The notes beneath the pieces were generated by a model that saw only the letters and a program-made list of their open reading frames with translations, had not been told where the DNA came from and did not search any database. Shown piece by piece: positions 1-64,000 of a stretch of DNA of 64,000 nt. Positions within the stretch are counted from its first letter, which is position 1; every line of letters starts with the position of its first letter. Source of the stretch: Deltaproteobacteria bacterium (GTDB lineage: Bacteria > Myxococcota_A > Polyangia > Polyangiales > JADJMO01); assembly GCA_025363655.1 (NCBI GenBank), contig JANYDK010000071.1, forward strand, positions 186,001 to 250,000, in the 5' to 3' direction. The translations under genes were made by a program, and so were the position numbers.

Positions 1-1
1 C

Positions 2-583
2 ACCGAGCTTCGCCTGACGATTCAAGTGCCGTCGAACGCGCAGGCGATGAAGTTCGACTTCTCGTTCCTCTCGACCGAGTTCAATCAGTATTGGCACAGC
101 GCGTACAACGACGCGTTCTTCGCCATCGCGACGACGAAGAAGTTCACGACCAACGTCGCCAAGGACGCCAAGGGCTCGGCGATCACCGTCAACAGCGGCT
201 TCTTCCAGCTCTGTCCGTTGCCGCCGGGTCCCTCGGGCATCGTCATGCCGGAGGCCCTCGTCAACTGCGTCGGCGTCGCCGGCGACAAGACGAAGAGCAT
301 CTTCGGCACCCTCGCCGGCACCAACTTCGACGGCGCCGGCATCGGCAAGACCGACGACACGGTGACCGACCCGACGAGCGGCAAGAAGTACATCTATGGT
401 GGCGGCAGCGGCTGGCTGACGACGACGTTCGGGGTCGAACCGGGAGAGGTCATCACCCTGCGATTGATGATCATGGACACCGGCGATGGGTATCTCGATT
501 CCGCAGCGCTGATCGACAACATGTCGTGGGAGAAGGCGCCGCCGAAGCTCGCGACCGGAGACACCGGGCGCCCGCCGAGCTGA
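2..583 (+). CDS. Choice-of-anchor L domain protein, C-terminal part
   Basis: Partial gene whose 5' end lies outside the window; the frame is open from base 2 to the TGA at 581-583. The visible segment has the F-x-F-LS-E-F ... YNDAFFA pattern typical of choice-of-anchor L domains in secreted myxobacterial proteins, followed by a beta-rich stretch with many Gly and Asp residues and a closing LRLMIMDTGDGYLDSAALIDN segment that is common in these domains. Such proteins are exported and probably surface attached; no catalytic role is known to me. A small hairpin (GAAGCC-AGA-GGCTTC) overlaps the stop codon at 582-596 but has no T-run. The next gene converges on it from the other strand. Confidence 0.7.
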   Translation, partial: TELRLTIQVPSNAQAMKFDFSFLSTEFNQYWHSAYNDAFFAIATTKKFTTNVAKDAKGSAITVNSGFFQLCPLPPGPSGIVMPEALVNCVGVAGDKTKSIFGTLAGTNFDGAGIGKTDDTVTDPTSGKKYIYGGGSGWLTTTFGVEPGEVITLRLMIMDTGDGYLDSAALIDNMSWEKAPPKLATGDTGRPPS

Positions 584-620
584 AGCCAGAGGCTTCGGGC
601 GCACGTTCAGGCGCGATTCG

Positions 621-1523
621 TCACCCGCGATTGAGCCGCCAAAGTGGGCGGCCGTCGTCGGGCGGGCACGGCGTGAACGATTCGGTGTCCCCGAGGGGTA
701 GCTTCACGCGTCCTGCCCGCCATTCGGCTTTCGCCGACTCGATGTGTTCGAGCGACGAGTGCAGGTAGTTCCACCAGAGATAACGCGGGCCGACGGGGCT
801 GCCGCCGAACGCCAAGAGACGGGTGGGCCCGTTTCCGCGAATCGACGCTTCGCCAGGACCGACGACGACGACTTGGCCTGCACGTGCACGCGATTCGCCG
901 GCCTCGATTTCCCCTTCCCGGACGAAGATCGCGCGCTCGGGCACCTCGGGCAAAGACCATTGCGCGTTCGATTCGAGCGCGACGTCGGCGAGGAGAATGG
1001 GCGAGTTGGTCGGCATTCCCGTGGGCGCATCGGGCGGATGGGGGAAGAGCCAACGAACGTTCGCGCCCTCGCGGTTCGAGATCTCTTGCTCTTCCTCCGA
1101 GCGATGAAAGAAGCTCGGCTCGATGTCTTCGTGACCATCCGGGTGAGCAAGGAGCAGTTGAAACATCTCGAACGCGCCGCCGAGGAGTCGATTGCGCTCG
1201 AAGCGCTCGCTGTGCACGGCGCCACGCCCCGAAACCGTCGCGCCCAAGCCGCCGGCGCGCAGCTCGTGGCGATTGCCGAGGGAATCGCGGTGCGTGATGG
1301 CGCCCTCGACGAGGAAGGAAATCGCAGTCAGCCCGATGTGCGGATGGGGCCGAACGTCGGCGTCGACCGGCAATACACCCGGAGGGGTGTGGGGCATCTT
1401 GATGTGCGCCACGAGCGCGAAGGGGCCCACGGTGCGCGGAGCGCCGTCGGGATCGAGGGGCGCGACGAGAACGTTGGAGGCGCCGGGCGGACCGGGCAGC
1501 TTCTTGGCATCGACGACCTTCAT
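621..1523 (-). CDS. Pirin family protein
   Basis: Bicupin of the pirin family. The N-terminal cupin carries the PHPHIGLTAISFLVEGAI segment with the HxH metal-binding pair, followed by the GRGAVHSE stretch typical of pirins; the C-terminal cupin is more divergent. Family members bind Fe and act as redox-sensing cofactors or quercetinase-like enzymes; which applies here cannot be told. The ATG at 1523 is chosen because GGAGG lies 5 nt upstream and because it overlaps the stop codon of the upstream acetyltransferase as ATGA, which implies translational coupling. An in-frame upstream GTG at 1544 would only lengthen it into the neighbour. Cytoplasmic, about 300 residues, usual for the family. Confidence 0.9.
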   Translation of the reverse strand: MKVVDAKKLPGPPGASNVLVAPLDPDGAPRTVGPFALVAHIKMPHTPPGVLPVDADVRPHPHIGLTAISFLVEGAITHRDSLGNRHELRAGGLGATVSGRGAVHSERFERNRLLGGAFEMFQLLLAHPDGHEDIEPSFFHRSEEEQEISNREGANVRWLFPHPPDAPTGMPTNSPILLADVALESNAQWSLPEVPERAIFVREGEIEAGESRARAGQVVVVGPGEASIRGNGPTRLLAFGGSPVGPRYLWWNYLHSSLEHIESAKAEWRAGRVKLPLGDTESFTPCPPDDGRPLWRLNRG

Positions 1524-2035
1524 GGAACCTCCAGGCCGACCCACAGTGCCATGTAGACGTCATCCACGTAGCGATCGGGGCCGAGCTTCAGTCGCTTGAT
1601 TTTACGGCCTTCCTCGCGAAATCCGCAACTCTCGTAGAGCGCAATCGCCCGCGCGTTGATCGAACGGACGTGGAGCTCGATCTTCTCGATCTCGGGATTG
1701 GCCTTCGACCATTCGATCAGCGCTTGGAGGAGCTTTCTCCCATGCCCCTTCCCCTGCGCGCCCTCGTGCACTGCGATCGTCAAGTTGACGACGTGCAGCG
1801 TCACCGCCAGCTCGCGTCGCTCGAGCAAGGCGTGCCCGACGAGGTGACCGGCGTCTTCGATCACCAGATAGATGCCATGGGCCGGATCGGCGAGCTTGGC
1901 GATCGTCGCGCGAAAGGCGTCGTCTTTCAGCTCTTCGGGACGAGAGGCGAGCCTCCCCGGGATTTTGGCGATCTCGCGCTCGGCCTCGGCGAGGATCGCC
2001 GCATCTTCGACGCGCGCCTGTCGGATGACGCTCAT
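1520..2035 (-). CDS. GNAT family N-acetyltransferase
   Basis: Single-domain GCN5-related acetyltransferase of about 171 residues. Motif A is visible as EGAQGKGHGRKLL (the Q/RxxGxG/A acetyl-CoA pyrophosphate loop), preceded by the beta4 strand LTIAVHE, and followed by the NARAIALYESCGF segment typical of motif B. The substrate is unknown. The ATG at 2035 gives the natural N-terminus MSVIRQARVEDA and has GAGG 5 nt upstream; the frame is open further upstream but that part looks non-coding. It overlaps the pirin start by ATGA, so the two form one operon. The metalloprotease gene is divergent at 2209, leaving 173 nt for two promoters. Confidence 0.9.
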   Translation of the reverse strand: MSVIRQARVEDAAILAEAEREIAKIPGRLASRPEELKDDAFRATIAKLADPAHGIYLVIEDAGHLVGHALLERRELAVTLHVVNLTIAVHEGAQGKGHGRKLLQALIEWSKANPEIEKIELHVRSINARAIALYESCGFREEGRKIKRLKLGPDRYVDDVYMALWVGLEVP

Positions 2036-2208
2036 CACGCCTCGATGACATGGACGCCGGGCTCGGTCAAAGCCGCGCGTGGGACAGAGGAGGCGTTGCA
2101 TGCGCTCGCGACGCTGTCGCAGTGGCGCGCGAACTTGCGCTGGATCGATCGACATTTCCCGTGTCTTCGTGATCTCGCGGGTGGCGCGAGTCGTGCCTAG
2201 GGCGCCGC

Positions 2209-5187
2209 ATGACGAAACTCTTCCGGCGCAAACGATCGATGGTTGCAGTGAGCGTTCTCATGTCGACGAGCGGCGCGCTCGGTTGCGCCGCGAGCGCGAC
2301 GCCGAACACCACGGAGACGGAGACGGAGTCGACCGACACGACGGCGATCAGCACGTGTGGGGCGAAGCCGAAGAACGGGCCGTGCGACAGAGCCGTTTGC
2401 AAGGCAGGTGAATGGGACCTGGTGCCGCTCCCCGCCGGCACCACCTGCAACGGCACGGGAAAGTGCGATGGAGACGAAGCGTGCGTGATGCCGGGGCCAC
2501 CCCCCCCGCCGCCTCCGCCCCCGCCTCCGCCCTCGCCGCGCGTGTTCGATTTCGTCGGCACCGACACCAGCGATCTCCCGGTCGCGCTCCAGGCGGGCAC
2601 CGCGATCACCTTCGAGACGAAGAACTGCAGCGCCGGCGCCGATCCGGTTCTCCACTTGCTCAACTCGGCGATCAACCGCGTGGGACTCGCCGATGACGAC
2701 AATCATGGCGGCGGCGTCAACGCCAAGATCACGTACACGCCAACGGCCACCGAGCTCGGAGACCTGCTCATTTTCGCGAAGAACGACGGAGTCGGGACCT
2801 GCGACATCTGGCGCAACGGGGCGCCGTTCGCCTACGGGATGAAGGTCGGTGGAAAGACGATCGTCATCAACGGCGCCAACATCGGAGACGCCTTCGAAAC
2901 CGTGTCGATGCCCGGCGGCAGTACCACGCAATGGGTCTACCCGCTCAACGTCGACGGCACGTATTCCGGCCAGATCTTGCCGGGTGGCGGCACCGGTGAC
3001 TCGGTGCGCTTCACGATGGGACGGAGCGGCGGAACGTGCATCGTCCATGGAGCGGGCCCGATGCGCGTCGTCGTCAACGACGTCGGAAACGACAGCGACG
3101 GCGATGGGCTCGGCGATGCTTTGGAGTCGGAGCTCGGGACCTGCGCTTCCACCAGTGGGACTGCCGGCGGCTTCGATTGCAGTCACTTGAAGACGGCGAA
3201 GGACACCGATGGTGACGGGCTCTCCGATGCTTGGGAGGTGCTCGGCAAACGCGATGTGTTGCCGCATCAGCTCTTGCCGCTTTGGGGAGCGAATCCGCGT
3301 CACAAGGACATGTTCGTCGAGGTCGACTTCCTCGCCGATGGCAGCGGCACCGACATGCGCATGCCCGCCGAGCAGGCACGCCTCGTAGCGGCGTTTTGGC
3401 AAGACACGATCGAGACGCTGCCGACTGGCGTTCCCGCGCTCCGCGCCAGCTTCCTCTCCAATCCGGATGGCCTCCCGGGTGTAGCGACGCACCTCGACAC
3501 CGGCTTGGCGGCGAATACATATCCGACCGACAAGACGACCTTCGGTGATTGGGGTGGCTACAACGTCGTTCCCAAGGACACGGCTTATCCAGAGGCGTGG
3601 CGCACGAACCTCGCGCCGGCGCGACGCGGCGTCTTCCGTTGGTTCCTCGGCACCTCGAGCGGCGGCGGTCAGACCTCGACGTTCGCCAGCACGGGCAACC
3701 TACATAGCGGAGGTGTCGTCGCCCACGAGCTCGGCCACACCGCCGGGCTGGAACACTACGGCGCAGATTCCGCGGGCGTGCTCAATTGCAAGCCGCAATA
3801 CGCCAGCCCGATGAACTACGCCTATGGCTACCAGGCGAACTTCAACGATGGACGCGCTCCGAACCTCGCCAACAACACGGCCTTGGTCGAACATGGTTAT
3901 CTAGCAAGCGCGCCCGATCGCGACCGCTACGCCAATTTCTACGAGACCCTCTTCGGCTACCGCGTCGATCGAAGCACCTGGAGCGTGGACTTCGATCGCA
4001 ACGGCGAGTTCGCACCCGCCGGGGTGACGGTGCGCGCATTTGCCAACAACCGACCCGATGGCGAATGCGAAGGAACGCGCGAGCACCGCCTGATCATGGG
4101 CGATGGTGCCGGCAGCACTCACTCACCCGCGCTCGTTCGCAGCCAGGGCAAAATCCTCGTCTTCAGCGCCACCGCCGCCGGGCTCCAGCTGCGCATCGGC
4201 AACGATACGTACAAGACCTGCACGACGGGCGGCACGACCGCATGCGGCACCTTCGCGCCACCGGTGACGTTGACCTCCGGCACGATCGAGGCCGTCGACG
4301 CCGTCAATTTGCAGTCGTCGACCGGAGAAGTCGTCGTCTTCACCTTCACGGACGTGAACGGCAAGCTGCACAGCGGAACCGTCAAGCTGAGCGCCTCGGG
4401 CGCGCCGGTCACCACGTTCGACGCCGCGCTGCGTTTCCCCGACCAGCTCGACGGCGAGCCCGCGATGGTGGCGGAGACACCGACCCGAGCGTTGCTCGTC
4501 TTCAAAGGCCTCGACGGCATCGCCCGCGAAGCGCGCTTCCTCGCCGACAGCGGATGGCTCTCGACGACGAATTCGCGCGCGGCGAGCGGGCTCTCGTTCC
4601 ACGCGCTCTCTGGGCAAGGCCTCGTCAGCGGTCGGATGCCAGGCGACACTGCCGACGCGATCTACATGCACGTCAGCCACGACATCGACGGCACCCCGAA
4701 GGCGAGTCTCCTCAAGTTGGACACCGGTGGGCTATGGATGACGACGCCGTTCGTGACAGCCCAAACGGCCGAGAGGCCGGGCCTCGCCTATATCCCGAGC
4801 ACGCTCGATCCTTCGAAGGGCACGCTTTACGTCGTCTACGTCGATGCGACGACGGGCATGCTGCGACTCCGCCAGAGCGGCATGCAAGCGCCCAGCGCAA
4901 CGCCGAAAACACCTGGATTCGCCGTCGATTCGATGTTCGACAACGAGTGGACGATGGGTTGGGGCGTCGACCTCATGTTCGAGAAGGGCAAGGACACGAA
5001 CCTCCGCGCCGCGCTCGTCTTGAGCAGCACCAGCGCCAAGACGTTGCCGATGTTCCAACCGCTCGCCGACGGTATCGTCGACCTCACCTACGGTGCCTTC
5101 AACGACTGGGCGCAAATCGGCGTCGGCCTCTGCCGCGGCGTCAACAACCCTGGAGGGACGGTGTCGAACCCGATGGCCTGTTTGTAA
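2209..5187 (+). CDS. Secreted zinc metalloprotease lipoprotein
   Basis: Large exported protein of 992 residues. The N-terminus has basic residues, a short hydrophobic stretch and a plausible lipobox ending at Cys26, then a Thr/Glu-rich linker, a small Cys-rich segment and a run of about 12 prolines (residues 97-108). Two thrombospondin type 3-like calcium loops (DSDGDGLGD and DTDGDGLSD) precede the catalytic part. The zinc motif HELGHTAGLEH is at residues 506-516, i.e. HExxHxxGxxH of the metzincin type. The C-terminal 400 residues are beta-rich and may form a propeller. Role by family: extracellular proteolysis; substrates unknown. It ends 9 nt before the convergent lipid kinase gene. Confidence 0.85.
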   Translation: MTKLFRRKRSMVAVSVLMSTSGALGCAASATPNTTETETESTDTTAISTCGAKPKNGPCDRAVCKAGEWDLVPLPAGTTCNGTGKCDGDEACVMPGPPPPPPPPPPPPSPRVFDFVGTDTSDLPVALQAGTAITFETKNCSAGADPVLHLLNSAINRVGLADDDNHGGGVNAKITYTPTATELGDLLIFAKNDGVGTCDIWRNGAPFAYGMKVGGKTIVINGANIGDAFETVSMPGGSTTQWVYPLNVDGTYSGQILPGGGTGDSVRFTMGRSGGTCIVHGAGPMRVVVNDVGNDSDGDGLGDALESELGTCASTSGTAGGFDCSHLKTAKDTDGDGLSDAWEVLGKRDVLPHQLLPLWGANPRHKDMFVEVDFLADGSGTDMRMPAEQARLVAAFWQDTIETLPTGVPALRASFLSNPDGLPGVATHLDTGLAANTYPTDKTTFGDWGGYNVVPKDTAYPEAWRTNLAPARRGVFRWFLGTSSGGGQTSTFASTGNLHSGGVVAHELGHTAGLEHYGADSAGVLNCKPQYASPMNYAYGYQANFNDGRAPNLANNTALVEHGYLASAPDRDRYANFYETLFGYRVDRSTWSVDFDRNGEFAPAGVTVRAFANNRPDGECEGTREHRLIMGDGAGSTHSPALVRSQGKILVFSATAAGLQLRIGNDTYKTCTTGGTTACGTFAPPVTLTSGTIEAVDAVNLQSSTGEVVVFTFTDVNGKLHSGTVKLSASGAPVTTFDAALRFPDQLDGEPAMVAETPTRALLVFKGLDGIAREARFLADSGWLSTTNSRAASGLSFHALSGQGLVSGRMPGDTADAIYMHVSHDIDGTPKASLLKLDTGGLWMTTPFVTAQTAERPGLAYIPSTLDPSKGTLYVVYVDATTGMLRLRQSGMQAPSATPKTPGFAVDSMFDNEWTMGWGVDLMFEKGKDTNLRAALVLSSTSAKTLPMFQPLADGIVDLTYGAFNDWAQIGVGLCRGVNNPGGTVSNPMACL

Positions 5188-5196
5188 ATCGTCTCT

Positions 5197-6201
5197 TCAC
5201 TTTTCGCGACGCATCCGGCCCCAATCCACCAACGGCACCGTCTCGTCGGCGAGCGACATCTCCACCTCGGTGCGCTCGCCGACCAGATCGCCGCCGATCT
5301 CGAAAGGAACGGGGCGATCGAACTCCCATCGGCAACGCGTCAATAGCCAATTGTGATCGTGCGGCAACGGATGTGCGCCGCGCCAGAGCCAGGGCAGACG
5401 CAGCGTCGCGTGCAAGGTCGACGCGGCGTAGACCCGAACGGCCATTCGACCCGGCACGAGATGGGCAAATCGAAACGCGCGAAACCCGAGGCCGAGCTGC
5501 TCGGTGGTGGCAGCACCGCCGACGCTGATCGGTCCGTCGTAGAGCACGGCGCCGTGGCCACCGTTCGGCATCAGCACGGGCCGTCCTTCGGGATCGATCA
5601 TCAGCGCCGGCGTGCCGAGGTTGATGACGCGAACCCGCGGGCGATCTTTGGCGCGGAGATGACGCGGGATGGTGCGGGTGAAGAGGCTACGGAAGTAACC
5701 CTTGGTGCCGCCGCTCGCGACGCGATCTTCGGGAGGAATCGCCTCGATCATCTTGCGATAGTCGGAGAGGATCTCGGCGTCCCAGCCGGTGCCGGCGAAC
5801 GGCGTCACGCGACCTTCGGTGAGCACCATGCCGAAGGAACGAAGCGGCGGCGTGACGCCATTGCCGAGCTGCGCGAGCTCGCGGAACGCGGCCTTGGTCC
5901 CCGAGACGCCGGTCGCTCGCGCCCAGCCGTTGCCGGTGCCGAGCGGGAACAAGCCAAATGCGGGCACGGTGAGATGTTGTGCGCGCAGCTCGTTGAGGAG
6001 CGAGACGGCAGTGCCATCGCCTCCGCCCGAGAGCAGCACGCGCGGCCGATCGTGGGCAATTTCATCTCGAATCCACGTTCTCGCCTCGTCGATCGATTGG
6101 GTCACGGCGACGCGCGCCTGCGGAAGAATGCGGCGAATGCGATCGCCCACTGCCTCTGACCCGTGACGCGCGTGCATGTTGACCAAGACGGCGATGGACA
6201 T
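5197..6201 (-). CDS. Diacylglycerol kinase catalytic domain protein
   Basis: Lipid kinase of the DAGK/sphingosine kinase/YegS superfamily, 334 residues. The phosphate-binding motif SGGGDGTA is at residues 58-65, followed by LFPLGTGNGWARA, the second conserved nucleotide-binding segment. The C-terminal half is the usual beta-sandwich with FEIGGDLVG near the end, matching the (I/D)DGE region. It phosphorylates a lipid hydroxyl with ATP or acts on a related substrate, at the cytoplasmic membrane face; the real substrate is unknown. Start ATG at 6201 gives MSIAVLVNMHARHG, a typical N-terminal strand. It is convergent with the metalloprotease and divergent from the Asp-box lipoprotein gene. Confidence 0.88.
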   Translation of the reverse strand: MSIAVLVNMHARHGSEAVGDRIRRILPQARVAVTQSIDEARTWIRDEIAHDRPRVLLSGGGDGTAVSLLNELRAQHLTVPAFGLFPLGTGNGWARATGVSGTKAAFRELAQLGNGVTPPLRSFGMVLTEGRVTPFAGTGWDAEILSDYRKMIEAIPPEDRVASGGTKGYFRSLFTRTIPRHLRAKDRPRVRVINLGTPALMIDPEGRPVLMPNGGHGAVLYDGPISVGGAATTEQLGLGFRAFRFAHLVPGRMAVRVYAASTLHATLRLPWLWRGAHPLPHDHNWLLTRCRWEFDRPVPFEIGGDLVGERTEVEMSLADETVPLVDWGRMRREK

Positions 6202-6368
6202 CGAGTGTGAGAGCTAGCCTCTCCACGGAAGTGTGCTCGTCAGCGTTCGGTCATCCATCGGGGGCCTTCGCCCCCGCGTGCTGGAGGGCTGGGCACCACG
6301 ATGACGCTCGAACCGAGCTCGAGTTCAGGCCGATTCGCCGAGGCCCGCATGTTGCTGTGGATCGGCTC

Positions 6369-7631
6369 ATGCGGATTGGGTCTTCTCTCATTCATCTCGG
6401 CGTCGCGGTGTTGCTCTCGTCGTGCGGTTCGAGTGACGGCGGCGCGGGGCCCGCAGACGCCGACGACACATCACCTGGCACTTCCGATACGGGCACCGGC
6501 GGCGACACCGGCGGCGGCACCGATGCCGCGCGCGACACGACGAGCGCGCCCGATACCCGTGCGCCCTTCGATGCGCCGCCGGCAGTGGGAAAGGTCGGCA
6601 TCTGGGAGAACGTGACCGCACCCGAGATGCCGACGAAGATGTTCAGCGACGGCTTCGGCGCGGGCAACGTCGTCCAAGATCCCGCGCGCCCTACGGACAT
6701 GTACGTCGGAGGCTACGGGTCGGTCTGGAAGTCGATCGACTATGGCCTTCACTGGACGCAAGTGAAGGGCACGCCCGAAGTGCCGAGTGGTCCGCTCGGA
6801 CACGTGCTCGCGATCGCCGACGACGACGGCAAGACGGCGCAGCTGTGGATCGCCAACCCCTTCGGCGAAAAGAAGGTCTATCGCTCGAAAGACGCCGGAC
6901 TGACCTATACGCTGACTGGCACTCTCACGGGCGGCGATGGACAGCTCTATTCGATTGTGGTCGATCCTTACGACTCGAAACATCTCGTCTCCGGCTTCCA
7001 CGAGACCGACGGCCTCGCCGAGTCGATGGACGGTGGCGAGACGTGGAAGTTCGTCGGAATGACCGGTTGGCCGAAGGGCGGCATCTCTTGGTTCCCCTTC
7101 TTCCTCGACACCGGCGAGGCGGCTGGCACACGCGGAAAGTGGCTCGCGATCGCGCAAAACGGCGGCTCGCTCGTCACCACCGAAGACTCCGGCGCACACT
7201 GGACGATCCCCACCGGCATCGGCGGCCTCAACCATCCCCACGGCAATGCCGGCATCTTTCAACTCGGCAAAACTCTCTTCGTCGGCGGCACGCACAGCGA
7301 GGGCACCAGCGTCGGTGACGGCGTCTACAAGAGCACCGATCTCGGGGCCACCTGGGCACGCGTCTCCGATCGTGGCGCCGGCGTCGTCTTCGGCTCGACC
7401 AAGAACGTCTACGCGATGTGGAGCTGGGCTTGTGCCAACTGCAAGTGGGATGGCATCGACGTGCAAGACATGTCGTCTCCGCAACCAGGCACCACCTGGG
7501 CGAGCGCCGCGAAGGTCGCCAATGGACTGAATTGGGGCCCCAACAGCGTGGCGACGACCAGCGATGGGACGCACACGATCTACGTCGGCTCGATGTGGAG
7601 CTCCGGGCTCTGGCGGTTCGTGGAGGAGTGA
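6369..7631 (+). CDS. Lipoprotein with Asp-box (BNR) beta-propeller
   Basis: Exported lipoprotein of about 420 residues. The ATG at 6369 is preferred because it starts a proper lipoprotein signal, MRIGSSLIHLGVAVLLSSCG, with the modified Cys followed by an Asp/Gly/Thr-rich linker to about residue 65. The rest holds at least four Asp-box repeats of the type SxDxGxTW (SKDAGLTY, SMDGGETW, TEDSGAHW, STDLGATW), the hallmark of sialidase-like, VPS10-like and photosystem-stability-factor-like propellers. No sialidase Arg triad can be assigned, so a binding rather than enzymatic role is as likely. It stands alone between divergent and co-directional neighbours. Confidence 0.85.
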   Translation: MRIGSSLIHLGVAVLLSSCGSSDGGAGPADADDTSPGTSDTGTGGDTGGGTDAARDTTSAPDTRAPFDAPPAVGKVGIWENVTAPEMPTKMFSDGFGAGNVVQDPARPTDMYVGGYGSVWKSIDYGLHWTQVKGTPEVPSGPLGHVLAIADDDGKTAQLWIANPFGEKKVYRSKDAGLTYTLTGTLTGGDGQLYSIVVDPYDSKHLVSGFHETDGLAESMDGGETWKFVGMTGWPKGGISWFPFFLDTGEAAGTRGKWLAIAQNGGSLVTTEDSGAHWTIPTGIGGLNHPHGNAGIFQLGKTLFVGGTHSEGTSVGDGVYKSTDLGATWARVSDRGAGVVFGSTKNVYAMWSWACANCKWDGIDVQDMSSPQPGTTWASAAKVANGLNWGPNSVATTSDGTHTIYVGSMWSSGLWRFVEE

Positions 7632-7796
7632 TCCGGGCGCGCCGGCGCGAAGTGGCCAAATTCAGGCACTTTTGGCGTCGGCATTCTTGCATGGGCGACT
7701 TGCAGCTCTTCCCATCGCGCGCGACCTCGCCGGCGCGCACTCTCCCCCTCGACGACACGATCTTCCGTGATCGCAACCGAGACCAGGAGGGGACCC

Positions 7797-8811
<1,015 letters not shown>

Positions 8812-8819
<8 letters not shown>

Positions 8820-9723
8820 ATCGAGACGGCTTGGGCCCGACGAAGAGTTCGGCGTTCGCTTCGAAGTAGGAGGCGAACGCTTCGGCGGCCGCACGCACGC
8901 GCGCCGTGTCGCGTACCGACTCGTGAAATACGCAGTAGAGCGCGTTCATCCAAATCGGCTCGTCGAACACGCGCACGAGATCGGCGCGCTTGGCGGCGAT
9001 GAAATAGGGAAGACATCCGAGCCCAGCGCCGGCGCCGATCACCTCGGCGGCGATCTCGAGGTTGTCGACGCGCGTCAGTCGAGTCGAGTCGCCGCGATGA
9101 TCGTCCATCCAACGAAGGCCGACGACGGTGTGCATCGGCGGCGCATAGACGACGAGCGCGTGCTTCGGCAATTCGTCTATTTTCTTCGGCAATCCGTGGG
9201 CGTCTTGGTAGCTGCGCGAGGCGAAGACTCCCCACGCCATGTCGGACATCTTGCGCGCGACGAGGTCGGGCTCCGTCGGACGAAACGCGCGCATCGCCAC
9301 GTCGGCCTCCCCTTTGGCGAGATCGACCGTGCGATAGGCGCCGCTGATTTCCCCGACCAGGCCCGGATATTTCTCACGAACGGCGGCGAGCGCGGCGATG
9401 AGGTGGGGGACGTACGCCGGTGGACACGAGACGCGCACCGTTCCTGCCACCTCGAGCTTCGCCACCCGGACGGTGCGTGAAGCCTCGCCGATCGCCGTCT
9501 CGACCGCTTCTGCAGCCGTGCACATCGCGCGTCCCTCGGCGGTGAGCGCGAACTCGCGACCGCCGCGGACGATCAGCCGCGCGCCGACGCTCTCTTCGAG
9601 CGCGGTGAGCCGTCGACTGACCGTCGATTGATCGACGCCCAGCGCCCGCGCCGCACCCGCGACCGAGCCTGCGCGGGAGAGCGCGAGGATGATTTTCAGG
9701 TCACTCCAATCGGGATCACCCAT
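8812..9723 (-). CDS. LysR family transcriptional regulator
   Basis: DNA-binding regulator of 303 residues. The N-terminal winged helix reads [36 protein letters not shown] in pieces, the classical LysR HTH, followed by a periplasmic-binding-protein-like effector domain from about residue 90. It is the last gene of an operon with the COG0523 GTPase and a membrane protein; its ATG overlaps the GTPase stop codon region by 8 nt, so it is likely translationally coupled. LysR proteins usually regulate a divergent target, but here the gene is convergent with the O-methyltransferase, so the target is not evident. Confidence 0.92.
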
Positions 9724-10726
9724 CGGTGAGCAGGAGCGTACCCGAGACCGCGCACGCAGCGAATCCGCGCTCGATCGAGTCGCGTTCGAGCGCGAACCCC
9801 ACGAGCACCAGACGACTGGTGCGCGGCGCCTCGCCCCAAGGTTCGCCGAAGGTGACCTCGAGGGAGTCGGCGACGCCTTGCACGATCATTCGCTCTTGCA
9901 CGCCTGCCACCGCGAGGATGCCCTTGGTGCGAAAAATTCGCCCTGAAATCGCGCCCAATTGCGCTTCGACGAAGTCGGCGAAGCGCTCGCCGTCGACGTC
10001 GCCTTCGAGCGTGAGCGAGATCGATTCGTAGACGTGGGATGCCGCGTGCGAAGACTGCGCGTGCGAAGACTGTGCGTGCGAAGAACGTGCGTGGCCGGGA
10101 CGACGACGATGAACGAAGTCGGCGCGCCGCTCGTCGAGGAGCCGTTGCAGTGAGGGAATCGAGCTGATTTCCCCGCGCGCGGCCTCCACCAAGAGCGCCG
10201 CTGGATTCCGCGCGACGACGACCTCGCGGGCGTGAACCAGCTCTTCGAGCGTGCAGACATCTGCCCGCGAGAGCACCACGATGTCGGCATAGCCGAGCTG
10301 CTCGAACGCGAGATCGTGCGCCGCGAGACCGTCGATGCGCGCGGCGTCGACGACGGTGAGAATGCCATCGAGCTCGAACGCACCCGTCTTGCCGCCGCGA
10401 GCGATCGCCGTCACCACCCCCGCGGGGGAAGCTGCGCCGGACGTCTCGACGAGGATGCGCTTCGGCGGCAAGGCAGCGTTCGCGAAGTCGTCGAGCGCGC
10501 GCACCAGCTCGGCCTGCGTCGCGCAACAGACGCAGCCGCCGGTGATCTCGACGAGGTCACGCGCCCGCGCCGCGAGCAGCTCTCCGTCGATGCCGACGTC
10601 GCCATGCTCGTTGACGATCACCGCGATTTCTCCGCGCAAAATGCCCGCGAGCCAGCCGTTCACGAGGGTGGTCTTGCCGGCGCCGAGGAAGCCAGTGACG
10701 ACGGTGACGGGGATCGGCAGCGGCAC
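9716..10726 (-). CDS. COG0523 (CobW/ZNG1-like) GTPase, putative metallochaperone
   Basis: G3E-family GTPase of 336 residues. Visible motifs: P-loop TGFLGAGKTT (11-20), the metal site GGCVCC (63-68), and the ILVETSG switch segment. The usual NKxD guanine-specificity motif is SRAD here (152-155), an oddity. Between the GTPase and C-terminal domains lies a His-rich linker (205-230) built from SSHAQ repeats. Family role: GTP-driven delivery of Zn, Co or Fe to client metalloproteins. It follows a membrane protein gene by 6 nt and overlaps the LysR gene, so all three form one operon. No Zur box or client gene was recognised nearby. Confidence 0.9.
   Translation of the reverse strand: MPLPIPVTVVTGFLGAGKTTLVNGWLAGILRGEIAVIVNEHGDVGIDGELLAARARDLVEITGGCVCCATQAELVRALDDFANAALPPKRILVETSGAASPAGVVTAIARGGKTGAFELDGILTVVDAARIDGLAAHDLAFEQLGYADIVVLSRADVCTLEELVHAREVVVARNPAALLVEAARGEISSIPSLQRLLDERRADFVHRRRPGHARSSHAQSSHAQSSHAASHVYESISLTLEGDVDGERFADFVEAQLGAISGRIFRTKGILAVAGVQERMIVQGVADSLEVTFGEPWGEAPRTSRLVLVGFALERDSIERGFAACAVSGTLLLTDG
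10041..10098 (+). repeat. 15-bp tandem repeat inside the COG0523 GTPase gene
   Basis: Three and a half imperfect copies of a 15-nt unit built around GCGTGCGAAGACT. Read on the minus strand they encode the SSHAQ pentapeptide repeats of the His-rich linker. The copies differ by one or two bases, which suggests recent slippage expansion. Confidence 0.8.
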
Positions 10727-10732
10727 GGCGCG

Positions 10733-11140
10733 TCAGACCTTCGAGGCCATTCGCCATCGATAGGCACGTAAGAGAAAGAGCCCGAAGAGGAGATTGCAGA
10801 GCGACATCGGAGGCAACGTCAGCTTGGCGAACCAAGTCGTGTCCCTCGCCACGAACGTGTAGGTGACGTCGGTGAAGATGTCGCTGAGGCGCACGCCTGC
10901 GATGACCGCCAGCCACACTGCGTCGCGCTTCCAGCGGACGAAGGCGATCGCCTGACAGGCGAGAAATGCAGCCCAATTCGCGCCACAACGACGGAGCAGG
11001 CCCTCCGGATCGTCGTACGCGGTGCCGTGGAAGACGGTGAACCAGAGCTGGGGAAAGCCGAACGACCAGACGACGAGCGTGAGGTCGAAGAGGACGAGGA
11101 AGCCGAGGAGGCCATGCACGCGCCGTTCGGTCGGTTCCAC
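10733..11140 (-). CDS. Hypothetical four-helix membrane protein
   Basis: 135-residue integral membrane protein with four predicted transmembrane segments (about 8-30, 50-70, 75-95 and 105-128) and a basic C-terminus (RAYRWRMASKV). I do not recognise the family. It is the first gene of the operon with the COG0523 GTPase (6-nt gap) and LysR, so a role in metal homeostasis is possible but unproved. The start ATG at 11140 gives a charged N-terminus followed directly by the first helix. The kinase gene upstream ends 28 nt away on the same strand. Confidence 0.7.
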   Translation of the reverse strand: MEPTERRVHGLLGFLVLFDLTLVVWSFGFPQLWFTVFHGTAYDDPEGLLRRCGANWAAFLACQAIAFVRWKRDAVWLAVIAGVRLSDIFTDVTYTFVARDTTWFAKLTLPPMSLCNLLFGLFLLRAYRWRMASKV

Positions 11141-11168
11141 GCTCAGCTCACCCTTCGTACTTGGGATT

Positions 11169-12554
<1,386 letters not shown>

Positions 12555-12651
12555 GAAGAGGCGAGCGTACCACGAGGGGCTCGAGCGTCAGGTTCGTGCC
12601 GCGCAGAAATTATCGAATGATTTTCATGGCTTGAGAAAAGTTCACGAAGCC

Positions 12652-12678
12652 TGTCGAACTCCTCGTCGGCCGCTCGAC
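12652..12678 (+). promoter_or_regulatory. Candidate ECF42-type promoter upstream of DoxX-like/YCII operon
   Basis: TGTCGA at 12652-12657, 17-nt spacer, CGAC at 12675-12678, then 4 nt and CCATGAAG. The same arrangement occurs at 22115-22141 before another YCII gene. As recalled from the literature, ECF42 sigma factors recognise TGTCGA at -35 and CG(A/T)C at -10. An ECF42-like sigma factor is encoded at 19081. Confidence 0.7.
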
Positions 12679-12742
12679 GTGTCCATGAAGGCGCAGGCTG
12701 GTGCCCGCCGGACCCCACGCTCGAACGACTTGGAGACCCGTC

Positions 12743-13186
12743 ATGAATGCCATCGAGAACGTGATCGAGAACGTGACCGAGAACGTGATCGCTCCTGCTC
12801 CCACCACCCCCGAGCTCGTCATGCGCGCGCCCCTTTGGTCCGGTCGCGTCCTCACCGGTCTGATCGTCGCGTTCTTGATGTTCGACGCGATCGGAAAGTT
12901 GATTCCGATTGCGCCGGTCGTCGAAGGCTCGCGGAAAGTAGGCATCGCCTACGAGGTCATTCGGCCCCTCGGCGTCGTGCTCGCGCTCTCGACGTTGCTC
13001 CACCTGATTCCGCGGACGCAGCTCGTCGGCGCGGTGCTCTTGACCGCGTACCTCGGCGGCGCGACGGCTACGCACGTGCGCATCGGTACGCCGTTCTGGT
13101 TCCCCGTCGTGATGGGCGTGCTCCTCTGGATTGCCTACACCCTGCGGAGCCCGAAGCTGCGCGCCCTCCTCGCCAAGGAGGGCTGA
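12743..13186 (+). CDS. DoxX-like membrane protein
   Basis: 147-residue membrane protein with four hydrophobic segments in the arrangement of the DoxX_2 family (LTGLIVAFLMFDAIGKLI, IRPLGVVLALSTLLHLI, LVGAVLLTAYLGGATATHV, FPVVMGVLLWIAYTLR). The conserved YLGGATATHVR stretch before the last helix is characteristic. The N-terminus has an ENVIENVTENVI repeat, encoded by a 12-nt repeat. The ATG at 12743 has GGAG about 8 nt upstream. Family members are often co-encoded with small DGPF/YCII proteins, as here, where the next gene lies 79 nt downstream. Expression probably depends on the ECF42-like promoter at 12652. Confidence 0.88.
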   Translation: MNAIENVIENVTENVIAPAPTTPELVMRAPLWSGRVLTGLIVAFLMFDAIGKLIPIAPVVEGSRKVGIAYEVIRPLGVVLALSTLLHLIPRTQLVGAVLLTAYLGGATATHVRIGTPFWFPVVMGVLLWIAYTLRSPKLRALLAKEG

Positions 13187-13265
13187 GGCGCATCGCACTC
13201 ATCGCCCTCATCGCACTGCGCGATTCATTCGTTTACGCACGTCACACACAGAGGAGACTCGAAAC

Positions 13266-14012
13266 ATGCGCTTCATGATCATGCACAAGCACGACGCCAA
13301 CACCGAAGCTGGCGTGATGCCGCCGGCGAAGCTCATTCAAGAGATGGGCGCGTTCATCGGCGAGTACTTGAAGGACGGTCGGTTCCTCGACGGCGCCGGG
13401 CTCGGTGCCAGCAAGACCCGCACGCGGATGATCTTCCGCGACGGGCGCAGCTCGGTGAAGCACGGCCCCTATCACGGTGAGCACGAGCTGCCGGCCTCCA
13501 CACTGCTCCTCAAGGTTCGCACGCGCGACGAGGCCATCGGCTGGGCCGAGCGCTACGGGAAAATTCTCGGCGACTGCGAGCTCGAGCTCGGCAAGATCAC
13601 CGAGCCCTGGGACCTCGGCGTGATGCCGATGCCGGAGAACCCGCCCCTGCAGATTCTCCTCATCGAAAAGGCCGACGAGGCGACCGAGGGCGGCGGACGC
13701 TCGTCGAAGACGAAGGGCGAGCTCACCCGTCTGCGCACCGAGATGACGAAGGCCGGCGTGCTCGTGAGCACGTTGCACCTGCAACCGAGCGCCAAGGCCA
13801 AGCGCCTCGTCTTCACCAAGAACGATCTGCGCGTGCTCGACGGACCGTTCGCCGAGTCGAAGGAGCTGATCGGCGGCTTCACGGTGATGGAGCTCGCCGG
13901 AGGTATGGACGAGGCGATCTCGATGTGCCGACGCTATGCGGAGATTCTCGGTGGAACGCTGGAGATCGACGTCCGCACCGTCGACACCAGCGAGCAAGCC
14001 GAGACGGTTTGA
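13266..14012 (+). CDS. Two-domain YCII (DGPF) protein
   Basis: 248 residues made of two YCII/DGPF units. The first (about 1-110) is divergent: it begins with MRFMIMHKHD and has HGPYHG where DGPF is expected. The second (about 125-240) carries RVLDGPFAESKELIGGF, the signature of the family, and the usual ferredoxin-like fold pattern. Small DGPF proteins are typical targets and neighbours of ECF42 sigma factors; their biochemical role is unclear, though YciI itself has a catalytic His-Asp pair. GAGGAG lies about 10 nt before the ATG. The 3' 185 bp (13812-13996) are duplicated at 17771-17954. Confidence 0.9.
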   Translation: MRFMIMHKHDANTEAGVMPPAKLIQEMGAFIGEYLKDGRFLDGAGLGASKTRTRMIFRDGRSSVKHGPYHGEHELPASTLLLKVRTRDEAIGWAERYGKILGDCELELGKITEPWDLGVMPMPENPPLQILLIEKADEATEGGGRSSKTKGELTRLRTEMTKAGVLVSTLHLQPSAKAKRLVFTKNDLRVLDGPFAESKELIGGFTVMELAGGMDEAISMCRRYAEILGGTLEIDVRTVDTSEQAETV

Positions 14013-14105
14013 ATCGACTCCTGTGTATTCTTCTCGCATACGGAAACATCGGGAGAGCCTCTCGGCTCACTGGCCAACACCGATCGCGAGAGTGATAGTC
14101 GGGAG

Positions 14106-15254
14106 ATGAATCTGCATCTCCGTGTCGTGCTCGTCGTGCTGGTCTTGGACGCGCTGGTCGGTTGCAGCAGCGCGTCCTCGCCCTCCCTCGGGACCGACGA
14201 CGACGCGGGAAATTCAGTCGATTCTGCGATCGACACGGGAACGCCGACGAGCGACGCGGGCGACTCGACTGGCGACGCGGTGACGTCGGACGCCGCGCCG
14301 ATCACCGCACCGGCCGACACCTGGACTTGGATCGACTTCCCCGACAGCAAGTGTGCGTCGGGGACGACGACCGGAATCGGGGTGAATCTGCATCCCGGGA
14401 GCAAGAAGCTCCTCGTCTATCTCGAAGGTGGCGGCTCGTGCACCGATGGACAGACCTGTTGGGTGACGCCCAATCCGCAGGGATACACCTCGGGGTATGG
14501 CGCGGCCGAGTTCGCGAAAGAGTCGGCGGTGAAGAACAGGCCGATGATGGGGCGTGACGCGTCGTCGGGGAGCCCGTTCATCGACGCCAACCTCGTCTTC
14601 GTCCCGTACTGCACAGGCGACTATCACAGCGGCACCAAGATGAAGACGCTCGACGTGCCCGGCGGATCGCCGCGAGACACGTATTTCTGGGGTGGACGCG
14701 ATCTCGATCTCTTCCTCGCACGGCTGCAGGCGACGGTGCCCGACGCCGATCACGTGTGGCTCGCGGGAGGGAGCGCAGGAGCCGTCGCGACGGTGCTCGA
14801 CTACCACAAGGTGCAGAGCGCGTTCGGCGTGCGCACCGACGTCATCGACGACTCGGGCCCTCCGCTCGGCATCGTCACCGACGGGACCACTCTCGCGCTC
14901 TGGGGGACGCAACTCGCGTCGAGCTGCAGCTCCTGTCGCACGCTCGAAGAGGTGATGCTGGACATTCGCGCGACGCACCCCGAGAGCCGATTCGCCTACA
15001 TCGGCTTTCAATACGACGTCGTCGTCGCCAACGGATATGGCCTCGCGATTGCCGATTACCCGACAGCGCTCGAGAAGCTGCTGACCGACATGAAAGGCGA
15101 CGCCAACTTCCAGAGCTTCGTCGTCCAGAACGCGAAGAGCAAGCCGCAGCACGTGGTCGAGAATCACTTCGACGACGCGACGATGACGAAGGCGGTGGAA
15201 GCGTGGCTGACGACGATGGTGAGTGATGGAGCGTGGTCGAGCGTGAAGTATTGA
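14106..15254 (+). CDS. Pectin acetylesterase/Notum-family lipoprotein
   Basis: 382-residue exported lipoprotein. The signal MNLHLRVVLVVLVLDALVGC ends in a lipobox Cys, followed by a long Asp/Ser/Thr-rich linker to about residue 70. The catalytic part has LLVYLEGGGSC (oxyanion region), VFVPYCTGDYHSG, and the nucleophile elbow AGGSAGA, all typical of the pectinacetylesterase/Notum carboxylesterase fold; the closing QHVVENHF likely supplies the His. It would remove acetyl or other acyl groups from polysaccharides or proteins outside the cell. Start has GGGAG directly upstream. Monocistronic, convergent with the next lipoprotein gene. Confidence 0.88.
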   Translation: MNLHLRVVLVVLVLDALVGCSSASSPSLGTDDDAGNSVDSAIDTGTPTSDAGDSTGDAVTSDAAPITAPADTWTWIDFPDSKCASGTTTGIGVNLHPGSKKLLVYLEGGGSCTDGQTCWVTPNPQGYTSGYGAAEFAKESAVKNRPMMGRDASSGSPFIDANLVFVPYCTGDYHSGTKMKTLDVPGGSPRDTYFWGGRDLDLFLARLQATVPDADHVWLAGGSAGAVATVLDYHKVQSAFGVRTDVIDDSGPPLGIVTDGTTLALWGTQLASSCSSCRTLEEVMLDIRATHPESRFAYIGFQYDVVVANGYGLAIADYPTALEKLLTDMKGDANFQSFVVQNAKSKPQHVVENHFDDATMTKAVEAWLTTMVSDGAWSSVKY

Positions 15255-15391
15255 GGATCGAGGATCGAGGGGATCAGAGCGGCGGTTGCGCGTGGGGGGA
15301 GCCGGGGGCAGTGTCGCCGTGGGTGTTCGTGGTGGGTGTCGGCGCGCTCGCGGGGCCCCCGCAGGGCTGTTCGCTTAGGTCGCGACGTGCC

Positions 15392-16618
15392 TCACGGGGT
15401 CAGCACCAAAATCGGATAGAAATGCTTCTCCTCGGCCGTGCTCGAAACGACGGTGACGAGCTCGGTGTGGTAGTTCCCCGCCGCCTTCACGCCGATGGTG
15501 AGGTGCGCGACGACGCCGTTGTTCAGTTGGTCGACGTCGAGATCGAGGTGTAGGTGACCGACGTCGGTCCAGAGACCGTCGATCATCGCGTTGCCCTCGA
15601 CGACATGCAGGTTCCAGTCGGTCCTGGCCGCGAAGCTGTATCCGTACAGCTCGACGACCTGGCTCTCGCCTGCCGCGATGGTGATTCCCTTCACGCTGTC
15701 GGGCACGGTTACGTTGAAGAAGGGCGTCGCGGGAGCCGGCACGCAGGGGTAGTGGTTGGCATCGGCCGCCGCGTTCGACCACGAGCGCTGCACGTAGAAC
15801 TCGAAGCCCGGTTCCTTGTCTTGATATTCGGCTGTCGGCTCCCACTGGCAGAGATCGGCGGCCTCGGTCGCCCCGCCAAAGAGCGTGTTCCATGCCATCA
15901 GAGTTCTATCGAGATAGGCATAACCGTGACCGAGATCGGGATCGGTGGCGACCTCGACGAGCTCGTGGGCGACGTCCTGCGTGCGATCGGCCGAGCCCGC
16001 CGGGATGATCGCGTAGCGGATGCTCTTGCCGTCGATGTTGGCGCTGGCGTGATGAGGGAGCCCTATCGCCGACACGTTCTTCGTCTTCGGCGAAACATAT
16101 ATGACGTAGACCGCACCCTCCGGGGTGGGCAATTTGCCGGAGTGGACGAGTGCGGTCATGAGCACCGTCTCGTCGTCGGCCTCTCCGCGAAGGCCGATTC
16201 GGGCGGGCGGCTCGTCGGTCAGTCGCACATGGTTCGCGGGGCCGCTCTTCGCCGGCGAAATCCCATACTCGCTCGTCGTCTCTCGCCAATAGGCGCTGTC
16301 TCCGAGCTGATCGGCGAACGCCTCCAGCCGATCGACGTTGGTGTTGTCGGAATAGGTGACCGTGACGAAGGTCGGCGACGGCAGCACCACCGACGCGCGC
16401 TTCACCAGCCGAGGGAGATCGGGCGTCAGGGCCGGAAAGGGAATCGGCGGAGCGGTGTCGAGCGTGCTGGAGTCGTCACGACCATCCGCGCCAGCGTCCG
16501 ACGGCGGGAGACCGACGTCACTCGCGTCACTTGCCGGAAGAGCATTCGTGGAAGGGTCAGACGAGCCACAGCCTGCGAGCAGAACGGCGAGACCGAGCGG
16601 GATGCGGGCGAGATGCAT
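15392..16618 (-). CDS. Lipoprotein with HELVE zinc-protease-like motif
   Basis: 408-residue lipoprotein. The ATG at 16618 starts MHLARIPLGLAVLLAGCG, a clean lipoprotein signal with Cys17. After a Ser/Asp linker, a domain of about 220 residues follows with H218-E-L-V-E222 in the context DVAHELVEVATDPDLG. This HExxE-x4-DP arrangement resembles a metallopeptidase helix but lacks the second His of HExxH, so activity is uncertain. The last 100 residues are beta-rich. I do not recognise a named family. It converges on the pectin acetylesterase gene and is followed on the same strand upstream by another lipoprotein gene at 16759-17598. Confidence 0.7.
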   Translation of the reverse strand: MHLARIPLGLAVLLAGCGSSDPSTNALPASDASDVGLPPSDAGADGRDDSSTLDTAPPIPFPALTPDLPRLVKRASVVLPSPTFVTVTYSDNTNVDRLEAFADQLGDSAYWRETTSEYGISPAKSGPANHVRLTDEPPARIGLRGEADDETVLMTALVHSGKLPTPEGAVYVIYVSPKTKNVSAIGLPHHASANIDGKSIRYAIIPAGSADRTQDVAHELVEVATDPDLGHGYAYLDRTLMAWNTLFGGATEAADLCQWEPTAEYQDKEPGFEFYVQRSWSNAAADANHYPCVPAPATPFFNVTVPDSVKGITIAAGESQVVELYGYSFAARTDWNLHVVEGNAMIDGLWTDVGHLHLDLDVDQLNNGVVAHLTIGVKAAGNYHTELVTVVSSTAEEKHFYPILVLTP

Positions 16619-16758
16619 GCGAGCCTTTCCAGCGCCGACGAGCGCCAACCCGCAGCGTGCCACGCACGTCCGGTTCCCGGCTGTATCCCGTGGGGAAAGA
16701 CCCCGCGCAACGTCGCACGGACACTCGTTTGGGCCAGCGCAAGTACCGCCCGTCGCGC

Positions 16759-17598
16759 TCAAAGCTTCAAAAACGACTTTCGCTTCGCCTCGTCGTTGGG
16801 CACGAAGGCTCCGAGCACCCCCGCGCGTGAACAGAGGCGAAAATACTCCTTCCGCCCATTGCTCTTTCCGGTCGCCTTGTCCCAGTCGATGGCTGTGTAG
16901 TGGAGGAGGAATTGCCCACGATAGGGGCCACTCGCGATCTCCTCTCCGGACCCCGGAAGCATCACGTCCTTGCCGCTCGCGAGCTCTCGGATGTGCGTGT
17001 CGTCGCCATGCGGGGCGGCCGGAGAGGGGTTGGTTCGATAGATCACCGCCGCTGCGTCGAGCGTGAAGTCAGGGCCAGACACGTTGGCGAAGTTGCCGTC
17101 GTGCACGGTCGGGGATTCACTCGCCTGCAACAGACGCGGCGCGCTGCCCGACGCGAGGTACCAGAGGTCGTCGCATTGACCGCCACCCTCGTCGTACGGG
17201 AGGGCGCACGCGCTCGCGGACCGACGACGAATGAAGGCTATTTGCAGGCGATCGGGCGAGAGCACGGCGACGAGCACATCACCGAGGCGAGTCACACGCG
17301 CCTCTCCGGAGGCAAACTCGGCGACCACGTCGCCAGCATCGACGCGCACGCGAAGAGCCTTCGCGAACACGGTCGTCACGATGCCTGCCGACGCGGTGGC
17401 CGATGCCGTTACTGCCGAAGTCGCTGATGGCGTCGCTGATGTCGCTGCCGGAAGTGCTGTGGTTGCTGATGATGATGCCGAACTCGACGTGCTCGAGGTC
17501 GACGGTTCGGGCCGTGGCGCGTCGGTCTGCGTGCGACAGGCCGCCAGGCACGCGAGAAACGCGGCCCGCGAGAGGGTGAGTTGCCCGACGAAAGCCAT
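16759..17598 (-). CDS. Hypothetical lipoprotein with Ser/Ala/Thr-rich linker
   Basis: 279-residue exported protein. The ATG at 17598 gives MAFVGQLTLSRAAFLACLAAC, a lipoprotein signal; a longer upstream frame would bury this signal and is rejected. Residues 25-75 are almost only Ser, Ala, Thr and Pro, a flexible cell-wall-spanning linker. The remaining 200 residues look like a beta-propeller-type fold with repeated short strands (VVAEFASGEARV, DTHIRELASGKDVML), but no family is recognised. It lies 140 nt upstream of, and co-directional with, the HELVE lipoprotein gene. Probably outer-membrane attached. Confidence 0.65.
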   Translation of the reverse strand: MAFVGQLTLSRAAFLACLAACRTQTDAPRPEPSTSSTSSSASSSATTALPAATSATPSATSAVTASATASAGIVTTVFAKALRVRVDAGDVVAEFASGEARVTRLGDVLVAVLSPDRLQIAFIRRRSASACALPYDEGGGQCDDLWYLASGSAPRLLQASESPTVHDGNFANVSGPDFTLDAAAVIYRTNPSPAAPHGDDTHIRELASGKDVMLPGSGEEIASGPYRGQFLLHYTAIDWDKATGKSNGRKEYFRLCSRAGVLGAFVPNDEAKRKSFLKL

Positions 17599-17663
17599 GG
17601 GCGTGAAACGTGCGAGAGGGCCGGCCAATTCACCGATTCCCCGTGCGCGCCTCTCGTAGGCGC

Positions 17664-17769
17664 TCAGCGCGCCGGCACCTGCTCTCCGGTGTGCAACTCC
17701 GCCGTGCCCGCCGCCCAACTCCACTTCGGCGCGCCATCGCCGACCACTCCTTCAACCGCGCGGGAGCCG
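17664..17769 (-). pseudogene. Possible C-terminal remnant of an unidentified gene
   Basis: On the minus strand an open frame of about 35 codons ends in TGA at 17666-17664. Its translation (ending WAAGTAELHTGEQVPAR in part) reads like a genuine protein C-terminus but has no start and stops being recognisable exactly where the duplicated YCII sequence begins (17771). Origin unknown; coding status is an inference from its appearance. Confidence 0.3.
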
Positions 17770-17770
17770 G

Positions 17771-17967
17771 TTCACCAAGACGATCTACGCGTGCTCGACG
17801 GACCGTTCGCCGAGTCGAAGGAGCTGATCGGCGGCTTCACGGTGATGGAGCTCGCCGGAGGCATGGACGAGGCCATCGCGATGTGCCGGCGCTATGCGGA
17901 GATTCTCGGTGGAACGCTGGAGATCGACGTCCGCACCGTGGACACCAGCGAGCAGCCGGCGGGCTAA
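17771..17967 (+). pseudogene. Truncated duplicate of the YCII gene
   Basis: 184 bp (17771-17954) matching the last quarter of the YCII gene at 13812-13996 with about 96% identity. One base is missing near the left end (AAGAACGAT versus AAGACGAT). Of the six substitutions seen, five are synonymous third-position changes and one is Ser to Ala, so the copy was under selection before truncation. It retains the DGPFAESKELIGGF signature and a stop codon at 17965, but lacks its 5' three quarters and any evident start or ribosome binding site. An accidental chimeric frame opens upstream; I do not think it is a gene. Confidence 0.8.
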
Positions 17968-18001
17968 AAATCGCACGCCCGAAAAAAATCGTCATCTAAG
18001 G

Positions 18002-18029
18002 TGTCCGGATCTGCCCTCGGTCGATCGTC
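18002..18029 (+). promoter_or_regulatory. Weak ECF42-like promoter before the GST-YCII-sigma operon
   Basis: TGTCCG at 18002-18007 and CGTC at 18026-18029, spaced by 18 nt, directly upstream of the GST start at 18038. This departs from the TGTCGA-N17-CGAC form of the other two sites by one base and one nt of spacing. If used, the GST mRNA would be nearly leaderless. Confidence 0.35.
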
Positions 18030-18037
18030 GTCTAGAC

Positions 18038-18688
18038 ATGACGATCCTCATCTACCGCAGTCAGTTTCCGTTCACCCGTGACGCCCGCGTGCGCTGCATG
18101 CTCGAAGAGCTCGGCGTGCCTTACGAGACCGCGATGGTGCACCTCCTCGGCGACACGAGCGCCTTCCAGAAGGTGCACCCGCGCGGGAAAGTGCCCTTCC
18201 TCGTCGAAGACGATCGCCAGGGCGAGCGGCTCGCGATCTCCGAGTCGGGCGCGATTCTGCTTCACCTCGCGGAGAAGCACGACGTCGAGGGGAAGCTCCT
18301 TCCGCGCAATTCGCTCGAACGCGCGCGGGTTTATCAGTGGCTCTTCCACACGGTGACCGAGATCGATCCGGCGCTGGGGGGCGTCTTCGCCAACAAAGTC
18401 TTCTTCAAGGGCAAAGAGGGCGCGGAAGAAGCGGCGCGAGCGAGCGAGGCGATTTTCGCCAAATTGACGGGGTTTCTCGAGGCGGCGCTCGATGGCCACG
18501 AGTTCCTCGTCGGCGACAAGCTGAGCCTGGCCGACCTCGCGCTCGTCGTCACCCTCGATTGGGGCGCGCGCGTCGGTGCGCTCACGAGCTACCCTCGCAT
18601 CGCCGCGTATCATGCACGGCTTGCCAGTCGCCCGGCCATCGCCAAGGTGCTGGGCGAGGCGGCGCCGAAATCGACCGTCGCCGCGTGA
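18038..18688 (+). CDS. Glutathione S-transferase family protein
   Basis: 216-residue cytosolic GST. The thioredoxin-like N-terminal domain (1-80) shows SQFPFTRDARVRCMLEELGVPY in pieces and the cis-Pro segment GKVPFL, then ISESGAIL, the glutathione gamma-glutamyl contact (ES). The all-alpha C-terminal domain holds FLVGDKLSLADLAL, the N-capping box. It probably conjugates or binds glutathione-like thiols; the substrate is unknown. The ATG at 18038 sits close to the candidate promoter at 18002, so the message may be leaderless. It is followed after 36 nt by a YCII gene and then the ECF sigma gene, suggesting one stress operon. Confidence 0.92.
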   Translation: MTILIYRSQFPFTRDARVRCMLEELGVPYETAMVHLLGDTSAFQKVHPRGKVPFLVEDDRQGERLAISESGAILLHLAEKHDVEGKLLPRNSLERARVYQWLFHTVTEIDPALGGVFANKVFFKGKEGAEEAARASEAIFAKLTGFLEAALDGHEFLVGDKLSLADLALVVTLDWGARVGALTSYPRIAAYHARLASRPAIAKVLGEAAPKSTVAA

Positions 18689-18724
18689 GTCCGGCGACCG
18701 AGTGAAGCGCGTCGGAGAACCCAC

Positions 18725-19075
18725 ATGCCCAAATTCCTCTACGTGTTTCGCGGTGGTGCCCGGGTGACTCCCGGGCTCTCGCCGACCGAGCTGCAAGCGC
18801 ACCTGAAGAAGTGGACCGATTGGGTGACCGAGCTGACGAAAGCGGGGAAACATGTCCCCGGGGGGTATCCCGTCGACAGCGCGGGCAAGACGTTGCGCGG
18901 CCGTGAACGCACCATGACCGACGGGCCGTACGCCGAATCGAAAGATCTGGTGATTGGCAATCTGGTCGTGGAGGCGGCGTCGCTCGAAGAAGCAGCGCGG
19001 CTCGCGGAAGGCTGCCCGGTCTTGGAGTACGACGGCTCCGTCGAGGTACGGCCGATCCTCGAGCGAACGAGCTGA
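18725..19075 (+). CDS. YCII (DGPF) family protein
   Basis: 116-residue single-domain member of the YCII family: MPKFLYVFRGG strand, GKHVPGGYPVDSAGKTLRG, then TMTDGPYAESKDLVIGNLVVEAASLEEA, where DGPY replaces DGPF. It immediately precedes the ECF sigma gene with a 5-nt gap, the conserved arrangement for ECF42 groups, where the small DGPF protein is the partner and target of the sigma factor. Its role is unknown; a ligand-binding or oxidative-stress function has been suggested for the family. ATG at 18725 is preceded by GGAGAA. Confidence 0.93.
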   Translation: MPKFLYVFRGGARVTPGLSPTELQAHLKKWTDWVTELTKAGKHVPGGYPVDSAGKTLRGRERTMTDGPYAESKDLVIGNLVVEAASLEEAARLAEGCPVLEYDGSVEVRPILERTS

Positions 19076-19080
19076 AGCGG

Positions 19081-20370
19081 ATGCCCGCTGGTGACGCGGA
19101 CGACTCGGTGCGCCCGGCCGCGATCGCGGAAGATCTCTTCCGTCGAGAATCGGCGCGCCTGGTCGCCGCGCTCACCCGTCTGCTCGGGCCGGCGCAGCTC
19201 GCGTTGGCGGAGGACGTCGTCCAAGACGCCCTCGTGACGGCGCTCCACGCCTGGCGATTCGGCCTGCCCGATGACCCCCGGGGGTGGATTCTCACCACCG
19301 CGAAGAATCGCGCCATCGATGCCATTCGCAAGAGCCGCCGGCTCGTGGCGTTGCCGAGCGAGTCCGTCGACGAGGCGCTCTCCGATTCGCTTTCGGACGC
19401 CCTCTCCGACGCGTTCTCCGACGCGAACGACGAGGACAACCAGCTGGCGATGATGTTCTCGTGTTGTCACGACGAGCTCTCCGATGACACGCGCGTGACC
19501 CTGATTTTACGCTTCCTCTGCGGTCTCGGGCCGCGGGAGATCGCCCGCGCTTACCTCGTCGACACCGACACCATCGATCGGCGGATTCATCGCGGCCGCA
19601 AACGGCTCGAGTCGCTCGGACGTCTCCACGACGTGCACGCACCGAAGGAGGCGCAGGCGCGTCTCCCCTCGGTGCTACGCGCGCTCTATCTCCTCTTCAA
19701 CGAGGGCTATCACGGGAGCGACGACGACAATCCACTGCGAGCGTCGATGTGCTCGGAGGCGTTGCGACTCGTCGATCTCCTGCTCGGCTCGGAGGTGACG
19801 ACGACGCCCGAGGTGCACGCGCTCGCGGCCCTCTTTTGCTCGAGCGCCGCGCGCCTCTCCACGCGCACCGACGCCGACGGGGTCTTCGTGCCCCTCTCCG
19901 AACAAGATCGAAGTCGATGGAGCCGCGAGCTCATCGAGCGAGGTGTCGTCCATCTGGCCGAGTCGGCGAGCGGCGTGCACTTGTCGCGCTGGCACCTCGA
20001 AGCGGGCATCGCCTGTGAGCATGCGATCGCCACGTCCGTCGAGACCACGAATTGGACGAGAATTCTCGGCCTCTACGACGCGCTCCTGACGATCGTCCCC
20101 GGACCGGTGGTGGCGCTCAATCGAGCGCTCGCGGTCGCCGAAATTCATGGCCCGAAGGCCGGTCGCGACGCGCTCGACGCGCTCGAAGGCGATCGTCGCC
20201 TGGACACGTATCCCTTCTATTGGGCAGCACTCGCCGATGTCGCGCGGCGCGCGGAAGACTTCGACGAGGCCACGCGGTGCTACGAGCGCGCCATCGCCGT
20301 CGCCCGCAGTCGCGCCGAACGAACGGCGTGTGAACGAAGACTGGAAGAATCACGCCTTCGTCGGCGATGA
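19081..20370 (+). CDS. ECF sigma factor of the ECF42 type with TPR-like C-terminal extension
   Basis: 429 residues. Sigma2 region at about 15-85 (AEDVVQDALVTAL, WILTTAKNRAIDAIR), sigma4 at about 125-190 (LILRFLCGLGPREIARAYLV, helix-turn-helix), then a 240-residue C-terminal extension (LLFNEGYHGS, GPVVALNRALAVAEIHG, PFYWAALADVARRAEDFDEA) of the DUF6596/TPR kind that defines ECF42-like factors and replaces a classical anti-sigma factor. The linker between sigma2 and sigma4 (98-117) carries an unusual LSDSLSDALSDAFSDA repeat. It directs RNA polymerase to promoters of DGPF genes. It overlaps the convergent YdeI-like gene by 21 nt. Confidence 0.93.
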   Translation: MPAGDADDSVRPAAIAEDLFRRESARLVAALTRLLGPAQLALAEDVVQDALVTALHAWRFGLPDDPRGWILTTAKNRAIDAIRKSRRLVALPSESVDEALSDSLSDALSDAFSDANDEDNQLAMMFSCCHDELSDDTRVTLILRFLCGLGPREIARAYLVDTDTIDRRIHRGRKRLESLGRLHDVHAPKEAQARLPSVLRALYLLFNEGYHGSDDDNPLRASMCSEALRLVDLLLGSEVTTTPEVHALAALFCSSAARLSTRTDADGVFVPLSEQDRSRWSRELIERGVVHLAESASGVHLSRWHLEAGIACEHAIATSVETTNWTRILGLYDALLTIVPGPVVALNRALAVAEIHGPKAGRDALDALEGDRRLDTYPFYWAALADVARRAEDFDEATRCYERAIAVARSRAERTACERRLEESRLRRR

Positions 20371-20967
20371 GCCCTTGGCGCTGTTCGGGTGAATGGTCTT
20401 CCCTTCGGCGAGCATCTCGACGAAGGCGGCGATTCGCTTCTTTCGTCCGGCGTCGGTCTTGAGCGCGAGCGTGCGAAACGTCAGCGAAAATCGATTTTGC
20501 GACGACAGAGTCTCGTACGTCGCCTGCGCCTTCGGCACGGCGCGAATGGCCGCCAAGAGCTCCGGCGGGGCTTCGGTCTTCGTCATGCGATAAGCCTTCG
20601 CCCAGCGTCCATCGGCCTTGGCGGCGTCGACCTGTGCCAGGCCGGAGGGCTGCATTCGACCCGCCTCGGCGAGCCGCGCGACATTGGCGACGTTGACCTG
20701 GCTCCACACGCTCTTCTTACCCCGCGGGGTGTAGCGCTGGAGAAAGCTCTGCTCGTCGAACGACTTGCGAATGGCGTCGATCCAACCCCAACAGAGCGCC
20801 ACGTCGATGGCTTGCGTCGGAGTGATCGACGGCAATCCGGAGCGGAGCTTGTAAAGTTTGATCCACACCTCTGGCTCTTTGTTCCAGTTCTTCTTCAGCC
20901 ACTTCTCGAAGGCCCGCTCGTCCTCGAAGGCGTGCACTCGGGCGGGATCGACTTGGACGGGAGGCAT
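20350..20967 (-). CDS. YdeI/OmpD-associated family protein
   Basis: 205 residues with the YdeI-type signature: FEKWLKKNWNKEPEVWIKLYK, then ITPTQAIDVALCWGWIDAIRKSFDE, YTPRGKKSVWSQVN, and a C-terminal bacteriocin-protection-like segment (APPELLAAIRAVPKAQATYETLSSQNR) ending in RKKRIAAFVEMLAEGK. Members are small cytoplasmic proteins of unclear role, linked in enterobacteria to OmpD and to antimicrobial tolerance. The 3' end overlaps the ECF sigma gene by 21 nt on the opposite strand. ATG at 20967 is preceded on its strand by a possible small membrane-protein gene ending 16 nt upstream. Confidence 0.9.
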   Translation of the reverse strand: MPPVQVDPARVHAFEDERAFEKWLKKNWNKEPEVWIKLYKLRSGLPSITPTQAIDVALCWGWIDAIRKSFDEQSFLQRYTPRGKKSVWSQVNVANVARLAEAGRMQPSGLAQVDAAKADGRWAKAYRMTKTEAPPELLAAIRAVPKAQATYETLSSQNRFSLTFRTLALKTDAGRKKRIAAFVEMLAEGKTIHPNSAKGSSPTKA

Positions 20968-20982
20968 TGGCAGAAGGATAGA

Positions 20983-21219
20983 TCAGGAAAATCGCACGCC
21001 GAGCGCCAGAATCGCAATCATCGCGATGATCTGCACGCAGTAGAACGAAAAGCGAATCGAGACCGTGCGCGCGCTCTCGAGCCACCCTACGTCCCTTGCA
21101 GCGTCTCGGCGGCGGGGGGGCGACGATCGGCGCGAACTCTTTCCGTCGGCCAAGTGACCGACGGGACGCAACATGGGCAGGCGAGAGGCGATTCGGTAGG
21201 GCGCAGGCGCGAATGACAT
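20983..21219 (-). CDS. Possible small protein with C-terminal membrane helix
   Basis: 78 codons. The N-terminal 50 residues are Arg/Pro/Ser-rich and look non-coding, whereas the end (SFYCVQIIAMIAILALGV) is a convincing transmembrane helix. It is co-directional with and 16 nt upstream of the YdeI-like gene. The nominal ATG lies exactly in the 3-nt loop of a strong inverted repeat, which argues against that start. It may be a fragment, a short protein using an internal start, or not a gene. Confidence 0.3.
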   Translation of the reverse strand: MSFAPAPYRIASRLPMLRPVGHLADGKSSRRSSPPRRRDAARDVGWLESARTVSIRFSFYCVQIIAMIAILALGVRFS

Positions 21220-21230
21220 TCATTCGCGCC
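21206..21230. repeat. Perfect 11-bp inverted repeat after the SDR gene
   Basis: GGCGCGAATGA (21206-21216) and its exact complement (21220-21230) around a CAT loop. It begins 7 nt beyond the SDR stop codon and could stop transcription or protect the SDR mRNA 3' end, but no T-run follows on either strand. Confidence 0.75.
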
Positions 21231-21236
21231 CGTCAC

Positions 21237-21989
21237 TCAACCATCGAGCGAGCCAATCCCACTCTTCCCTTTCAGCCCAAACGCGACCCCATTCTCGTAG
21301 CGCGGGTCGGTGAGAATCTTCACCACGTGTTCGCCCACCATTCGCGGCGGCAGCGGGTCACCGAAGGCCGCGAGAAAGGCCTCGACGCTGACGCCCTTCT
21401 TTCGCGCGTAGGTCTCGGCGGCATGCCGACCGAGCTCGGTGTCACCGATGATCTGCTGCGGCAAGACGGCCTGAAAGCGGACGTCGAGATCGAGCTCCTT
21501 GGCGACGTCGTTGGCGTAGCTCGCCATCAGCCAGAGCATTCGTTTGGCGCCGGCGTAGCTGCCAGAAAGGGGTGAGCCGTTCACCGCCGCGCCGCTCGAT
21601 CCGAGGATGACGCGACTGCCGCGCGGCAGCGGAAGACGAAGCGCTGCTTGCACCCAGTGAAAACCGGCTTTGACGTCGACGTCCCAGGCGCGGTTGAAGT
21701 CTTCCCAGGTGAGCTGGTGCAGCGGAGCCATCGCCGGCGTGGCTCCGGCGTTGAGCACCAGCACGGTCGGGCGCAGCTCGCCCAAGAGACGACGCGCGAG
21801 GCCCTCGTCGGTGACGTCGCCGCGAACGACTTCGACGCCGAGTCGCTGCGAGACCGCCGCCAGACGCTCGGGATCACGCGCCACCACCGTGACGCGCGCC
21901 TTCTCCGCCACCAGCGCCTCGACGATGCCGAGCCCGAGCCCGCGGCTGCCACCCGTGACGATCGCGCTCTGTCCTTCCAGTGTCTTCAT
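21237..21989 (-). CDS. Short-chain dehydrogenase/reductase
   Basis: 250-residue classical SDR. Cofactor motif TGGSRGLGLG (TGxxxGxG) at about 12-21, with VVARD after beta2, whose Arg suggests NADP preference; LNAGA replaces NNAG; catalytic Ser in LGSSGAAVNG and SYAGAKR supplies the YxxxK pair. The substrate is unknown. The ATG at 21989 has AGGAG 6 nt upstream and is preferred to the much longer open frame reaching to 23267. It is divergent from the YCII gene at 22200, with 210 nt between, which contains that gene's ECF42-type promoter. Confidence 0.92.
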   Translation of the reverse strand: MKTLEGQSAIVTGGSRGLGLGIVEALVAEKARVTVVARDPERLAAVSQRLGVEVVRGDVTDEGLARRLLGELRPTVLVLNAGATPAMAPLHQLTWEDFNRAWDVDVKAGFHWVQAALRLPLPRGSRVILGSSGAAVNGSPLSGSYAGAKRMLWLMASYANDVAKELDLDVRFQAVLPQQIIGDTELGRHAAETYARKKGVSVEAFLAAFGDPLPPRMVGEHVVKILTDPRYENGVAFGLKGKSGIGSLDG

Positions 21990-22114
21990 GTCGATTCTCC
22001 TCTCGTGAACCTCTCCCCGAGAGGACGATCGGAGAGGGCGAAAGGATGCGCCGGGAGAATTTTGACCTGAACCTTCGGTGTTTTTGCGTGACTGCGATTC
22101 TTTTCTCGATCTCG

Positions 22115-22141
22115 TGTCGATCTCGTCGATGGTCGTTCGAC
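22115..22141 (+). promoter_or_regulatory. Candidate ECF42-type promoter upstream of YCII gene
   Basis: TGTCGA at 22115-22120, 17-nt spacer, CGAC at 22138-22141, then 4 nt and CCATGAAG. This matches the site at 12652-12678 in both elements, spacing and downstream octamer. The octamer begins a five-codon frame (ATG AAG CAG GCA TCG TGA) 51 nt before the YCII start. Confidence 0.75.
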
Positions 22142-22199
22142 GCCCCCATGAAGCAGGCATCGTGAAGTCGGCCAACGGGCCGCGGAAGGGAACGAGCAC

Positions 22200-22631
22200 A
22201 TGAAGGTCATGGTCATCATCAAGGCGACGAAGAACTCCGAAGCGGGCGTGATGCCGAACGAGCAGATGCTCCGCGAGATGGGGCAGTTCAACGAAGAGCT
22301 GGTGAAGGCAGGCGTGATGCTCGCGGGAGAAGGTCTCCATCCGAGCGCGAAGGGACGGCGCATCCACCTCGCGGGCGGCAAGCGCACCGTCGTCGACGGG
22401 CCGTTCACCGAGGCGAAGGAGCTCATCGCTGGCTTCTGGATCTGGCAGGTGCGATCGATGGACGAGGCGACCGAGTGGGTGCGCCGCTGCCCCGATCCGA
22501 TGCCCGGCGAGGAGAGCACCATCGAGCTCCGCCAAATCTTCGATGCCGCGGATTTTGGGGCGGAATTCACGCCTGAGCTGCGCGCGCAGGAGGAGCGGCT
22601 GGCCGCGGAGATTGCACGACGGAAGGCCTGA
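22200..22631 (+). CDS. YCII (DGPF) family protein
   Basis: 143 residues: MKVMVIIKATKNSEAGVMP N-terminal strand, LHPSAKGRRIHLAGGKRTVVDGPFTEAKELIAGFW, then DEATEWVRRCP and a charged C-terminal helix. This is a full-length, canonical DGPF protein and the best preserved of the set in this window. The start ATG lies 59 nt downstream of the candidate ECF42-type promoter. It is monocistronic as far as can be seen: the lipoprotein gene that follows has its own strong ribosome binding site 79 nt later. Function as for other YCII proteins is unclear. Confidence 0.93.
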   Translation: MKVMVIIKATKNSEAGVMPNEQMLREMGQFNEELVKAGVMLAGEGLHPSAKGRRIHLAGGKRTVVDGPFTEAKELIAGFWIWQVRSMDEATEWVRRCPDPMPGEESTIELRQIFDAADFGAEFTPELRAQEERLAAEIARRKA

Positions 22632-22709
22632 TCGTGTACCCTTGCACGGCGCGCATCGCACGGTGCGCGCCGAGCTGACGCAACGTCGTCGGCATGAGGG
22701 GGGAAATCG

Positions 22710-23462
22710 ATGAACAAGAAGGCGATGGTGGGGTGGGGCTTGTTTTTGTTCCTGAGCGCTTCGGCGCCGGCATGCTCCAAGTCCGACAAGGACAAGGGCA
22801 GCGACAAGGACAAGAAGGAAGACGCAGTCGACGACGGCTACGAGGAGGTGAAGCTGACCAAGCTCCTCTCCGGCGTGACCGACGATCCGAAGGCGCTCGC
22901 CAAGAAGTACAAGGGCAAGGACGTGAAGTTCACCGGGCTCGTGCAAGAGCTCCACGACCAAGCGCCCGAGCCCTGGATGTCGATCAGCGCCGTTCCGGGC
23001 GCCGACGCGCCGTGGGCCGCGTGCACGATGAGCTCGGCGAAGAAGGTCTTGAAGTGGAAAGTCGGCGACAAGGTGCTCGTCAAAGGCACCTTCAACGCCG
23101 ACCCGCTCAAGACCGACGTGCCCTACATTTCGATCAAGAAGTGCACGTTGGAAAAGGACGCGACCGCCAAGAAGTCCGACGACGATGACGACGCCGAGGA
23201 CGAGAAGCCGGCGAAGAAGAAGACCATCGAAGGCGATTTCGAGGTCTCGGAAGATCTCCCCGAGCACTGCAAAGAGAACGTCGAGTGGCTGAAGGCGTGC
23301 GCGATCAGCAAGGGCGGCGAGAAGGGGAAAGACCTCATCGGCCGCGCCAAGACGATGCAGACCTCCTACCTCGACGGCGTCAAAGAAAAGTCGGCGAGCG
23401 CCCAGAACAAGGGCTGTTTGGACCTGCAGGAGATCGTGAAGAGCAATCCTGCTTGTCAGTGA
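22710..23462 (+). CDS. Lipoprotein with OB-fold-like domain
   Basis: 250-residue exported protein. The signal has two Lys, a hydrophobic core and a lipobox ending SAPAC (Cys22), followed by a strongly charged Lys/Asp linker (SDKDKGSDKDKKED). Residues 50-145 look like a tRNA_anti-like OB fold (KYKGKDVKFTGLVQELHD ... VGDKVLVKGTFN ... YISIKKCTLE). A second acidic/basic linker leads to a C-terminal Cys-containing helix bundle (CKENVEWLKACAISKGG). Ligand unknown. GGGGGGAAA lies just upstream of the ATG. Its stop codon overlaps the convergent SDR gene by 7 nt. Confidence 0.75.
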   Translation: MNKKAMVGWGLFLFLSASAPACSKSDKDKGSDKDKKEDAVDDGYEEVKLTKLLSGVTDDPKALAKKYKGKDVKFTGLVQELHDQAPEPWMSISAVPGADAPWAACTMSSAKKVLKWKVGDKVLVKGTFNADPLKTDVPYISIKKCTLEKDATAKKSDDDDDAEDEKPAKKKTIEGDFEVSEDLPEHCKENVEWLKACAISKGGEKGKDLIGRAKTMQTSYLDGVKEKSASAQNKGCLDLQEIVKSNPACQ

Positions 23463-24316
23463 GGAAGAGGGTCACCGACCCTCTCGTCTCCATCGAAGTT
23501 CGGCGGCGATAGACGGAGCTCCCGACGGACGAGGCTCTCGAACAGCCTCGGCGGCAAGACGCGACGCGCGAAGTAGAGGAGCGTCGCTTTCTTGCCGACG
23601 CCATGACGAAACTTCGGACGGGCAGTGGACGCGATGCGAGCGATCGTCTCCGCGACGTGAATTGGGCTATTTCCGCGCTCGATTTGCCCTCGAATGATCG
23701 CTTCGACGCCGTCGCGACCTTCGTCGTAGAGCGCCAACTGCCGAGCCGGACGTGACATCGCGATGCCGGTGCGATGCGCTTCGGGCTCGACGAGGGAGAC
23801 GCTGATGCCGAAGGGCGCGACCTCGTGGCGGAGCGCCTCCGAGTAGCCTGCGAGCGCGTGTTTGCTCGCGGCGTAGACCCCGTGAAAGGGGACGCCGGTG
23901 ATGCCGGAGATGGAGCCGACGTTGACGATGCGGCCCGAGCCCTGCGCGCGCATCGTCGGCAAGACCGCCGAGGTGACGCGCATCACGCCGAAGACGTTGG
24001 TCTCGAAGAGCGCCCGTGCTTCGGCGGCGCTGGTCTCTTCGCAGGCGCCGACCATCGCGCGGCCGGCATTGTTGACGAGGACGTCGAGCCGGCCGAAGCG
24101 GGCGATCAGTCGAGAAATACAGCGTGAAACCGATTCGTCGTCATCGACGTCGAGGGCCAGCATCTCGACGCTCACCGGCCCGCCGGCTCCGCTGCGGGAA
24201 GTACCGAAGACGGTGAAGCCGACCTCGGCGAGCTTCTCCGCGGTGACGAGGCCGAAGCCGGACGAGGCCCCGGTGACGAGGGCGACACGCGTGTTCACTA
24301 TCGGCAATCGTTTCAT
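23456..24316 (-). CDS. Short-chain dehydrogenase/reductase (oxidoreductase)
   Basis: 286-residue classical SDR. TGASSGFGLVTAE is the cofactor loop, DVDDDESV the acidic segment after beta3, NNAGRAM the central strand, VGSISGITGVPFHGVYAASKHAL supplies Ser, Tyr and Lys of the active site. The C-terminal 50 residues (KATLLYFARRVLPPRLFESLVRREL) are typical of retinol-dehydrogenase-like or steroid-like SDRs acting on hydrophobic substrates. The ATG at 24316 gives MKRLPIVNTRVALVTG; the upstream extension is not needed. It is divergent from the TetR gene across 134 nt, suggesting regulation by that TetR. Confidence 0.92.
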   Translation of the reverse strand: MKRLPIVNTRVALVTGASSGFGLVTAEKLAEVGFTVFGTSRSGAGGPVSVEMLALDVDDDESVSRCISRLIARFGRLDVLVNNAGRAMVGACEETSAAEARALFETNVFGVMRVTSAVLPTMRAQGSGRIVNVGSISGITGVPFHGVYAASKHALAGYSEALRHEVAPFGISVSLVEPEAHRTGIAMSRPARQLALYDEGRDGVEAIIRGQIERGNSPIHVAETIARIASTARPKFRHGVGKKATLLYFARRVLPPRLFESLVRRELRLSPPNFDGDERVGDPLPH

Positions 24317-24388
24317 GACGCACAGATTGGCAGTCGTGGCGCGTGGAACCACTCAGGTCCGACGCGTCACGAAACAGCGGCGGCAGCA

Positions 24389-24400
24389 GCGCGTACGCGC
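24389..24400. promoter_or_regulatory. Palindrome between SDR and TetR genes, possible operator
   Basis: GCGCGTACGCGC is a perfect 12-bp palindrome about midway between the divergent SDR and TetR starts. Its place suits a TetR-type operator controlling both genes, but in GC-rich DNA such palindromes also occur by chance. Confidence 0.4.
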
Positions 24401-24450
24401 CTTCGTCGGCGATGACTTAGTTTCGCGCGTTCGGGTTAGCGTGGAGGTCC

Positions 24451-25107
24451 ATGCCCCCGCGCGATCGAACGAAGGCGCGTCTTCCACCACGGCAAGAACG
24501 TGCTCGCGCGAGCGTCGAGGCGATCTTGACTGCGGCCGAGTCGATCTTGGAGAGCGACGGCTTCGCGCGCGCGACCACCAACCGGATTGCCAAGCGCGCC
24601 GGGGTCAACGTCGCACTCATTTACCGATATTTCGCCGGCAAAGAGGCGATCGTCGGCGCGCTCATCGAGCGTTCGGCGGAGCGCACCCATGAAGCCGTCC
24701 AGGCCGCGCTCGAGGCGCATGCAAGCTCACCTCTGGAGGTTGCCCTGCGCGCGTTGGTCGAGGCGCTCGTCGACACGCCCGGCATGTCCCCTGCGGTGCA
24801 TCGCGAGCTGGTCGAGCACATCGAGGTGACGCGTCGTCGCGCCGTCGTCGATCACTTGCGGACGCGCGCCGGCGATCTCTTCGCGGCCTTCCTCGCGGGG
24901 CGCCAGAAAGAGCTGCGTCCGTTTCCCGATCGCGCCGCCGCCCTCTTCGTGCTCGAACGCGCGCTCGAGGGCGCAGCGCATGCAGCCGCATTTTACCGGC
25001 CGAAATCGATCGACGCGAAGTCCGCGCGCGACGCCGTCGTCGAGCTGGTCATCCGGGCGCTGATGCCCATGCGCGATCCTGCCCTATGCACCGATGTCGC
25101 GACGTGA
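24451..25107 (+). CDS. TetR family transcriptional regulator
   Basis: 218 residues. The N-terminal HTH reads ILTAAESILESDGFARATTNRIAKRAGVNVALIYRYFAGKEAI in pieces, classical TetR, with the Y-x-Y-F-x-x-K-E signature. The C-terminal domain (about 75-200) is an all-helical ligand pocket; the ligand is unknown. It is divergent from the SDR gene and upstream of the aldehyde dehydrogenase gene (76-nt gap), so both are candidate targets. GGAGG lies 3 nt before the ATG. TetR proteins beside SDR and ALDH genes usually control detoxification or catabolism of hydrophobic compounds. Confidence 0.93.
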   Translation: MPPRDRTKARLPPRQERARASVEAILTAAESILESDGFARATTNRIAKRAGVNVALIYRYFAGKEAIVGALIERSAERTHEAVQAALEAHASSPLEVALRALVEALVDTPGMSPAVHRELVEHIEVTRRRAVVDHLRTRAGDLFAAFLAGRQKELRPFPDRAAALFVLERALEGAAHAAAFYRPKSIDAKSARDAVVELVIRALMPMRDPALCTDVAT

Positions 25108-25183
25108 TCTCCTGGTCGGCCCGCCGGCGAGTGGGCTCGTCTTCGCGGGAGACACGGTTCGAGACTCTGGGGAGGAAATGATC

Positions 25184-26611
25184 ATGATCGACAAGCTCCA
25201 GTTCTACATCGACGGCGCGTGGGTCGACCCGGTCGCGAAGAAGACGCTCGACGTCGTCAATCCGGCGACCGAGGAGGCCTTCGCGCGCATCTCGCTCGGC
25301 GGCAAAGCCGATGTCGACAAGGCGGTCACCGCTGCGCGCCGCGCGTTCGAGAGCTTCTCGCGGACGACGAAGAAGGAGCGCGTCGAGCTGCTGAAGGCGA
25401 TCCTCGGCACCTACGAGAAGCGCATCGCCGACGTCGGACAAGCGATTCACGACGAGATGGGCGCGCCGATGTGGCTGGTGAAGGCCGCGCAGGCACCACT
25501 CGGAATGGCCCATTTCGGGACCACGCTGCAGGCGCTCGAGGCCTTCGAGTTCGAGAAGCCGCGTGGCAAGAGTCACCTCCTCTACGAGGCAGTCGGCGTC
25601 TGCGGGCTGATCACGCCCTGGAATTGGCCGATCAACCAGATCGCCTGCAAGGTCGCGCCGGCGCTCGCCGCGGGTTGCACGATGGTGCTCAAGCCGTCCG
25701 AGATCGCGCCGCTCTCCGCGATGCTCTTCGCAGAGATCCTCCACGAGGCGGGCGTGCCGAAGGGCGTCTTCAACCTCGTCAACGGCGAAGGACCAGACGT
25801 CGGTCAGGCGATGGCCGAGCACCCGGGCATCGACATGATGTCGTTCACCGGCTCGACGCGCGCCGGCATCGCGGTCGCCAAGGCCTCCGCCGACTCGGTC
25901 AAACGCGTCGCGCAAGAGCTCGGCGGCAAATCGGCGAACCTCGTCTTGGACGACGCCGATCTGACGAAGGCGGTCACCGAAGGTCTCCAGAACTTGTTCC
26001 TCAACTCGGGACAGTCGTGCAACGCGCCGTCGCGCATGTTCGTCCCCCGCGCCAAGCTCGCGCAGGCCGCGACCATCGCCAAAGGCGTCGTCGAACAGAC
26101 GAAGGTCGGCGACGGCTCTCCCGGGAGCCTCGGCCCCGTCGTCAGCCAAACGCAATTCACCAAGATTCAAGGCCTGATCCAGAAGGGCATCGACGAGGGC
26201 GCGAAGCTCGTCGTCGGCGGGCTCGGACGCGCCGAAGGTCAGACGCGCGGCTTCTTCGTGCGGCCGACCGTCTTCTCCAGCGTCAGCAACGACATGACCA
26301 TCGCCCGCGAAGAGATCTTCGGACCGGTGCTGGTGATGATCCCCTACGACACCGAAGCCGACGCCATCCGCATGGCCAACGACACGCCGTACGGACTCTC
26401 GGGATACGTGCAATCGGGGACGATCGAGCACGCACGCGAGGTCGCCGCCAAGTTGCGCACCGGCATGGTCCACCTCAACGGCGCCGGCGTCGACTTCAAC
26501 GCACCCTTCGGCGGCTATCGCCAATCGGGCAACGGCCGCGAGTGGGGCGGCGAATTCGGCATTCAGGAGTTCCTCGAGGTGAAGGCCGTGATGGGGTATC
26601 GAGAAGCCTGA
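25184..26611 (+). CDS. Aldehyde dehydrogenase family protein
   Basis: 475-residue NAD(P)-dependent aldehyde dehydrogenase. Landmarks: ITPWNWPINQI, the cofactor site FTGSTRAGI, general base Glu245 in ELGGKSANLV, nucleophile Cys279 in NSGQSCNAPSR, EEIFGPVL, and PFGGYRQSGNGREWGGEFGIQEFLEVK near the end in pieces. It oxidises an aldehyde to the acid. Start: GGAGG at 25171-25175 favours the ATG at 25184 (8-nt spacing); the ATG at 25178 is only 2 nt away from it. It is downstream of the TetR gene and is followed by a strong terminator at 26647-26692. Confidence 0.95.
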   Translation: MIDKLQFYIDGAWVDPVAKKTLDVVNPATEEAFARISLGGKADVDKAVTAARRAFESFSRTTKKERVELLKAILGTYEKRIADVGQAIHDEMGAPMWLVKAAQAPLGMAHFGTTLQALEAFEFEKPRGKSHLLYEAVGVCGLITPWNWPINQIACKVAPALAAGCTMVLKPSEIAPLSAMLFAEILHEAGVPKGVFNLVNGEGPDVGQAMAEHPGIDMMSFTGSTRAGIAVAKASADSVKRVAQELGGKSANLVLDDADLTKAVTEGLQNLFLNSGQSCNAPSRMFVPRAKLAQAATIAKGVVEQTKVGDGSPGSLGPVVSQTQFTKIQGLIQKGIDEGAKLVVGGLGRAEGQTRGFFVRPTVFSSVSNDMTIAREEIFGPVLVMIPYDTEADAIRMANDTPYGLSGYVQSGTIEHAREVAAKLRTGMVHLNGAGVDFNAPFGGYRQSGNGREWGGEFGIQEFLEVKAVMGYREA

Positions 26612-26646
26612 GCCCGCAACGCGCGGCCCTCCCACGCCCCACGACT

Positions 26647-26692
26647 GGCCCGCTCGCGCCGACACAGCGTCGAGCGGGCCTCGCTTCTTTTT
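26647..26692 (+). terminator. Rho-independent terminator after the aldehyde dehydrogenase gene
   Basis: Ten-bp arms GGCCCGCTCG (26647-26656) and CGAGCGGGCC (26671-26680) with a 14-nt loop, followed after 4 nt by TTCTTTTT (26685-26692). It separates the ALDH transcript from the VOC gene that starts at 26706. Confidence 0.85.
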
Positions 26693-26705
26693 GCTACGAA
26701 GGGGG

Positions 26706-27107
26706 ATGAAGACGACGCCGTATCTGTATTTCAAGGGGAATTGCGAAGCTGCGTTGCAGTTCTACGCCGCGTGCGGGCTCGGGAAAGTGGTCGAGCTACG
26801 GCGATATGCAGGGACGCCGATGGAGTCGCGGGATGGGGGCGCGTGGCGGGAGAAGGTTCTGCACTCGCTCTTCGAAGGACCGCACCTGCGCCTCTACGCG
26901 TCCGATGGCTCCGACTCCGAGCCGATGAAAGGGTGCGCGCTCTACCTCGAGTTGGAGACGCCCGATGCGGCTTCCAAGCTCTTCGAAGCGCTGTCGGCCG
27001 GCGGGCGCGTCGCCGTTCCCTTCAAGAAGCAGTTTTGGGGCGATCACTACGGAAATTTCACCGACGCGCACGGCGTGCAGTGGGCGATCAGCGGCGGCAA
27101 CGGATAG
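26706..27107 (+). CDS. VOC (PhnB-like glyoxalase/bleomycin resistance) family protein
   Basis: 133-residue single vicinal-oxygen-chelate domain of the PhnB type: TTPYLYFKGNCEAALQFYAACGLGKV at the start, then a long loop with charged residues, LYLELETPDAASKLFEALSAGG, and the closing FWGDHYGNFTDAHGVQWAIS, the conserved C-terminal strand pair of PhnB-like proteins. Function unknown. ATG at 26706 is preceded by GGGGG. It lies 9 nt upstream of the dioxygenase gene and is co-directional, so the two probably form an operon starting right behind the ALDH terminator. Confidence 0.93.
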   Translation: MKTTPYLYFKGNCEAALQFYAACGLGKVVELRRYAGTPMESRDGGAWREKVLHSLFEGPHLRLYASDGSDSEPMKGCALYLELETPDAASKLFEALSAGGRVAVPFKKQFWGDHYGNFTDAHGVQWAISGGNG

Positions 27108-27116
27108 CATCGAGGG

Positions 27117-27914
27117 ATGCGATTCCCCACGCTCTACATCCCTCATGGCGGCGGACCTTGGCCGTTCGTCGAGACCAGCTTCGCGACGAAGGAAGAGTGG
27201 GCGCCGCTCGAGGCGTACTTGCGCGCGCTCGTGGCCGGGCTCCCCGAAAAGCCGCGTGCGTTGCTGGTGATCTCGGCGCATTGGGAAGAGCCCACGGCCA
27301 CCTTGATGACCAGCGCGCGTCCGCCGATGCTCTACGATTACTCGGGATTTCCCGAGGCTTCGTACGAGCTGCAGTGGCCGGCGCCGGGGGCGACCGACCT
27401 CGCGCGGCGCGTGCGTGGGCTCCTCGAAGGCGCCGGCATCACCGTGCTCGAAAACGCCCAACGTGGATACGATCACGGCACCTTCATCCCGCTCATGCTG
27501 GCGGTGCCGAAGGCCGACATCCCCGTGCTGCAGCTCTCGCTCTTGCACAGCCTCGATCCGGAGGCGCACCTCGCGATCGGTCGAGCGCTCGCGCCGCTTC
27601 GCGACGAGGGCGTGCTCATCGTCGGCAGCGGAAACAGCTACCACAACATGCGCGGCTTCGGAAAAGCCGCCTCGACGGCGCCGAGCCTGCAGTTCGACGA
27701 GTGGCTCGAGGCCTCGGTGACCTTGCCGCGCGCGGAGCGTGAAGCGCGTTTGCGCGATTGGAAGTCGGCACCGGCCGCGCTCCTCTGTCATCCGCGCGAA
27801 GAGCATCTACTCCCGCTCCACGTCGTCGCCGGAGCCGCAGGAGACGACGCCGGCGCCGTCCCCTTCCGCTGCGACATCATGAGCATCCGCGCGAGCGCGG
27901 TGCACTTCGGTTGA
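27117..27914 (+). CDS. Class III extradiol-type dioxygenase (LigB/DODA family)
   Basis: 265 residues of the YgiD/4,5-DOPA dioxygenase branch of the LigB superfamily. Metal ligands are visible as His in YIPHGGGPW, His in VISAHWEEP, His in GYDHGTFIPL, and GSGNSYHNMRGF near residue 180. These enzymes cleave catechol rings next to the hydroxyl group using Fe or Zn; YgiD-like members accept L-DOPA. The real substrate here is unknown. It is the second gene of a likely two-gene operon with the VOC protein. The convergent Imm21-like gene ends 33 nt downstream. Confidence 0.92.
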   Translation: MRFPTLYIPHGGGPWPFVETSFATKEEWAPLEAYLRALVAGLPEKPRALLVISAHWEEPTATLMTSARPPMLYDYSGFPEASYELQWPAPGATDLARRVRGLLEGAGITVLENAQRGYDHGTFIPLMLAVPKADIPVLQLSLLHSLDPEAHLAIGRALAPLRDEGVLIVGSGNSYHNMRGFGKAASTAPSLQFDEWLEASVTLPRAEREARLRDWKSAPAALLCHPREEHLLPLHVVAGAAGDDAGAVPFRCDIMSIRASAVHFG

Positions 27915-27947
27915 CGGACGAAGTCGGTTGGCAATCGAGAGGGTGAA

Positions 27948-28472
27948 TCAGGTCGCTTTGCGCAGACGTACCAACTCGATTTCGACGGCGGCGGCCTTGG
28001 CGGTGTGCATTTCGACCTTGTATTTCCCAGGTGCGAGCGCAACTTTGAGGAGCTCGTCGTCATCGGCGTCTTCGTAGGCGTAGGCCGAGTCGAAGAGGGC
28101 GAGCTTGCCGTTGCCGGCGTCGAAGGTGAGGTTCGTCTTCTTCCAACGCGCGTCGGCGAGCGCGTTCTCGAACACCGCGATCACCTCGGCGTCTTCGTCG
28201 CCCATGATTCGCTGCACGAAGAGGCCTCCGTCGGAGAGCGGCCAAAATGCCGTCACTTCGGGGCTGCCGAGGATGAGCACGTGGCCACCTTTGACGTCGA
28301 GCAGTCCGACGCCGGTGCCGATCGAATCGGTGCGCGCGTAGTCGTTCACCACGCCTTCGTCCTCGTCGCCGATGCCGTGCCAGTGCTTCTTCAGCTCCAG
28401 CGGCAAGAGGACGAACGCACCGCCTTCGGTCTCGACGTACCTCAGAGAGAGTTTCTTGGTGGCCACGATCAC
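27948..28472 (-). CDS. Imm21-like immunity family protein
   Basis: 174 residues resembling the Imm21 family: VETEGGAFVLLPLELKKHWHG matches the usual ESSGGPLLLLP-x-ELL-x-W segment, followed by DYARTDSIGTGVGLLDVKGGHVLILGSPEVTAFWP, the GLVLGDEP-TTW region, and GGLFVQRIMGDEDAEV. Imm21 proteins are predicted immunities for polymorphic toxins. No toxin gene is adjacent: the upstream genes are a DUF4832 lipoprotein and an acyltransferase. The ATG at 28472 follows the lipoprotein stop by 38 nt, so it may be the last gene of the Crp-headed operon. Identification is by memory of the motif, not by search. Confidence 0.6.
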   Translation of the reverse strand: MIVATKKLSLRYVETEGGAFVLLPLELKKHWHGIGDEDEGVVNDYARTDSIGTGVGLLDVKGGHVLILGSPEVTAFWPLSDGGLFVQRIMGDEDAEVIAVFENALADARWKKTNLTFDAGNGKLALFDSAYAYEDADDDELLKVALAPGKYKVEMHTAKAAAVEIELVRLRKAT

Positions 28473-28510
28473 CTCCGCCGCCCGAGCGCGCCCGAGCTCT
28501 GCTCACGGTA

Positions 28511-30088
28511 TCACTTCAGCTCGACGAACTTCGTCGCCGACGCGTCGACGCTCCCGATCGTGCTCGCGTCGACCACGACCGCGCTGGTGATTCGATTCGT
28601 GCCGGCGGTCGCGTTCCAAACGCCGTCGTTGGCGAATTGGACGGCGTATTCCGGGATCGTCGCCAGCGATGCCGCGGCGTCGGGGAGCGCCAACGAGAGC
28701 GTGTACGTCCCCTCGGCGAGGCCAGCTGGAATGCGTAGTCGCACGTCGAACGTCGAGGTCACCTCGGCCGACCAACGACGCGGATCGATCGAGAGCGTGG
28801 CGTCGAGCGTCTTCCCGTCGGCCGCCGTCAAGATCGCGTGCGCCGGTCGCGGGTTGTAGAGCGACGCCCATCCGTCGTTCTTGATCGCGAGATGGAGCGC
28901 GAGGATGCCACCCGGACGAACGTGCCCGGTGACGCGCGCTTCGGTCATCGAGAGTCGATACCCGAGGTGCATGCCGATGCTGTCGTAACAACCTTGCGTC
29001 TTCCACGCGGCGACGACCTTGTCGCTCCAGTGGTTGTTCATGAACGACCAGTGGAGCTTGCTCGCCTCGGCCAGCGCTGGCGTGCAATCGGTGCGAGCGG
29101 GAAAGAGGGCGCACGACTCGCCGCCCAGCGGCGTGAAGCGCGCATCGGCGGCGACGTACGATTTCCAGGTGTCGACGGGCGTGTCGTAGGTGCCCATGTC
29201 GCTGGCGTCGGCGAGGAAACAATCGTTGTGATGACCGATGCGCGCCTGCGCGCTTCCATCGAACCCTTGCGCATCGGTGAGCGCGGTCGGATACCAAGCG
29301 GCCTTGAACATCGGCGTCCGCACCTGCAGCGTGCGACCTTCAGGCAACGCGGCGACCAGCGCGTCGATGATCTTCTTGCGATTCACCGCCGTATCGAGGC
29401 CGCTCGACGAGTCGTGCCACTCGCCCCACTGACCGATGAGACCGGCCTGCCACGTCGCGATGACGTCGCGATTCTTCGCCACCGTGGCCGCGAGCTGACC
29501 GACGTGCCCGACGACGAGGTCGACCGCCGCGTCCGCCGTGCTCCCCTCGCCCGGCTCGTTGTAGACGAAACGAAGCACCACTTTGATTTTCGCCGCGCGC
29601 ACTTTGGCGAAGCCGGCGTCGAAATCGGTGAGGAATTTCGCGGGCAACGTCGCCGTCGTGCGGTACGCGTCGAGGCGCACCTTGGCGTAGGCGAGCGTGT
29701 ATCCCGCGGCGCGAAACGACGTGTAATCGTCGCCGGGAAGAAGCGCGATGCCGTCGCCTTGCATCCAGCCGCGCTCGGGGCCGAGGAAGGAAGTCGTCGA
29801 GGTGGTGAACGTCGTCGTCACCTGCGGCGGCTCACCGATGGGCGTGGTGTCGGTGCCGATCGTGTCGGTGGAGACGTCGCTGCTCACGTCCGTCGACACG
29901 TCGCTCGTCTCACGGCCTCCATCGCTCGCCGTCGAGTCGGTCGCGCTCGTATCGCTCCCCAGCGCATCCCCCGACGTGTCGCCGAGCGTGCCACCGTCGA
30001 CGTCTCCGGCATCATCGCCGCCACCACAGGCGACGAGACCGAGTGACGCGGCGAGAACCCCGAAGACAGGGCGAAACGTCGAGCACAT
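28511..30088 (-). CDS. DUF4874/DUF4832 domain lipoprotein
   Basis: 525-residue exported lipoprotein. Signal MCSTFRPVFGVLAASLGLVAC ends in a lipobox, followed by about 65 residues almost entirely Asp, Ser, Thr and Gly. The DUF4874 part (about 95-270) has NPERGWM-like GPERGWMQ, LRFVYNEPGEG and QAGLIGQWGEWHDSS, a TIM-barrel-like glycosidase appearance with conserved acidic residues; the DUF4832 part (about 275-420) has HNDCFLADASDMGTY and LHWSFMNNHW. A C-terminal beta-sandwich closes it. Probable extracellular carbohydrate-related protein. It lies 9 nt after the acyltransferase gene, co-directional. Confidence 0.88.
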   Translation of the reverse strand: MCSTFRPVFGVLAASLGLVACGGGDDAGDVDGGTLGDTSGDALGSDTSATDSTASDGGRETSDVSTDVSSDVSTDTIGTDTTPIGEPPQVTTTFTTSTTSFLGPERGWMQGDGIALLPGDDYTSFRAAGYTLAYAKVRLDAYRTTATLPAKFLTDFDAGFAKVRAAKIKVVLRFVYNEPGEGSTADAAVDLVVGHVGQLAATVAKNRDVIATWQAGLIGQWGEWHDSSSGLDTAVNRKKIIDALVAALPEGRTLQVRTPMFKAAWYPTALTDAQGFDGSAQARIGHHNDCFLADASDMGTYDTPVDTWKSYVAADARFTPLGGESCALFPARTDCTPALAEASKLHWSFMNNHWSDKVVAAWKTQGCYDSIGMHLGYRLSMTEARVTGHVRPGGILALHLAIKNDGWASLYNPRPAHAILTAADGKTLDATLSIDPRRWSAEVTSTFDVRLRIPAGLAEGTYTLSLALPDAAASLATIPEYAVQFANDGVWNATAGTNRITSAVVVDASTIGSVDASATKFVELK

Positions 30089-30097
30089 CCCCCGAGC

Positions 30098-30856
30098 TTA
30101 CCCGAGTGCGAACCGATCTTTGAGGCGGGTGAAGGTTTCGGCGACGCGGACGGCGAGCGCGTCGGCATCGCCCATCGGCTCGATCGGATCGGAGAAGACC
30201 ACGCGCATCGGGCCGCTGCGGACGATGGGAGAGCCGCGGGGCAAGCGCGCGTGTCGGCCGATGACGGTGACGCACACGGTGGGCCTTTGTGCTTCGGTGG
30301 CCATCGACATCGCGCCGCGCTTCATCGGCAGGAGTCGCGAGTCCCAGCTCCGCGTTCCTTCGGGGCTCACGAGCACGCACTCACCCTCGCGCACGCGACG
30401 CGCCGAGGCCTCGACCGCGGGACGCCATTGCCTCTCGTCGTTGCGATCGACGTGCACGTGCCCCGTCGTTCGCATGTGCTCGCCGTAGAAGGGGAAGCGC
30501 GCGATGGCGTTGTTGTAGAGCGAGAAAAAAGGACGCGGCATCGCCGACGCGAGCACCAAGTGATCGAGGTGCGACTCCTGGTTCCACATCAGGACGAGGC
30601 CACCTTCGCGCGGCACGACGTCGGCGCGAAGCACTGTCAGCTCGACGCCGAAATGACGTAGCGCCTTCCCGAACGAGGCCCCCGTGAACGCCAGGCCGTC
30701 GACGCTGGTCGTCGATTCGATCGGTAAAACACGGTGAAGCGAGAGCCGCGCGAGCATCGGCACGAGATCGCGGCCCATCGTCCGGAGCGTGCAAACGACG
30801 TCGCGCAGAGAAGGCGCAGGCGGCGACACGTATCCAGGAGGAAGGGGCGGCGCCAT
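30098..30856 (-). CDS. PlsC-like acyltransferase lacking the canonical catalytic His
   Basis: 252 residues of the 1-acylglycerol-3-phosphate acyltransferase superfamily. Block III is clear (SPEGTRSWD, 164-172), and the overall spacing fits. Block I, normally NHxSxxD, reads N92-Q-E-S-H-L-D98: the catalytic His of HX4D is Gln93 (codon CAG), while a His sits three residues later. Unless His96 takes over, the protein should be inactive or have a different reaction. It is co-transcribed with the GST-like gene (6-nt gap) and the DUF4832 lipoprotein gene (9-nt gap), suggesting a membrane-lipid or lipoprotein-related role. Confidence 0.82.
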   Translation of the reverse strand: MAPPLPPGYVSPPAPSLRDVVCTLRTMGRDLVPMLARLSLHRVLPIESTTSVDGLAFTGASFGKALRHFGVELTVLRADVVPREGGLVLMWNQESHLDHLVLASAMPRPFFSLYNNAIARFPFYGEHMRTTGHVHVDRNDERQWRPAVEASARRVREGECVLVSPEGTRSWDSRLLPMKRGAMSMATEAQRPTVCVTVIGRHARLPRGSPIVRSGPMRVVFSDPIEPMGDADALAVRVAETFTRLKDRFALG

Positions 30857-30862
30857 CGGCTC

Positions 30863-31618
30863 TCAGTCGCGGTCGCGTGCGCGCTCGAAACGAGAGGCAT
30901 ACAGCCTGTCGCGCCACCCGACCAAATCGGCGTATTCGCGCGCCAGCTGCTCGTGACCCCAAGCCTTGGCGACCGCGGGACCGAGGTGAAGGTGCGGTGC
31001 ATCGGGCGCGCGAAGGCCCTGGAGGAAGGTCGCGGCGAGAAGATCGACCGCGGACAATTGCTCCCCACCGATCACGTCACGCGTCTTCAACGCCGCGCGA
31101 ATTTCTTCTGCCACCGAGCGCATGGCGTCGTCGTGCTTCTTCGGATCGTCGAGCGCAGCGCCATATTTACGGACGATGAAGCGAGCACCCATCGCCGCCA
31201 TCGGACGCATCGCCCCCGCGAGGAACGCCGGCGAGACGGCCATCGCGCTCTCTCGCAGGGCCTCCGGGTCGGCGAGGACGGCGGCCGTGACCCGCGCGCG
31301 CACCGAGGAAAGTCCGACCTCGATGCGATCACGCCAACGGCGAGTCTCTTCCAAGTCCCGCACCAACTTCGGGCGCGTCCCCACGCGATCGGCATGGAGA
31401 ATGATGTCGAGCGAGTCGGCCAGCTTCTCGTTCTCGGTGACGAAGAACGGCACGGTGACGCGTTTGCCGCCGTTCGAACCGACGCGCAGACGCAGGAGCG
31501 GCTCACCGACCATCGGCACGTGCGCGCGAAATCGGTACGGCACGCGATGGTGATCGAGCGCCCAGCGCGCGCGCTCGGTCCACGGCGAATAGTCGATTCC
31601 GTAGAGAAAGCTGGTCAT
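30863..31618 (-). CDS. Glutathione S-transferase-like protein
   Basis: 251 residues. The N-terminal thioredoxin-like domain begins YGIDYSPWTERARWALDHHRVPY, close to GST N-terminal helices, with TVPFFV as the cis-Pro strand and ADSLDIIL in the glutathione-binding position. The C-terminal alpha domain has GGEQLSAVDLLAATFLQGL, the N-capping-box region. The insertion at 52-72 makes it longer than usual. ATG at 31618 is chosen as the first start that gives an intact thioredoxin fold. It lies 46 nt after the Crp-like gene and 6 nt before the PlsC-like gene, in the same operon. Confidence 0.85.
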   Translation of the reverse strand: MTSFLYGIDYSPWTERARWALDHHRVPYRFRAHVPMVGEPLLRLRVGSNGGKRVTVPFFVTENEKLADSLDIILHADRVGTRPKLVRDLEETRRWRDRIEVGLSSVRARVTAAVLADPEALRESAMAVSPAFLAGAMRPMAAMGARFIVRKYGAALDDPKKHDDAMRSVAEEIRAALKTRDVIGGEQLSAVDLLAATFLQGLRAPDAPHLHLGPAVAKAWGHEQLAREYADLVGWRDRLYASRFERARDRD

Positions 31619-31664
31619 GCGAGCGAAGCGTGCCTCTCTCGCTCCTCCGCCGCCTTGACGATCG

Positions 31665-32264
31665 TCAAGATCGACCGCGCGCGGGCTTCCGACGACGCGC
31701 GCGCACACGGCTGAGCGACTCCGGCGTCACGCCGAGATAGGACGCGATGTGATAGCCCGGCATCGACTCGACGATCGGCTTCTCCATGCGCTGCAAGAAG
31801 TACTCGTAGCGTTCGCGCGCGGTCTTCCACTGCAGCGTGCGCAACCGCCGCTCCATCGCCAGATAGTGCTGCTCGGCGAGCACCCTGCGCAGGCGCTCGG
31901 CGAGGAGCCCTGGATGCGCGTCTTCGTAATCCCCGATGCGCGCGAGCGTGCCGATCACCGGCGAAACGGCTTCGATCGTCTCTTGCGAAGGCGTCTTGGT
32001 GATGAAGCTGCTCATCGCCACCACCGCCGCCGGCGCACACAAGAGACGCAGATTCACCTCGCGCGCCTCGTGGAGATAGAAGACGCGCACCAGCCCTTCC
32101 ATCATCACGACGACGTCGCGACGCGCTTCGCCCTCCGGGAAAATCACCTGGCCGGCGTCGTAGCGAACTGGGCGTAAATATGGCGCCATCTGCCGCAGAT
32201 CACGCGGCGAGGCGTCGAGGAATCGAGTGAGAAACGTGTCGAGCGAGGGTGAGAGCGCCGACAT
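31665..32264 (-). CDS. Crp/Fnr family transcriptional regulator
   Basis: 199 residues: an N-terminal cyclic-nucleotide-binding-like barrel (about 15-115; GQVIFPEGEARRDVVVMMEGLVRVF) and a long C-helix, then a reduced winged helix with HIASYLGVTPESLSRVRAR as recognition helix. The cNMP-binding Arg-Ser-Ala motif is not seen, so the ligand is unknown; no Fe-S cysteine cluster is present. It is the first gene of the operon running to the acyltransferase and DUF4832 genes and may regulate it. It is divergent from the small Cys-rich lipoprotein gene, 111 nt away. Confidence 0.9.
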   Translation of the reverse strand: MSALSPSLDTFLTRFLDASPRDLRQMAPYLRPVRYDAGQVIFPEGEARRDVVVMMEGLVRVFYLHEAREVNLRLLCAPAAVVAMSSFITKTPSQETIEAVSPVIGTLARIGDYEDAHPGLLAERLRRVLAEQHYLAMERRLRTLQWKTARERYEYFLQRMEKPIVESMPGYHIASYLGVTPESLSRVRARRRKPARGRS

Positions 32265-32375
32265 CCGCCCGCGAGTGTATCCGTCCTCGCCACGCGTGCG
32301 CCAAAGTGGTTCGCCGAGGCGCCAACTCGTTCGACGACGTCGCGCACACTCGATCGACTCGCATACGTTCGACGC

Positions 32376-32771
32376 ATGAATTTCCGACTCCTCGGCCTCA
32401 CTCTCGTCGGTCTCTCGTTCGCCTGCGTGGCGGGTTGCTCCTCGAGCAGCAGCGGCACCTCGAGCCCCACCGACGGCGGCGCCGGCACCGACACCGGCGG
32501 CCTCTCCGGTCTCATCAAGATCAATTGCTACAAGGCGACCTCCAAGAAGTGCGACATCAAGGGCGAGAGCACGTCGGCCGGCGCCGACTCGGTGAAGGCG
32601 TCGTGCACCTCGGGCGGCGGCACCGTCGTCGATCACTGCCCGGCCGATTCCCTGCAGGGATGCTGCCTCATCTCCGGATTGGGTACCTGCACCTACGACC
32701 CGGCACAGGCGAGCGCACTGCAAGGTGCCTGCGGCGCCGGCGGTGGTACCTGGGGCACCAGCGCTCCCTGA
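32376..32771 (+). CDS. Small Cys-rich lipoprotein
   Basis: 131 residues with a clean signal MNFRLLGLTLVGLSFACVAGC and lipobox Cys21, a Ser/Gly/Thr linker, then a compact domain of about 80 residues holding eight Cys (NCYKATSKKC, SCTSGGGTV, HCPADSLQGCCLISGLGTC, GAC). The pairing suggests a disulphide-rich secreted module. I do not recognise the family; similar short proteins are common in Polyangiales. It precedes the AraC gene by 12 nt on the same strand and might be co-transcribed with it. Confidence 0.75.
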   Translation: MNFRLLGLTLVGLSFACVAGCSSSSSGTSSPTDGGAGTDTGGLSGLIKINCYKATSKKCDIKGESTSAGADSVKASCTSGGGTVVDHCPADSLQGCCLISGLGTCTYDPAQASALQGACGAGGGTWGTSAP

Positions 32772-32783
32772 TAGAATGGGCGG

Positions 32784-33614
32784 GTGCTTCCCGCCGCGAG
32801 CGTGCCCGACTTCCTCGAAGCGCCGTGGGGTCGCTACGTCGTCGGTCGGCGATGGGTCTTCTTCGCCCAGACGAAGGAGCTGATCGGCTTCGCCTCGTGG
32901 GGTCGCCCCGACGTCGACGACGTGCGCGAGCTGCTCCGACTCTGTGAGCTCGGCGTCGGACGCAACGCCGTTCCCCATCGCTTCCTCGTCGACCTGCGCG
33001 GGCTCGAGCTCGTGGACCCCAGCACCTTCACGATGTTCGTCGAGTACACCTGGCGACATCGTGAGGCGTTGAAGAAGAACGTCGTCCGGCAGGCGCAATT
33101 GCGGCCGGAAGGGCTCGTCGGGGCGATCATTTCCGGCTTTTCGCACATCGCGCGGCTGCCCTATCCGGAGCGGGTCTTCGGGGACGTCGAAGAAGCCATC
33201 GGATGGCTCGGGATCGACCGCGACGAGGGCAACGCGCTCCTCGCCGAGCTGACGACGATCCGCGAACGAACGAGCGGCGCCGATCCGATGATTCGGCAGC
33301 TGCGCGACGCCTTCGCCGAGTCGCCGTCACTCTCGCTCGATCGAGCGGTGGCCCGCCTCGGCACCTCGCGACGGACCTTTCAGCGCGTGCTGCGTCAAGC
33401 GGGGACGTCGTTTCGACTCGAGGTGGCGGCGGCGCGCATGCGACGGGCGATCGAGCTCCTGAAGACGAGCGATCGCAACCTCACGTGGATCGCCGCGGAG
33501 CTTGGTTTCTCGTCTGTTCAGCACTTCGCGACGGCCTTTCGACGCGCGCTCGGAGACTCGCCGAGCGCGTGGCGATCGCGGGCGCGTGAGACCTCGGCGA
33601 GCCCGACCCACTGA
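32784..33614 (+). CDS. AraC-type transcriptional regulator
   Basis: 276 residues with a GTG start. The C-terminal 100 residues hold the two-helix-turn-helix AraC domain: LSLDRAVARLGTSRRTFQRVLRQAGTSF and NLTWIAAELGFSSVQHFATAFRRALGDSPSAWR in pieces, with the conserved GFSS-x-HF. The N-terminal 150 residues are a mixed alpha/beta domain I do not recognise (VVGRRWVFFAQTKELIGFASWGRP), presumably ligand or partner binding. The target is not evident. It follows the small Cys-rich lipoprotein gene by 12 nt; the next gene starts 67 nt downstream. Confidence 0.9.
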   Translation: MLPAASVPDFLEAPWGRYVVGRRWVFFAQTKELIGFASWGRPDVDDVRELLRLCELGVGRNAVPHRFLVDLRGLELVDPSTFTMFVEYTWRHREALKKNVVRQAQLRPEGLVGAIISGFSHIARLPYPERVFGDVEEAIGWLGIDRDEGNALLAELTTIRERTSGADPMIRQLRDAFAESPSLSLDRAVARLGTSRRTFQRVLRQAGTSFRLEVAAARMRRAIELLKTSDRNLTWIAAELGFSSVQHFATAFRRALGDSPSAWRSRARETSASPTH

Positions 33615-33681
33615 ACCGACGAAGGGGTTCGGGGTTCTGCGGCGCCTTGCTCGAGAGGACGTTTCGAGCTTTGCTCTGGTG

Positions 33682-34935
33682 ATGACGACCATGCGCCACG
33701 GCAGTCGACGCGCGCTCGCATGGATCTCGTGTTTCGCGAGTCTCGCGGGCCTCGCGGGCGTCACAGGCCTCACCGGTCTGGCGGCATGTGGGGACTCGAG
33801 CGACGCCGGCGCGGGCCCGGGCGACGACGGCGGCCAGCTCGACAGCTCCGATTCGATCGACAGCGGCGGCTCCGGCGACACGGGCGGATCGAGCGACACC
33901 GGCTCCAGCTCCGACGCGCGAGACACTGGAAAATCCGACTCGATCGTCACCGGCGACGTCGGCGAGGTCGGCGACGGAGCCACCGCGCCGCCCGTCATCA
34001 GCAGCTTCATCGCCACACCGTCGAGCCTCGCGCCCGGCGAATCGAGCACGCTCTCGTGGACCTTGAGCGCCGCCAGCGCTGGCGCGACGTTGACCCTCGA
34101 TGGATCGCCCGTCACCGGCACGAGCACGGTGGTGAAGCCGACGGCGACGACGAAGTACACGTTGAGCGCCACCAACGCCGGCGGCACCGTCAGCGCGAAC
34201 GCGACCGTGACGGTGACGGCCTCGACGGTCCCGACCAAGCCCATCACCTTCACCAAGGACAAACCGTTCACGCTCGAGAGTGGCACCACCAACTACGTCT
34301 ACGTGCCTGCCGCGTACGACAGCACGCACAAGACGCCTATCACCCTCTGGGTCTGGCTCCATGGCTGCGGTGGCTACAGCTCGGGCGACGTCTGGACGGT
34401 GTCGCCCGGCGGCAGCAAGCAGACGTGGATCACGCTCGCCCCCGGCGGCGCCGAAGGTGGCTGCTGGGACATGAGCAAAGATCCGGCACGCGTCCTCACC
34501 GCGCTCGCCGATCTCAAGACGCACTTCAACATCAAGCCCAAGGGCGTCATCCTCGGCGGCTATTCGTCGGGCGGTGATTTGACCTACAAAATAGCCTTCT
34601 ACAACGCTGGACTCTTCGCCGGTGCGCTGGTCGAAAACACGTCGCCGTTCCGCGACACCGGCTCGTCGCAAGCAGCTTCCCTCGCCGCCGCGTCGTGGAA
34701 GTTCAACGTCGTCCACCTCGCGCACTTGCAGGACACGACCTACGGCATCGCTGGCGTGCGCAAAGAGACCGACGCGGTCATCGCCGCCGGATTCCCTCTC
34801 AAACGCATCGAGGTCGACGGCGGACACTGGGACGATGCAGGCGCCATCGAAAATGGCCACGCCGTTCCCGGCACCGCCGCAGACATCGCCACCTATCTCT
34901 TTCCCTTGATGAGCGCGGGCTGGTCGGCGCCGTGA
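33682..34935 (+). CDS. Lipoprotein with Ig-like domain and esterase (PHB depolymerase-like) domain
   Basis: 417 residues. Signal: basic start, hydrophobic SLAGLAGVTGLTGLAAC with lipobox Cys. A Ser/Asp/Gly linker follows, then an Ig-like domain (about 110-190; SFIATPSSLAPGESSTLSW ... TTKYTLSATNAGG) and an alpha/beta-hydrolase domain with LWVWLHGCGGY (oxyanion region), GGYSSGGDL (Gly-x-Ser-x-Gly nucleophile), and GGHWDDAG near the C-terminus for the His. Family analogy suggests an extracellular polyester or feruloyl-type esterase. ATG 33682 or 33691 could be the start; neither has a strong ribosome binding site. The DUF1801 gene follows after 20 nt. Confidence 0.82.
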   Translation: MTTMRHGSRRALAWISCFASLAGLAGVTGLTGLAACGDSSDAGAGPGDDGGQLDSSDSIDSGGSGDTGGSSDTGSSSDARDTGKSDSIVTGDVGEVGDGATAPPVISSFIATPSSLAPGESSTLSWTLSAASAGATLTLDGSPVTGTSTVVKPTATTKYTLSATNAGGTVSANATVTVTASTVPTKPITFTKDKPFTLESGTTNYVYVPAAYDSTHKTPITLWVWLHGCGGYSSGDVWTVSPGGSKQTWITLAPGGAEGGCWDMSKDPARVLTALADLKTHFNIKPKGVILGGYSSGGDLTYKIAFYNAGLFAGALVENTSPFRDTGSSQAASLAAASWKFNVVHLAHLQDTTYGIAGVRKETDAVIAAGFPLKRIEVDGGHWDDAGAIENGHAVPGTAADIATYLFPLMSAGWSAP

Positions 34936-34955
34936 GTGCCGAGAGGGCAACGAAC

Positions 34956-35459
34956 ATGCGACGAAACAAAGAAGTGGAGGCCTGGTTTGGTCGCTACGAA
35001 AACCCGCTCAAAGACGTGGTGCTGCGCATGCGCGACATCGTCCTCGGCGCCGATCGTCGCGTCGGCGAATGCATCAAGTGGCAAGCGCCGACCTTCACCT
35101 ATCGCGGCAACCTCGCCACCTTCTTTCCCAAGAGCAAGCGACACGCGAGCCTGATGTTCCACACCGGCGCGGTCATCCCCGGCAAGCACCCGATCCTCGT
35201 CGGAGGCGGCGATTCCAGCCGCGTGGTGAAGATCGGGAGCCTCGGTGAAGCCGAATCGGCGAAGCGCGACCTCGAGCGTCTCGTCGTCGCCTGGTGCGAT
35301 CATCGAGACGCCGAAGAGGCAGGCGTGACGAAGAAGAAGCCCCTCGCGGCGAAGCTCGTGAGCAAGGCCACGAAGGCCACGAAGACCACGAAGATCACGA
35401 AGATCACGAAGACCACGAAGCCCTCGAAGACGGCGGCGACGAAGCGACGCGCCCGCTGA
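34956..35459 (+). CDS. DUF1801 protein with Lys-rich histone H1-like tail
   Basis: 167 residues. The first 120 form a DUF1801 (YdhG-like) domain: VEAWFGRYENPLKDVVLRMRDIVLGAD, then CIKWQAPTFTYRGNLATFF and HASLMFHTGA, conserved in this SCP2/YdhG-like fold. The last 40 residues are a KATKATKTTKITKITKTTK-type tail rich in Lys and Thr, coded by 9-bp repeats, like the H1-like tails of AlgP/HctB-type DNA-binding proteins. DUF1801 proteins are small cytosolic proteins of unknown role; the tail suggests nucleic-acid binding. ATG is preceded by GAGAGGG. It converges on the yceI-like gene. Confidence 0.88.
   Translation: MRRNKEVEAWFGRYENPLKDVVLRMRDIVLGADRRVGECIKWQAPTFTYRGNLATFFPKSKRHASLMFHTGAVIPGKHPILVGGGDSSRVVKIGSLGEAESAKRDLERLVVAWCDHRDAEEAGVTKKKPLAAKLVSKATKATKTTKITKITKTTKPSKTAATKRRAR
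35364..35426 (+). repeat. Seven 9-bp repeats encoding the Lys/Thr tail
   Basis: Seven consecutive 9-nt units of the form AAG-(G/A)(C/T)C-ACG (AAGGCCACG, AAGACCACG, AAGATCACG, last one AAGCCCTCG). Each encodes K-x-T or K-x-S. This indicates expansion by slippage. Confidence 0.9.
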
Positions 35460-35488
35460 ACGCGTCGCTTCCACAGCGCCTCGACGGT

Positions 35489-36049
35489 TCACGCCGCCTT
35501 GCTACCGACTTGCTTCACGGCTTCGATCTCGATTTCGATGTCGATGCGATCACCGACCATCACGCCTCCGGCTTCGAGCACTTGGTTCCAGGTGAGACCG
35601 AAGTCTTTGCGTTCGATCTTGGTCTTGGCGGTGAAACCGACGCGCTCGTTGCCCCACGGATCCTTGGCGCGGCCCGTCTCTTCGACCTCGAGCGCCACTT
35701 CGCGGGTGATGCCGCGGATGGTGAGGTCTCCGAGGACGCGCGAGCGCTCACCGCCGAGCGACTCGACGCTCTTCGCCTTGAAGGTGAGCTCGGGATAGGT
35801 AGCGACGTCGAAGAAATCGGCCGACTTGAGGTGCGTGTCGCGATCGGCGACGCCGGTCTGGATGCTCGAGGCGTCGATGACGACGTCGACCGAGGCGCGC
35901 GAGAAGTCACCGTCGGGCGCGAGCACCGTGCCGCTCCAACGCGCGAACTGCCCGCGCACTTTGGAGATGACGAGGTGACGAACCGAGAAGTGGATGCCGG
36001 AGTGGCTGGAGTCGATCTCGTAGCGTACGGCGTTGGAAATGTTGGACAT
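35489..36049 (-). CDS. YceI family protein
   Basis: 186 residues of the YceI lipocalin-like beta-barrel family: YEIDSSHSGIHFSVRHLVISKVRGQFARWSG in pieces, SSIQTGVADRDTHLKSADFFDVATYPELTFKAK, and DLTIRGITREVALEVE, the conserved body of the family, which binds isoprenoid-type lipids in known members. Unlike many YceI proteins it has no signal peptide, so it is probably cytoplasmic. AAGGAG lies 9 nt before the ATG. It is divergent from the XylR-type activator gene and has a good sigma-54 promoter match at 36101-36117, so it is probably the activator's target. Confidence 0.95.
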   Translation of the reverse strand: MSNISNAVRYEIDSSHSGIHFSVRHLVISKVRGQFARWSGTVLAPDGDFSRASVDVVIDASSIQTGVADRDTHLKSADFFDVATYPELTFKAKSVESLGGERSRVLGDLTIRGITREVALEVEETGRAKDPWGNERVGFTAKTKIERKDFGLTWNQVLEAGGVMVGDRIDIEIEIEAVKQVGSKAA

Positions 36050-36100
36050 GGGATGAGCTCCTTCGAGAAGGCCCGTCGACCGGGCGATGCCTTCCCCTAG

Positions 36101-36117
36101 AGCATCGGCCGGGCCAG
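36101..36117 (-). promoter_or_regulatory. Candidate sigma-54 (-24/-12) promoter of the YceI gene
   Basis: On the minus strand CTGGCCCGGCCGATGCT matches the -24/-12 consensus YTGGCACG-N4-TTGCW at all but two positions, with GG and GC exactly 10 nt apart. Transcription would start near 36090, about 40 nt before the YceI ATG at 36049. The divergent gene encodes a sigma-54 activator, which makes the assignment more credible. Confidence 0.65.
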
Positions 36118-36169
36118 CGAGGCTCGTCCTGTAGTTTCCATGACTTACGGCATGGCCGGCCGAGGCGCC

Positions 36170-36184
36170 CTATCAATATGATAG
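36170..36184. promoter_or_regulatory. Inverted repeat, possible binding site of the XylR-type activator
   Basis: CTATCA-ATA-TGATAG, an exact 6-bp inverted repeat about 53 bp upstream of the candidate -24 element of the YceI gene and 29 bp before the activator's own ATG. AT-rich in a GC-rich genome. A second repeat, TCTCA-TTT-TGAGA at 36192-36204, overlaps the ribosome binding region of the activator gene and could mediate autoregulation. Confidence 0.5.
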
Positions 36185-36212
36185 AGTCGATTCTCATTTT
36201 GAGAGGAGCCTG

Positions 36213-37865
36213 ATGCGCGTCGCCGATCTCGATCTGAGAGAGCTGCTGCAGTTCGAGCCGAAGGGCGGCGTGATGACCTTCGGCGGGCAGCGCACCCTCC
36301 TCTTCGACGCCGTCGCGCTCGGCATTCTACGCAAGGAGTTGATCGCCACGCTCGGCGTCTCGGCGGCGCGCGGGGTGCTCACGCGCTTCGGTTACGTACA
36401 CGGACGACGCACGGCCGAGACGATGCGCGACGCATTTCCCTGGGACGACGAGGGCGAGTGGAAGCGCGCCGGTGCCAAGCTCCACTCGCTCGCGGGGCTG
36501 GTGGTCGCCGAGGTGCCGGAGGCGAAGGCAGCGAGCGATGGACCCTTCGCCGAAGGCAATTGGCACGAGTCCTACGAGGCCGAGCAGCACTTGCTCCACC
36601 TCGGCCAAGCGAGCGAGCCGGTGTGCTGGACGCTGACCGGCTTCGCCAGCGGCTATCTCTCGTTCTGCAACGGACGCGAGATTTACTGCGTGGAAGATCG
36701 CTGTCGAGGAAAGGGCGACGCCGTTTGTCACGTCGTCGGTCGTCCACGCGAAGAGTGGGGCGCGGCCATCGACGGGCACTTGCCCTTCTACCAAACGCAC
36801 TGTCTCGACGCGGCGCTGAGCGAGCTGACCGCCGAGCTGAAGCGCGTCGAGCAGAAGCTGCGTGCCCAGAGGTCAGCCAAGCGCGCGCCCGATCGCGAGG
36901 CAGAGGCGCTCGGGATCATCGCCCAGAGCGCCGGCATGCAGCGCGTGCTCCAACTCTCGCGACGCGTCGCCAAGGTCGATTCGACCGTTCTCATCACCGG
37001 CGAGAGCGGCGCCGGCAAAGAGCGCGTCGCGCACCTCATCCACGTCGAGTCGACGCGCTCGGCGGGACCGTTCATCGCCATCAACTGCGGCGCGGTCCCC
37101 GAGGGTCTCCTCGAGTCGGAGCTCTTCGGGCACGCCAAGGGCGCCTTCACCGGCGCCTCGCAAGATCGCCCCGGGCTCTTCGAAGCGGCCAACGGAGGCA
37201 CGCTTTTTCTCGATGAAATCGGCGAGGTGCCGCCGCCGATGCAGGTGAAGTTGCTGCGGACGCTGCAAGAGCGCGAGGTGCGGCGCGTCGGCGAGAACAA
37301 GAACCGCCACGTCGACGTACGCGTGCTCGCGGCGACCAACCGCGATCTCCTCGCGGAGGTGAACGCGGCGCGGTTTCGGCAGGACTTGTACTATCGCCTC
37401 CGCGTCGTCGAGCTGCGCGTGCCTCCGTTGCGAGAGCGGCGCGACGACATCTTGCTCCTCGCGCGCACCTTCATGAACGAGTCGGCAAGGCGCGCCGGGC
37501 GGAAGATCTCCGGCCTCACGCCGCGCGCCGCCCAGCAGCTCGTGCGCTACGGATGGCCGGGAAATGTACGTGAATTGGAGAACGCGATGGAGCGCGCGGT
37601 GGCGCTCTCGGCGGGGACCTGGCTCGACGTCGAGGACCTGCCGGAAGAGATCGGCGTCGCGCCGCCGAGCACCTATGCGACGGGAGAGATACGGACGCTC
37701 GAAGACATGGAGCGTGAGTACATCGTCGCGGTGCTCGGCGGCGCGGGCGGAAACAAAGCCAAGGCGGCGGAGCTGCTCGGGATCGGGCAGGCGACGCTGT
37801 ATCGGAAATTGAAGGAGATCGAGGTCACGAAGGAGACGAACGAGAAACGAAGGACGAAGAAGTAG
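36213..37865 (+). CDS. XylR/DmpR-type sigma-54-dependent transcriptional activator
   Basis: 550 residues. Sensor part: XylR_N (about 10-105; GGQRTLLFDAVALGILRKELI) followed by a V4R domain (about 110-180; CWTLTGFASGYLSFCNGREIYCVEDRCRGKGDAVCHVVG in pieces, with the Cys pattern that may bind metal). The AAA domain (about 225-460) has Walker A GESGAGKE (263-270), the sigma-54 contact GAFTGA (310-315), and FLDEIGEV. A Fis-type HTH (AAELLGIGQATLYRKLKE) ends the protein. Family members are activated by small aromatic molecules bound to the sensor part. It probably drives the divergent YceI gene. Its ATG follows GAGAGGAG by 4 nt. Confidence 0.95.
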   Translation: MRVADLDLRELLQFEPKGGVMTFGGQRTLLFDAVALGILRKELIATLGVSAARGVLTRFGYVHGRRTAETMRDAFPWDDEGEWKRAGAKLHSLAGLVVAEVPEAKAASDGPFAEGNWHESYEAEQHLLHLGQASEPVCWTLTGFASGYLSFCNGREIYCVEDRCRGKGDAVCHVVGRPREEWGAAIDGHLPFYQTHCLDAALSELTAELKRVEQKLRAQRSAKRAPDREAEALGIIAQSAGMQRVLQLSRRVAKVDSTVLITGESGAGKERVAHLIHVESTRSAGPFIAINCGAVPEGLLESELFGHAKGAFTGASQDRPGLFEAANGGTLFLDEIGEVPPPMQVKLLRTLQEREVRRVGENKNRHVDVRVLAATNRDLLAEVNAARFRQDLYYRLRVVELRVPPLRERRDDILLLARTFMNESARRAGRKISGLTPRAAQQLVRYGWPGNVRELENAMERAVALSAGTWLDVEDLPEEIGVAPPSTYATGEIRTLEDMEREYIVAVLGGAGGNKAKAAELLGIGQATLYRKLKEIEVTKETNEKRRTKK

Positions 37866-39038
37866 TCAGTTCGCCGCGAGGAAGATCTTCTCGACGTACG
37901 ACTTCACCGACGCCGGCGGCTGGTAGAACGTGTACGCGCTGTGCGAGGCGAGGCCGTTGCGACCGCCGAGGAAGTCCCAGATCTGCGAGCGGAGAATCGA
38001 CTTCATGCGCGCGCCGGCGAAGACGACGTGCATGTGGCGGATCTCCGACGAGGGCCAGCCGTTGGAGCCGGGGTTGCGATAGAAGGCGGCAAATCCCAGC
38101 TTGTCGAGCCGTGCCAGGAGCGCGCGCACCTGCGACTCGTTCAAGCCTCTGACGCTGATGTCGGTGGCGGCTGAATAGGCGTGACCGTCGTAGACGCCGT
38201 CCTGCGCATGCGTTCCCGCCGAGGCCGCGGCCGAGCCGATGGTCTGCATGATGCGCGCAGAGGAGATGCCGGCGCAGCGAAGACGGTCGGACGCGATCGG
38301 GTGGAGGCCCCACTTCAACACCGACGCGACGTGCGGGCAGGCCGAGGTCGGTTCGGGCGTGGGAGCCGACTTGCAGTGATCGTCGCTGCCGGCCGCGGCG
38401 ACGACGCAGCCAGAGCCGCAGACGCTGACCACCGACGCGTGACCCGGCCCGCTGCAGCGATAGAGCGTGTTCGGGCTGCCGTAACCGACCTTGTCACCAC
38501 CACAGTAGTCACCGCTTTTTGCCGACGATTCGCAGGTCGGCGGCGGCTTGGGGTTGCAGTAGTCGTCGCTGCCGGCCGCGGCGACCTTGCAACCGTAGGC
38601 GCAGACGCTCGCCAACTTCGCGGCAGTGCTCGGTCCGGTGCATCGATAGAGGCGGCTCGACGAACCGTTCGTCACCTTGTCACCGCCACAGTAAGCGCCG
38701 ACCTTCGCGCTGCCGCTGCAGTGCGGAACGAGGCTGAGGCTCTCGGCGCCGCGATCGTCGGGGGCGAGACCATCGGCGAGGAGCTGCGCGCCGTCGTCGA
38801 GCGTCGACTCGTAGGGGACCACCTCTTCGTCCGCGAGCACCGCCACGAGACCGTCGTCGAAGTCGTCGGCGAGCTGATCGTCCTTCGGGTGCTCGTCGGT
38901 GAGATCGTCCTTCACCTGATCGGTCTCTTGCGGACCTTCGACCGAGCCGACGCAGCCGAGACCGGTCCCGAAAGAGCCGAGAGAGAGAGCGAGCACGAGA
39001 GCAAAACTGGAGGAGGAGGTGCGGAGTTGGGTGGGCAT
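37866..39038 (-). CDS. Lipoprotein with two six-Cys modules and an M15-like peptidase domain
   Basis: 390 residues. Signal peptide with lipobox Cys29 (GTGLGC), an acidic linker to about 100, then two copies of a Cys module (about 106-161 and 168-222) with YCGGDKV, LYRC, C-x3-C and GSDD-x-C. The C-terminal domain (235-365) has H286-x6-D293 and H335-x-H337 in GHAYSAATDISV and EIRHMHVVF, the Zn-ligand arrangement of the M15/hedgehog peptidase fold, which acts on peptidoglycan peptides. The combination suggests a surface-anchored cell-wall enzyme. It converges on the XylR-type gene, whose stop codon it abuts. Confidence 0.78.
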   Translation of the reverse strand: MPTQLRTSSSSFALVLALSLGSFGTGLGCVGSVEGPQETDQVKDDLTDEHPKDDQLADDFDDGLVAVLADEEVVPYESTLDDGAQLLADGLAPDDRGAESLSLVPHCSGSAKVGAYCGGDKVTNGSSSRLYRCTGPSTAAKLASVCAYGCKVAAAGSDDYCNPKPPPTCESSAKSGDYCGGDKVGYGSPNTLYRCSGPGHASVVSVCGSGCVVAAAGSDDHCKSAPTPEPTSACPHVASVLKWGLHPIASDRLRCAGISSARIMQTIGSAAASAGTHAQDGVYDGHAYSAATDISVRGLNESQVRALLARLDKLGFAAFYRNPGSNGWPSSEIRHMHVVFAGARMKSILRSQIWDFLGGRNGLASHSAYTFYQPPASVKSYVEKIFLAAN

Positions 39039-39260
39039 GCCTTCCCCTCAGCAGAGGTCGTGCCGAACCCGCGGGTCACACGAACCACCATGAATTCTCG
39101 ACCTTTCGTCATCGAGAAGACGCTCGCGTTCGGCGTGGCACGATCTCCCGGATCGTTGTCGGTGTCGCATCACGATCTCCGCGATCGTACGGCGCTGAAG
39201 CGTGCGCACACCGGCGCTCACGGGGCGCTCACCCTTGATGGCGTGATATCCTGGGAGTGA

Positions 39261-40757
39261 ATGGCGCCCGACGCCGATCGTTCGCCACGCATGGTCGGAC
39301 GCTACGCACTTCATGGCGAGATCGCCTCGGGTGGGATGGCGACCGTTCACTTCGGCCGTCTCCTCGGACCGGCCGGATTTTCCCGCACCGTGGCGGTGAA
39401 GCGGCTGCACGCGCATCTGGCGAAGGATCCCGAGTTCGTCTCGATGTTCCTCGACGAGGCGCGGCTCGCGGCGCGCATTCGCCATCCGAACGTGGTGCCG
39501 ACGCTCGACGTCGTCTCGACCGAGGGAGAGCTCTTCCTCGTGATGGAGTACGTGCCGGGCGAGTCCCTCTCGAGACTCGTGCGAGCCGCGCACGACGACG
39601 GGACGACGATTCCATTTCCGATCGCCGCCGCCATCGTCGCCGGCGCGCTCCACGGCTTGCACGCGGCCCACGAGGCGACCAACGAACGCGGCGAACCGCT
39701 CGATTTGGTGCACCGCGACGTCTCGCCACAGAACGTCTTGGTCGGCGTCGATGGCGCGGTGCGGGTCCTCGATTTCGGCATCGCCAAGGCGGTCGGACGC
39801 GTGAGCACGACGCGCGATGGACGCCTCAAGGGCAAGCTCGCCTACATGGCACCCGAGCAGCTTCGTCATGGCATCGTCGACCGTCGCACCGACATCTACG
39901 CGGCCGGCGTGGTCCTTTGGGAGCTCCTCGCCGACGCGCGTCTCTTCGAATCCGAGAGCGAAGGCGGGCTCATCACCAAGATCCTCGAGACGCGCATCGA
40001 AGCGCCGGGCAAGCGTCGACGCGACGTTCCTCGAGAGCTCGACGAGCTGACGATGCGCGCGCTCGCGAAAAATCCGGGCGATCGCTTCGGCACCGCGCGG
40101 CAGATGGCGCGGGCGATCGAGTCGGCCATCGCCTGCGCGAGCCCGAGCCAGGTCGGCGAGTGGCTCGAACGAATCGCCTTCGATTCGCTCGAAGGACGCG
40201 CGCGCGTCGTCTCGGCGATCGAGAGCGGCGAGATGACCGCGAGCGAATCGACGACGGCGCCGATCGTCGCTGCGGCACCTGCCGCCGAGGCCGACACGAC
40301 CATCGAGGCGATGCCGAGCCACGCCGAGCCACGATCATCCAGGAAATCGTGGGTCGCCCTCGCCTTCGTGGCCGGGCTCGCGGTCGCGGGTCTGGCGGTG
40401 CTCGGCGTGCGCGCGCTCGGGAGGAACGACGTCTCCGATCGTTCGACGTCGGGCGCTTCCGGCACCACCACCCACGCCGCGACGACCTCGGCCTCGCCGA
40501 CGATCGACACCACGACGAGCGCGAGCGCGAGCACGACGACGAGCGCGTCGGCGAGCGTGACGACCACCATCCTCGCGTCCGTCGCGCCTCGTCCCTCGAT
40601 GCCACCCCCGAAGACCGTCCACGCAACGACCATCCACGCAACGACGATCCCGAAGGCGACGGCCACGGCGACCGCGACGGCGCCGTGCACGGTGAAATCG
40701 TACGTCGATGCCGCGGGTGTGAAACACTACGTCAACGACTGTTCGAAGAAGCCGTGA
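39261..40757 (+). CDS. Transmembrane Ser/Thr protein kinase
   Basis: 498 residues. Kinase domain at 14-280: GEIASGGMATVHFG loop, VAVKRLHAHL, VMEYVPG, LVHRDVSPQNVL catalytic loop, VLDFGIAKA, GKLAYMAPEQL, then a short linker. A single transmembrane helix at about 365-388 (WVALAFVAGLAVAGLAVLGV) is followed by a Ser/Thr/Ala-rich extracytoplasmic segment and a terminal Cys-containing motif (CTVKSYVDAAGVKHYVNDC), common in Polyangiales kinases. HRDVSPQN (rather than HRDLKPEN) is typical of the same group. Its stop overlaps the next gene's start (TGATG), so the two are coupled. Confidence 0.95.
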   Translation: MAPDADRSPRMVGRYALHGEIASGGMATVHFGRLLGPAGFSRTVAVKRLHAHLAKDPEFVSMFLDEARLAARIRHPNVVPTLDVVSTEGELFLVMEYVPGESLSRLVRAAHDDGTTIPFPIAAAIVAGALHGLHAAHEATNERGEPLDLVHRDVSPQNVLVGVDGAVRVLDFGIAKAVGRVSTTRDGRLKGKLAYMAPEQLRHGIVDRRTDIYAAGVVLWELLADARLFESESEGGLITKILETRIEAPGKRRRDVPRELDELTMRALAKNPGDRFGTARQMARAIESAIACASPSQVGEWLERIAFDSLEGRARVVSAIESGEMTASESTTAPIVAAAPAAEADTTIEAMPSHAEPRSSRKSWVALAFVAGLAVAGLAVLGVRALGRNDVSDRSTSGASGTTTHAATTSASPTIDTTTSASASTTTSASASVTTTILASVAPRPSMPPPKTVHATTIHATTIPKATATATATAPCTVKSYVDAAGVKHYVNDCSKKP

Positions 40758-41557
40758 TGCGAATTCGCCTTCCGCTGCCGCTGATTCTACCTCTCGCCGC
40801 CTTCTCGCTGGTGCAGCTCTGCACGCTCTCGGCGCGCGCGACGCCCGAAGCGTGCTTCGAGGCCGCCGTCGATGGGCAAAAGCTGCGCGACGCGGGACAG
40901 CTCCTCGCGGCGCGCGAACAGTTCATCGCCTGCGCCAAGAGCACGTGCCCGGAAGAAGTGCAGAAGGACTGCACGCGTTGGCTGAGCGAGCTCGACGTGA
41001 CGCTCCCCACGGTCGTCTTCGGCGCGCGCGACGCCGACGGAAACGATTTGCTCGACGTCCACGTCTCGGTCGACAGCATGGCCACCACCGGTACCGCCGC
41101 AGGGAAGCCCGTTCCGCTCGATCCTGGCGCGCACCTCGTGAGGTTCGATCGCGAGGGCTCGGCGCCCGTGGAGCAGTCCTTGGTGGTGCGCGCGGGCGAG
41201 AAAAACCGCGTGATCATCGCGACGTTCACGGATGTGCCCTCCTCGCGGATTCCGACGGAGAGTTGGATCTTCGCCGGCGTCGGCGTCGTCGGGCTCAGCG
41301 TCTTCGGCGTCTTCGGTGCCCGCGGTCTCTCGGACTACCACCACTACGGCTGCGATCAGGGTTGCAACGCCAGCGACAAGAGCAAGGTCGACACTCAGTT
41401 CCGCGTCGCCGACATCGGCCTCGCGATCGGCGCATCGGCGCTCGTCGCCGCGACCGTCATTTGGCTGGTGCGCCCGAGCAACGACAAGGCGTCGGTCGGG
41501 CTCGCGCTCACGCCCTCGACCCAGGGCGGCTTCAGCGAGCTCAAAGTGAGTTTTTGA
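40757..41557 (+). CDS. Exported PEGA-like protein coupled to the kinase
   Basis: 266 residues. N-terminal signal peptide (about 1-29, cleavage after SARA), then a Cys-containing helical segment typical of these proteins (CFEAAVDGQKLRDAGQLLAAREQFIACAKSTCPEEVQKDC in pieces), a PEGA-like beta domain (VVFGARDADGNDLLDVHVSVD ... DPGAHLVRFDREG) and two C-terminal hydrophobic segments (about 160-185 and 215-240). Such proteins regularly accompany transmembrane kinases in myxobacteria; their role is unknown but a sensory partnership is likely. The ATG shares its A with the kinase stop codon, so translation is coupled. Confidence 0.85.
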   Translation: MRIRLPLPLILPLAAFSLVQLCTLSARATPEACFEAAVDGQKLRDAGQLLAAREQFIACAKSTCPEEVQKDCTRWLSELDVTLPTVVFGARDADGNDLLDVHVSVDSMATTGTAAGKPVPLDPGAHLVRFDREGSAPVEQSLVVRAGEKNRVIIATFTDVPSSRIPTESWIFAGVGVVGLSVFGVFGARGLSDYHHYGCDQGCNASDKSKVDTQFRVADIGLAIGASALVAATVIWLVRPSNDKASVGLALTPSTQGGFSELKVSF

Positions 41558-41570
41558 CCCTATTTTCAGG

Positions 41571-42929
<1,359 letters not shown>

Positions 42930-42969
42930 ACCGTGATTCTAGCATGCGTCCGCGATACCCTCGTTCGGC

Positions 42970-43335
42970 ATGCGTGCGCTCGTCGTGGTCCTCGGCCCCC
43001 TCATCGCCCTCGTCGGCTTCGCCGGATGCGAGCTCGCGTATCCGACGCACGAGGCGGAAGGGGCCTCCGGTGATGCGGCCGACACCAGTGAACTGCGTGA
43101 CGCGGGCGACACCTCCGATGCGAGAGATGCGCGCACCGATGGTGACGGCGACACCAGCGTCGTCATTCCCGGCAAGTGCAAACCGCCGGGGCTCTATTGC
43201 GGGAACGACAAGATTCCTGGGGATCCGAACGTTTTGTACAAGTGCGTGGCGGATGCCGATGCGGTGGTGAGTGAGAGGTGCGAAGCCGGGTGCGAGGTGG
43301 CGCCGCCGGGGTTCGACGATGATTGCGTGAGGTGA
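42970..43335 (+). CDS. Small lipoprotein with one six-Cys module
   Basis: 121 residues. Signal MRALVVVLGPLIALVGFAGC with lipobox Cys20, an acidic Asp/Ser/Thr linker to about residue 70, then one copy of the Cys module found twice in the M15-like lipoprotein at 37866: YCGNDKI, LYKC, C-x3-C, FDDDC. The module is therefore a shared surface domain. It is divergent from the FHA activator (41-nt gap) and close to it, so it may be a target, but there is no visible sigma-54 promoter. The ATG at 42970 is the start giving a signal peptide. Confidence 0.75.
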   Translation: MRALVVVLGPLIALVGFAGCELAYPTHEAEGASGDAADTSELRDAGDTSDARDARTDGDGDTSVVIPGKCKPPGLYCGNDKIPGDPNVLYKCVADADAVVSERCEAGCEVAPPGFDDDCVR

Positions 43336-43375
43336 GGAACGAGATGAGGCTGAGGAATCGTCGGCCGTCCGGCCC

Positions 43376-44488
43376 CTACGGCGTGGCGAACGGCCCCCGT
43401 AGAACTGCGATCACTGCCACATCATCTCTCTGCCCATCTGCCCAAGCGATGGCATCCTCGCTGGCTGCCAATGCGGCGACCTTGCCCACGTGCCGTAGCA
43501 CCTGCGGGTCGCCATTCGGCACCATCCGCCTCAGATCTCCAGCCTTGTCGACCCAAACGAGCGCTCGCCCGCTCCATGCGAGCAGCACGATGTCGCTGTC
43601 GGTCCGGACGAGGTCTTTCGTCGTGCCCGCGCCGTCGACCTGATAAATGTGCCGGCGCGGCGCTCCGAAGTCGATGTAGTCCTCGAGCGCGAGCTTCATC
43701 TGTTCGGGAATCGGGATGGAGTCGCTGCTCGCCACGAACGCCGTGCCGTCAGGACCCGCCAAGAGCTCGCCCATGTTTCCTGCCAAGAGAACGTACTTGC
43801 TGGGACCGCCCGCGAGAGGAGTCGCAGACAGATCGACGCCGCCGAAGCCGACCGAGAAGACGAAGTCTCCGCTGACGGTAAAATCGCGGAAACCTGTCAC
43901 TGAAGGCAGTGTGGCGATGGGACCACCGCCGACACGACGCCAGTGAATGCGAGGGCGGTAGATGTCCTCGTCCTCCATCGCGCCGAAGATTGCGGTCTTG
44001 TCGACCTCGGTGACCCAGAAGATGCGATCTCCCGCGACCACAGGCAGTCCGGGCATCGGCTGCGCGTCGGCGACGGTCACCGCATCGGCGCCGTACGTGC
44101 GCATCCATACTTTGCCCGGTCCGGTGCGCGACGACAGCGTGTAGGCGACGCCGTCGTCGCGTGCGGCGATCATCACGTGGAGGTCGCTCGGCGGTTCGAG
44201 TTGGCTCGGCGGCCCGTCGTCGTCGATCGACGCCACCTCCAGGCCCATCCCGAGGTCACGAGTCCAGTAGAGGTATCGGCCGCTGAGGGCCATCAACCCG
44301 ACGCGTCCTTGGGAGAAGAGAAAGCGCGGCGCGGAGAGGGGAGGACTGGGGGCGACGACGCTTTGGGATGTCACGGCGGGAGGCTTTTTCGAAGACTGCG
44401 CTGGAGCGCTGGTAGTCGCCGACGGTTGCTCACGACATCCGAGGAGGGCGAGAACGAGGAGGAGAGTGGCTGGATGCAGAAGCCTCAT
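43376..44488 (-). CDS. Hypothetical propeller-type lipoprotein
   Basis: 370 residues. The ATG at 44488 gives MRLLHPATLLLVLALLGC, a lipoprotein signal with Cys18; the longer upstream frame hides this signal. After a Ser/Thr/Pro linker (about 20-55), repeated strands such as RYLYWTRDLGMG, GDRIFWVTEVD, FVFSVGFGGVD, GRALVWVDKAG and DAIAWADGQRD suggest a beta-propeller, in which W-T/V-D follows each blade's third strand. I do not recognise the family. It is the last gene of an operon with the hypothetical protein at 44491 (2-nt gap) and the Cys-repeat gene at 45018. Confidence 0.72.
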   Translation of the reverse strand: MRLLHPATLLLVLALLGCREQPSATTSAPAQSSKKPPAVTSQSVVAPSPPLSAPRFLFSQGRVGLMALSGRYLYWTRDLGMGLEVASIDDDGPPSQLEPPSDLHVMIAARDDGVAYTLSSRTGPGKVWMRTYGADAVTVADAQPMPGLPVVAGDRIFWVTEVDKTAIFGAMEDEDIYRPRIHWRRVGGGPIATLPSVTGFRDFTVSGDFVFSVGFGGVDLSATPLAGGPSKYVLLAGNMGELLAGPDGTAFVASSDSIPIPEQMKLALEDYIDFGAPRRHIYQVDGAGTTKDLVRTDSDIVLLAWSGRALVWVDKAGDLRRMVPNGDPQVLRHVGKVAALAASEDAIAWADGQRDDVAVIAVLRGPFATP

Positions 44489-44490
44489 GG

Positions 44491-45006
44491 TCACGCCGGC
44501 TTCCTCGGCCAGGCTCCACGCTTTGCCGCCACCTCCCGGAGCCGACCGGTGCCATCGAGGTAGACGGATTCGATGGGGGCGAGGAGAGGCGCGGTCGGAA
44601 ACTGCCTGACTTTCATCAGCGGTCGCCAAAAGGCCAACTCGAGTCCCAGAAAGACGATGGAGCAAGGAAATTCCGGATCGCCTAGATCGGGACTGTCGTC
44701 CGCCGACACCAGGTCGAGAATCTCATGAGCGGGCCGACCAAAGACATCTACGCCTCGATAGAGCACGACCATCGCTCCAGTTCGAGCTTCCACACCGCAG
44801 ATGCGTTCGGCGCGATCGACTTCCACGAGAAGTGATGGCTCCGACCACAAGAGGGTTCGCTCGATTCGCTTTCCCGGACGGCTCGGCCGCTCCAATCTCG
44901 GCTGGCCGAACAGCCCCACACACTCGGACGCGAGCATTCCGAGCCGGATTTCTCCTACTCCGTCGTGCGGTCGAATCTCGCGAGGTGTCAGCGCGCCAGC
45001 GGACAT
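44491..45006 (-). CDS. Hypothetical protein, possible partner of the Cys-repeat protein
   Basis: 171 residues, cytoplasmic, no signal. The N-terminal GVGEIRLGMLASECVGLFGQP resembles the short segment at the start of several small proteins found next to RHS- or polymorphic-toxin-like genes, but I cannot assign a family. The rest is beta-rich with ERTLLWSEPSLLVEVD and IVFLGLELAFWRPL. It lies 11 nt downstream of the frame-disrupted Cys-repeat gene and 2 nt upstream of the propeller lipoprotein. Because it follows a secreted RHS-like protein, an immunity role is possible but unsupported by sequence. Confidence 0.6.
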   Translation of the reverse strand: MSAGALTPREIRPHDGVGEIRLGMLASECVGLFGQPRLERPSRPGKRIERTLLWSEPSLLVEVDRAERICGVEARTGAMVVLYRGVDVFGRPAHEILDLVSADDSPDLGDPEFPCSIVFLGLELAFWRPLMKVRQFPTAPLLAPIESVYLDGTGRLREVAAKRGAWPRKPA

Positions 45007-45017
45007 TCAATGCATTC

Positions 45018-45863
45018 CTAGCTGAATTGCGGCAACGGTGCTCGTATAGGCCGATAGTTGTGCGATACCGGCATCGTACTTGCTCCCAGCAACTCTACGA
45101 AGATCGTCGATGTCTCGCTGCTGCGCTTCCTTGAAGCGTCCGCCTTGATGAGCGCGACCTGCTCTGCGCGATATTCGGCTGCATCGTCTGATTTTCCCCA
45201 GCTCGCCGTGAGTCGGTGCTCATCGATCGTGAGTACCACCGTCGGAGCTCGCCCATACGTCAGCTTGATCCCCGACAGCTCAATCGCCTCCGCCGACGGC
45301 ATGTGATGCCGCTCTTCCTTTCCGGTGTCCACACAAAGCCGGTTGTAGGGGCCACCCTGCAGGGTCGTAATGCAAATTTCGGCGCTGGTCGGCGCGAGAT
45401 CGAGGAAGCGCAAGCACGGCACACCGATGGTCGCGCGCGGAACGCACAAGCCGGAGGCGCCGCACTCTTCGTCGTGACCGCAACGGAGATCGGTCCACAG
45501 CGCGCGTGCTTCGCGCAGCTGACAGCGCGGACCGAGGACCGGCAAGACGTAGTCGTGGGCCTGAAAACCCGTCGACGAATCGTAGACGCCGTCGGTCCAC
45601 GACGCCGGAAAGAGCGGATCGAGCGGCAGAGCAGGATCAGTCGGCATGAGCCCGCTGACGGCAGCGCAGCTTTGATCCCACCAGGTGACCCTCTGCAACT
45701 GACCGCAGAAGCGGATCCCGGCAGCGTCTTCGTCGGGGGTGACGCGGCGGTGAAAATTGTAGGGCGCGGCCGCAGTGGCGACGTTCGAGCCATCGAAGCC
45801 GTAGAGGGGGCTGTTCAAGTCGGGGACGTCCTCGACACCGAGGTTCGACTCCGTCTCGAGCAC
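45018..45863 (-). CDS. C-terminal half of a frame-disrupted Cys-repeat surface protein
   Basis: 281 residues from the GTG at 45863. The domain has several Cys (CGHDEECGASGLC, RFCGQLQR, LCVDTG) and sequence VETE-like LETESNLGVEDVPDLNSPLYGFDG. No known family. The frame can be read upstream of the GTG as PFKEHVIDGACV, which fits a continuing protein but is cut by TGA. A single base inserted near 45893-45898 would join it to the N-terminal Cys-repeat frame (45815-46480) to give one protein of about 487 residues. No ribosome binding site precedes the GTG, so independent translation is doubtful. The hypothetical gene at 44491 follows after 11 nt. Confidence 0.55.
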   Translation of the reverse strand: MLETESNLGVEDVPDLNSPLYGFDGSNVATAAAPYNFHRRVTPDEDAAGIRFCGQLQRVTWWDQSCAAVSGLMPTDPALPLDPLFPASWTDGVYDSSTGFQAHDYVLPVLGPRCQLREARALWTDLRCGHDEECGASGLCVPRATIGVPCLRFLDLAPTSAEICITTLQGGPYNRLCVDTGKEERHHMPSAEAIELSGIKLTYGRAPTVVLTIDEHRLTASWGKSDDAAEYRAEQVALIKADASRKRSSETSTIFVELLGASTMPVSHNYRPIRAPLPQFS

Positions 45864-46480
45864 GCACGCTCCGTCGATGACGTGCTCCTTGAACGGTCAC
45901 TGATGACTGCAGGCGCGCCAGCGACGCAGGTTGCCGTCTTGCTGCAGACCTCGACGCCATTGCACGCGTTGGCGTCCGGACAGGGCGTGCCGGTGGCCAC
46001 CGCGGTGTGCTTCACGCCCGTGACCGGATCGCAGCTGTCGGCGGTGCAGACGTTGTTGTCGTTCACCACCAGCGCGGTACCGGCGACGCATTTCGCCGAG
46101 GAATTGCACGTCTCGGTGCCGTTGCAGACGTTGCTGTCGGCGCACGACGTCCCCGTCTTCACTGCGGTATGCTTGATGCCGCCGCTGGTCGTACAGGAGT
46201 CGACCGTGCATGGATTGCCGTCGTCGAGGGCGGGAGCGTTGGAAACGCACGTCGCCGTCGCGTTGCACGTCTCGGCATCGTTGCAGGGATTGCTGTCGCT
46301 GCACGGCGTCCCACTCGCCGCGGCCTTGTGCGTGCAAACACCGCCAACGATGGCGTCGACCGTGCACGGATTGGTGTCGGTGCAAGTCGCGGCCTCGGCC
46401 TCGGACGCAGTGCCGGTCACGACGAGGCCCGCCAGACCCGCGAGGGAAGCGAGGAAAAAGCCAGAGACGCGAGCCTTCAT
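45815..46480 (-). CDS. N-terminal half of the same gene: secreted Cys-rich repeat protein
   Basis: 222 codons from ATG 46480. A signal peptide (MKARVSGFFLASLAGLAGLV, cleavage near ASEAEA) is followed by three repeats of about 45 residues of the type DGNPCTVDSC-TTGG..H-x-G-T-x-C-x-D-x-NVCNGTETCN, known from RHS and other secreted myxobacterial proteins. The frame shifts out of this repeat at about residue 194 and ends at 45815 after a low-quality tail (SRSTSSTERACSRRSRTS). This is what a one-base deletion would produce; the tail has no protein-like features. Confidence 0.6.
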   Translation of the reverse strand: MKARVSGFFLASLAGLAGLVVTGTASEAEAATCTDTNPCTVDAIVGGVCTHKAAASGTPCSDSNPCNDAETCNATATCVSNAPALDDGNPCTVDSCTTSGGIKHTAVKTGTSCADSNVCNGTETCNSSAKCVAGTALVVNDNNVCTADSCDPVTGVKHTAVATGTPCPDANACNGVEVCSKTATCVAGAPAVISDRSRSTSSTERACSRRSRTSVSRTSPT

Positions 46481-46915
46481 GGAGAGCCTGTCGACACCAG
46501 TCCCGCCACGGTTGCGTGCGTCAGCCGGTCCACTCGACGTGAGATTGCGCGAGGTCAAGCTGTCGTCTCCGGGGCGGATCTGGCGATGGACCGGGCGCGA
46601 GATGCGCTCGGACGAGTGGGTGCCAGCGGCGCATTGACCATGCGCACGACATCCATGCAAGCTGGCTCGGGCTTGCGGAGGCGCCGCCAAGTCACCCCTT
46701 AGGGTGATCGTCGTTCCTCGAATCCTGCCATCGCGCGCTGACTTCCAGCCATGATTCGCGATTGTCGAGACGTTCCGTCTCCGGTGCAGAAACGATCGAC
46801 CTGGTCTCGCCTGCGACCGTTCTCGCCCGTGATTTCCCGCGTCGTCCGAAGAACCGGCACCCCCTTGCGCCAGGACAGCTCGACAGCGCCGAACGTCCTC
46901 GGGTCCAATGCCCTC
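46481..46915. other. Intergenic region between the Cys-repeat gene and the DUF4253 gene
   Basis: 435 nt between divergent genes. The only clear structure is TCACCC-CTTA-GGGTGA at 46692-46707, an exact 6-bp inverted repeat, which could be an operator or a small hairpin. The frame of the DUF4253 gene is open from 46751, but that stretch does not look protein-like. No other gene was recognised. Confidence 0.5.
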
Positions 46916-47731
46916 ATGTCGCTCGTCCTCCCCAAGAAGCCCGGCGCCCTCCCCGCCACCAACGACGTGGTGCTCAGTGGCGTTCGTCTCCCGAAGGGTC
47001 TGCCGATATCACCTTTCGTCCAAGCCGGAGCCGCGAAGGCTGTGCCGGTAATTTGGGTCACCGATCGCAAGGAGCCCGACGTCGGCGGGCTCTGGCAGAA
47101 GATCGCCGCCGGGTTCGCGGAGCATGGGCTGTGGCCGCTGGTCCTCGACTCTCGCGACGATGGCGATCGTCCCTGGCTCGCGGGTGAGCTCGAGCCCTCG
47201 TCGTCGACCTCGCCCGATGGACACGATGCGCTCGCCTTCCTCGAAGGACGCTGGAACGACTGTGTTCCCGCCGAAGACGAAGGCCCGGAGGCGCTCGAAC
47301 GATTCGCGCCCTTCGGCCGCAATTTCCCGGGGCTTGCGGCGGCGGTCGCGGAGGTGACGAGCGCCGATGCGTTCGGCGAGACCACCGAGTCGTTGGAAGG
47401 TCAGCTCGGGCTCGTCGCCATCCGAAGGCCCGCCGACGTTCCGACGATCATTGGTTGGATGGGGCCCATCAACCACTTCGCCGACATGGGCGGACTCTCG
47501 GCCCTCTTGCGCTCGTGGGAAGATCGCTTCGGCGCGTACCTCGTCGGCATCGGCTTCGACACCCTGACGATCGCCGTGCAAAGGCCACCGACGACCGTCG
47601 AGGAAGCGATGGCCATCGCGGCAGAGCATTACGCAGCGTGTCCCGACAACATCGATCAGGGCATAGGCTCGATCGATGCTTATGCCGAAGAGCTGGTGGG
47701 ACTGACGAACTGGACGTTTTGGTGGGATTGA
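46916..47731 (+). CDS. DUF4253 domain-containing protein
   Basis: 271 residues. The C-terminal 110 residues carry the DUF4253 signature: PTIIGWMGPINHFADMGGLSALLRSWEDRFGAYLVGIGFDTLTIAVQRPPTTVEEAMAIAAEHYAACPDNIDQG in pieces, ending LTNWTFWWD. DUF4253 proteins are frequent in actinomycetes and myxobacteria, often next to polymorphic toxin or immunity genes, and resemble SUFU/Imm-type folds. The ATG at 46916 gives MSLVLPKKPGALPATND; upstream in-frame ATG at 46751 adds an unconvincing Arg-rich tail. Start choice is tentative. Confidence 0.8.
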   Translation: MSLVLPKKPGALPATNDVVLSGVRLPKGLPISPFVQAGAAKAVPVIWVTDRKEPDVGGLWQKIAAGFAEHGLWPLVLDSRDDGDRPWLAGELEPSSSTSPDGHDALAFLEGRWNDCVPAEDEGPEALERFAPFGRNFPGLAAAVAEVTSADAFGETTESLEGQLGLVAIRRPADVPTIIGWMGPINHFADMGGLSALLRSWEDRFGAYLVGIGFDTLTIAVQRPPTTVEEAMAIAAEHYAACPDNIDQGIGSIDAYAEELVGLTNWTFWWD

Positions 47732-47780
47732 GAGTGCTGTTGATCCACGTCGAACATCGTCGAGTGCGTGGCTCGCGGTC

Positions 47781-48776
47781 TCAATCCTTCGGATACAACC
47801 TCGGCCAGCCGAGCAGCGGCAACTCGCCGAAGACCGATCGCACGACGTCGGCCGCGCGCTCCATTCCGCCATCGCCGTCGGTGAGCACGACGACCGCCTC
47901 ACGACGCGCAATCGAGCCGACCACCAAGCTGCGCACGCCCGGGTTCGCGCCCCAATGGAAGAACCACTCGGGTTCCGCCAGCGCCATGCCGAGCCCGAAC
48001 GAGAGACGTCGCCCTTCGTCGACCGGCGTCGCCGATTGGAGCATCGCGCGCGTCACCGGATCGCCTGCGCCTCCGTCGAGGAAGAGTCGAACGAAGCTCG
48101 CGTAGTCGCTGGCCGTCGAGAGGAGCGACGTCGCGGCGTTCGGCGAGGCGACCGACGAAGGCAGCTCGCGACCGAGCACGTCGTGCCCGGACCGATGCGC
48201 GCGCGTGGGATCGAACGTCGACGTGTTCATCGGCGCGACCGCGAAAATCTCGTCGCGCACGAAGTCGTCGAGCGAGCGACCGAGTCGCGATTCGAGGGCG
48301 CGTTGCAAGAGTCGATAGGCCTCACCCGAATAGCCGAACGAAGCTCCCGGCTCGCCGACGAACGACAGCGGCGCGCGGTGCGACCAGTTGGGGAGACCGG
48401 AACGGTGCGATAAAATGAGCCTCGGCGTCAGTTTGGCGAGGCGCGCGTCGTCGAAGGCATCGACCACTCCGTCGAGCCGATCGTGTCGATAGGGCGGCGG
48501 CGCGATCGACGGCATGGGCGCATCGAGATCGAGGACGCCTGCACTTGCTGCGCGGACGACGGCGCGCGCGAAGACCGGCTTTCCGAGCGACGCGACTTCG
48601 ACGAGTGTGTCGCGCCCGAGCTCGCCGCGCGACTCGAACGACGTGGATGGGCCGCGCAAGATGGCGACGGCCATGCCCGGAACGCGCGCACGCATCTTCG
48701 ACCGCCGTCTCCGACAACCGATCGCGAGCACGGCAGCGCTGGCGAGAAACGCGCGACGACTCGCGTCAATCGCCAT
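47781..48776 (-). CDS. Serine hydrolase, beta-lactamase/penicillin-binding protein family (lipoprotein)
   Basis: 331 residues. The N-terminus SRRAFLASAAVLAIGC has a twin-Arg-like start and a lipobox Cys, so it is probably exported. Ser63-x-x-Lys66 lies in EVASLGKPVFA (SxxK), and GYSGEAY takes the position of the YxN motif with Gly instead of Asn, suggesting an esterase or D-aminopeptidase rather than a true beta-lactamase. The C-terminal part ends with FHWGANPGVRS, corresponding to the HxG/KTG-like motif. It overlaps the upstream gene's stop by 11 nt and is the last gene of a four-gene operon (54-53-52-51 kb region). Confidence 0.88.
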   Translation of the reverse strand: MAIDASRRAFLASAAVLAIGCRRRRSKMRARVPGMAVAILRGPSTSFESRGELGRDTLVEVASLGKPVFARAVVRAASAGVLDLDAPMPSIAPPPYRHDRLDGVVDAFDDARLAKLTPRLILSHRSGLPNWSHRAPLSFVGEPGASFGYSGEAYRLLQRALESRLGRSLDDFVRDEIFAVAPMNTSTFDPTRAHRSGHDVLGRELPSSVASPNAATSLLSTASDYASFVRLFLDGGAGDPVTRAMLQSATPVDEGRRLSFGLGMALAEPEWFFHWGANPGVRSLVVGSIARREAVVVLTDGDGGMERAADVVRSVFGELPLLGWPRLYPKD

Positions 48777-49713
48777 CGAGCCCCGCCTCTGCCGCCTTCT
48801 CTTCGAGATACGCATTCGCGACGTCACGTCCGACGAAATCGCTGAAGTCGACCTCCTGCGCCTTGCGCGGATCGTGGGGCTTGGTCGTCACCAACGTCAT
48901 GTGCATGCACCATCCCGCGCCGCGCTCGCAGCCGGAGTCGCTCACCAGCTGTCGAAAATATCCGCCGGCCTTCGCGTATTTCAGCCCCGCGCGGCGCATC
49001 TTCTCGTCCTCGTGCGAAGCGGTCGCGATCGCGCCGTCGTACGCGCCGACGAAATAGGCACGACGAAGCCGACCGACGATCGCCATGCCGAGGCTGCCCT
49101 CTTCGCCGTCGAGATCGAAATAGACGATTCGTCCGAGCGTGGTCTCCAAAGGGTCTCCGCCGTTCGCGAGACGAGCGAAGAGCTCGCTAGCGACGAGCGC
49201 ACCACTCGAATGCGCGACCCCGACGATGAACTTGGTCTTCGCCGAGACGATGGGCACGATCGCCGCCGCGAGCTTCTCGGTGCCCAGCTCCTTGTCGCGA
49301 TAGAGAGGGTGCTTCGGTCCTTGCACTGCCCAGATCCAACGGACCCCGCGCTTCTCGAGCGACGCGCGATAGAGGGCTGTCGCCCAGATTTCCGCCGACT
49401 CGAGCGACACTTTCCAACCGGCCCACGCCACGAGGACGTTCTCCCCACGGGGATTCTCGGTGTCCTTGCGCGCGATGCCGACGCCGATGCCGTCACCGGT
49501 CTCCCACGGAATCGTGTCGACGTCGGGAACACTCGGCGACGGCGCGGTCGACGCAGAAGGAATCGGTGCCGAAATCGCGGCCGCTGCGGAAGAACTGGAA
49601 GCAGAGATCGAAGTCGAAGCCGAGCTCGCCGGTGACGGCCCACTGTCGCGTTCACCTTTCGAGCATGCCGCCACGAGGGTCGCGAGCACGAGCACGAATC
49701 GCCGACTCGTCAC
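48766..49713 (-). CDS. Lipoprotein of unknown function, alpha/beta-hydrolase-like
   Basis: 315 residues starting with GTG at 49713, which overlaps the decarboxylase stop (GTGA). The signal VTSRRFVLVLATLVAAC leads to a lipobox Cys; a Ser/Ala/Pro linker follows to about residue 65. Later parts have a Rossmann-like pattern with IVGVAHSSGALVASELFARL, an A-x-S-x-G elbow like that of hydrolases, and CERGAGWCMHMTLV near the end. The true nucleophile and a family name are uncertain. It lies between the PLP decarboxylase and the serine hydrolase, with overlapping coding ends on both sides, so the three are co-expressed. Confidence 0.72.
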   Translation of the reverse strand: MTSRRFVLVLATLVAACSKGERDSGPSPASSASTSISASSSSAAAAISAPIPSASTAPSPSVPDVDTIPWETGDGIGVGIARKDTENPRGENVLVAWAGWKVSLESAEIWATALYRASLEKRGVRWIWAVQGPKHPLYRDKELGTEKLAAAIVPIVSAKTKFIVGVAHSSGALVASELFARLANGGDPLETTLGRIVYFDLDGEEGSLGMAIVGRLRRAYFVGAYDGAIATASHEDEKMRRAGLKYAKAGGYFRQLVSDSGCERGAGWCMHMTLVTTKPHDPRKAQEVDFSDFVGRDVANAYLEEKAAEAGLDGD

Positions 49714-51176
49714 CGCGCGTACTCTCGAAGCAGCTCCTCGAGGCTCGTCCGCACGTCTTCCACGCAAACGTCGATGCGATCACGATGCGTTCGGAACGAG
49801 AGCACGCACGCGCGCAAGAGAAACATCGGCGCCGCATCGGTCGCGCGGCGGACCTTCACGCCGGTCAGCAACACCCGTTGCTTGCCGCCGATCGCCTTCA
49901 CCAGCTTGCGATTGAAGACATCGAGCGCCTCACCTTCGAGCCCCGGCGGACGCGCACGAAAGGCGAGCAAGGAGAGCTCTGGCTCGGCGACGATTTCGAT
50001 GTGCGGAATGGCCCGTAACGCGTCGGCGAGCGTGCGCGCGAGATCGAGCTTCTCGTCGAGCGCCTCCCGAAAGACGCCCGCGCCGTGCATCTTCAAAGGG
50101 AGCCAGACCCGCAATCCGCGAACGTCGCGCGAGAGCTCGGGTGAGAGATCGCAGAAGTCGACGAGGTCGTCGTCGGTCTGCATGGTCGGCATGTACGAAG
50201 CGCTGACCGCGTGCGTGCGACGTAACGCCCCCTGATCGCGCACCACCAGACATCCCGTTCCATACGGTAGAAATAGGCTCTTGTGTGGATCGAGGGTCAC
50301 CGAGTCGGCGTGCTCGATGCCCTTCAACGCCGCCCTTCCGCGATCGGTCAGCGCGAAGAATCCTCCATACGCTGCGTCGACGTGAAACCAAACCCGCGCC
50401 ACGCGGGCGACCTCGGCGATCGCTTCGAGATCGTCGACTGCCCCCGTCCCCGTCGTCCCCGCGCTGGCCACGACGAGAAACGGCTCCAGCCCCCGCGCGC
50501 GGTCTTCCTCGATCGCCGCCGCCAGGATCTCCGGAGGTAGACGAAAGCGCGCATCGGCCCGAATCGCCCGCACACGCTCTTCCGGAAAACCGGCGATGAG
50601 CGCCGCCTTGGCCACCGAGTGATGCGCCTCCGACGACGTGTAGATGACCCCCTCGAGGAACGCCGGCGGCAAGCGCTCCCGACGCGCCGTCACCACCGCG
50701 ATCAGATTCGCCAGCGAGCCGCCGCTGGTGAGCACCCCGCCCGATCCTTCCGGGAGCCCCAACATCGCGCAAAACCACGCGATGACATTGGCCTCGAGCG
50801 CCACCAGCCCCGGCGCCGCCATCCACACACCGACATATCGATTCGTCGCGTCCGCGATCAAGTCGGCGACGGCGGCGTGGAAGATTCCACCCCCAGGGAT
50901 GTAGGCGAGATATCCAGGTGATGCGGTGTTGAGGCTGGCGGGGATGACGCGGTGGAAGAGGAGGGAGAGGAGCTTTTCGAAGTCGGTGCCTTGCTCGGGC
51001 ATCGGCTCGCGGAGGGAGCGGGCGAGCCGGCGACTGCCGCGGGTGCCGCGCATGGGTTGGGTGGGGAGGGATTCGAGGTGCGGGATGATGCGGTCCATGG
51101 CGGCCGAGATCATGAGGCGCATGGTTTCGGGGGGGAGCTCGAGGGGAGACGGGGGCATCGCCGGGGATAGTGACAT
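49710..51176 (-). CDS. Group II PLP-dependent decarboxylase (aromatic amino acid decarboxylase-like)
   Basis: 488 residues. Landmarks: GYLAYIPGGG and LTSGGSLANLIAV (cofactor phosphate region), TSSEAHHSVAKA (stacking His), SAGTTGTGAVD, HVDAAYGG (Asp contacting the pyridine nitrogen), and Lys299 in LDPHKSLFLPYGTG, the Schiff-base Lys. This is the group II decarboxylase pattern shared by aromatic amino acid, glutamate and histidine decarboxylases; substrate choice is not readable. ATG 51176 or 51158 may be the start. It follows the methyltransferase gene by 22 nt and overlaps the next gene (GTGA). Confidence 0.93.
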   Translation of the reverse strand: MSLSPAMPPSPLELPPETMRLMISAAMDRIIPHLESLPTQPMRGTRGSRRLARSLREPMPEQGTDFEKLLSLLFHRVIPASLNTASPGYLAYIPGGGIFHAAVADLIADATNRYVGVWMAAPGLVALEANVIAWFCAMLGLPEGSGGVLTSGGSLANLIAVVTARRERLPPAFLEGVIYTSSEAHHSVAKAALIAGFPEERVRAIRADARFRLPPEILAAAIEEDRARGLEPFLVVASAGTTGTGAVDDLEAIAEVARVARVWFHVDAAYGGFFALTDRGRAALKGIEHADSVTLDPHKSLFLPYGTGCLVVRDQGALRRTHAVSASYMPTMQTDDDLVDFCDLSPELSRDVRGLRVWLPLKMHGAGVFREALDEKLDLARTLADALRAIPHIEIVAEPELSLLAFRARPPGLEGEALDVFNRKLVKAIGGKQRVLLTGVKVRRATDAAPMFLLRACVLSFRTHRDRIDVCVEDVRTSLEELLREYAR

Positions 51177-51198
51177 GAGGGCGCAGGTGCGGGTGTGG

Positions 51199-51795
51199 CT
51201 ACGCCGCCTTCCGCGCCACGAACCACGCAAACTGCCCCACCAACTCCTCACTCGTCTCCACGACGAGCCCCGCCTCCTCCAGCCCTCGCGCGAACATCGG
51301 CCGATCGAATCGATCTTCCATCGGATGCTCCAGAAGCCGGCTCCACAGCGGGTGATGGATGAAGCTCGCCAGTACCTCTTCCGCGTAGAAGCGCCCCCCG
51401 GGTCGCAAGACGCGATGCACTTCACGCAGCGCTGCGCGCCAATCGGAGATGTGATGGATGATCGCGAAATCGAAGACTGCGTCGTACGTGCCGTCAGCGG
51501 CGTCGATGTGCGTGGCATCGCCGATCCAGATTCGCGCCTTCGCCCCGCGTGATTCGAGACGCTCTCGCGCGCGGCGGACCATGTCGGGATCGAGATCGAA
51601 GGCGTCGACGCGCTCGGCGCCGAAGCGATCGAGGATGATTCCGGCGCCGATGCCACGACCACATCCGACCTCGAGCGCGCGCCCGCCGTTCATCGCGCCA
51701 CCCATTCGAAGAAGCCGCCCCGCCTCGTAATTCCGCTGCAGAGCGGCGCGGACGGGGTTGTTCATGAGGGCCTTCTCGAGGGTGTTGAGCAGCAT
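51199..51795 (-). CDS. Class I SAM-dependent methyltransferase
   Basis: 198 residues. LNTLEKALMNNPVRAALQRNYEA is a family-specific N-terminus; the SAM loop is LEVGCGRGIGAGI, followed by DAFDLDPDMV, IGDATHID and DFAIIHHISDWRAALREVHRVLRPGGRFYAEE in pieces. It methylates a small molecule of unknown identity. ATG at 51795 is preferred since it keeps the family N-terminus; the frame is open further upstream to 51939. It is the first gene of the operon with the PLP decarboxylase (22-nt gap). A decarboxylase plus methyltransferase pair suggests conversion of an amino acid to an N- or O-methylated amine. Confidence 0.9.
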   Translation of the reverse strand: MLLNTLEKALMNNPVRAALQRNYEAGRLLRMGGAMNGGRALEVGCGRGIGAGIILDRFGAERVDAFDLDPDMVRRARERLESRGAKARIWIGDATHIDAADGTYDAVFDFAIIHHISDWRAALREVHRVLRPGGRFYAEEVLASFIHHPLWSRLLEHPMEDRFDRPMFARGLEEAGLVVETSEELVGQFAWFVARKAA

Positions 51796-51907
51796 CCGCA
51801 AAAGATGGTGACGAAGCGCCCATCTCGCCACTCGCTTCCCTCGAAGCGATCGTTCGATGCGCGAAAGCGCTGTAATTCTCGCTCGTTGCGCGCGCGAAGA
51901 ACGCTCT

Positions 51908-52879
51908 TCAGTGCGACAGCTCGTAAACGACCAGGTCATCGTTGTAGGCCTCGCCGTGATCCATCAGCGGCGGCGCGTAGAGTCCGAAGTGTGCCTGCGT
52001 CAGCCCACCGACCCATTTCAACCCACATAGCTTCTCGGCGTCTTCGATCTTCGCGCCGTCCCAACCCGACAAGCAGGGCGGCCAAAGGCTCTTGTCGACC
52101 GCGGTGGGATCGAGGCGCGGATCGAACGTCGCCGCGGAGACCAGCACGCCATCCTGAAAGGCCTGCACGTAAGGACTCTCGTGCGCGTTGTCGCTCGAGT
52201 AGTCGACGAAGAGGCTCAGCCTCACCCATGTTTTCTGCGGAAATACGAGCGTCTTCGTTTGGAAGATGTCGTGCACCGACTGCCCCTGCTTCGGGACGTG
52301 CATGAGATACACGTGCCCGTCGGCGTCGACGTTCAAGTTGTAGACGCGGCCCCAGACGTCGTCGCCGTACGAACAGAGCGTGGCGAAGCTGAACCAGTCG
52401 CGATCGGTGCCGAGCTGCGGAGTCGCATCGAGCCAGACGCTGAGCTCGACGAGGACGCGGCCCTGAAAGGCGCCGAGCGGTGTGCGTTGAAATTGAAACG
52501 TCGGATACGCGCGATGATTGGTGTTGGTCCCGGCGACGACCTCGTTCACGCCCTTCATCCAGCCATGATGGGCGCGCTTCCCCGAGAGCACGCGCGCCTC
52601 GGAGAGCTCGCCGTAGCTGGTTCCGAGGTAAGGCGAGGGCACGACGAAGCTGCCGAAGAAGTCGCCAGGGTCCTCGAACCCAGTGCGGTAGACGCGCGAA
52701 ATGCGAAAGTCGTCGGTCCCGATCAACGATGCGACGTGCGTATGCTCGGCGTCGAAAGCAGCTGGCGTAGCGGTGTCGCTCGCGTCCGTCGGCTCGGAAG
52801 TGCTCGTGTCGGGTCGACTCGGATCGGTCGAGCTGGGCGAGCAGCTGCAGACGAGCAGCATCGTCAGCATCACGTGGCG
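51908..52879 (-). CDS. Hypothetical lipoprotein, beta-sandwich type
   Basis: 323 residues from GTG 52879, which gives the basic start and lipobox VRHVMLTMLLVCSC; an ATG at 52870 is an alternative. After a Ser/Asp/Thr linker the protein looks like an all-beta jelly-roll: GFEDPGDFFGSFVVPSPYLG, RVLVELSVWLDATPQLG, SFATLCSYGDDVWGRVYNLNVDADGHVYL, KTWVRLSLFVDYS, WVGGLTQAHFGLYAPPL. This resembles concanavalin-like or polysaccharide-lyase-like sandwiches, but no catalytic residues could be assigned. It precedes nothing on the same strand within 100 nt and is divergent from the nitrobindin-like gene. Confidence 0.72.
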   Translation of the reverse strand, partial: RHVMLTMLLVCSCSPSSTDPSRPDTSTSEPTDASDTATPAAFDAEHTHVASLIGTDDFRISRVYRTGFEDPGDFFGSFVVPSPYLGTSYGELSEARVLSGKRAHHGWMKGVNEVVAGTNTNHRAYPTFQFQRTPLGAFQGRVLVELSVWLDATPQLGTDRDWFSFATLCSYGDDVWGRVYNLNVDADGHVYLMHVPKQGQSVHDIFQTKTLVFPQKTWVRLSLFVDYSSDNAHESPYVQAFQDGVLVSAATFDPRLDPTAVDKSLWPPCLSGWDGAKIEDAEKLCGLKWVGGLTQAHFGLYAPPLMDHGEAYNDDLVVYELSH

Positions 52880-52938
52880 CACGAGAGAGAGTGTACCTCG
52901 CCAACCGCCGGCGTCCCCGTCTACACTACTGCCCCGCA

Positions 52939-53520
52939 ATGCCCATCGATCCACACCTCGGCCCGCTCGCGACGCTCCTCGGCACCTGGGAGGGCGAAAA
53001 AGGCACCGATCTCGCCCCTTCCGACAAAGCCGACGCCACCAACCGGCAGCTCGCGACGAGCAAATATCGCGAGCGCATGATCTTCGAACCGACCGGCCGC
53101 GTCGACAATCACGAACAGTCCATCTACGGCCTGCGCTACTCGAAGAAGGCGTGGCGCATCGGCTGCGAAGACGGCTTCCACGAAGAGGTCGGCTACTGGA
53201 TGTGGGATCCGGCGTCGGGCGTGCTCCTTCGCAGCTTCATGCCGCCGCGTGGAATGGCGGTCTTGGCCGGCGGCGTGGCGAAGGCGACCGATCGCGAATT
53301 CATCCTCGAAGCCAAGGCCGGCAGCGAGACCTTCGGCATCTGCTCGAGCCCCTTCCTCGACGCCGAGTTCAAGACCGTTCGCTACACCTCGGCGGTGCGC
53401 ATCCTCGACGAGGACTCATTCTCGTATGAAGAGCACACCTACTTGAAGATCAAGGGACGCGCGGAGATCTTCGACCATCACGACGAGAATACGATGCGAA
53501 GGGTGAACCTCACCCGCTAG
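52939..53520 (+). CDS. FABP-like nitrobindin-type heme-binding protein
   Basis: 193 residues. The N-terminus HLGPLATLLGTWEGEKG is the diagnostic first strand of the nitrobindin/THAP4-like beta-barrel family (GxWxGxG, formerly DUF1794), followed by YRERMIFEPTGRVDNHEQSIYGL and a long run of antiparallel strands ending YLKIKGRAEIFDHHDENTM. Some members bind heme through a C-terminal His; here HHD near residue 185 could serve. Cytoplasmic. ATG at 52939 gives MPIDPHLGPL. It ends 5 nt before the convergent TonB-receptor gene. Confidence 0.85.
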   Translation: MPIDPHLGPLATLLGTWEGEKGTDLAPSDKADATNRQLATSKYRERMIFEPTGRVDNHEQSIYGLRYSKKAWRIGCEDGFHEEVGYWMWDPASGVLLRSFMPPRGMAVLAGGVAKATDREFILEAKAGSETFGICSSPFLDAEFKTVRYTSAVRILDEDSFSYEEHTYLKIKGRAEIFDHHDENTMRRVNLTR

Positions 53521-53524
53521 CCCC

Positions 53525-55786
53525 TCACAGCGGCAGCGCATACTCCAACCCGAGCCCCACGCGGAATCGATCGACCGGAGCCGTTTCCAGCCGCGGCTGC
53601 TCCGGCGTCGCTACTTGGTTGATCCCCGCGACGTACGCGCCATGCGTCGCGAACGCGTAATTGGCAGTGAACCGATAGAGCAGCCCCGTCACTCCTGGGA
53701 AAGGCCCGCTCACGGTCGCGCGCAATTCGACTTGCGGCGTCGCATAGGGCACATGAATCGCGGGGTTGTCGTAGCCGCGATCGACGGGGCGTGAGCCCAT
53801 GAAGCGCGCGGCGAGGGCGAGGGTCGGGAGGCCGTCGCCGAGCTGGTAGGACACGCGCGCGTTGCCGAAGAATTGCGGTGCCACCGTGAGGGGAGTCGAG
53901 GGGCGGCTCTCGCCGAAGTTTCTCCGCGCGTAGGCGCTCGTGACTTGCACGGCATATCGCAGAGCGTCGATGCCGATGGCGCCTTCGTAGGCGGCGTTGA
54001 GGCCGAAATTGTCGATGGTCGAGACGTTGTGGTATTGCGAGACGAGGTTCGGGTCGGCGTCGGCGTTGAGCGCGCCGCTACGCTTCGCGGCCTCGACCGC
54101 CTCGAGGGGCGCCGTCTGCAAGTCGATGAGGTCGCGCCACCACGAGCGGAAGACGCCGAAGAGGACGCGCTGGACGCCGAACTTGTGCTCGATCGACGCT
54201 TCGATCGAGCGCACGGTCTCGGGGCGCAAGTTCGGTGAGGTGATCTGCGCGACCGGCTCGGAGTAGAAGAGCTCGTAAATCGTCGGCGTGCGGAAGGCCT
54301 CGGCATAGATGACCTTGAACGTCCCGCCCTTCCAGGTGGTGGCGGCGGCGGACACGCGCGGCGAGAGGCGACGGCCGAAGCGCTGATCGAAGTCACCACG
54401 CACACCCGCGCTCAAGTTGAGCCACCGGAGCGGCGAGAGCGTCTGCTGGAGGTAAATTGCGAGGAGGCTCTCGTCGCGGGAGTAGTGGTTGACGCTCCCG
54501 GGATTGTTGCCCGTCAGCTGGTCGACGTCGTCGATGAGCTGACCGACGTGCCGGACGCGACCGTCGAAGCCGAGCAAGGTGACGAAGCGTGAGTCGTTGT
54601 TCCAATCGGTCGAGAGCTGCATCTCGCTGCCGAGCCAGCGCGAGGCGCCGACGATGTGTCGATAGCAACCATTGACGATTCCCGGTGCACACCCGGCGGG
54701 GTCGCTGGTGTGGAGAAATTGCTGGAAGTCGTAGGCATCGGCGTAGAAGCGTTGGCTGAAAGAGGTCTTGGTCGAGACCTGGATTTGGTGGCGTACGTCG
54801 ACGTCGATCCAGCGGTCGAGCTCGTGGTTGTAGCTGTCGTCGTAGTCGCCGGAGGCCTGGTTGAATTTGTTGAGATAAGGCGTGGCGCGCGAATAGCTGG
54901 CGGCGCGGAGGTTCACTTCGAAGGAGCCGCTGACGAAGCGGAGATACCCCGTGGGGATACGCGTCCAATAGGTGTTGCTCGCGGGGGTGCCGCCCCAGGT
55001 GACCCCATCGGTCACCTGCGGTCCGAAGGCGAAGGTCGGCCCAGCTTGCGTGAAGTACTCGAGCTGGAAGGTGAGCTCCGACGGCGTCTTGCCGATCATG
55101 AACTCGTAGCCGAGGCCGGCGGCGATACGGAGCGAGCGCCCACTGTCGCGGAGGTAGTGGGGATTCCCAATCGGGCGGAGCTTCGCTTCGCGGCTCACCG
55201 GAGACGAGAATTCTCCTTCGGTGACGAGGTGCACGCCGGAGTAGTCCTTCGCTTTCTTGGTGATGATGTTGATGACGCCGAGCATCGCGTTCGAGCCGTA
55301 GAGCACCGAGCCCGGCCCGAGGATGACCTCGATGTGATCGATGAGCTCGAAGGGAATCGCCGCCCCGCGCTCGAAGTACGCGGTGCCGTCCCACGCTTCG
55401 TTGAGCGTGTGGCCGTTGACCAAGAGGAGCACGTGGTTGCCGAAGTCCGACGTCAGGAGCACGCCACGCGCGCCGACGTCGACCGAGTGGAGCGGATTGG
55501 AGGTGACCATCCCGAGCGAGAGGAAGTCGATCGCCTCGTCGAGCGAGTGGATGCCGTAGCGACGCATGTCCTCCGCGGTGATCGTCGTCGAGGTGGCGGG
55601 CGCGGCGGTGGCGGTCTCGGCCGACTTCGACGCGGTCGAGACCACCGGCTCGTCGAGGACGCCTTCGAGATCGAGCGTGTCGTCGGCCTTGGCGCGCGGT
55701 GACCACGCGAGCGCCCCGAGCGCGATCGCGAGCGCGAGCGCAATCCCGTGCGAGAACCTGCCTCTTGCCAGCTGCTGCGCGTTCAC
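53525..55786 (-). CDS. TonB-dependent outer-membrane receptor
   Basis: 753 residues starting with GTG. A signal peptide (about 1-34), then the plug domain (about 40-190; SVDVGARGVL, HVLLLVNGHTLNEAWDG, GPGSVLYGSNAMLGVINIITKKAKD, a TonB plug with NxxxGVxNI-like motif) and a 22-strand beta-barrel ending in LGLEYALPL, with a hydrophobic last strand though Leu rather than Phe at the C-terminus. It imports or senses an unknown ligand. Its GTG overlaps the stop of the YfiR-like gene (GTGA), so the pair is translationally coupled. Confidence 0.92.
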   Translation of the reverse strand: MNAQQLARGRFSHGIALALAIALGALAWSPRAKADDTLDLEGVLDEPVVSTASKSAETATAAPATSTTITAEDMRRYGIHSLDEAIDFLSLGMVTSNPLHSVDVGARGVLLTSDFGNHVLLLVNGHTLNEAWDGTAYFERGAAIPFELIDHIEVILGPGSVLYGSNAMLGVINIITKKAKDYSGVHLVTEGEFSSPVSREAKLRPIGNPHYLRDSGRSLRIAAGLGYEFMIGKTPSELTFQLEYFTQAGPTFAFGPQVTDGVTWGGTPASNTYWTRIPTGYLRFVSGSFEVNLRAASYSRATPYLNKFNQASGDYDDSYNHELDRWIDVDVRHQIQVSTKTSFSQRFYADAYDFQQFLHTSDPAGCAPGIVNGCYRHIVGASRWLGSEMQLSTDWNNDSRFVTLLGFDGRVRHVGQLIDDVDQLTGNNPGSVNHYSRDESLLAIYLQQTLSPLRWLNLSAGVRGDFDQRFGRRLSPRVSAAATTWKGGTFKVIYAEAFRTPTIYELFYSEPVAQITSPNLRPETVRSIEASIEHKFGVQRVLFGVFRSWWRDLIDLQTAPLEAVEAAKRSGALNADADPNLVSQYHNVSTIDNFGLNAAYEGAIGIDALRYAVQVTSAYARRNFGESRPSTPLTVAPQFFGNARVSYQLGDGLPTLALAARFMGSRPVDRGYDNPAIHVPYATPQVELRATVSGPFPGVTGLLYRFTANYAFATHGAYVAGINQVATPEQPRLETAPVDRFRVGLGLEYALPL

Positions 55787-56364
55787 TCGTACACCTTCAT
55801 CAGCTTGAGGACCTCGGACCGGAAGACGACGTTCTGCCTTCGCGCCTGCGTGAGGTGCACGAGGAGCTTCGGTTTTCCCGACACCAGATCGAACCCGAAG
55901 ACGACGCCCCGCGGGACGTAGCGCGCCATCGAAGCCACCGTCAGCACGTCGGCGCCGGTCATCGATTTGGCGATGGAGTCGAGATCTCCGTCGGAGAATC
56001 CAGGCGCGAGGTAGAGGATCGAGGCGTGCTTGGTCTTCGCCGCCTGCGCGAGCTTCCCGGAGTCGACGTAGGCCATCATCTCTTCGTCGTGCGGCAGCCC
56101 CGCGATCGAATCGAAGCCGCCGAGCGCCTTCTGCATCTGCCCGGCGATCTTTTCCGAACCGACGTCGCCCGCCCGATAGACGATGAGGACGTGGGCGATT
56201 TTACCGGCGCGATCGCGGAAGTTCTTGTCGTAGGCAGCGACCTTCACCGTCAGATCGGCCTCGACGGCGACGGGGACGGCGACCTCTTCGGCGGAGCTCC
56301 CACGCTCGAGGCAAACGACCGCCGCAGCTGCGACGAGCGTGAGCGTGAAGCGCAGAACCCGCAA
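55783..56364 (-). CDS. YfiR family (DUF4154) periplasmic protein
   Basis: 193 residues if translation starts at the TTG at 56364, which lies behind GGGGGGAAT and yields the signal LRVLRFTLTLVAAAAVVC. The body matches the YfiR/DUF4154 pattern: EADLTVKVAAYDKNF, IAHVLIVYRAGD, SILYLAPGFSDGDLDSIAKSM, DVLTVASMARYVPRGVVFGFDLVSGKPKLLVHLTQARRQNVVFRSEVLKLMKVYE in pieces. YfiR represses the diguanylate cyclase YfiN in Pseudomonas; in myxobacteria the partner is often a TonB receptor, as here, where the stop overlaps the receptor start. No in-frame ATG gives a signal peptide, so the start is uncertain. Confidence 0.85.
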   Translation of the reverse strand: MRVLRFTLTLVAAAAVVCLERGSSAEEVAVPVAVEADLTVKVAAYDKNFRDRAGKIAHVLIVYRAGDVGSEKIAGQMQKALGGFDSIAGLPHDEEMMAYVDSGKLAQAAKTKHASILYLAPGFSDGDLDSIAKSMTGADVLTVASMARYVPRGVVFGFDLVSGKPKLLVHLTQARRQNVVFRSEVLKLMKVYE

Positions 56365-56521
56365 GATTCCCCCCGGAAGGAGCCTATCGCCCGTCGGGGC
56401 TCGGGCGCTACCACGACACGGGGCGGACAAAATGACGACTGGCGTCGGATCCAGCGGATCGACGCCACTCGTCACGGCTCGACTTCTCTGCTCTCGATTC
56501 TGCCGGGCAACCTGCGATCGG

Positions 56522-58177
<1,656 letters not shown>

Positions 58178-60307
58178 TTGGCCGCTCGCATCCCCATCGA
58201 CCGCATCCGCAACATCGGCATCTCGGCGCACATCGACTCCGGCAAGACGACGCTCACCGAGCGCATCCTCTTCTACACGGGTCGCATCCACAAGATCCAC
58301 GAAGTGCGCGGCAAAGACGGCGTCGGCGCCAAGATGGACTCGATGGATCTCGAGCGTGAGAAGGGCATCACGATCCAGTCCGCGGCCACCTACTGCGTGT
58401 GGGTCGGTTCCCAGAACCAGATCGCGCCGCAGAACATCAACATCATCGACACGCCGGGGCACGTCGACTTCACCATCGAGGTCGAGCGCGCGCTCCGCGT
58501 CCTCGACGGCGCCATCCTCGTGCTCGACTCGGGCAAGGGCGTGCAGAGCCAGTCGATCACCGTCGACAAGCAGATGAAGCGCTACCGCGTTCCGCGCATC
58601 GCCTTCGTCAACAAGATGGACAACCCGGGTGCCAACTACGAGCGCGTCTCCGACATGCTCAAAGAGAAGCTCAATCACCACCCGGTGAAGCTCCAGGTCC
58701 CGATGGGCGCCGAGTCGGCGTTCAAGGGCCTCATCGACCCGATCATCGGCAAGGCGTTCTTCTTCGAAGGCGCCGACGGCGAGATCATCAAAGAGGTCGA
58801 GATCCCCGAGGAGTACAAGAAGGCGGCCGCCGACGCGCGCCACCAGATCATCCAAGACGTCGCCGACGTCGACGACGTGCTGGCCGAGAAGTTCATCAAC
58901 GAAGAGCCGGTCTCGGTCGACGAGCTCCGCGCCGCGATTCGTCGCGCGACGCTCGCCCTCAAGATGACCCCGGTCATGTGTGGCTCGGCGATCAAGAACA
59001 AGGGCGTGCAGCTCCTCCTCGACGCCGTCATCCACTACCTGCCCAACCCGACGGAAGTCGTCAACGAGGCGCACGACCAGGCCAAGGGCGAAGAGAAGGT
59101 CATCGTCCAGTCCGACTCGACCAAGCCGTTCGTCGGGCTCGCCTTCAAGCTCCAGCAGGACAAGTACGGTCAGCTGACCTACTTCCGCGTCTACCAGGGC
59201 TCGGTCACCGCCGGCGACACCATCTACAACACCAGCAACGAGATGCGCAAAGTGCGCGTCCCCCGCATGTTCCGCATGCACTCGGACGATCGCGAAGAGA
59301 TCGAGTCGGCCGAGGCCGGTGACATCGTCGCCTTCTACGGCGTCGAGGCGAGCTCCGGCGAAACGTTCACCGACGGCAAGGTCAACCTGACCCTCACCTC
59401 GATGCACGTCCCCGCAGCCGTCATCTCGCTCGCGGTCGCCCCCAAGGACCGCGCCGGTGAGACCAACTTCTCGAAGGCGCTCAACCGCTTCACGAAGGAA
59501 GACCCGACCTTCCGCGTCCACCAGGACGAAGAGTCGCAGCAGACGATCATCAGCGGCATGGGCGAGCTCCACCTCGACATCTACATCGAGCGCATCCGTC
59601 GCGAATACGGCTGCGAAGTGGTCTCGGGCAAGCCGCAGGTCGCCTACCGTGAGTCGGTCACCAAGAAGGCCGAGATCAACTACACGCACAAGAAGCAGAC
59701 CGGCGGCTCGGGCCAGTACGCCAAGGTCATGGGCTACATCGAGCCGCTCCCGGCCGACGCGGTCGAGAGCTACGAGTTCGTCGACGACGTCAGCGGCGGC
59801 TCGATTCCCCGCGAGTTCATCAGCTCCTGCGACAAGGGCTTCAAGGACGCCGTTCGCAAGGGCACGCTCATCGGCTTCCCCATCGTCGGCATCCGTTGCG
59901 CGGTCAACGACGGCGCGGCCCACGCGGTCGACTCGTCGGAAATGGCCTTCAAAACGGCGGCGATGATGGGCTTCCGCGAGGCGTACGCCAAAGCGGGCGC
60001 GACCATCCTCGAGCCGATCATGAAGGTCGAAATCGACGTCCCCTCCGAGTTCCAGGGCTCGGTCGTCGGTCAGGTCAACCAGCGCCGCGGCGTCATCATG
60101 GACACCATCGCCGGCGACACGGTGACGGTCACCTGCGAAGTACCGCTCAACGCGATGTTCGGTTACTCGACCGATCTCCGCTCGGCGACGCAGGGCAAGG
60201 GCACCTTCACGATGGAGTTCTCCAAGTACGCCGTCGTCCCGCGCCAGGAGCAGGAAGAGATGATCAAGAAGTACAAGGAGCACCTGGCGGCCGAGGCGAA
60301 GAAGTAA
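58178..60307 (+). CDS. fusA: Translation elongation factor G (spirochaete/planctomycete/delta type)
   Basis: 709 residues, TTG start ([14 protein letters not shown]), with a weak purine-rich AGAGAGAGAA upstream. G domain: AHIDSGKTT (17-25), [18 protein letters not shown] and NKMD. The sequence [23 protein letters not shown] and AHIDSGKTT (Ser where canonical EF-G has Ala) match the mitochondrial EFG1/spdEFG1 branch rather than the standard str-operon EF-G. It drives ribosomal translocation. The gene stands alone with its own terminator (60333-60374), unlike fusA in an rpsL-rpsG-fusA-tuf operon. Confidence 0.96.
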
Positions 60308-60313
60308 GTCGTC

Positions 60314-62134
60314 TCACGGGCGAGAAACGCCACGAAACGCCGAGGTGCCCGCGCATCTCGGCGTTTCGCTTTTTGTCGATTCATCCGCTCGACCGACGAG
60401 CGCGCCGATGCGAAAGCCGTCCTCGTTCGGCCCGCGCACACGCGAGATCATCTCGCCCGACGTCGGGTGCACCGCGAAGGGCTCGAACGATGGATCGTGC
60501 AAGAGCCGCTCGCCGGTCGTCACGTCCCACACCGAGGTGCCGTGAGCGTCGAACGAGAGAAGGTGCAGGCCCACGGTCGCGAGCCCTTGCGCGGGGCCGT
60601 CGAAGCGACGAAGCAGCCCGCCGGTCTCGGCGTCCCAAATCGTCACCGCCGGCGTCAGGAGCTCGTCGTCGTCGCCTTCGCCCCAGACCGCCACCGTCTT
60701 GTCGTCGAGCCACGCGACCGGACCATCCCAGTAGTAGCCGCGGCCGTTGAGCTGGTGGAGCGACGGCCCGTCCTCCGATTCCCACGGATTCTCGGTGATC
60801 CAGCGCGTGAGACTGAAGACGCGAACTTCGCCGTAGGGGCTCCAAATCCAACCGTTGTCGAGCACCCGCGTGCCGCCGGGCGAGACCACGAGACCGGCGT
60901 GGAAGTAATCGAGATAGTGCGGCGGCTTCGTCTCGCTCGACTCGTACCTCGGTGAGGTGCGAGCGGTGAGCAGCTCACCGGTGCGCGGATCGGAGACGTC
61001 GAGCCGATTCCACGCCGTCGCGTGCACGAGCAAGAGACGAGAGGCCTGCTCGAAGAAGCCGAGCGGAAACCGACAGTGCTCTTCGTGATAGTCGTCGCGA
61101 ACGATTCGATGGGTGATTTCTCCCGATCTCGGGTCGAGGACGATCGCCCGTCGCCCTTTGGCCTCGGCGATCGCGACCAACTCTCCCTGCGGCGCGACGT
61201 GGAGATTGAGTGGCCCCGTGAAGTCGAGCTCGGCGGTGTCGACGAGGGCGTGCGGCACGGCGAGGTCGTGTTCGGTGTCGACCGCAAGCAGTCGACCGGA
61301 ACGATCGAGCGCCCACCATGCATGCGCGCGACGCGAGATCGGCGTGAGCGCGAGGAGCATCGCCGGCTCGCCCACCAGACGCGCCGGCCGATGCGCGAAC
61401 GTCAGCGACGACGATCGTTCTAGAAATGCAGGTGATCCGACGTCGTCACCGCGCGCGCCGGCGGCGTATTCGTCGAGACACTCGCCACAGATGCGGCGAA
61501 GCACCGGCGCCGTAGGCAACGCGTCGACACAGGCCGCGCAGAGCAGTTGGTACTCCCGACCGATGCCCGTGAAGCGTCGACGCACCGGCGGCATGTTCGC
61601 CACCCCATCGAGTCGGTGCAGGCAGATCTCGGAGATGCGCTCTCCCTCTTGGTGCCGACATTGAATCGCGGTCGCGTCGTTGGCCCGCGCCGCGACGATC
61701 GCCCGGACCTCCATGAGCGCGCGCCCGAGGAGATTCTCTCCATGACCATCGCTGCCGGTGCCCCACTTCGGATCGTCGAGCCGCGCCTCGATGGCTTCGT
61801 CGCCCGTCCCGACGAGCACCGCCCGAAGGCCGAGGTTGGTCTCGAAGGATCGCTGGAGCGCGAAGAGCAGCACGTCGTACGCGCGCTCGTCGGCGTCCGG
61901 CCGGCGCGCCATCGCCACCGCCGCCGCTTCGGCCTCGGCGACGTCCCGCACGCGATAGCGCACGAATTCTCGATCGTTCGCCAGGACGAGCTGCTGCGCG
62001 AGGCAATACTGCGTCACCGTCGACCAGTACGTCCCCTCGTGGCGAAACGCGCCGCGGTACTTCACGGAGGGGTGCAGACACCCGTAGGGCTCATCGGTCG
62101 GATCACGGAAGAAGACGACCATCGTCATTCGCAT
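60314..62134 (-). CDS. NADAR-zinc ribbon-propeller fusion protein
   Basis: 606 residues. N-terminal NADAR domain (about 5-145): PYGC (16-19), WSTVTQYCLAQQ, NLGLRAVLVGTGD, DDPKWGTGSDGHGENLLGRALMEVR. The normally acidic WxSxEHYxxAxK is WSTVTQYCLAQQ, so Glu, His and Lys of the usual motif are Thr, Gln and Gln, and activity is doubtful. Then a Cys-rich part with CAAC (199-202) and CGEC (216-219), a probable zinc ribbon, and a C-terminal WD40-like propeller (about 245-590; VDTEHDLAVPHALVD, VLDPRSGEITHRIV, VWDVTTGERLLHD). ATG 62134 is chosen; 62155 (TTG), 62128 and 62122 are alternatives. Its last 20 codons overlap the fusA terminator. Confidence 0.7.
   Translation of the reverse strand: MRMTMVVFFRDPTDEPYGCLHPSVKYRGAFRHEGTYWSTVTQYCLAQQLVLANDREFVRYRVRDVAEAEAAAVAMARRPDADERAYDVLLFALQRSFETNLGLRAVLVGTGDEAIEARLDDPKWGTGSDGHGENLLGRALMEVRAIVAARANDATAIQCRHQEGERISEICLHRLDGVANMPPVRRRFTGIGREYQLLCAACVDALPTAPVLRRICGECLDEYAAGARGDDVGSPAFLERSSSLTFAHRPARLVGEPAMLLALTPISRRAHAWWALDRSGRLLAVDTEHDLAVPHALVDTAELDFTGPLNLHVAPQGELVAIAEAKGRRAIVLDPRSGEITHRIVRDDYHEEHCRFPLGFFEQASRLLLVHATAWNRLDVSDPRTGELLTARTSPRYESSETKPPHYLDYFHAGLVVSPGGTRVLDNGWIWSPYGEVRVFSLTRWITENPWESEDGPSLHQLNGRGYYWDGPVAWLDDKTVAVWGEGDDDELLTPAVTIWDAETGGLLRRFDGPAQGLATVGLHLLSFDAHGTSVWDVTTGERLLHDPSFEPFAVHPTSGEMISRVRGPNEDGFRIGALVGRADESTKSETPRCAGTSAFRGVSRP
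60333..60374 (+). terminator. Rho-independent terminator of fusA
   Basis: Twelve-bp arms CGAAACGCCGAG (60333-60344) and CTCGGCGTTTCG (60357-60368) around a 12-nt loop, followed by C and TTTTT (60370-60374). It lies inside the last codons of the convergent NADAR-propeller gene. Confidence 0.9.
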
Positions 62135-62237
62135 CTTTGCAAATTGGATTCGCAAACTCCCTAGAGGTCAGGCGATTGCGAAGACATCCCGCGGGGCGCA
62201 TGACTCGCCGGTGAACATCACCGACGTCCGCTCACGT

Positions 62238-62364
62238 ATGTACCTCTTCCTTGGTCTCTGCGCCGCTGCCGTCGCAGGAGGATGCGGAAGCTCTTCGAGC
62301 AACACGTCACCAGTCGGTGCGCTTTGCGCTGGGGACGACGCCGGACGCGTTCGTGCTGGGCTAA
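62238..62364 (+). pseudogene. Remnant of a lipoprotein gene 5' end
   Basis: Starting at ATG 62238: MYLFLGLCAAAVAGGC, a convincing lipoprotein signal with lipobox, followed by Ser/Asn/Thr and a Cys (ALCAGDDAGR). After about 40 codons the frame loses its protein-like character and runs into the frame of the membrane gene. It probably represents the truncated head of a lipoprotein gene fused to the following sequence by a deletion. Confidence 0.55.
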
Positions 62365-62373
62365 GCTCCCTCC

Positions 62374-62994
62374 ATCCTCCGCCGTCACGCCACCACCTTC
62401 ATCCTCGGCGCTGCCGGCGTCTTCGTCGTCCTCTACGTCGTCGCGGCCGCCCGTTTCCCCGGCGGCACGCGCGCCGATCCGCACCGCGTCGGCTTCTCCG
62501 TCCTCGAGAACTATTGGTGCGATCTCCTCGACACCCACACCTACGGTGGCCTGGAAAATCCTGCTCGAATCGTCGCGCTCACGGCGATGGTGGTGCTCTG
62601 CGCGGGCCTCTCGGTGCTCTGGTGCGTGGCGCCGACGCTGTCGCCGCTGGCGAAGGTGCGGGGGCACCTCGTGCGGCTCGTCGGATGCATCGGGGGCCTC
62701 GTCACGCCGCTGATCGCGACCCGCACGTTGCATGATCTGGCGATCAACGTCGCGGGGCTCTTCTCGGCGACGGCGTTCGTGCTCACCGTCAGCTCGCTGG
62801 GGTCGCGCGCGGGGAAGGGGCTGTCGACGTTTTCTTGGCTGACGCTCGGGCTCGCGTTCGTCAATTGGCTGGTTTGGCAGACGAAGATTTTGGTGCAGTG
62901 TCTGCCGGCGATTCAGAAGCTCGCGTTCTTCGCCTTCCTCACGTGGGTGGTGCTGGTGACGCTGCGGGTGCGGCAGAGCGCGACGGACGCTTAA
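62374..62994 (+). CDS. Membrane protein without recognisable start codon
   Basis: A membrane-protein reading frame with helices TFILGAAGVFVVLYVVAAARF, VALTAMVVLCAGLSVLWCVAP, LHDLAINVAGLFSATAFVLTV, FSWLTLGLAFVNWLVW and LAFFAFLTWVVLVTLRV. Conserved-looking NYWCDLLDTHTYGGLENPAR lies between helices 1 and 2. Between the TAA at 62362 and ATG 62587 there is no ATG, GTG or TTG in frame; the expected start is at or before ATC 62374. From 62587 onward 136 codons remain. I do not recognise the family, though it has a DUF998-like feel. Probably a gene that has lost its 5' end. Confidence 0.6.
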   Translation: MLRRHATTFILGAAGVFVVLYVVAAARFPGGTRADPHRVGFSVLENYWCDLLDTHTYGGLENPARIVALTAMVVLCAGLSVLWCVAPTLSPLAKVRGHLVRLVGCIGGLVTPLIATRTLHDLAINVAGLFSATAFVLTVSSLGSRAGKGLSTFSWLTLGLAFVNWLVWQTKILVQCLPAIQKLAFFAFLTWVVLVTLRVRQSATDA

Positions 62995-63010
62995 CCGGTA
63001 GGCTCGCGGG

Positions 63011-63742
63011 GTGCGCGTCCTCGTCGTCGAAGACAGTCCGCGGGTAGCGGCGTACGTCGGGCGCACGCTCAAGGACGTGGGCGCGGAGGTGACGGCGGCG
63101 CCCGATTTCGCCAGCGGCAAACGCGCGCTCGAGGACAGCGCCTTCGCGCTCGCGGTCATCGACGTCGGGCTGCCCGATGGGTCGGGGCTCGACCTCTGTC
63201 GGCTCGCGCGCGAGACGGGGCTCGATCTGCCGATTCTGCTGCTCACGGCGCAGAACGAAGTGCGTGAGCGCGTGCGCGGGCTCGACGCCGGGGCCGACGA
63301 CTATCTCGGCAAGCCGTTCTCGGGCGACGAGCTGCGGGCGCGCGCGCGGGCGCTCTTGCGGCGCGGGCCACGATTCACCGAGTCGCTGCGCACCTACGGC
63401 TCGCTCGAAATCGACCGTGAGCGGCGGCAGGTGCGACGCGACGGCAAGGCGGTGCCGCTGACGCCACGTGAGCTCGAGATCACCGCACTCATCGCCTTTC
63501 GCGAGGGTCGGGTTTTTCCACGTGAAGAGCTGCTCGAGGTGGTGTGGGGCGAGGCGACCGAGCGCGCGGCGGCCAGCCTCGACGTGCTGATCGCGCGCAT
63601 TCGGCGCAAGCTCGGCCCCGCCCGCGAGCACGGGGAGCACGGCGAGCGCGGCGAGCGCGGCGAGGCCGTCGAAAACGGCGTCATCCGCACGATTCGCGGG
63701 ACGGGATACGCATGGGCTCTCGGACGCTCCAAGGCACGCTGA
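63011..63742 (+). CDS. OmpR-family response regulator
   Basis: 243 residues with a GTG start. Receiver domain (1-115): VVEDSPRVAAYV, phospho-acceptor Asp in AVIDVGLPDGSG, LLTAQNE (Thr), GKPF (Lys). Winged-helix domain (about 125-240): LTPRELEITALIAFREGRVFPREELLEVVWG, with an unusual Glu/His/Gly/Arg insert (REHGEHGERGERGE) between the recognition helix and the last hairpin. It regulates target genes after phosphorylation, presumably by the histidine kinase whose gene starts inside its 3' end (63712, overlap of 31 nt). Confidence 0.95.
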   Translation: MRVLVVEDSPRVAAYVGRTLKDVGAEVTAAPDFASGKRALEDSAFALAVIDVGLPDGSGLDLCRLARETGLDLPILLLTAQNEVRERVRGLDAGADDYLGKPFSGDELRARARALLRRGPRFTESLRTYGSLEIDRERRQVRRDGKAVPLTPRELEITALIAFREGRVFPREELLEVVWGEATERAAASLDVLIARIRRKLGPAREHGEHGERGERGEAVENGVIRTIRGTGYAWALGRSKAR

Positions 63743-64000
63743 CCGTTCGCGTGCTCGCGATCGCCGGCCTGGCGCTCGCCCTCGCGCTCGGCACCTCGCT
63801 CGGCGTCACCATTCGCGCGCTCGAACGCGCCGACACCGACGCCGCGCGTGAACAGGTGAACCACGTCTTGCGCACGCTGGCGATGGAGCGCGCCGAGGGG
63901 GATCCATACCCGCTGGCGCTGAAAGAGGTGCTCGAGGAGACCGATCTCGAAGGGGCCGCGGTGGCCATCGTCGACGACGCCGGACCCGTGCATCGCGGCG
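63712..64000 (+). CDS. Sensor histidine kinase, N-terminal part
   Basis: Partial gene cut by the window edge; 96 codons visible from ATG 63712. A transmembrane helix at about 13-33 (VLAIAGLALALALGTSLGV) is followed by a short periplasmic segment with a helix (ALERADTDAAREQVNHVLRTLAMERAE). The arrangement (TM helix, small sensor, presumably second TM and HAMP) is that of EnvZ/QseC-type kinases. It overlaps the response regulator's 3' end by 31 nt, so the two form a two-component pair. Identification rests on position and the helix; no catalytic part is visible. Confidence 0.75.
   Translation, partial: MGSRTLQGTLTVRVLAIAGLALALALGTSLGVTIRALERADTDAAREQVNHVLRTLAMERAEGDPYPLALKEVLEETDLEGAAVAIVDDAGPVHRG

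What the first reader, a model, noticed from the sequence alone, without database searches (positions are those of the whole stretch)
12652..22141. ECF42-like sigma factor with a dispersed regulon and two matching promoters
The window encodes one ECF42-type sigma factor (19081, with TPR-like tail) and three full YCII/DGPF genes plus a fragment. Upstream of the DoxX-like/YCII operon (12652-12678) and of the stand-alone YCII gene (22115-22141) the same element occurs, TGTCGA-N17-CGAC. The published ECF42 promoter, as I recall it, is TGTCGA and CG(A/T)C. Other TGTCGA hits in the window lack CGAC or CGTC at 17 nt. This links three transcription units to one sigma factor and defines candidate targets (DoxX-like, YCII, perhaps GST).
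Basis: partly seen in the sequence, partly recalled or inferred. Interest (0 to 1): 0.65.

Follow-up and report, generated by a model that had tools for sequence, protein, structure and literature searches.

The report
Two ECF42 promoter codes side by side

Summary
In detail: TGTCGA-N17-CGAC lies 64 nt before the DoxX/YCII operon (12652-12678) and 58 nt before the lone YCII gene (22115-22141). One detail is wrong: two more exact N17 matches exist in the window (16456, 48484), both antisense inside genes. Genome-wide the element is a genuine ECF42-type promoter: only 16 of 100 sites are intergenic, and 6 of the 8 lying 30-70 nt before a start precede YCII genes.

The link to the sigma factor at 19081 is not supported. 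The genome has seven ECF42 sigmas. The window's sigma belongs to a clade whose loci carry TGTCCG-N17/18-CGTC, never TGTCGA; the other ECF42 sigmas go with TGTCGA-N17-CGWC. Residues at the sigma4 -35 contact positions change with it (AQR to EKR or DRR). The window's sigma (DRR) has TGTCCG-N18-CGTC at 18002-18029, before its own GST-YCII-sigma operon; no other site in the genome is so placed. Homologues of gene 22200 keep the TGTCGA promoter in genomes lacking the window-type sigma, and sit next to AQR sigmas.

Likely cognate of the two TGTCGA promoters: the AQR sigma at C39:14847-16079. All binding assignments are inferred from sequence. Known kind of system, apparently unreported specificity split.

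The parts
12652..12678 (+). TGTCGA-N17-CGAC promoter (T1 type) of the DoxX-YCII operon
   Evidence: T1 also before homologues of gene 13266
12743..13186 (+). DoxX-like membrane protein, 147 aa
   Evidence: PF13564
13266..14012 (+). two-domain YCII/DGPF protein, 248 aa; closest YCII in the ECF42 loci examined is that of L083, beside an AQR-type sigma
   Evidence: PF03795
17780..17967 (+). fragment of the YCII gene 3' end; contains a 175-bp, 97% repeat of 13822-13996
18002..18029 (+). TGTCCG-N18-CGTC (T3 type): predicted promoter of the window sigma's own operon; predicted start coincides with the GST start codon (leaderless)
   Evidence: distance rule from PMC6180224
18038..18688 (+). glutathione S-transferase-like protein, first gene of the sigma operon
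   Evidence: GST_N_3/GST_C_3
18725..19075 (+). YCII/DGPF protein of the 'FRGG' type, partner of the T3-clade sigma (65% to the YCII of L054)
   Evidence: PF03795
19081..20370 (+). ECF42-type sigma factor, 429 aa; sigma4 triad D166-R167-R168 instead of AQR
22115..22141 (+). TGTCGA-N17-CGAC promoter (T1 type) of the lone YCII gene
   Evidence: TGTCGA-N17-CGWC before 16 of 29 homologues
22200..22631 (+). lone YCII/DGPF protein, 143 aa; 67% to the YCII beside AQR-type sigma L154
   Evidence: PF03795

Best explanation
The window holds two neighbouring ECF42 circuits with different -35 codes. (1) The sigma at 19081 (DRR type) recognises TGTCCG-N18-CGTC at 18002-18029 and so drives its own operon GST-YCII-sigma, an autoregulatory loop. 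(2) The TGTCGA-N17-CGAC promoters at 12652 and 22115 belong to the classical ECF42 code and are read by one or more of the six AQR-type sigmas elsewhere in the genome, most likely C39:14847-16079, which has no YCII gene beside it. Shown from sequence: the sites, their positions, conservation, and the split of promoter type with sigma clade and sigma4 residues. Inferred: that each sigma binds its site, that the codes do not cross-talk, the choice of the C39 sigma, the leaderless start, and activation through the TPR-like tail (proposed for ECF42 in PMC8999054).
For: Seven ECF42 sigmas in the genome. TGTCGA-N17-CGWC precedes the YCII genes beside the AQR sigmas at C116:111347, C99 and C19, and near-matches (one mismatch) precede the C31 and C113 YCII genes. 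In 26 clade-A loci, TGTCCG occurs at spacing 17 in 10 and 18 in 10, with no TGTCGA; in 20 other loci TGTCGA occurs only at 17. The TGTCCG forms fall within one 27-sigma clade holding the window's sigma, SH-aLRT 98. Sigma4 triad against promoter: AQR with TGTCGA 9 of 9 strict, DRR or EKR with TGTCCG 21 of 21 strict; L155, AQR but grouped with the window's side of the tree, still has TGTCGA. All 10 actinobacterial relatives have the TGTCCG-N18-CGTC arrangement just after the sigma gene (one, L058, reads CGTCCG). Of 98 T3 sites classified in the genome only the window's is intergenic within 100 nt of a start. Homologues of 22200: T1 before 16 of 29, TGTCCG before none; every sigma detected beside a 22200 or 13266 homologue is AQR (6 of 6); relatives of the window's sigma at 60% or more were found in only two other genomes of the order, G437 and G460. 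G003, the one of 29 genomes without an ECF42 match, also lacks T1 before its 22200 homologue. YCII partners sort the same way.
Against: The switch of triad and promoter is a single change on the tree, so the association rests on one event and the Fisher value overstates it. No binding or transcription data. A DRR sigma might still bind TGTCGA. Choosing the C39 sigma over the other five AQR sigmas rests on YCII-partner similarity in relatives (L154, L083). The 12652 site lacks the spacer features common in homologues (TC after TGTCGA, TCGTT before CGWC). The spacing in the window's clade varies (N17 in L130). Many homologues of 22200 and 13266 show no strict site. Gene starts are from a home-made caller.
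Confidence: 0.77

Rival explanations
1. One reading: the sigma at 19081 drives both TGTCGA-N17-CGAC promoters and its own operon.
Against: The window's sigma clade has TGTCCG sites, none TGTCGA; its own operon has TGTCCG; homologues of 22200 keep TGTCGA in genomes where no relative of this sigma at 60% or more was found.
Confidence: 0.1
2. Cross-talk: TGTCGA and TGTCCG promoters are read by both sigma types, so the seven ECF42 sigmas form one overlapping network (overlaps in part with the best explanation).
For: Same -10 (CGWC) and shared TGTC; one genome with seven paralogues.
Against: Clean split of promoter type by clade suggests separate codes; not tested directly.
Confidence: 0.2
3. The elements are chance matches in a GC-rich genome.
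For: 100 sites genome-wide, 84 of them inside genes; raw counts are not in clear excess.
Against: 6 of 8 well-placed intergenic sites precede YCII genes; spacing 17 conserved before homologues in other genera.
Confidence: 0.02

Closest known systems
ECF42 group of sigma factors (e.g. Sven_0747 of Streptomyces venezuelae; ECF-10 of Pseudomonas putida; RpoE10 of Sinorhizobium meliloti)
   Same: sigma2-sigma4 plus about 200-residue C-terminal extension with TPR matches, YCII gene next door, promoter TGTC..-N17-CGWC
   Different: The window's clade has TGTCCG at -35 (spacing 17 or 18), DRR/EKR in the sigma4 triad, 'FRGG'-type YCII, and variable passenger genes (GST here, RibD_C in L128, MFS or RibD_C downstream in actinobacteria)
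S. meliloti RpoE10 regulon (PMC6180224)
   Same: mapped promoters TGTCGG-N17-CGTC; small regulon; YCII gene before the sigma gene; glyoxylase-like targets
   Different: TGTCGG rather than TGTCGA or TGTCCG; that paper concludes RpoE10 apparently does not activate its own operon
ECF41 group
   Same: no anti-sigma, long C-terminal regulatory extension (PMC8103513, PMC6180224)
   Different: extension is SnoaL-like, not TPR/DUF6596; carboxymuconolactone decarboxylase neighbour, not YCII

Membership tests
ECF42 | sigma70 regions 2 and 4 | tested here: met
   PF04542 and PF08281 over cut-off
ECF42 | about 200-residue C-terminal extension with TPR | tested here: met
   DUF6596 119.7 bits; TPR_7 and TPR_2 significant but under their Pfam cut-offs
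ECF42 | YCII/DGPF gene adjacent | tested here: met
   18725-19075, 5 nt upstream
ECF42 | cognate promoter TGTCGA / CGWC (published consensus, not necessarily definitive of the group) | tested here: not met
   own operon has TGTCCG-N18-CGTC; its clade has TGTCCG. Protein-level features are met, so it is filed as a promoter variant within ECF42-like sigmas
ECF42 | assignment by the official ECF classification profiles | not testable with these tools
   the profiles are not on hand and the 2021 classification paper is not held
ECF42 | activity depends on the C-terminal extension | not testable with these tools
   needs experiment
TGTCGA-type ECF42 promoter (sites 12652, 22115) | TGTCGA-N17-CGWC, intergenic, before YCII units, conserved in relatives | tested here: met

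The most novel reading that the evidence does not exclude
ECF42 sigmas split into two lineages with separate -35 codes (TGTCGA against TGTCCG), set by a swap at the two sigma4 contact positions (AQ to EK/DR), so that neighbouring ECF42 circuits in one genome are insulated from each other, and TGTCGA-controlled YCII genes can persist away from their sigma.
Probability: 0.65. Interest if true: 0.55.

Novelty: new variant of a known kind. Interest (0 to 1): 0.48.

Why it matters
ECF42 is a widespread sigma group with unknown signal and often several copies per genome. If two residues set two separate promoter codes, regulons of paralogues can be told apart from sequence, wrong assignments by proximity are avoided, and a naturally orthogonal sigma/promoter pair is at hand. 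Whether the split is already noted in subgroup tables of the ECF classification could not be checked.

Tried and rejected
Raw motif counts genome-wide: uninformative, because TGTCGA is common inside genes; position had to be used. Idea that the window was once one operon DoxX-YCII-GST-YCII-sigma split by an insertion flanked by the 175-bp repeat: not supported, since GST-YCII-sigma has its own clade-type promoter, related loci show YCII-sigma without DoxX, and YCII 13266 is of the other type. Original ECF42 and ECF classification papers not held. Independent-pairs test has no power: one change on the tree. Extra intergenic TGTCGA sites before lipoprotein-like genes (C89:26824, C141:5505) taken as chance: their spacers lack the conserved TC / TCGTT features.

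Full report
Observation. Both elements are exact and lie 64 and 58 nt before the start codons of DoxX (12743) and YCII (22200). The sigma gene has sigma70 regions 2 and 4, DUF6596 and weak TPR matches. YCII genes: 13266 (two domains), 18725, 22200, plus a fragment holding a 175-bp, 97% repeat of the 13266 gene's 3' end. The statement that no other TGTCGA has CGAC/CGTC at 17 nt is wrong: 16456 and 48484 do, both antisense within genes.

Is it more than chance? Counting alone says little (4 sites, 1.33 expected). Position does. The genome has 100 exact TGTCGA-N17-CGWC sites. I classified them with a simple codon-usage gene caller: 16 intergenic, 84 inside genes. Of the 8 sites 30-70 nt before a start, 6 precede YCII units: window 12652 (DoxX-YCII) and 22115, C2:12301, C19:25159, C99:14171, C116:113080 (the C116:113080 YCII gene was missed by my caller and is placed). 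The C31 and C113 YCII genes have one-mismatch forms at spacing 17. S. meliloti ECF42 promoters have the same N17 spacing, TGTCGG-N17-CGTC (PMC6180224).

Which sigma? The genome has seven ECF42 sigmas; the six others are 38-41% identical to the window's. The window's nearest relatives are in a Myxococcales MAG (65%, L054) and actinomycetes (57-59%, L055-L064). There, no TGTCGA-N17-CGWC promoter was found near the sigma operon, but TGTCCG-N18-CGTC was: before YCII-sigma in L054, and just after the sigma gene in all ten actinobacterial loci (one reading CGTCCG). The window has it at 18002-18029, 8 nt before the GST start codon. More distant relatives (42-48%, plus L130 at 60%) have TGTCCG-N17-CGTC.

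A count over all dinucleotides after TGTC and spacers 12-23 shows the split: 26 loci of the window's clade, CG at 17 in ten and at 18 in ten, GA never; 20 other loci, GA at 17 in seven, CG at 17-18 never. On the tree the TGTCCG forms fall in one clade with the window's sigma (27 rows, SH-aLRT 98). The sigma4 triad, which aligns with the R-S-R of the recognition helix of E. coli sigma-E in its -35 complex 2h27 (that the first two contact DNA is my recollection of the 2h27 work), is AQR in the TGTCGA sigmas and EKR or DRR in the TGTCCG sigmas, 30 of 30 strict cases. With relaxed motifs the rule also holds in L144 (KKR), L145 (QKI), L147 (HKR) and L155, which is AQR and has TGTCGA although it groups with the window's side of the tree. 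This is one evolutionary change, not many.

Test from the target side. Homologues of gene 22200 across the order have TGTCGA at spacing 17 before 16 of 29, and TGTCCG before none; homologues of 13266, 10 of 29 and none. Where a sigma was detected beside a homologue it was AQR (6 of 6). Sigma relatives at 60% or more to the window's were found in only two other genomes of the order (G437, G460). Of 29 genomes with a 22200 homologue, 28 have an ECF42 matching the C39 sigma; the exception, G003, lacks the promoter too. YCII 22200 is 67% identical to the YCII beside sigma L154; 13266 is closest, among the ECF42 loci examined, to the YCII beside L083; 18725 is closest to L054's. The own-genome sigma grouping with L154 and L083 is C39:14847-16079 (74% to L154), which has no YCII next to it. 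It is the best candidate for 12652 and 22115.

Targets of the window's sigma. There are 99 TGTCCG-N18-CGWC sites in the genome; of 98 classified, only the window's is intergenic within 100 nt of a start. Its strict regulon may thus be its own operon. In S. meliloti a mapped start lies 9 nt after CGTC; applied here this gives 18038, the A of the GST ATG, so a leaderless transcript is predicted (inference).

Mechanism. Inferred: TPR-tail-controlled sigma (proposed for ECF42, PMC8999054), with the YCII protein as possible partner; output here a GST-like enzyme plus YCII and more sigma. The signal is unknown.

Limits. No experiments; single-switch phylogeny; home-made gene calls; the original ECF42 paper and the ECF classification were not readable, so the TGTCCG subgroup may already be listed there. 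Searches of the held library found no report of it.

Noticed in passing
13822-13996 and 17780-17954: 175-bp, 97% direct repeat 3958 bp apart: the 3' end of the two-domain YCII gene is duplicated just upstream of the GST-YCII-sigma operon, a probably recent rearrangement.
   Followed up: partly
L067:5812-9732 (C39): The ECF42 sigma without a YCII neighbour lies 6 nt downstream of a long gene with a Ser/Thr kinase and an FGE-sulfatase domain; possible control by phosphorylation.
   Followed up: no
12745-12791: Start of the DoxX-like gene has a 12-bp tandem repeat encoding IENV/TENV units.
   Followed up: no
L128, L134, L137, L055-L064: Passenger genes of TGTCCG-type ECF42 loci vary: GST here, RibD_C-like, MFS transporter, or a 238-244-aa protein without Pfam match.
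   Followed up: partly
L155 (G474): ECF42 sigma that groups with the TGTCCG side of the tree but keeps AQR and a TGTCGA-N17-CGTT element: a possible pre-switch form.
   Followed up: partly

Follow-up and report, generated by a model that had tools for sequence, protein, structure and literature searches.

A predicted aromatic-responsive sigma-54 switch between a yceI gene and its divergent activator, with a conserved operator pair

The phenol sensors DmpR/CapR, MopR and PoxR drive phenol-degradation operons. The YceI family, by comparison, is made up of base-induced or isoprenoid-binding periplasmic proteins, and in the open-licence literature searched we found no sigma-54/RpoN or XylR-type control of yceI and nothing specific that joins pirin and YceI under the control of quinones or phenols. 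For XylR of the Pseudomonas putida TOL plasmid, the excerpt of PMC3469447 that we draw on describes an inducer that both activates the target and raises self-repression at the divergent Pr/Ps promoters. For DmpR, the excerpt of PMC7264223 has His100 and Trp128 on either side of the phenol hydroxyl, and Trp128 in turn between phenol and zinc, gives XylR a Tyr in place of His100, and locates the upstream activating sequences (UASs) 100-200 bp from the promoter.

The locus described here resembles XylR Pr/Ps, as far as the excerpted account goes, in that an activator of the aromatic-responsive sigma-54 type faces a divergent sigma-54 promoter, which in our case is predicted. It differs in its target, an envelope YceI protein rather than a catabolic regulator, in its operator, CNNTCA-N3-TGANNG in two copies, unlike XylR, and in its sensor, which has a phenol-type His91 where XylR has Tyr (PMC7264223, excerpt). 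With DmpR/CapR, MopR and PoxR the activator shares sensor homology, the pocket His and Trp and the Cys3Glu zinc site, but unlike them it has no degradation operon next door. By its sequence the activator is of the XylR/DmpR kind, which is already known, and its effector response is predicted; the target set of its subfamily is apparently undescribed in the open-licence literature.

The genome comprises 9.03 Mb in 150 contigs. In the window (the whole 64-kb stretch of DNA that was analysed), yceI and the activator gene are separated by a divergent gap of 163 nt, and the locus has the following features:

35489 to 36049, minus strand: yceI (186 aa), the divergent target, with its ATG at 36049 (PF04264, E 6.3e-50, Pfam)
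36101 to 36116, minus strand: predicted -24/-12 (sigma-54) promoter of yceI, TGGCCCGGCCGATGCT, with an expected start near 36090
36135 to 36147, plus strand: weak IHF-like element, TTTCCATGACTTA, 2 mismatches to the IHF consensus WATCAAN4TTR, between promoter and operators
36170 to 36184, no strand: putative operator copy 1, CTATCAATATGATAG, a conserved inverted repeat
36182 to 36187, plus strand: TAGAGT, presumed -10-like element of the activator's own promoter, with TANNNT near the same offset in relatives
36192 to 36204, no strand: putative operator copy 2, TCTCATTTTGAGA, covering the region where the activator's start and leader are expected
36213 to 37865, plus strand: sigma-54 activator (550 aa) with XylR_N, V4R, AAA+ and Fis-type HTH domains (Pfam), with its ATG at 36213

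The YceI lipocalin-like domain spans residues 10-177 of the yceI product and positions 1-150 of the profile, which is nearly the whole protein, and a ribosome site, GAAGGAGC, precedes the ATG. An earlier note made from the sequence had named the divergent gene as a XylR_N-V4R activator, and all four expected domains were indeed matched above the Pfam cut-offs (PF06505, 3e-31; PF02830, 3.2e-9; PF00158, 3.6e-71; PF02954, 2.1e-13), with GAFTGA present in the translation. One RpoN, identified by its DNA-binding domain, is encoded in the genome. Since the next probable gene on each side of the pair is convergent, the unit consists of yceI and the activator only. Elsewhere in the window, a Ser/Thr protein kinase gene (39261-40757, plus strand) lies close to an FHA-domain sigma-54 activator (41571-42929, minus strand), the two being a likely kinase-FHA activator pair, and a -24/-12-like site, CGGCACGACCTCTGCT (39050-39065, minus strand), is found just ahead of the start of the minus-strand ORF 37866-39038.

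Related loci were drawn from two sources. The N-terminal sensor was searched against 183 genomes of the order, 77 of which had a match, and the 62 ortholog regions fetched were the nearest of these order-wide matches; with upstream DNA, this order-wide set comprised 62 loci (61 fetched and the window). Named genomes were also scanned, which gave 358 relatives, and the best 80 of these were retained. The resulting 143 loci (80 named, 62 fetched and the window) became 129 non-redundant loci on removal of L186 and L121 (no upstream DNA), of L113 (start unclear) and L126 (distant) by hand, and of ten with identical upstream DNA. An activator tree of 128 rows was built with FastTree, its supports being approximate.

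The sigma-54 promoter consensus is TGGCACGN4TTGCW, with GG-N10-GC. In TGGCCCGGCCGATGCT, at 36116-36101 on the minus strand, the GG and GC are exact and spaced by 10, as had been claimed, and six of the eight other consensus letters agree, leaving two departures. Taken alone, this is only a fair -24/-12 match, and five matches of equal quality occur over both strands of the window, this one included. It is conservation across orthologs that raises the promoter match and both repeats above chance. A -24/-12 match agreeing in six or more of the eight optional letters was found on the divergent strand in 31 of the 62 order-wide loci and on the opposite strand in none (shuffles 0.57, max 3). In the merged set the corresponding figures were 60/129 and 0 (shuffles 1.26, max 4), and at a score of at least 5 they were 94/129 against 6, a match of that score being absent from the divergent strand in 35 loci. 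This one-sided conservation, 60 vs 0 of 129 loci, agrees with the earlier prediction of a sigma-54 promoter facing yceI. The activator in the window belongs to a well-supported clade of 15 tree rows, 12 of which have yceI divergent; the YceI proteins in the same place in the 11 others are 53-75% identical to that of the window. All 12 loci have a -24/-12 score of at least 5 (9/12 of at least 6) between -97 and -117 relative to the start of the activator, and the site in the window shares the register of its clade.

The two inverted repeats that had been reported in the gap are both real, at 36170-36184 and 36192-36204, but they are not two different elements as had been supposed. Both contain TCA-N3-TGA, at 36173-36181 and 36194-36202, with starts 21 bp apart, and on their sequence they are two copies of one operator, CNNTCA-N3-TGANNG. 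The footprint to be expected would therefore cover about 36170-36204 rather than 36170-36184 alone. The strict pair, TCANNNTGA-N10-14-TCANNNTGA, has a single occurrence in the 9.03 Mb genome, at 36173-36202, and the reversed control pattern has none. A TCR-N3-YGA pair with copies 19-23 bp apart and within 100 bp of the activator start was found in 43 of the 62 order-wide loci (dinucleotide shuffles mean 0.1, max 2). Among the merged loci the pair was strict in 82/129 (shuffles 0.12), rising to 109/129 when one mismatch was allowed (shuffles 3.25), compared with 18 and 183, respectively, of 7122 control windows taken elsewhere in the same loci. It was absent even with one mismatch in 20 loci, including L128, the only one of the 12 YceI loci of the window's clade to be without it (11/12). 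The starts of the two copies were 20, 21 or 22 bp apart, about two helical turns, in 73 of the 82 strict pairs.

Drawn as a logo, the motif lengthens to CNNTCANNNTGANNG, and the outer positions covary as would be expected of the site of a protein dimer. Complementarity across the dyad reached 76/106 at -2/+2 of site 1 and 53/106 at -4/+4 of site 2, against 42.0 and 36.1 expected from permuted columns, while the core-adjacent positions (-1/+1) showed no excess complementarity over permuted columns (39 vs 34.1 and 28 vs 25.9), all of these counts coming from related loci and hence not being independent. If the repeats were instead hairpins of the promoter or of an RNA leader, and the -24/-12 match due to chance, one would understand why the window holds five matches of such quality and why a TANNNT overlaps site 1. 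However, a chance match would not be conserved on one strand only (60 vs 0 of 129), and this, with the fixed place of the elements and the covarying dyad flanks, brings the explanation close to refuted; we regard it as extremely improbable.

As in XylR/DmpR-type activators, the sequence has palindromic UASs upstream of a -24/-12 promoter, although at about 87 and 108 bp from the expected start they lie slightly nearer than the 100-200 bp given for DmpR (PMC7264223, excerpt). This closeness could mean that some other regulator, one controlling the activator gene, binds the TCA-N3-TGA pair, and that the activator itself binds elsewhere. Such a regulator might also account for strict sites away from the activator: of those in 20 related genomes (39, vs 4 for the reversed control), 13 were at the activator and 26 away from it. 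We nevertheless consider it quite unlikely, since the pair stays with the activator across 13 or more switches of the YceI label along the tree, has its only occurrence in the window's genome at the activator, and is accompanied by an activator HTH segment, LGIG-ATLYRKL, that is nearly invariant. Near-perfect pairs away from the fetched activators were seen at G047:C225:6754-6782, G033:C38:167595-167623 and G028:C13:35880-35910, and may be extra targets or paralogous switches.

Between promoter and operators, an IHF match with at most one mismatch was found in 17/86 gaps (shuffles mean 3.2, max 9). Despite this enrichment in relatives, the site in the window was set aside as support because TTTCCATGACTTA has two mismatches. 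The gap lengths cluster by eye at 44-45, 54-58, 65-69 and 86-87, and helical phasing of the gap is suggestive only (P 0.048, from 15 distinct values in 40 loci, with one outlier of more than 120 bp dropped). On the activator side, a TANNNT hexamer directly follows site 1 in 46/109 loci, compared with 0/109 control stretches, a signal that is partly shared with the operator's own flanks. If TAGAGT is the -10 element, the activator start would lie near 36194, inside site 2. Since a sigma-70 consensus scan upstream of the activator found no promoter, the case for self-repression rests on position: the operators lie where their occupancy would interfere with the promoter of the activator itself, copy 2, which the earlier note had placed over the ribosome binding region, being over the expected start and leader. 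From this position, and by analogy with XylR, for which self-repression is established (PMC3469447, excerpt), it is probable that the activator represses its own synthesis.

The first 226 residues of the activator align with CapR (6iy8, E 1.9e-34) and MopR (5kbe, E 6.1e-33), with H91 and W117 opposite positions 106 and 134 of the MopR chain. Of 128 activators, 115 have His at 91 and 93 have Trp at 117, the other 35 having Leu, Val, Ile or Phe at 117. The V4R zinc site of three Cys and one Glu (C138, E161, C164 and C172) is invariant (128/128), and we take these residues to be the equivalents of the MopR zinc ligands, in the register of the structure alignment. The homology to CapR and MopR, together with the retained phenol-contact His and zinc ligands, upholds the proposal of an aromatic-type sensor, and the kept pocket residues favour a phenol-type effector for the activator in the window, while relatives with Leu at 117 may differ in effector. 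The same switch could also respond to a hydrophobic molecule other than a phenol, such as a lipid, an isoprenoid quinone or a flavonoid in the XylR_N-V4R pocket, with YceI carrying that lipid. YceI proteins bind isoprenoid lipids, several of the exchanged targets described below are not aromatic enzymes, and W117, whose DmpR counterpart stands between phenol and zinc, is not kept in 35 of 128 activators. Against these points stand the phenol-sensor His and zinc ligands, which are kept, and the LigB, tyrosinase, pirin and P450 neighbours, so that we hold a non-phenol effector to be unlikely, though a good deal less so than a foreign regulator at the operators.

The divergent genes were classified by tblastn against representative neighbours, the representatives being checked with Pfam. 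Since the loci are the best 80 of 358 named and the nearest 62 fetched, the counts apply to the closest relatives. YceI was the commonest classifiable divergent gene, lying within 2.5 kb in 49/129 loci, so that the suggestion that a YceI target is unusual for this class of activator fails within its own subfamily. In 20 of these 49 loci a LigB-type ring-opening dioxygenase is also present, as in Myxococcus and Corallococcus. Pirin (pirin/quercetinase) was divergent in 29 loci, a flavocytochrome (cytochrome c3 plus flavoprotein) in 8, mostly in Geobacterales, a DUF4398 lipoprotein in 5, GroEL in 5, P450 in 3 and an M20 peptidase in 3, with single cases of a tyrosinase, an exporter of the fusaric/aromatic-acid type and a molybdo-FAD subunit; in 23 loci the divergent gene had no class. 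The GroEL, DUF4398 lipoprotein, ice-binding-like protein and M20 peptidase targets do not point to aromatics. On the activator tree the YceI label changes at least 13 times (8 on starred branches alone), compared with 38.8 for shuffled labels. Since the operator and promoter stay with the activator while the payload changes, the sites are tied to the activator and not to any one target.

Three genomes carry two activators of the subfamily: the Acidobacteria MAG BJ1 (L150 and L173, with pirin-like and YceI neighbours), Archangium lansinium (L145 and L175, with LigB/YceI and amidohydrolase) and Archangium violaceum (L146 and L156, with LigB/YceI and tyrosinase). At L112 the divergent ORF lies some 340 nt ahead of the activator and is a 162-aa frame of near-repeats like MRSATKPGMRSAMRTA. 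The activator of L180, from a record titled Comamonas sp. KCTC 72670, falls inside Myxococcus on the tree, the assembly being probably mislabelled or contaminated, and L130, L184, L137, L195 and L196 (labelled Gemmatimonadetes, Holophagaceae and Planctomycetota) have the same kind of activator and neighbour, through transfer or a binning error.

Taking the sequence evidence together, we consider it likely that yceI and the activator form a self-contained aromatic-responsive switch of the XylR/DmpR kind, which drives yceI and probably represses itself, and that YceI counters phenolic or quinone stress. The XylR_N-V4R sensor would bind a phenol-like or quinone-related aromatic, and activator dimers would occupy the two tandem 15-bp palindromes, whose centres lie at about -87 and -108 relative to the start expected for yceI, a binding suggested by their conservation. 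With effector, the AAA+ domain would oligomerise and open the RNA polymerase-sigma-54 complex at 36101-36116, allowing YceI to be made. Since the same two sites cover the -10 and start region of the activator, their occupancy would also hold the activator down, much as with XylR at the divergent Pr/Ps. In the envelope, YceI itself would counter stress from phenolics or quinones. In Ralstonia solanacearum, yceI is induced by methyl gallate, a phenolic, and a deletion mutant grows less well under it, according to the excerpt of PMC8472277. Together with the neighbouring LigB, tyrosinase and pirin genes of relatives, this response points by association to stress from phenolics or quinones.

More broadly, and with appreciably less assurance, we propose that the locus may belong to a widespread and apparently undescribed phenolic-stress cassette, in which one sensor-activator, operator pair and sigma-54 promoter are retained while phenol- or quinone-handling genes (YceI, pirin, LigB dioxygenase, tyrosinase, P450, flavocytochrome c and exporter) are exchanged. 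The cassette would be shared by Myxococcota, Geobacterales and contigs that bear the labels Acidobacteria, Planctomycetota and Nitrospiraceae. If this proposal is true, YceI would be a phenolic/quinone-stress protein by regulatory association. To our knowledge, the inducing signal of the widespread YceI proteins is mostly unknown, and the present locus, in which a sensor of the phenol type would be coupled to yceI by way of a defined predicted promoter and operator, offers a testable one. In myxobacteria, which carry many uncharacterised sigma-54 activators, the operator motif would allow the targets of this activator subfamily to be read from sequence.
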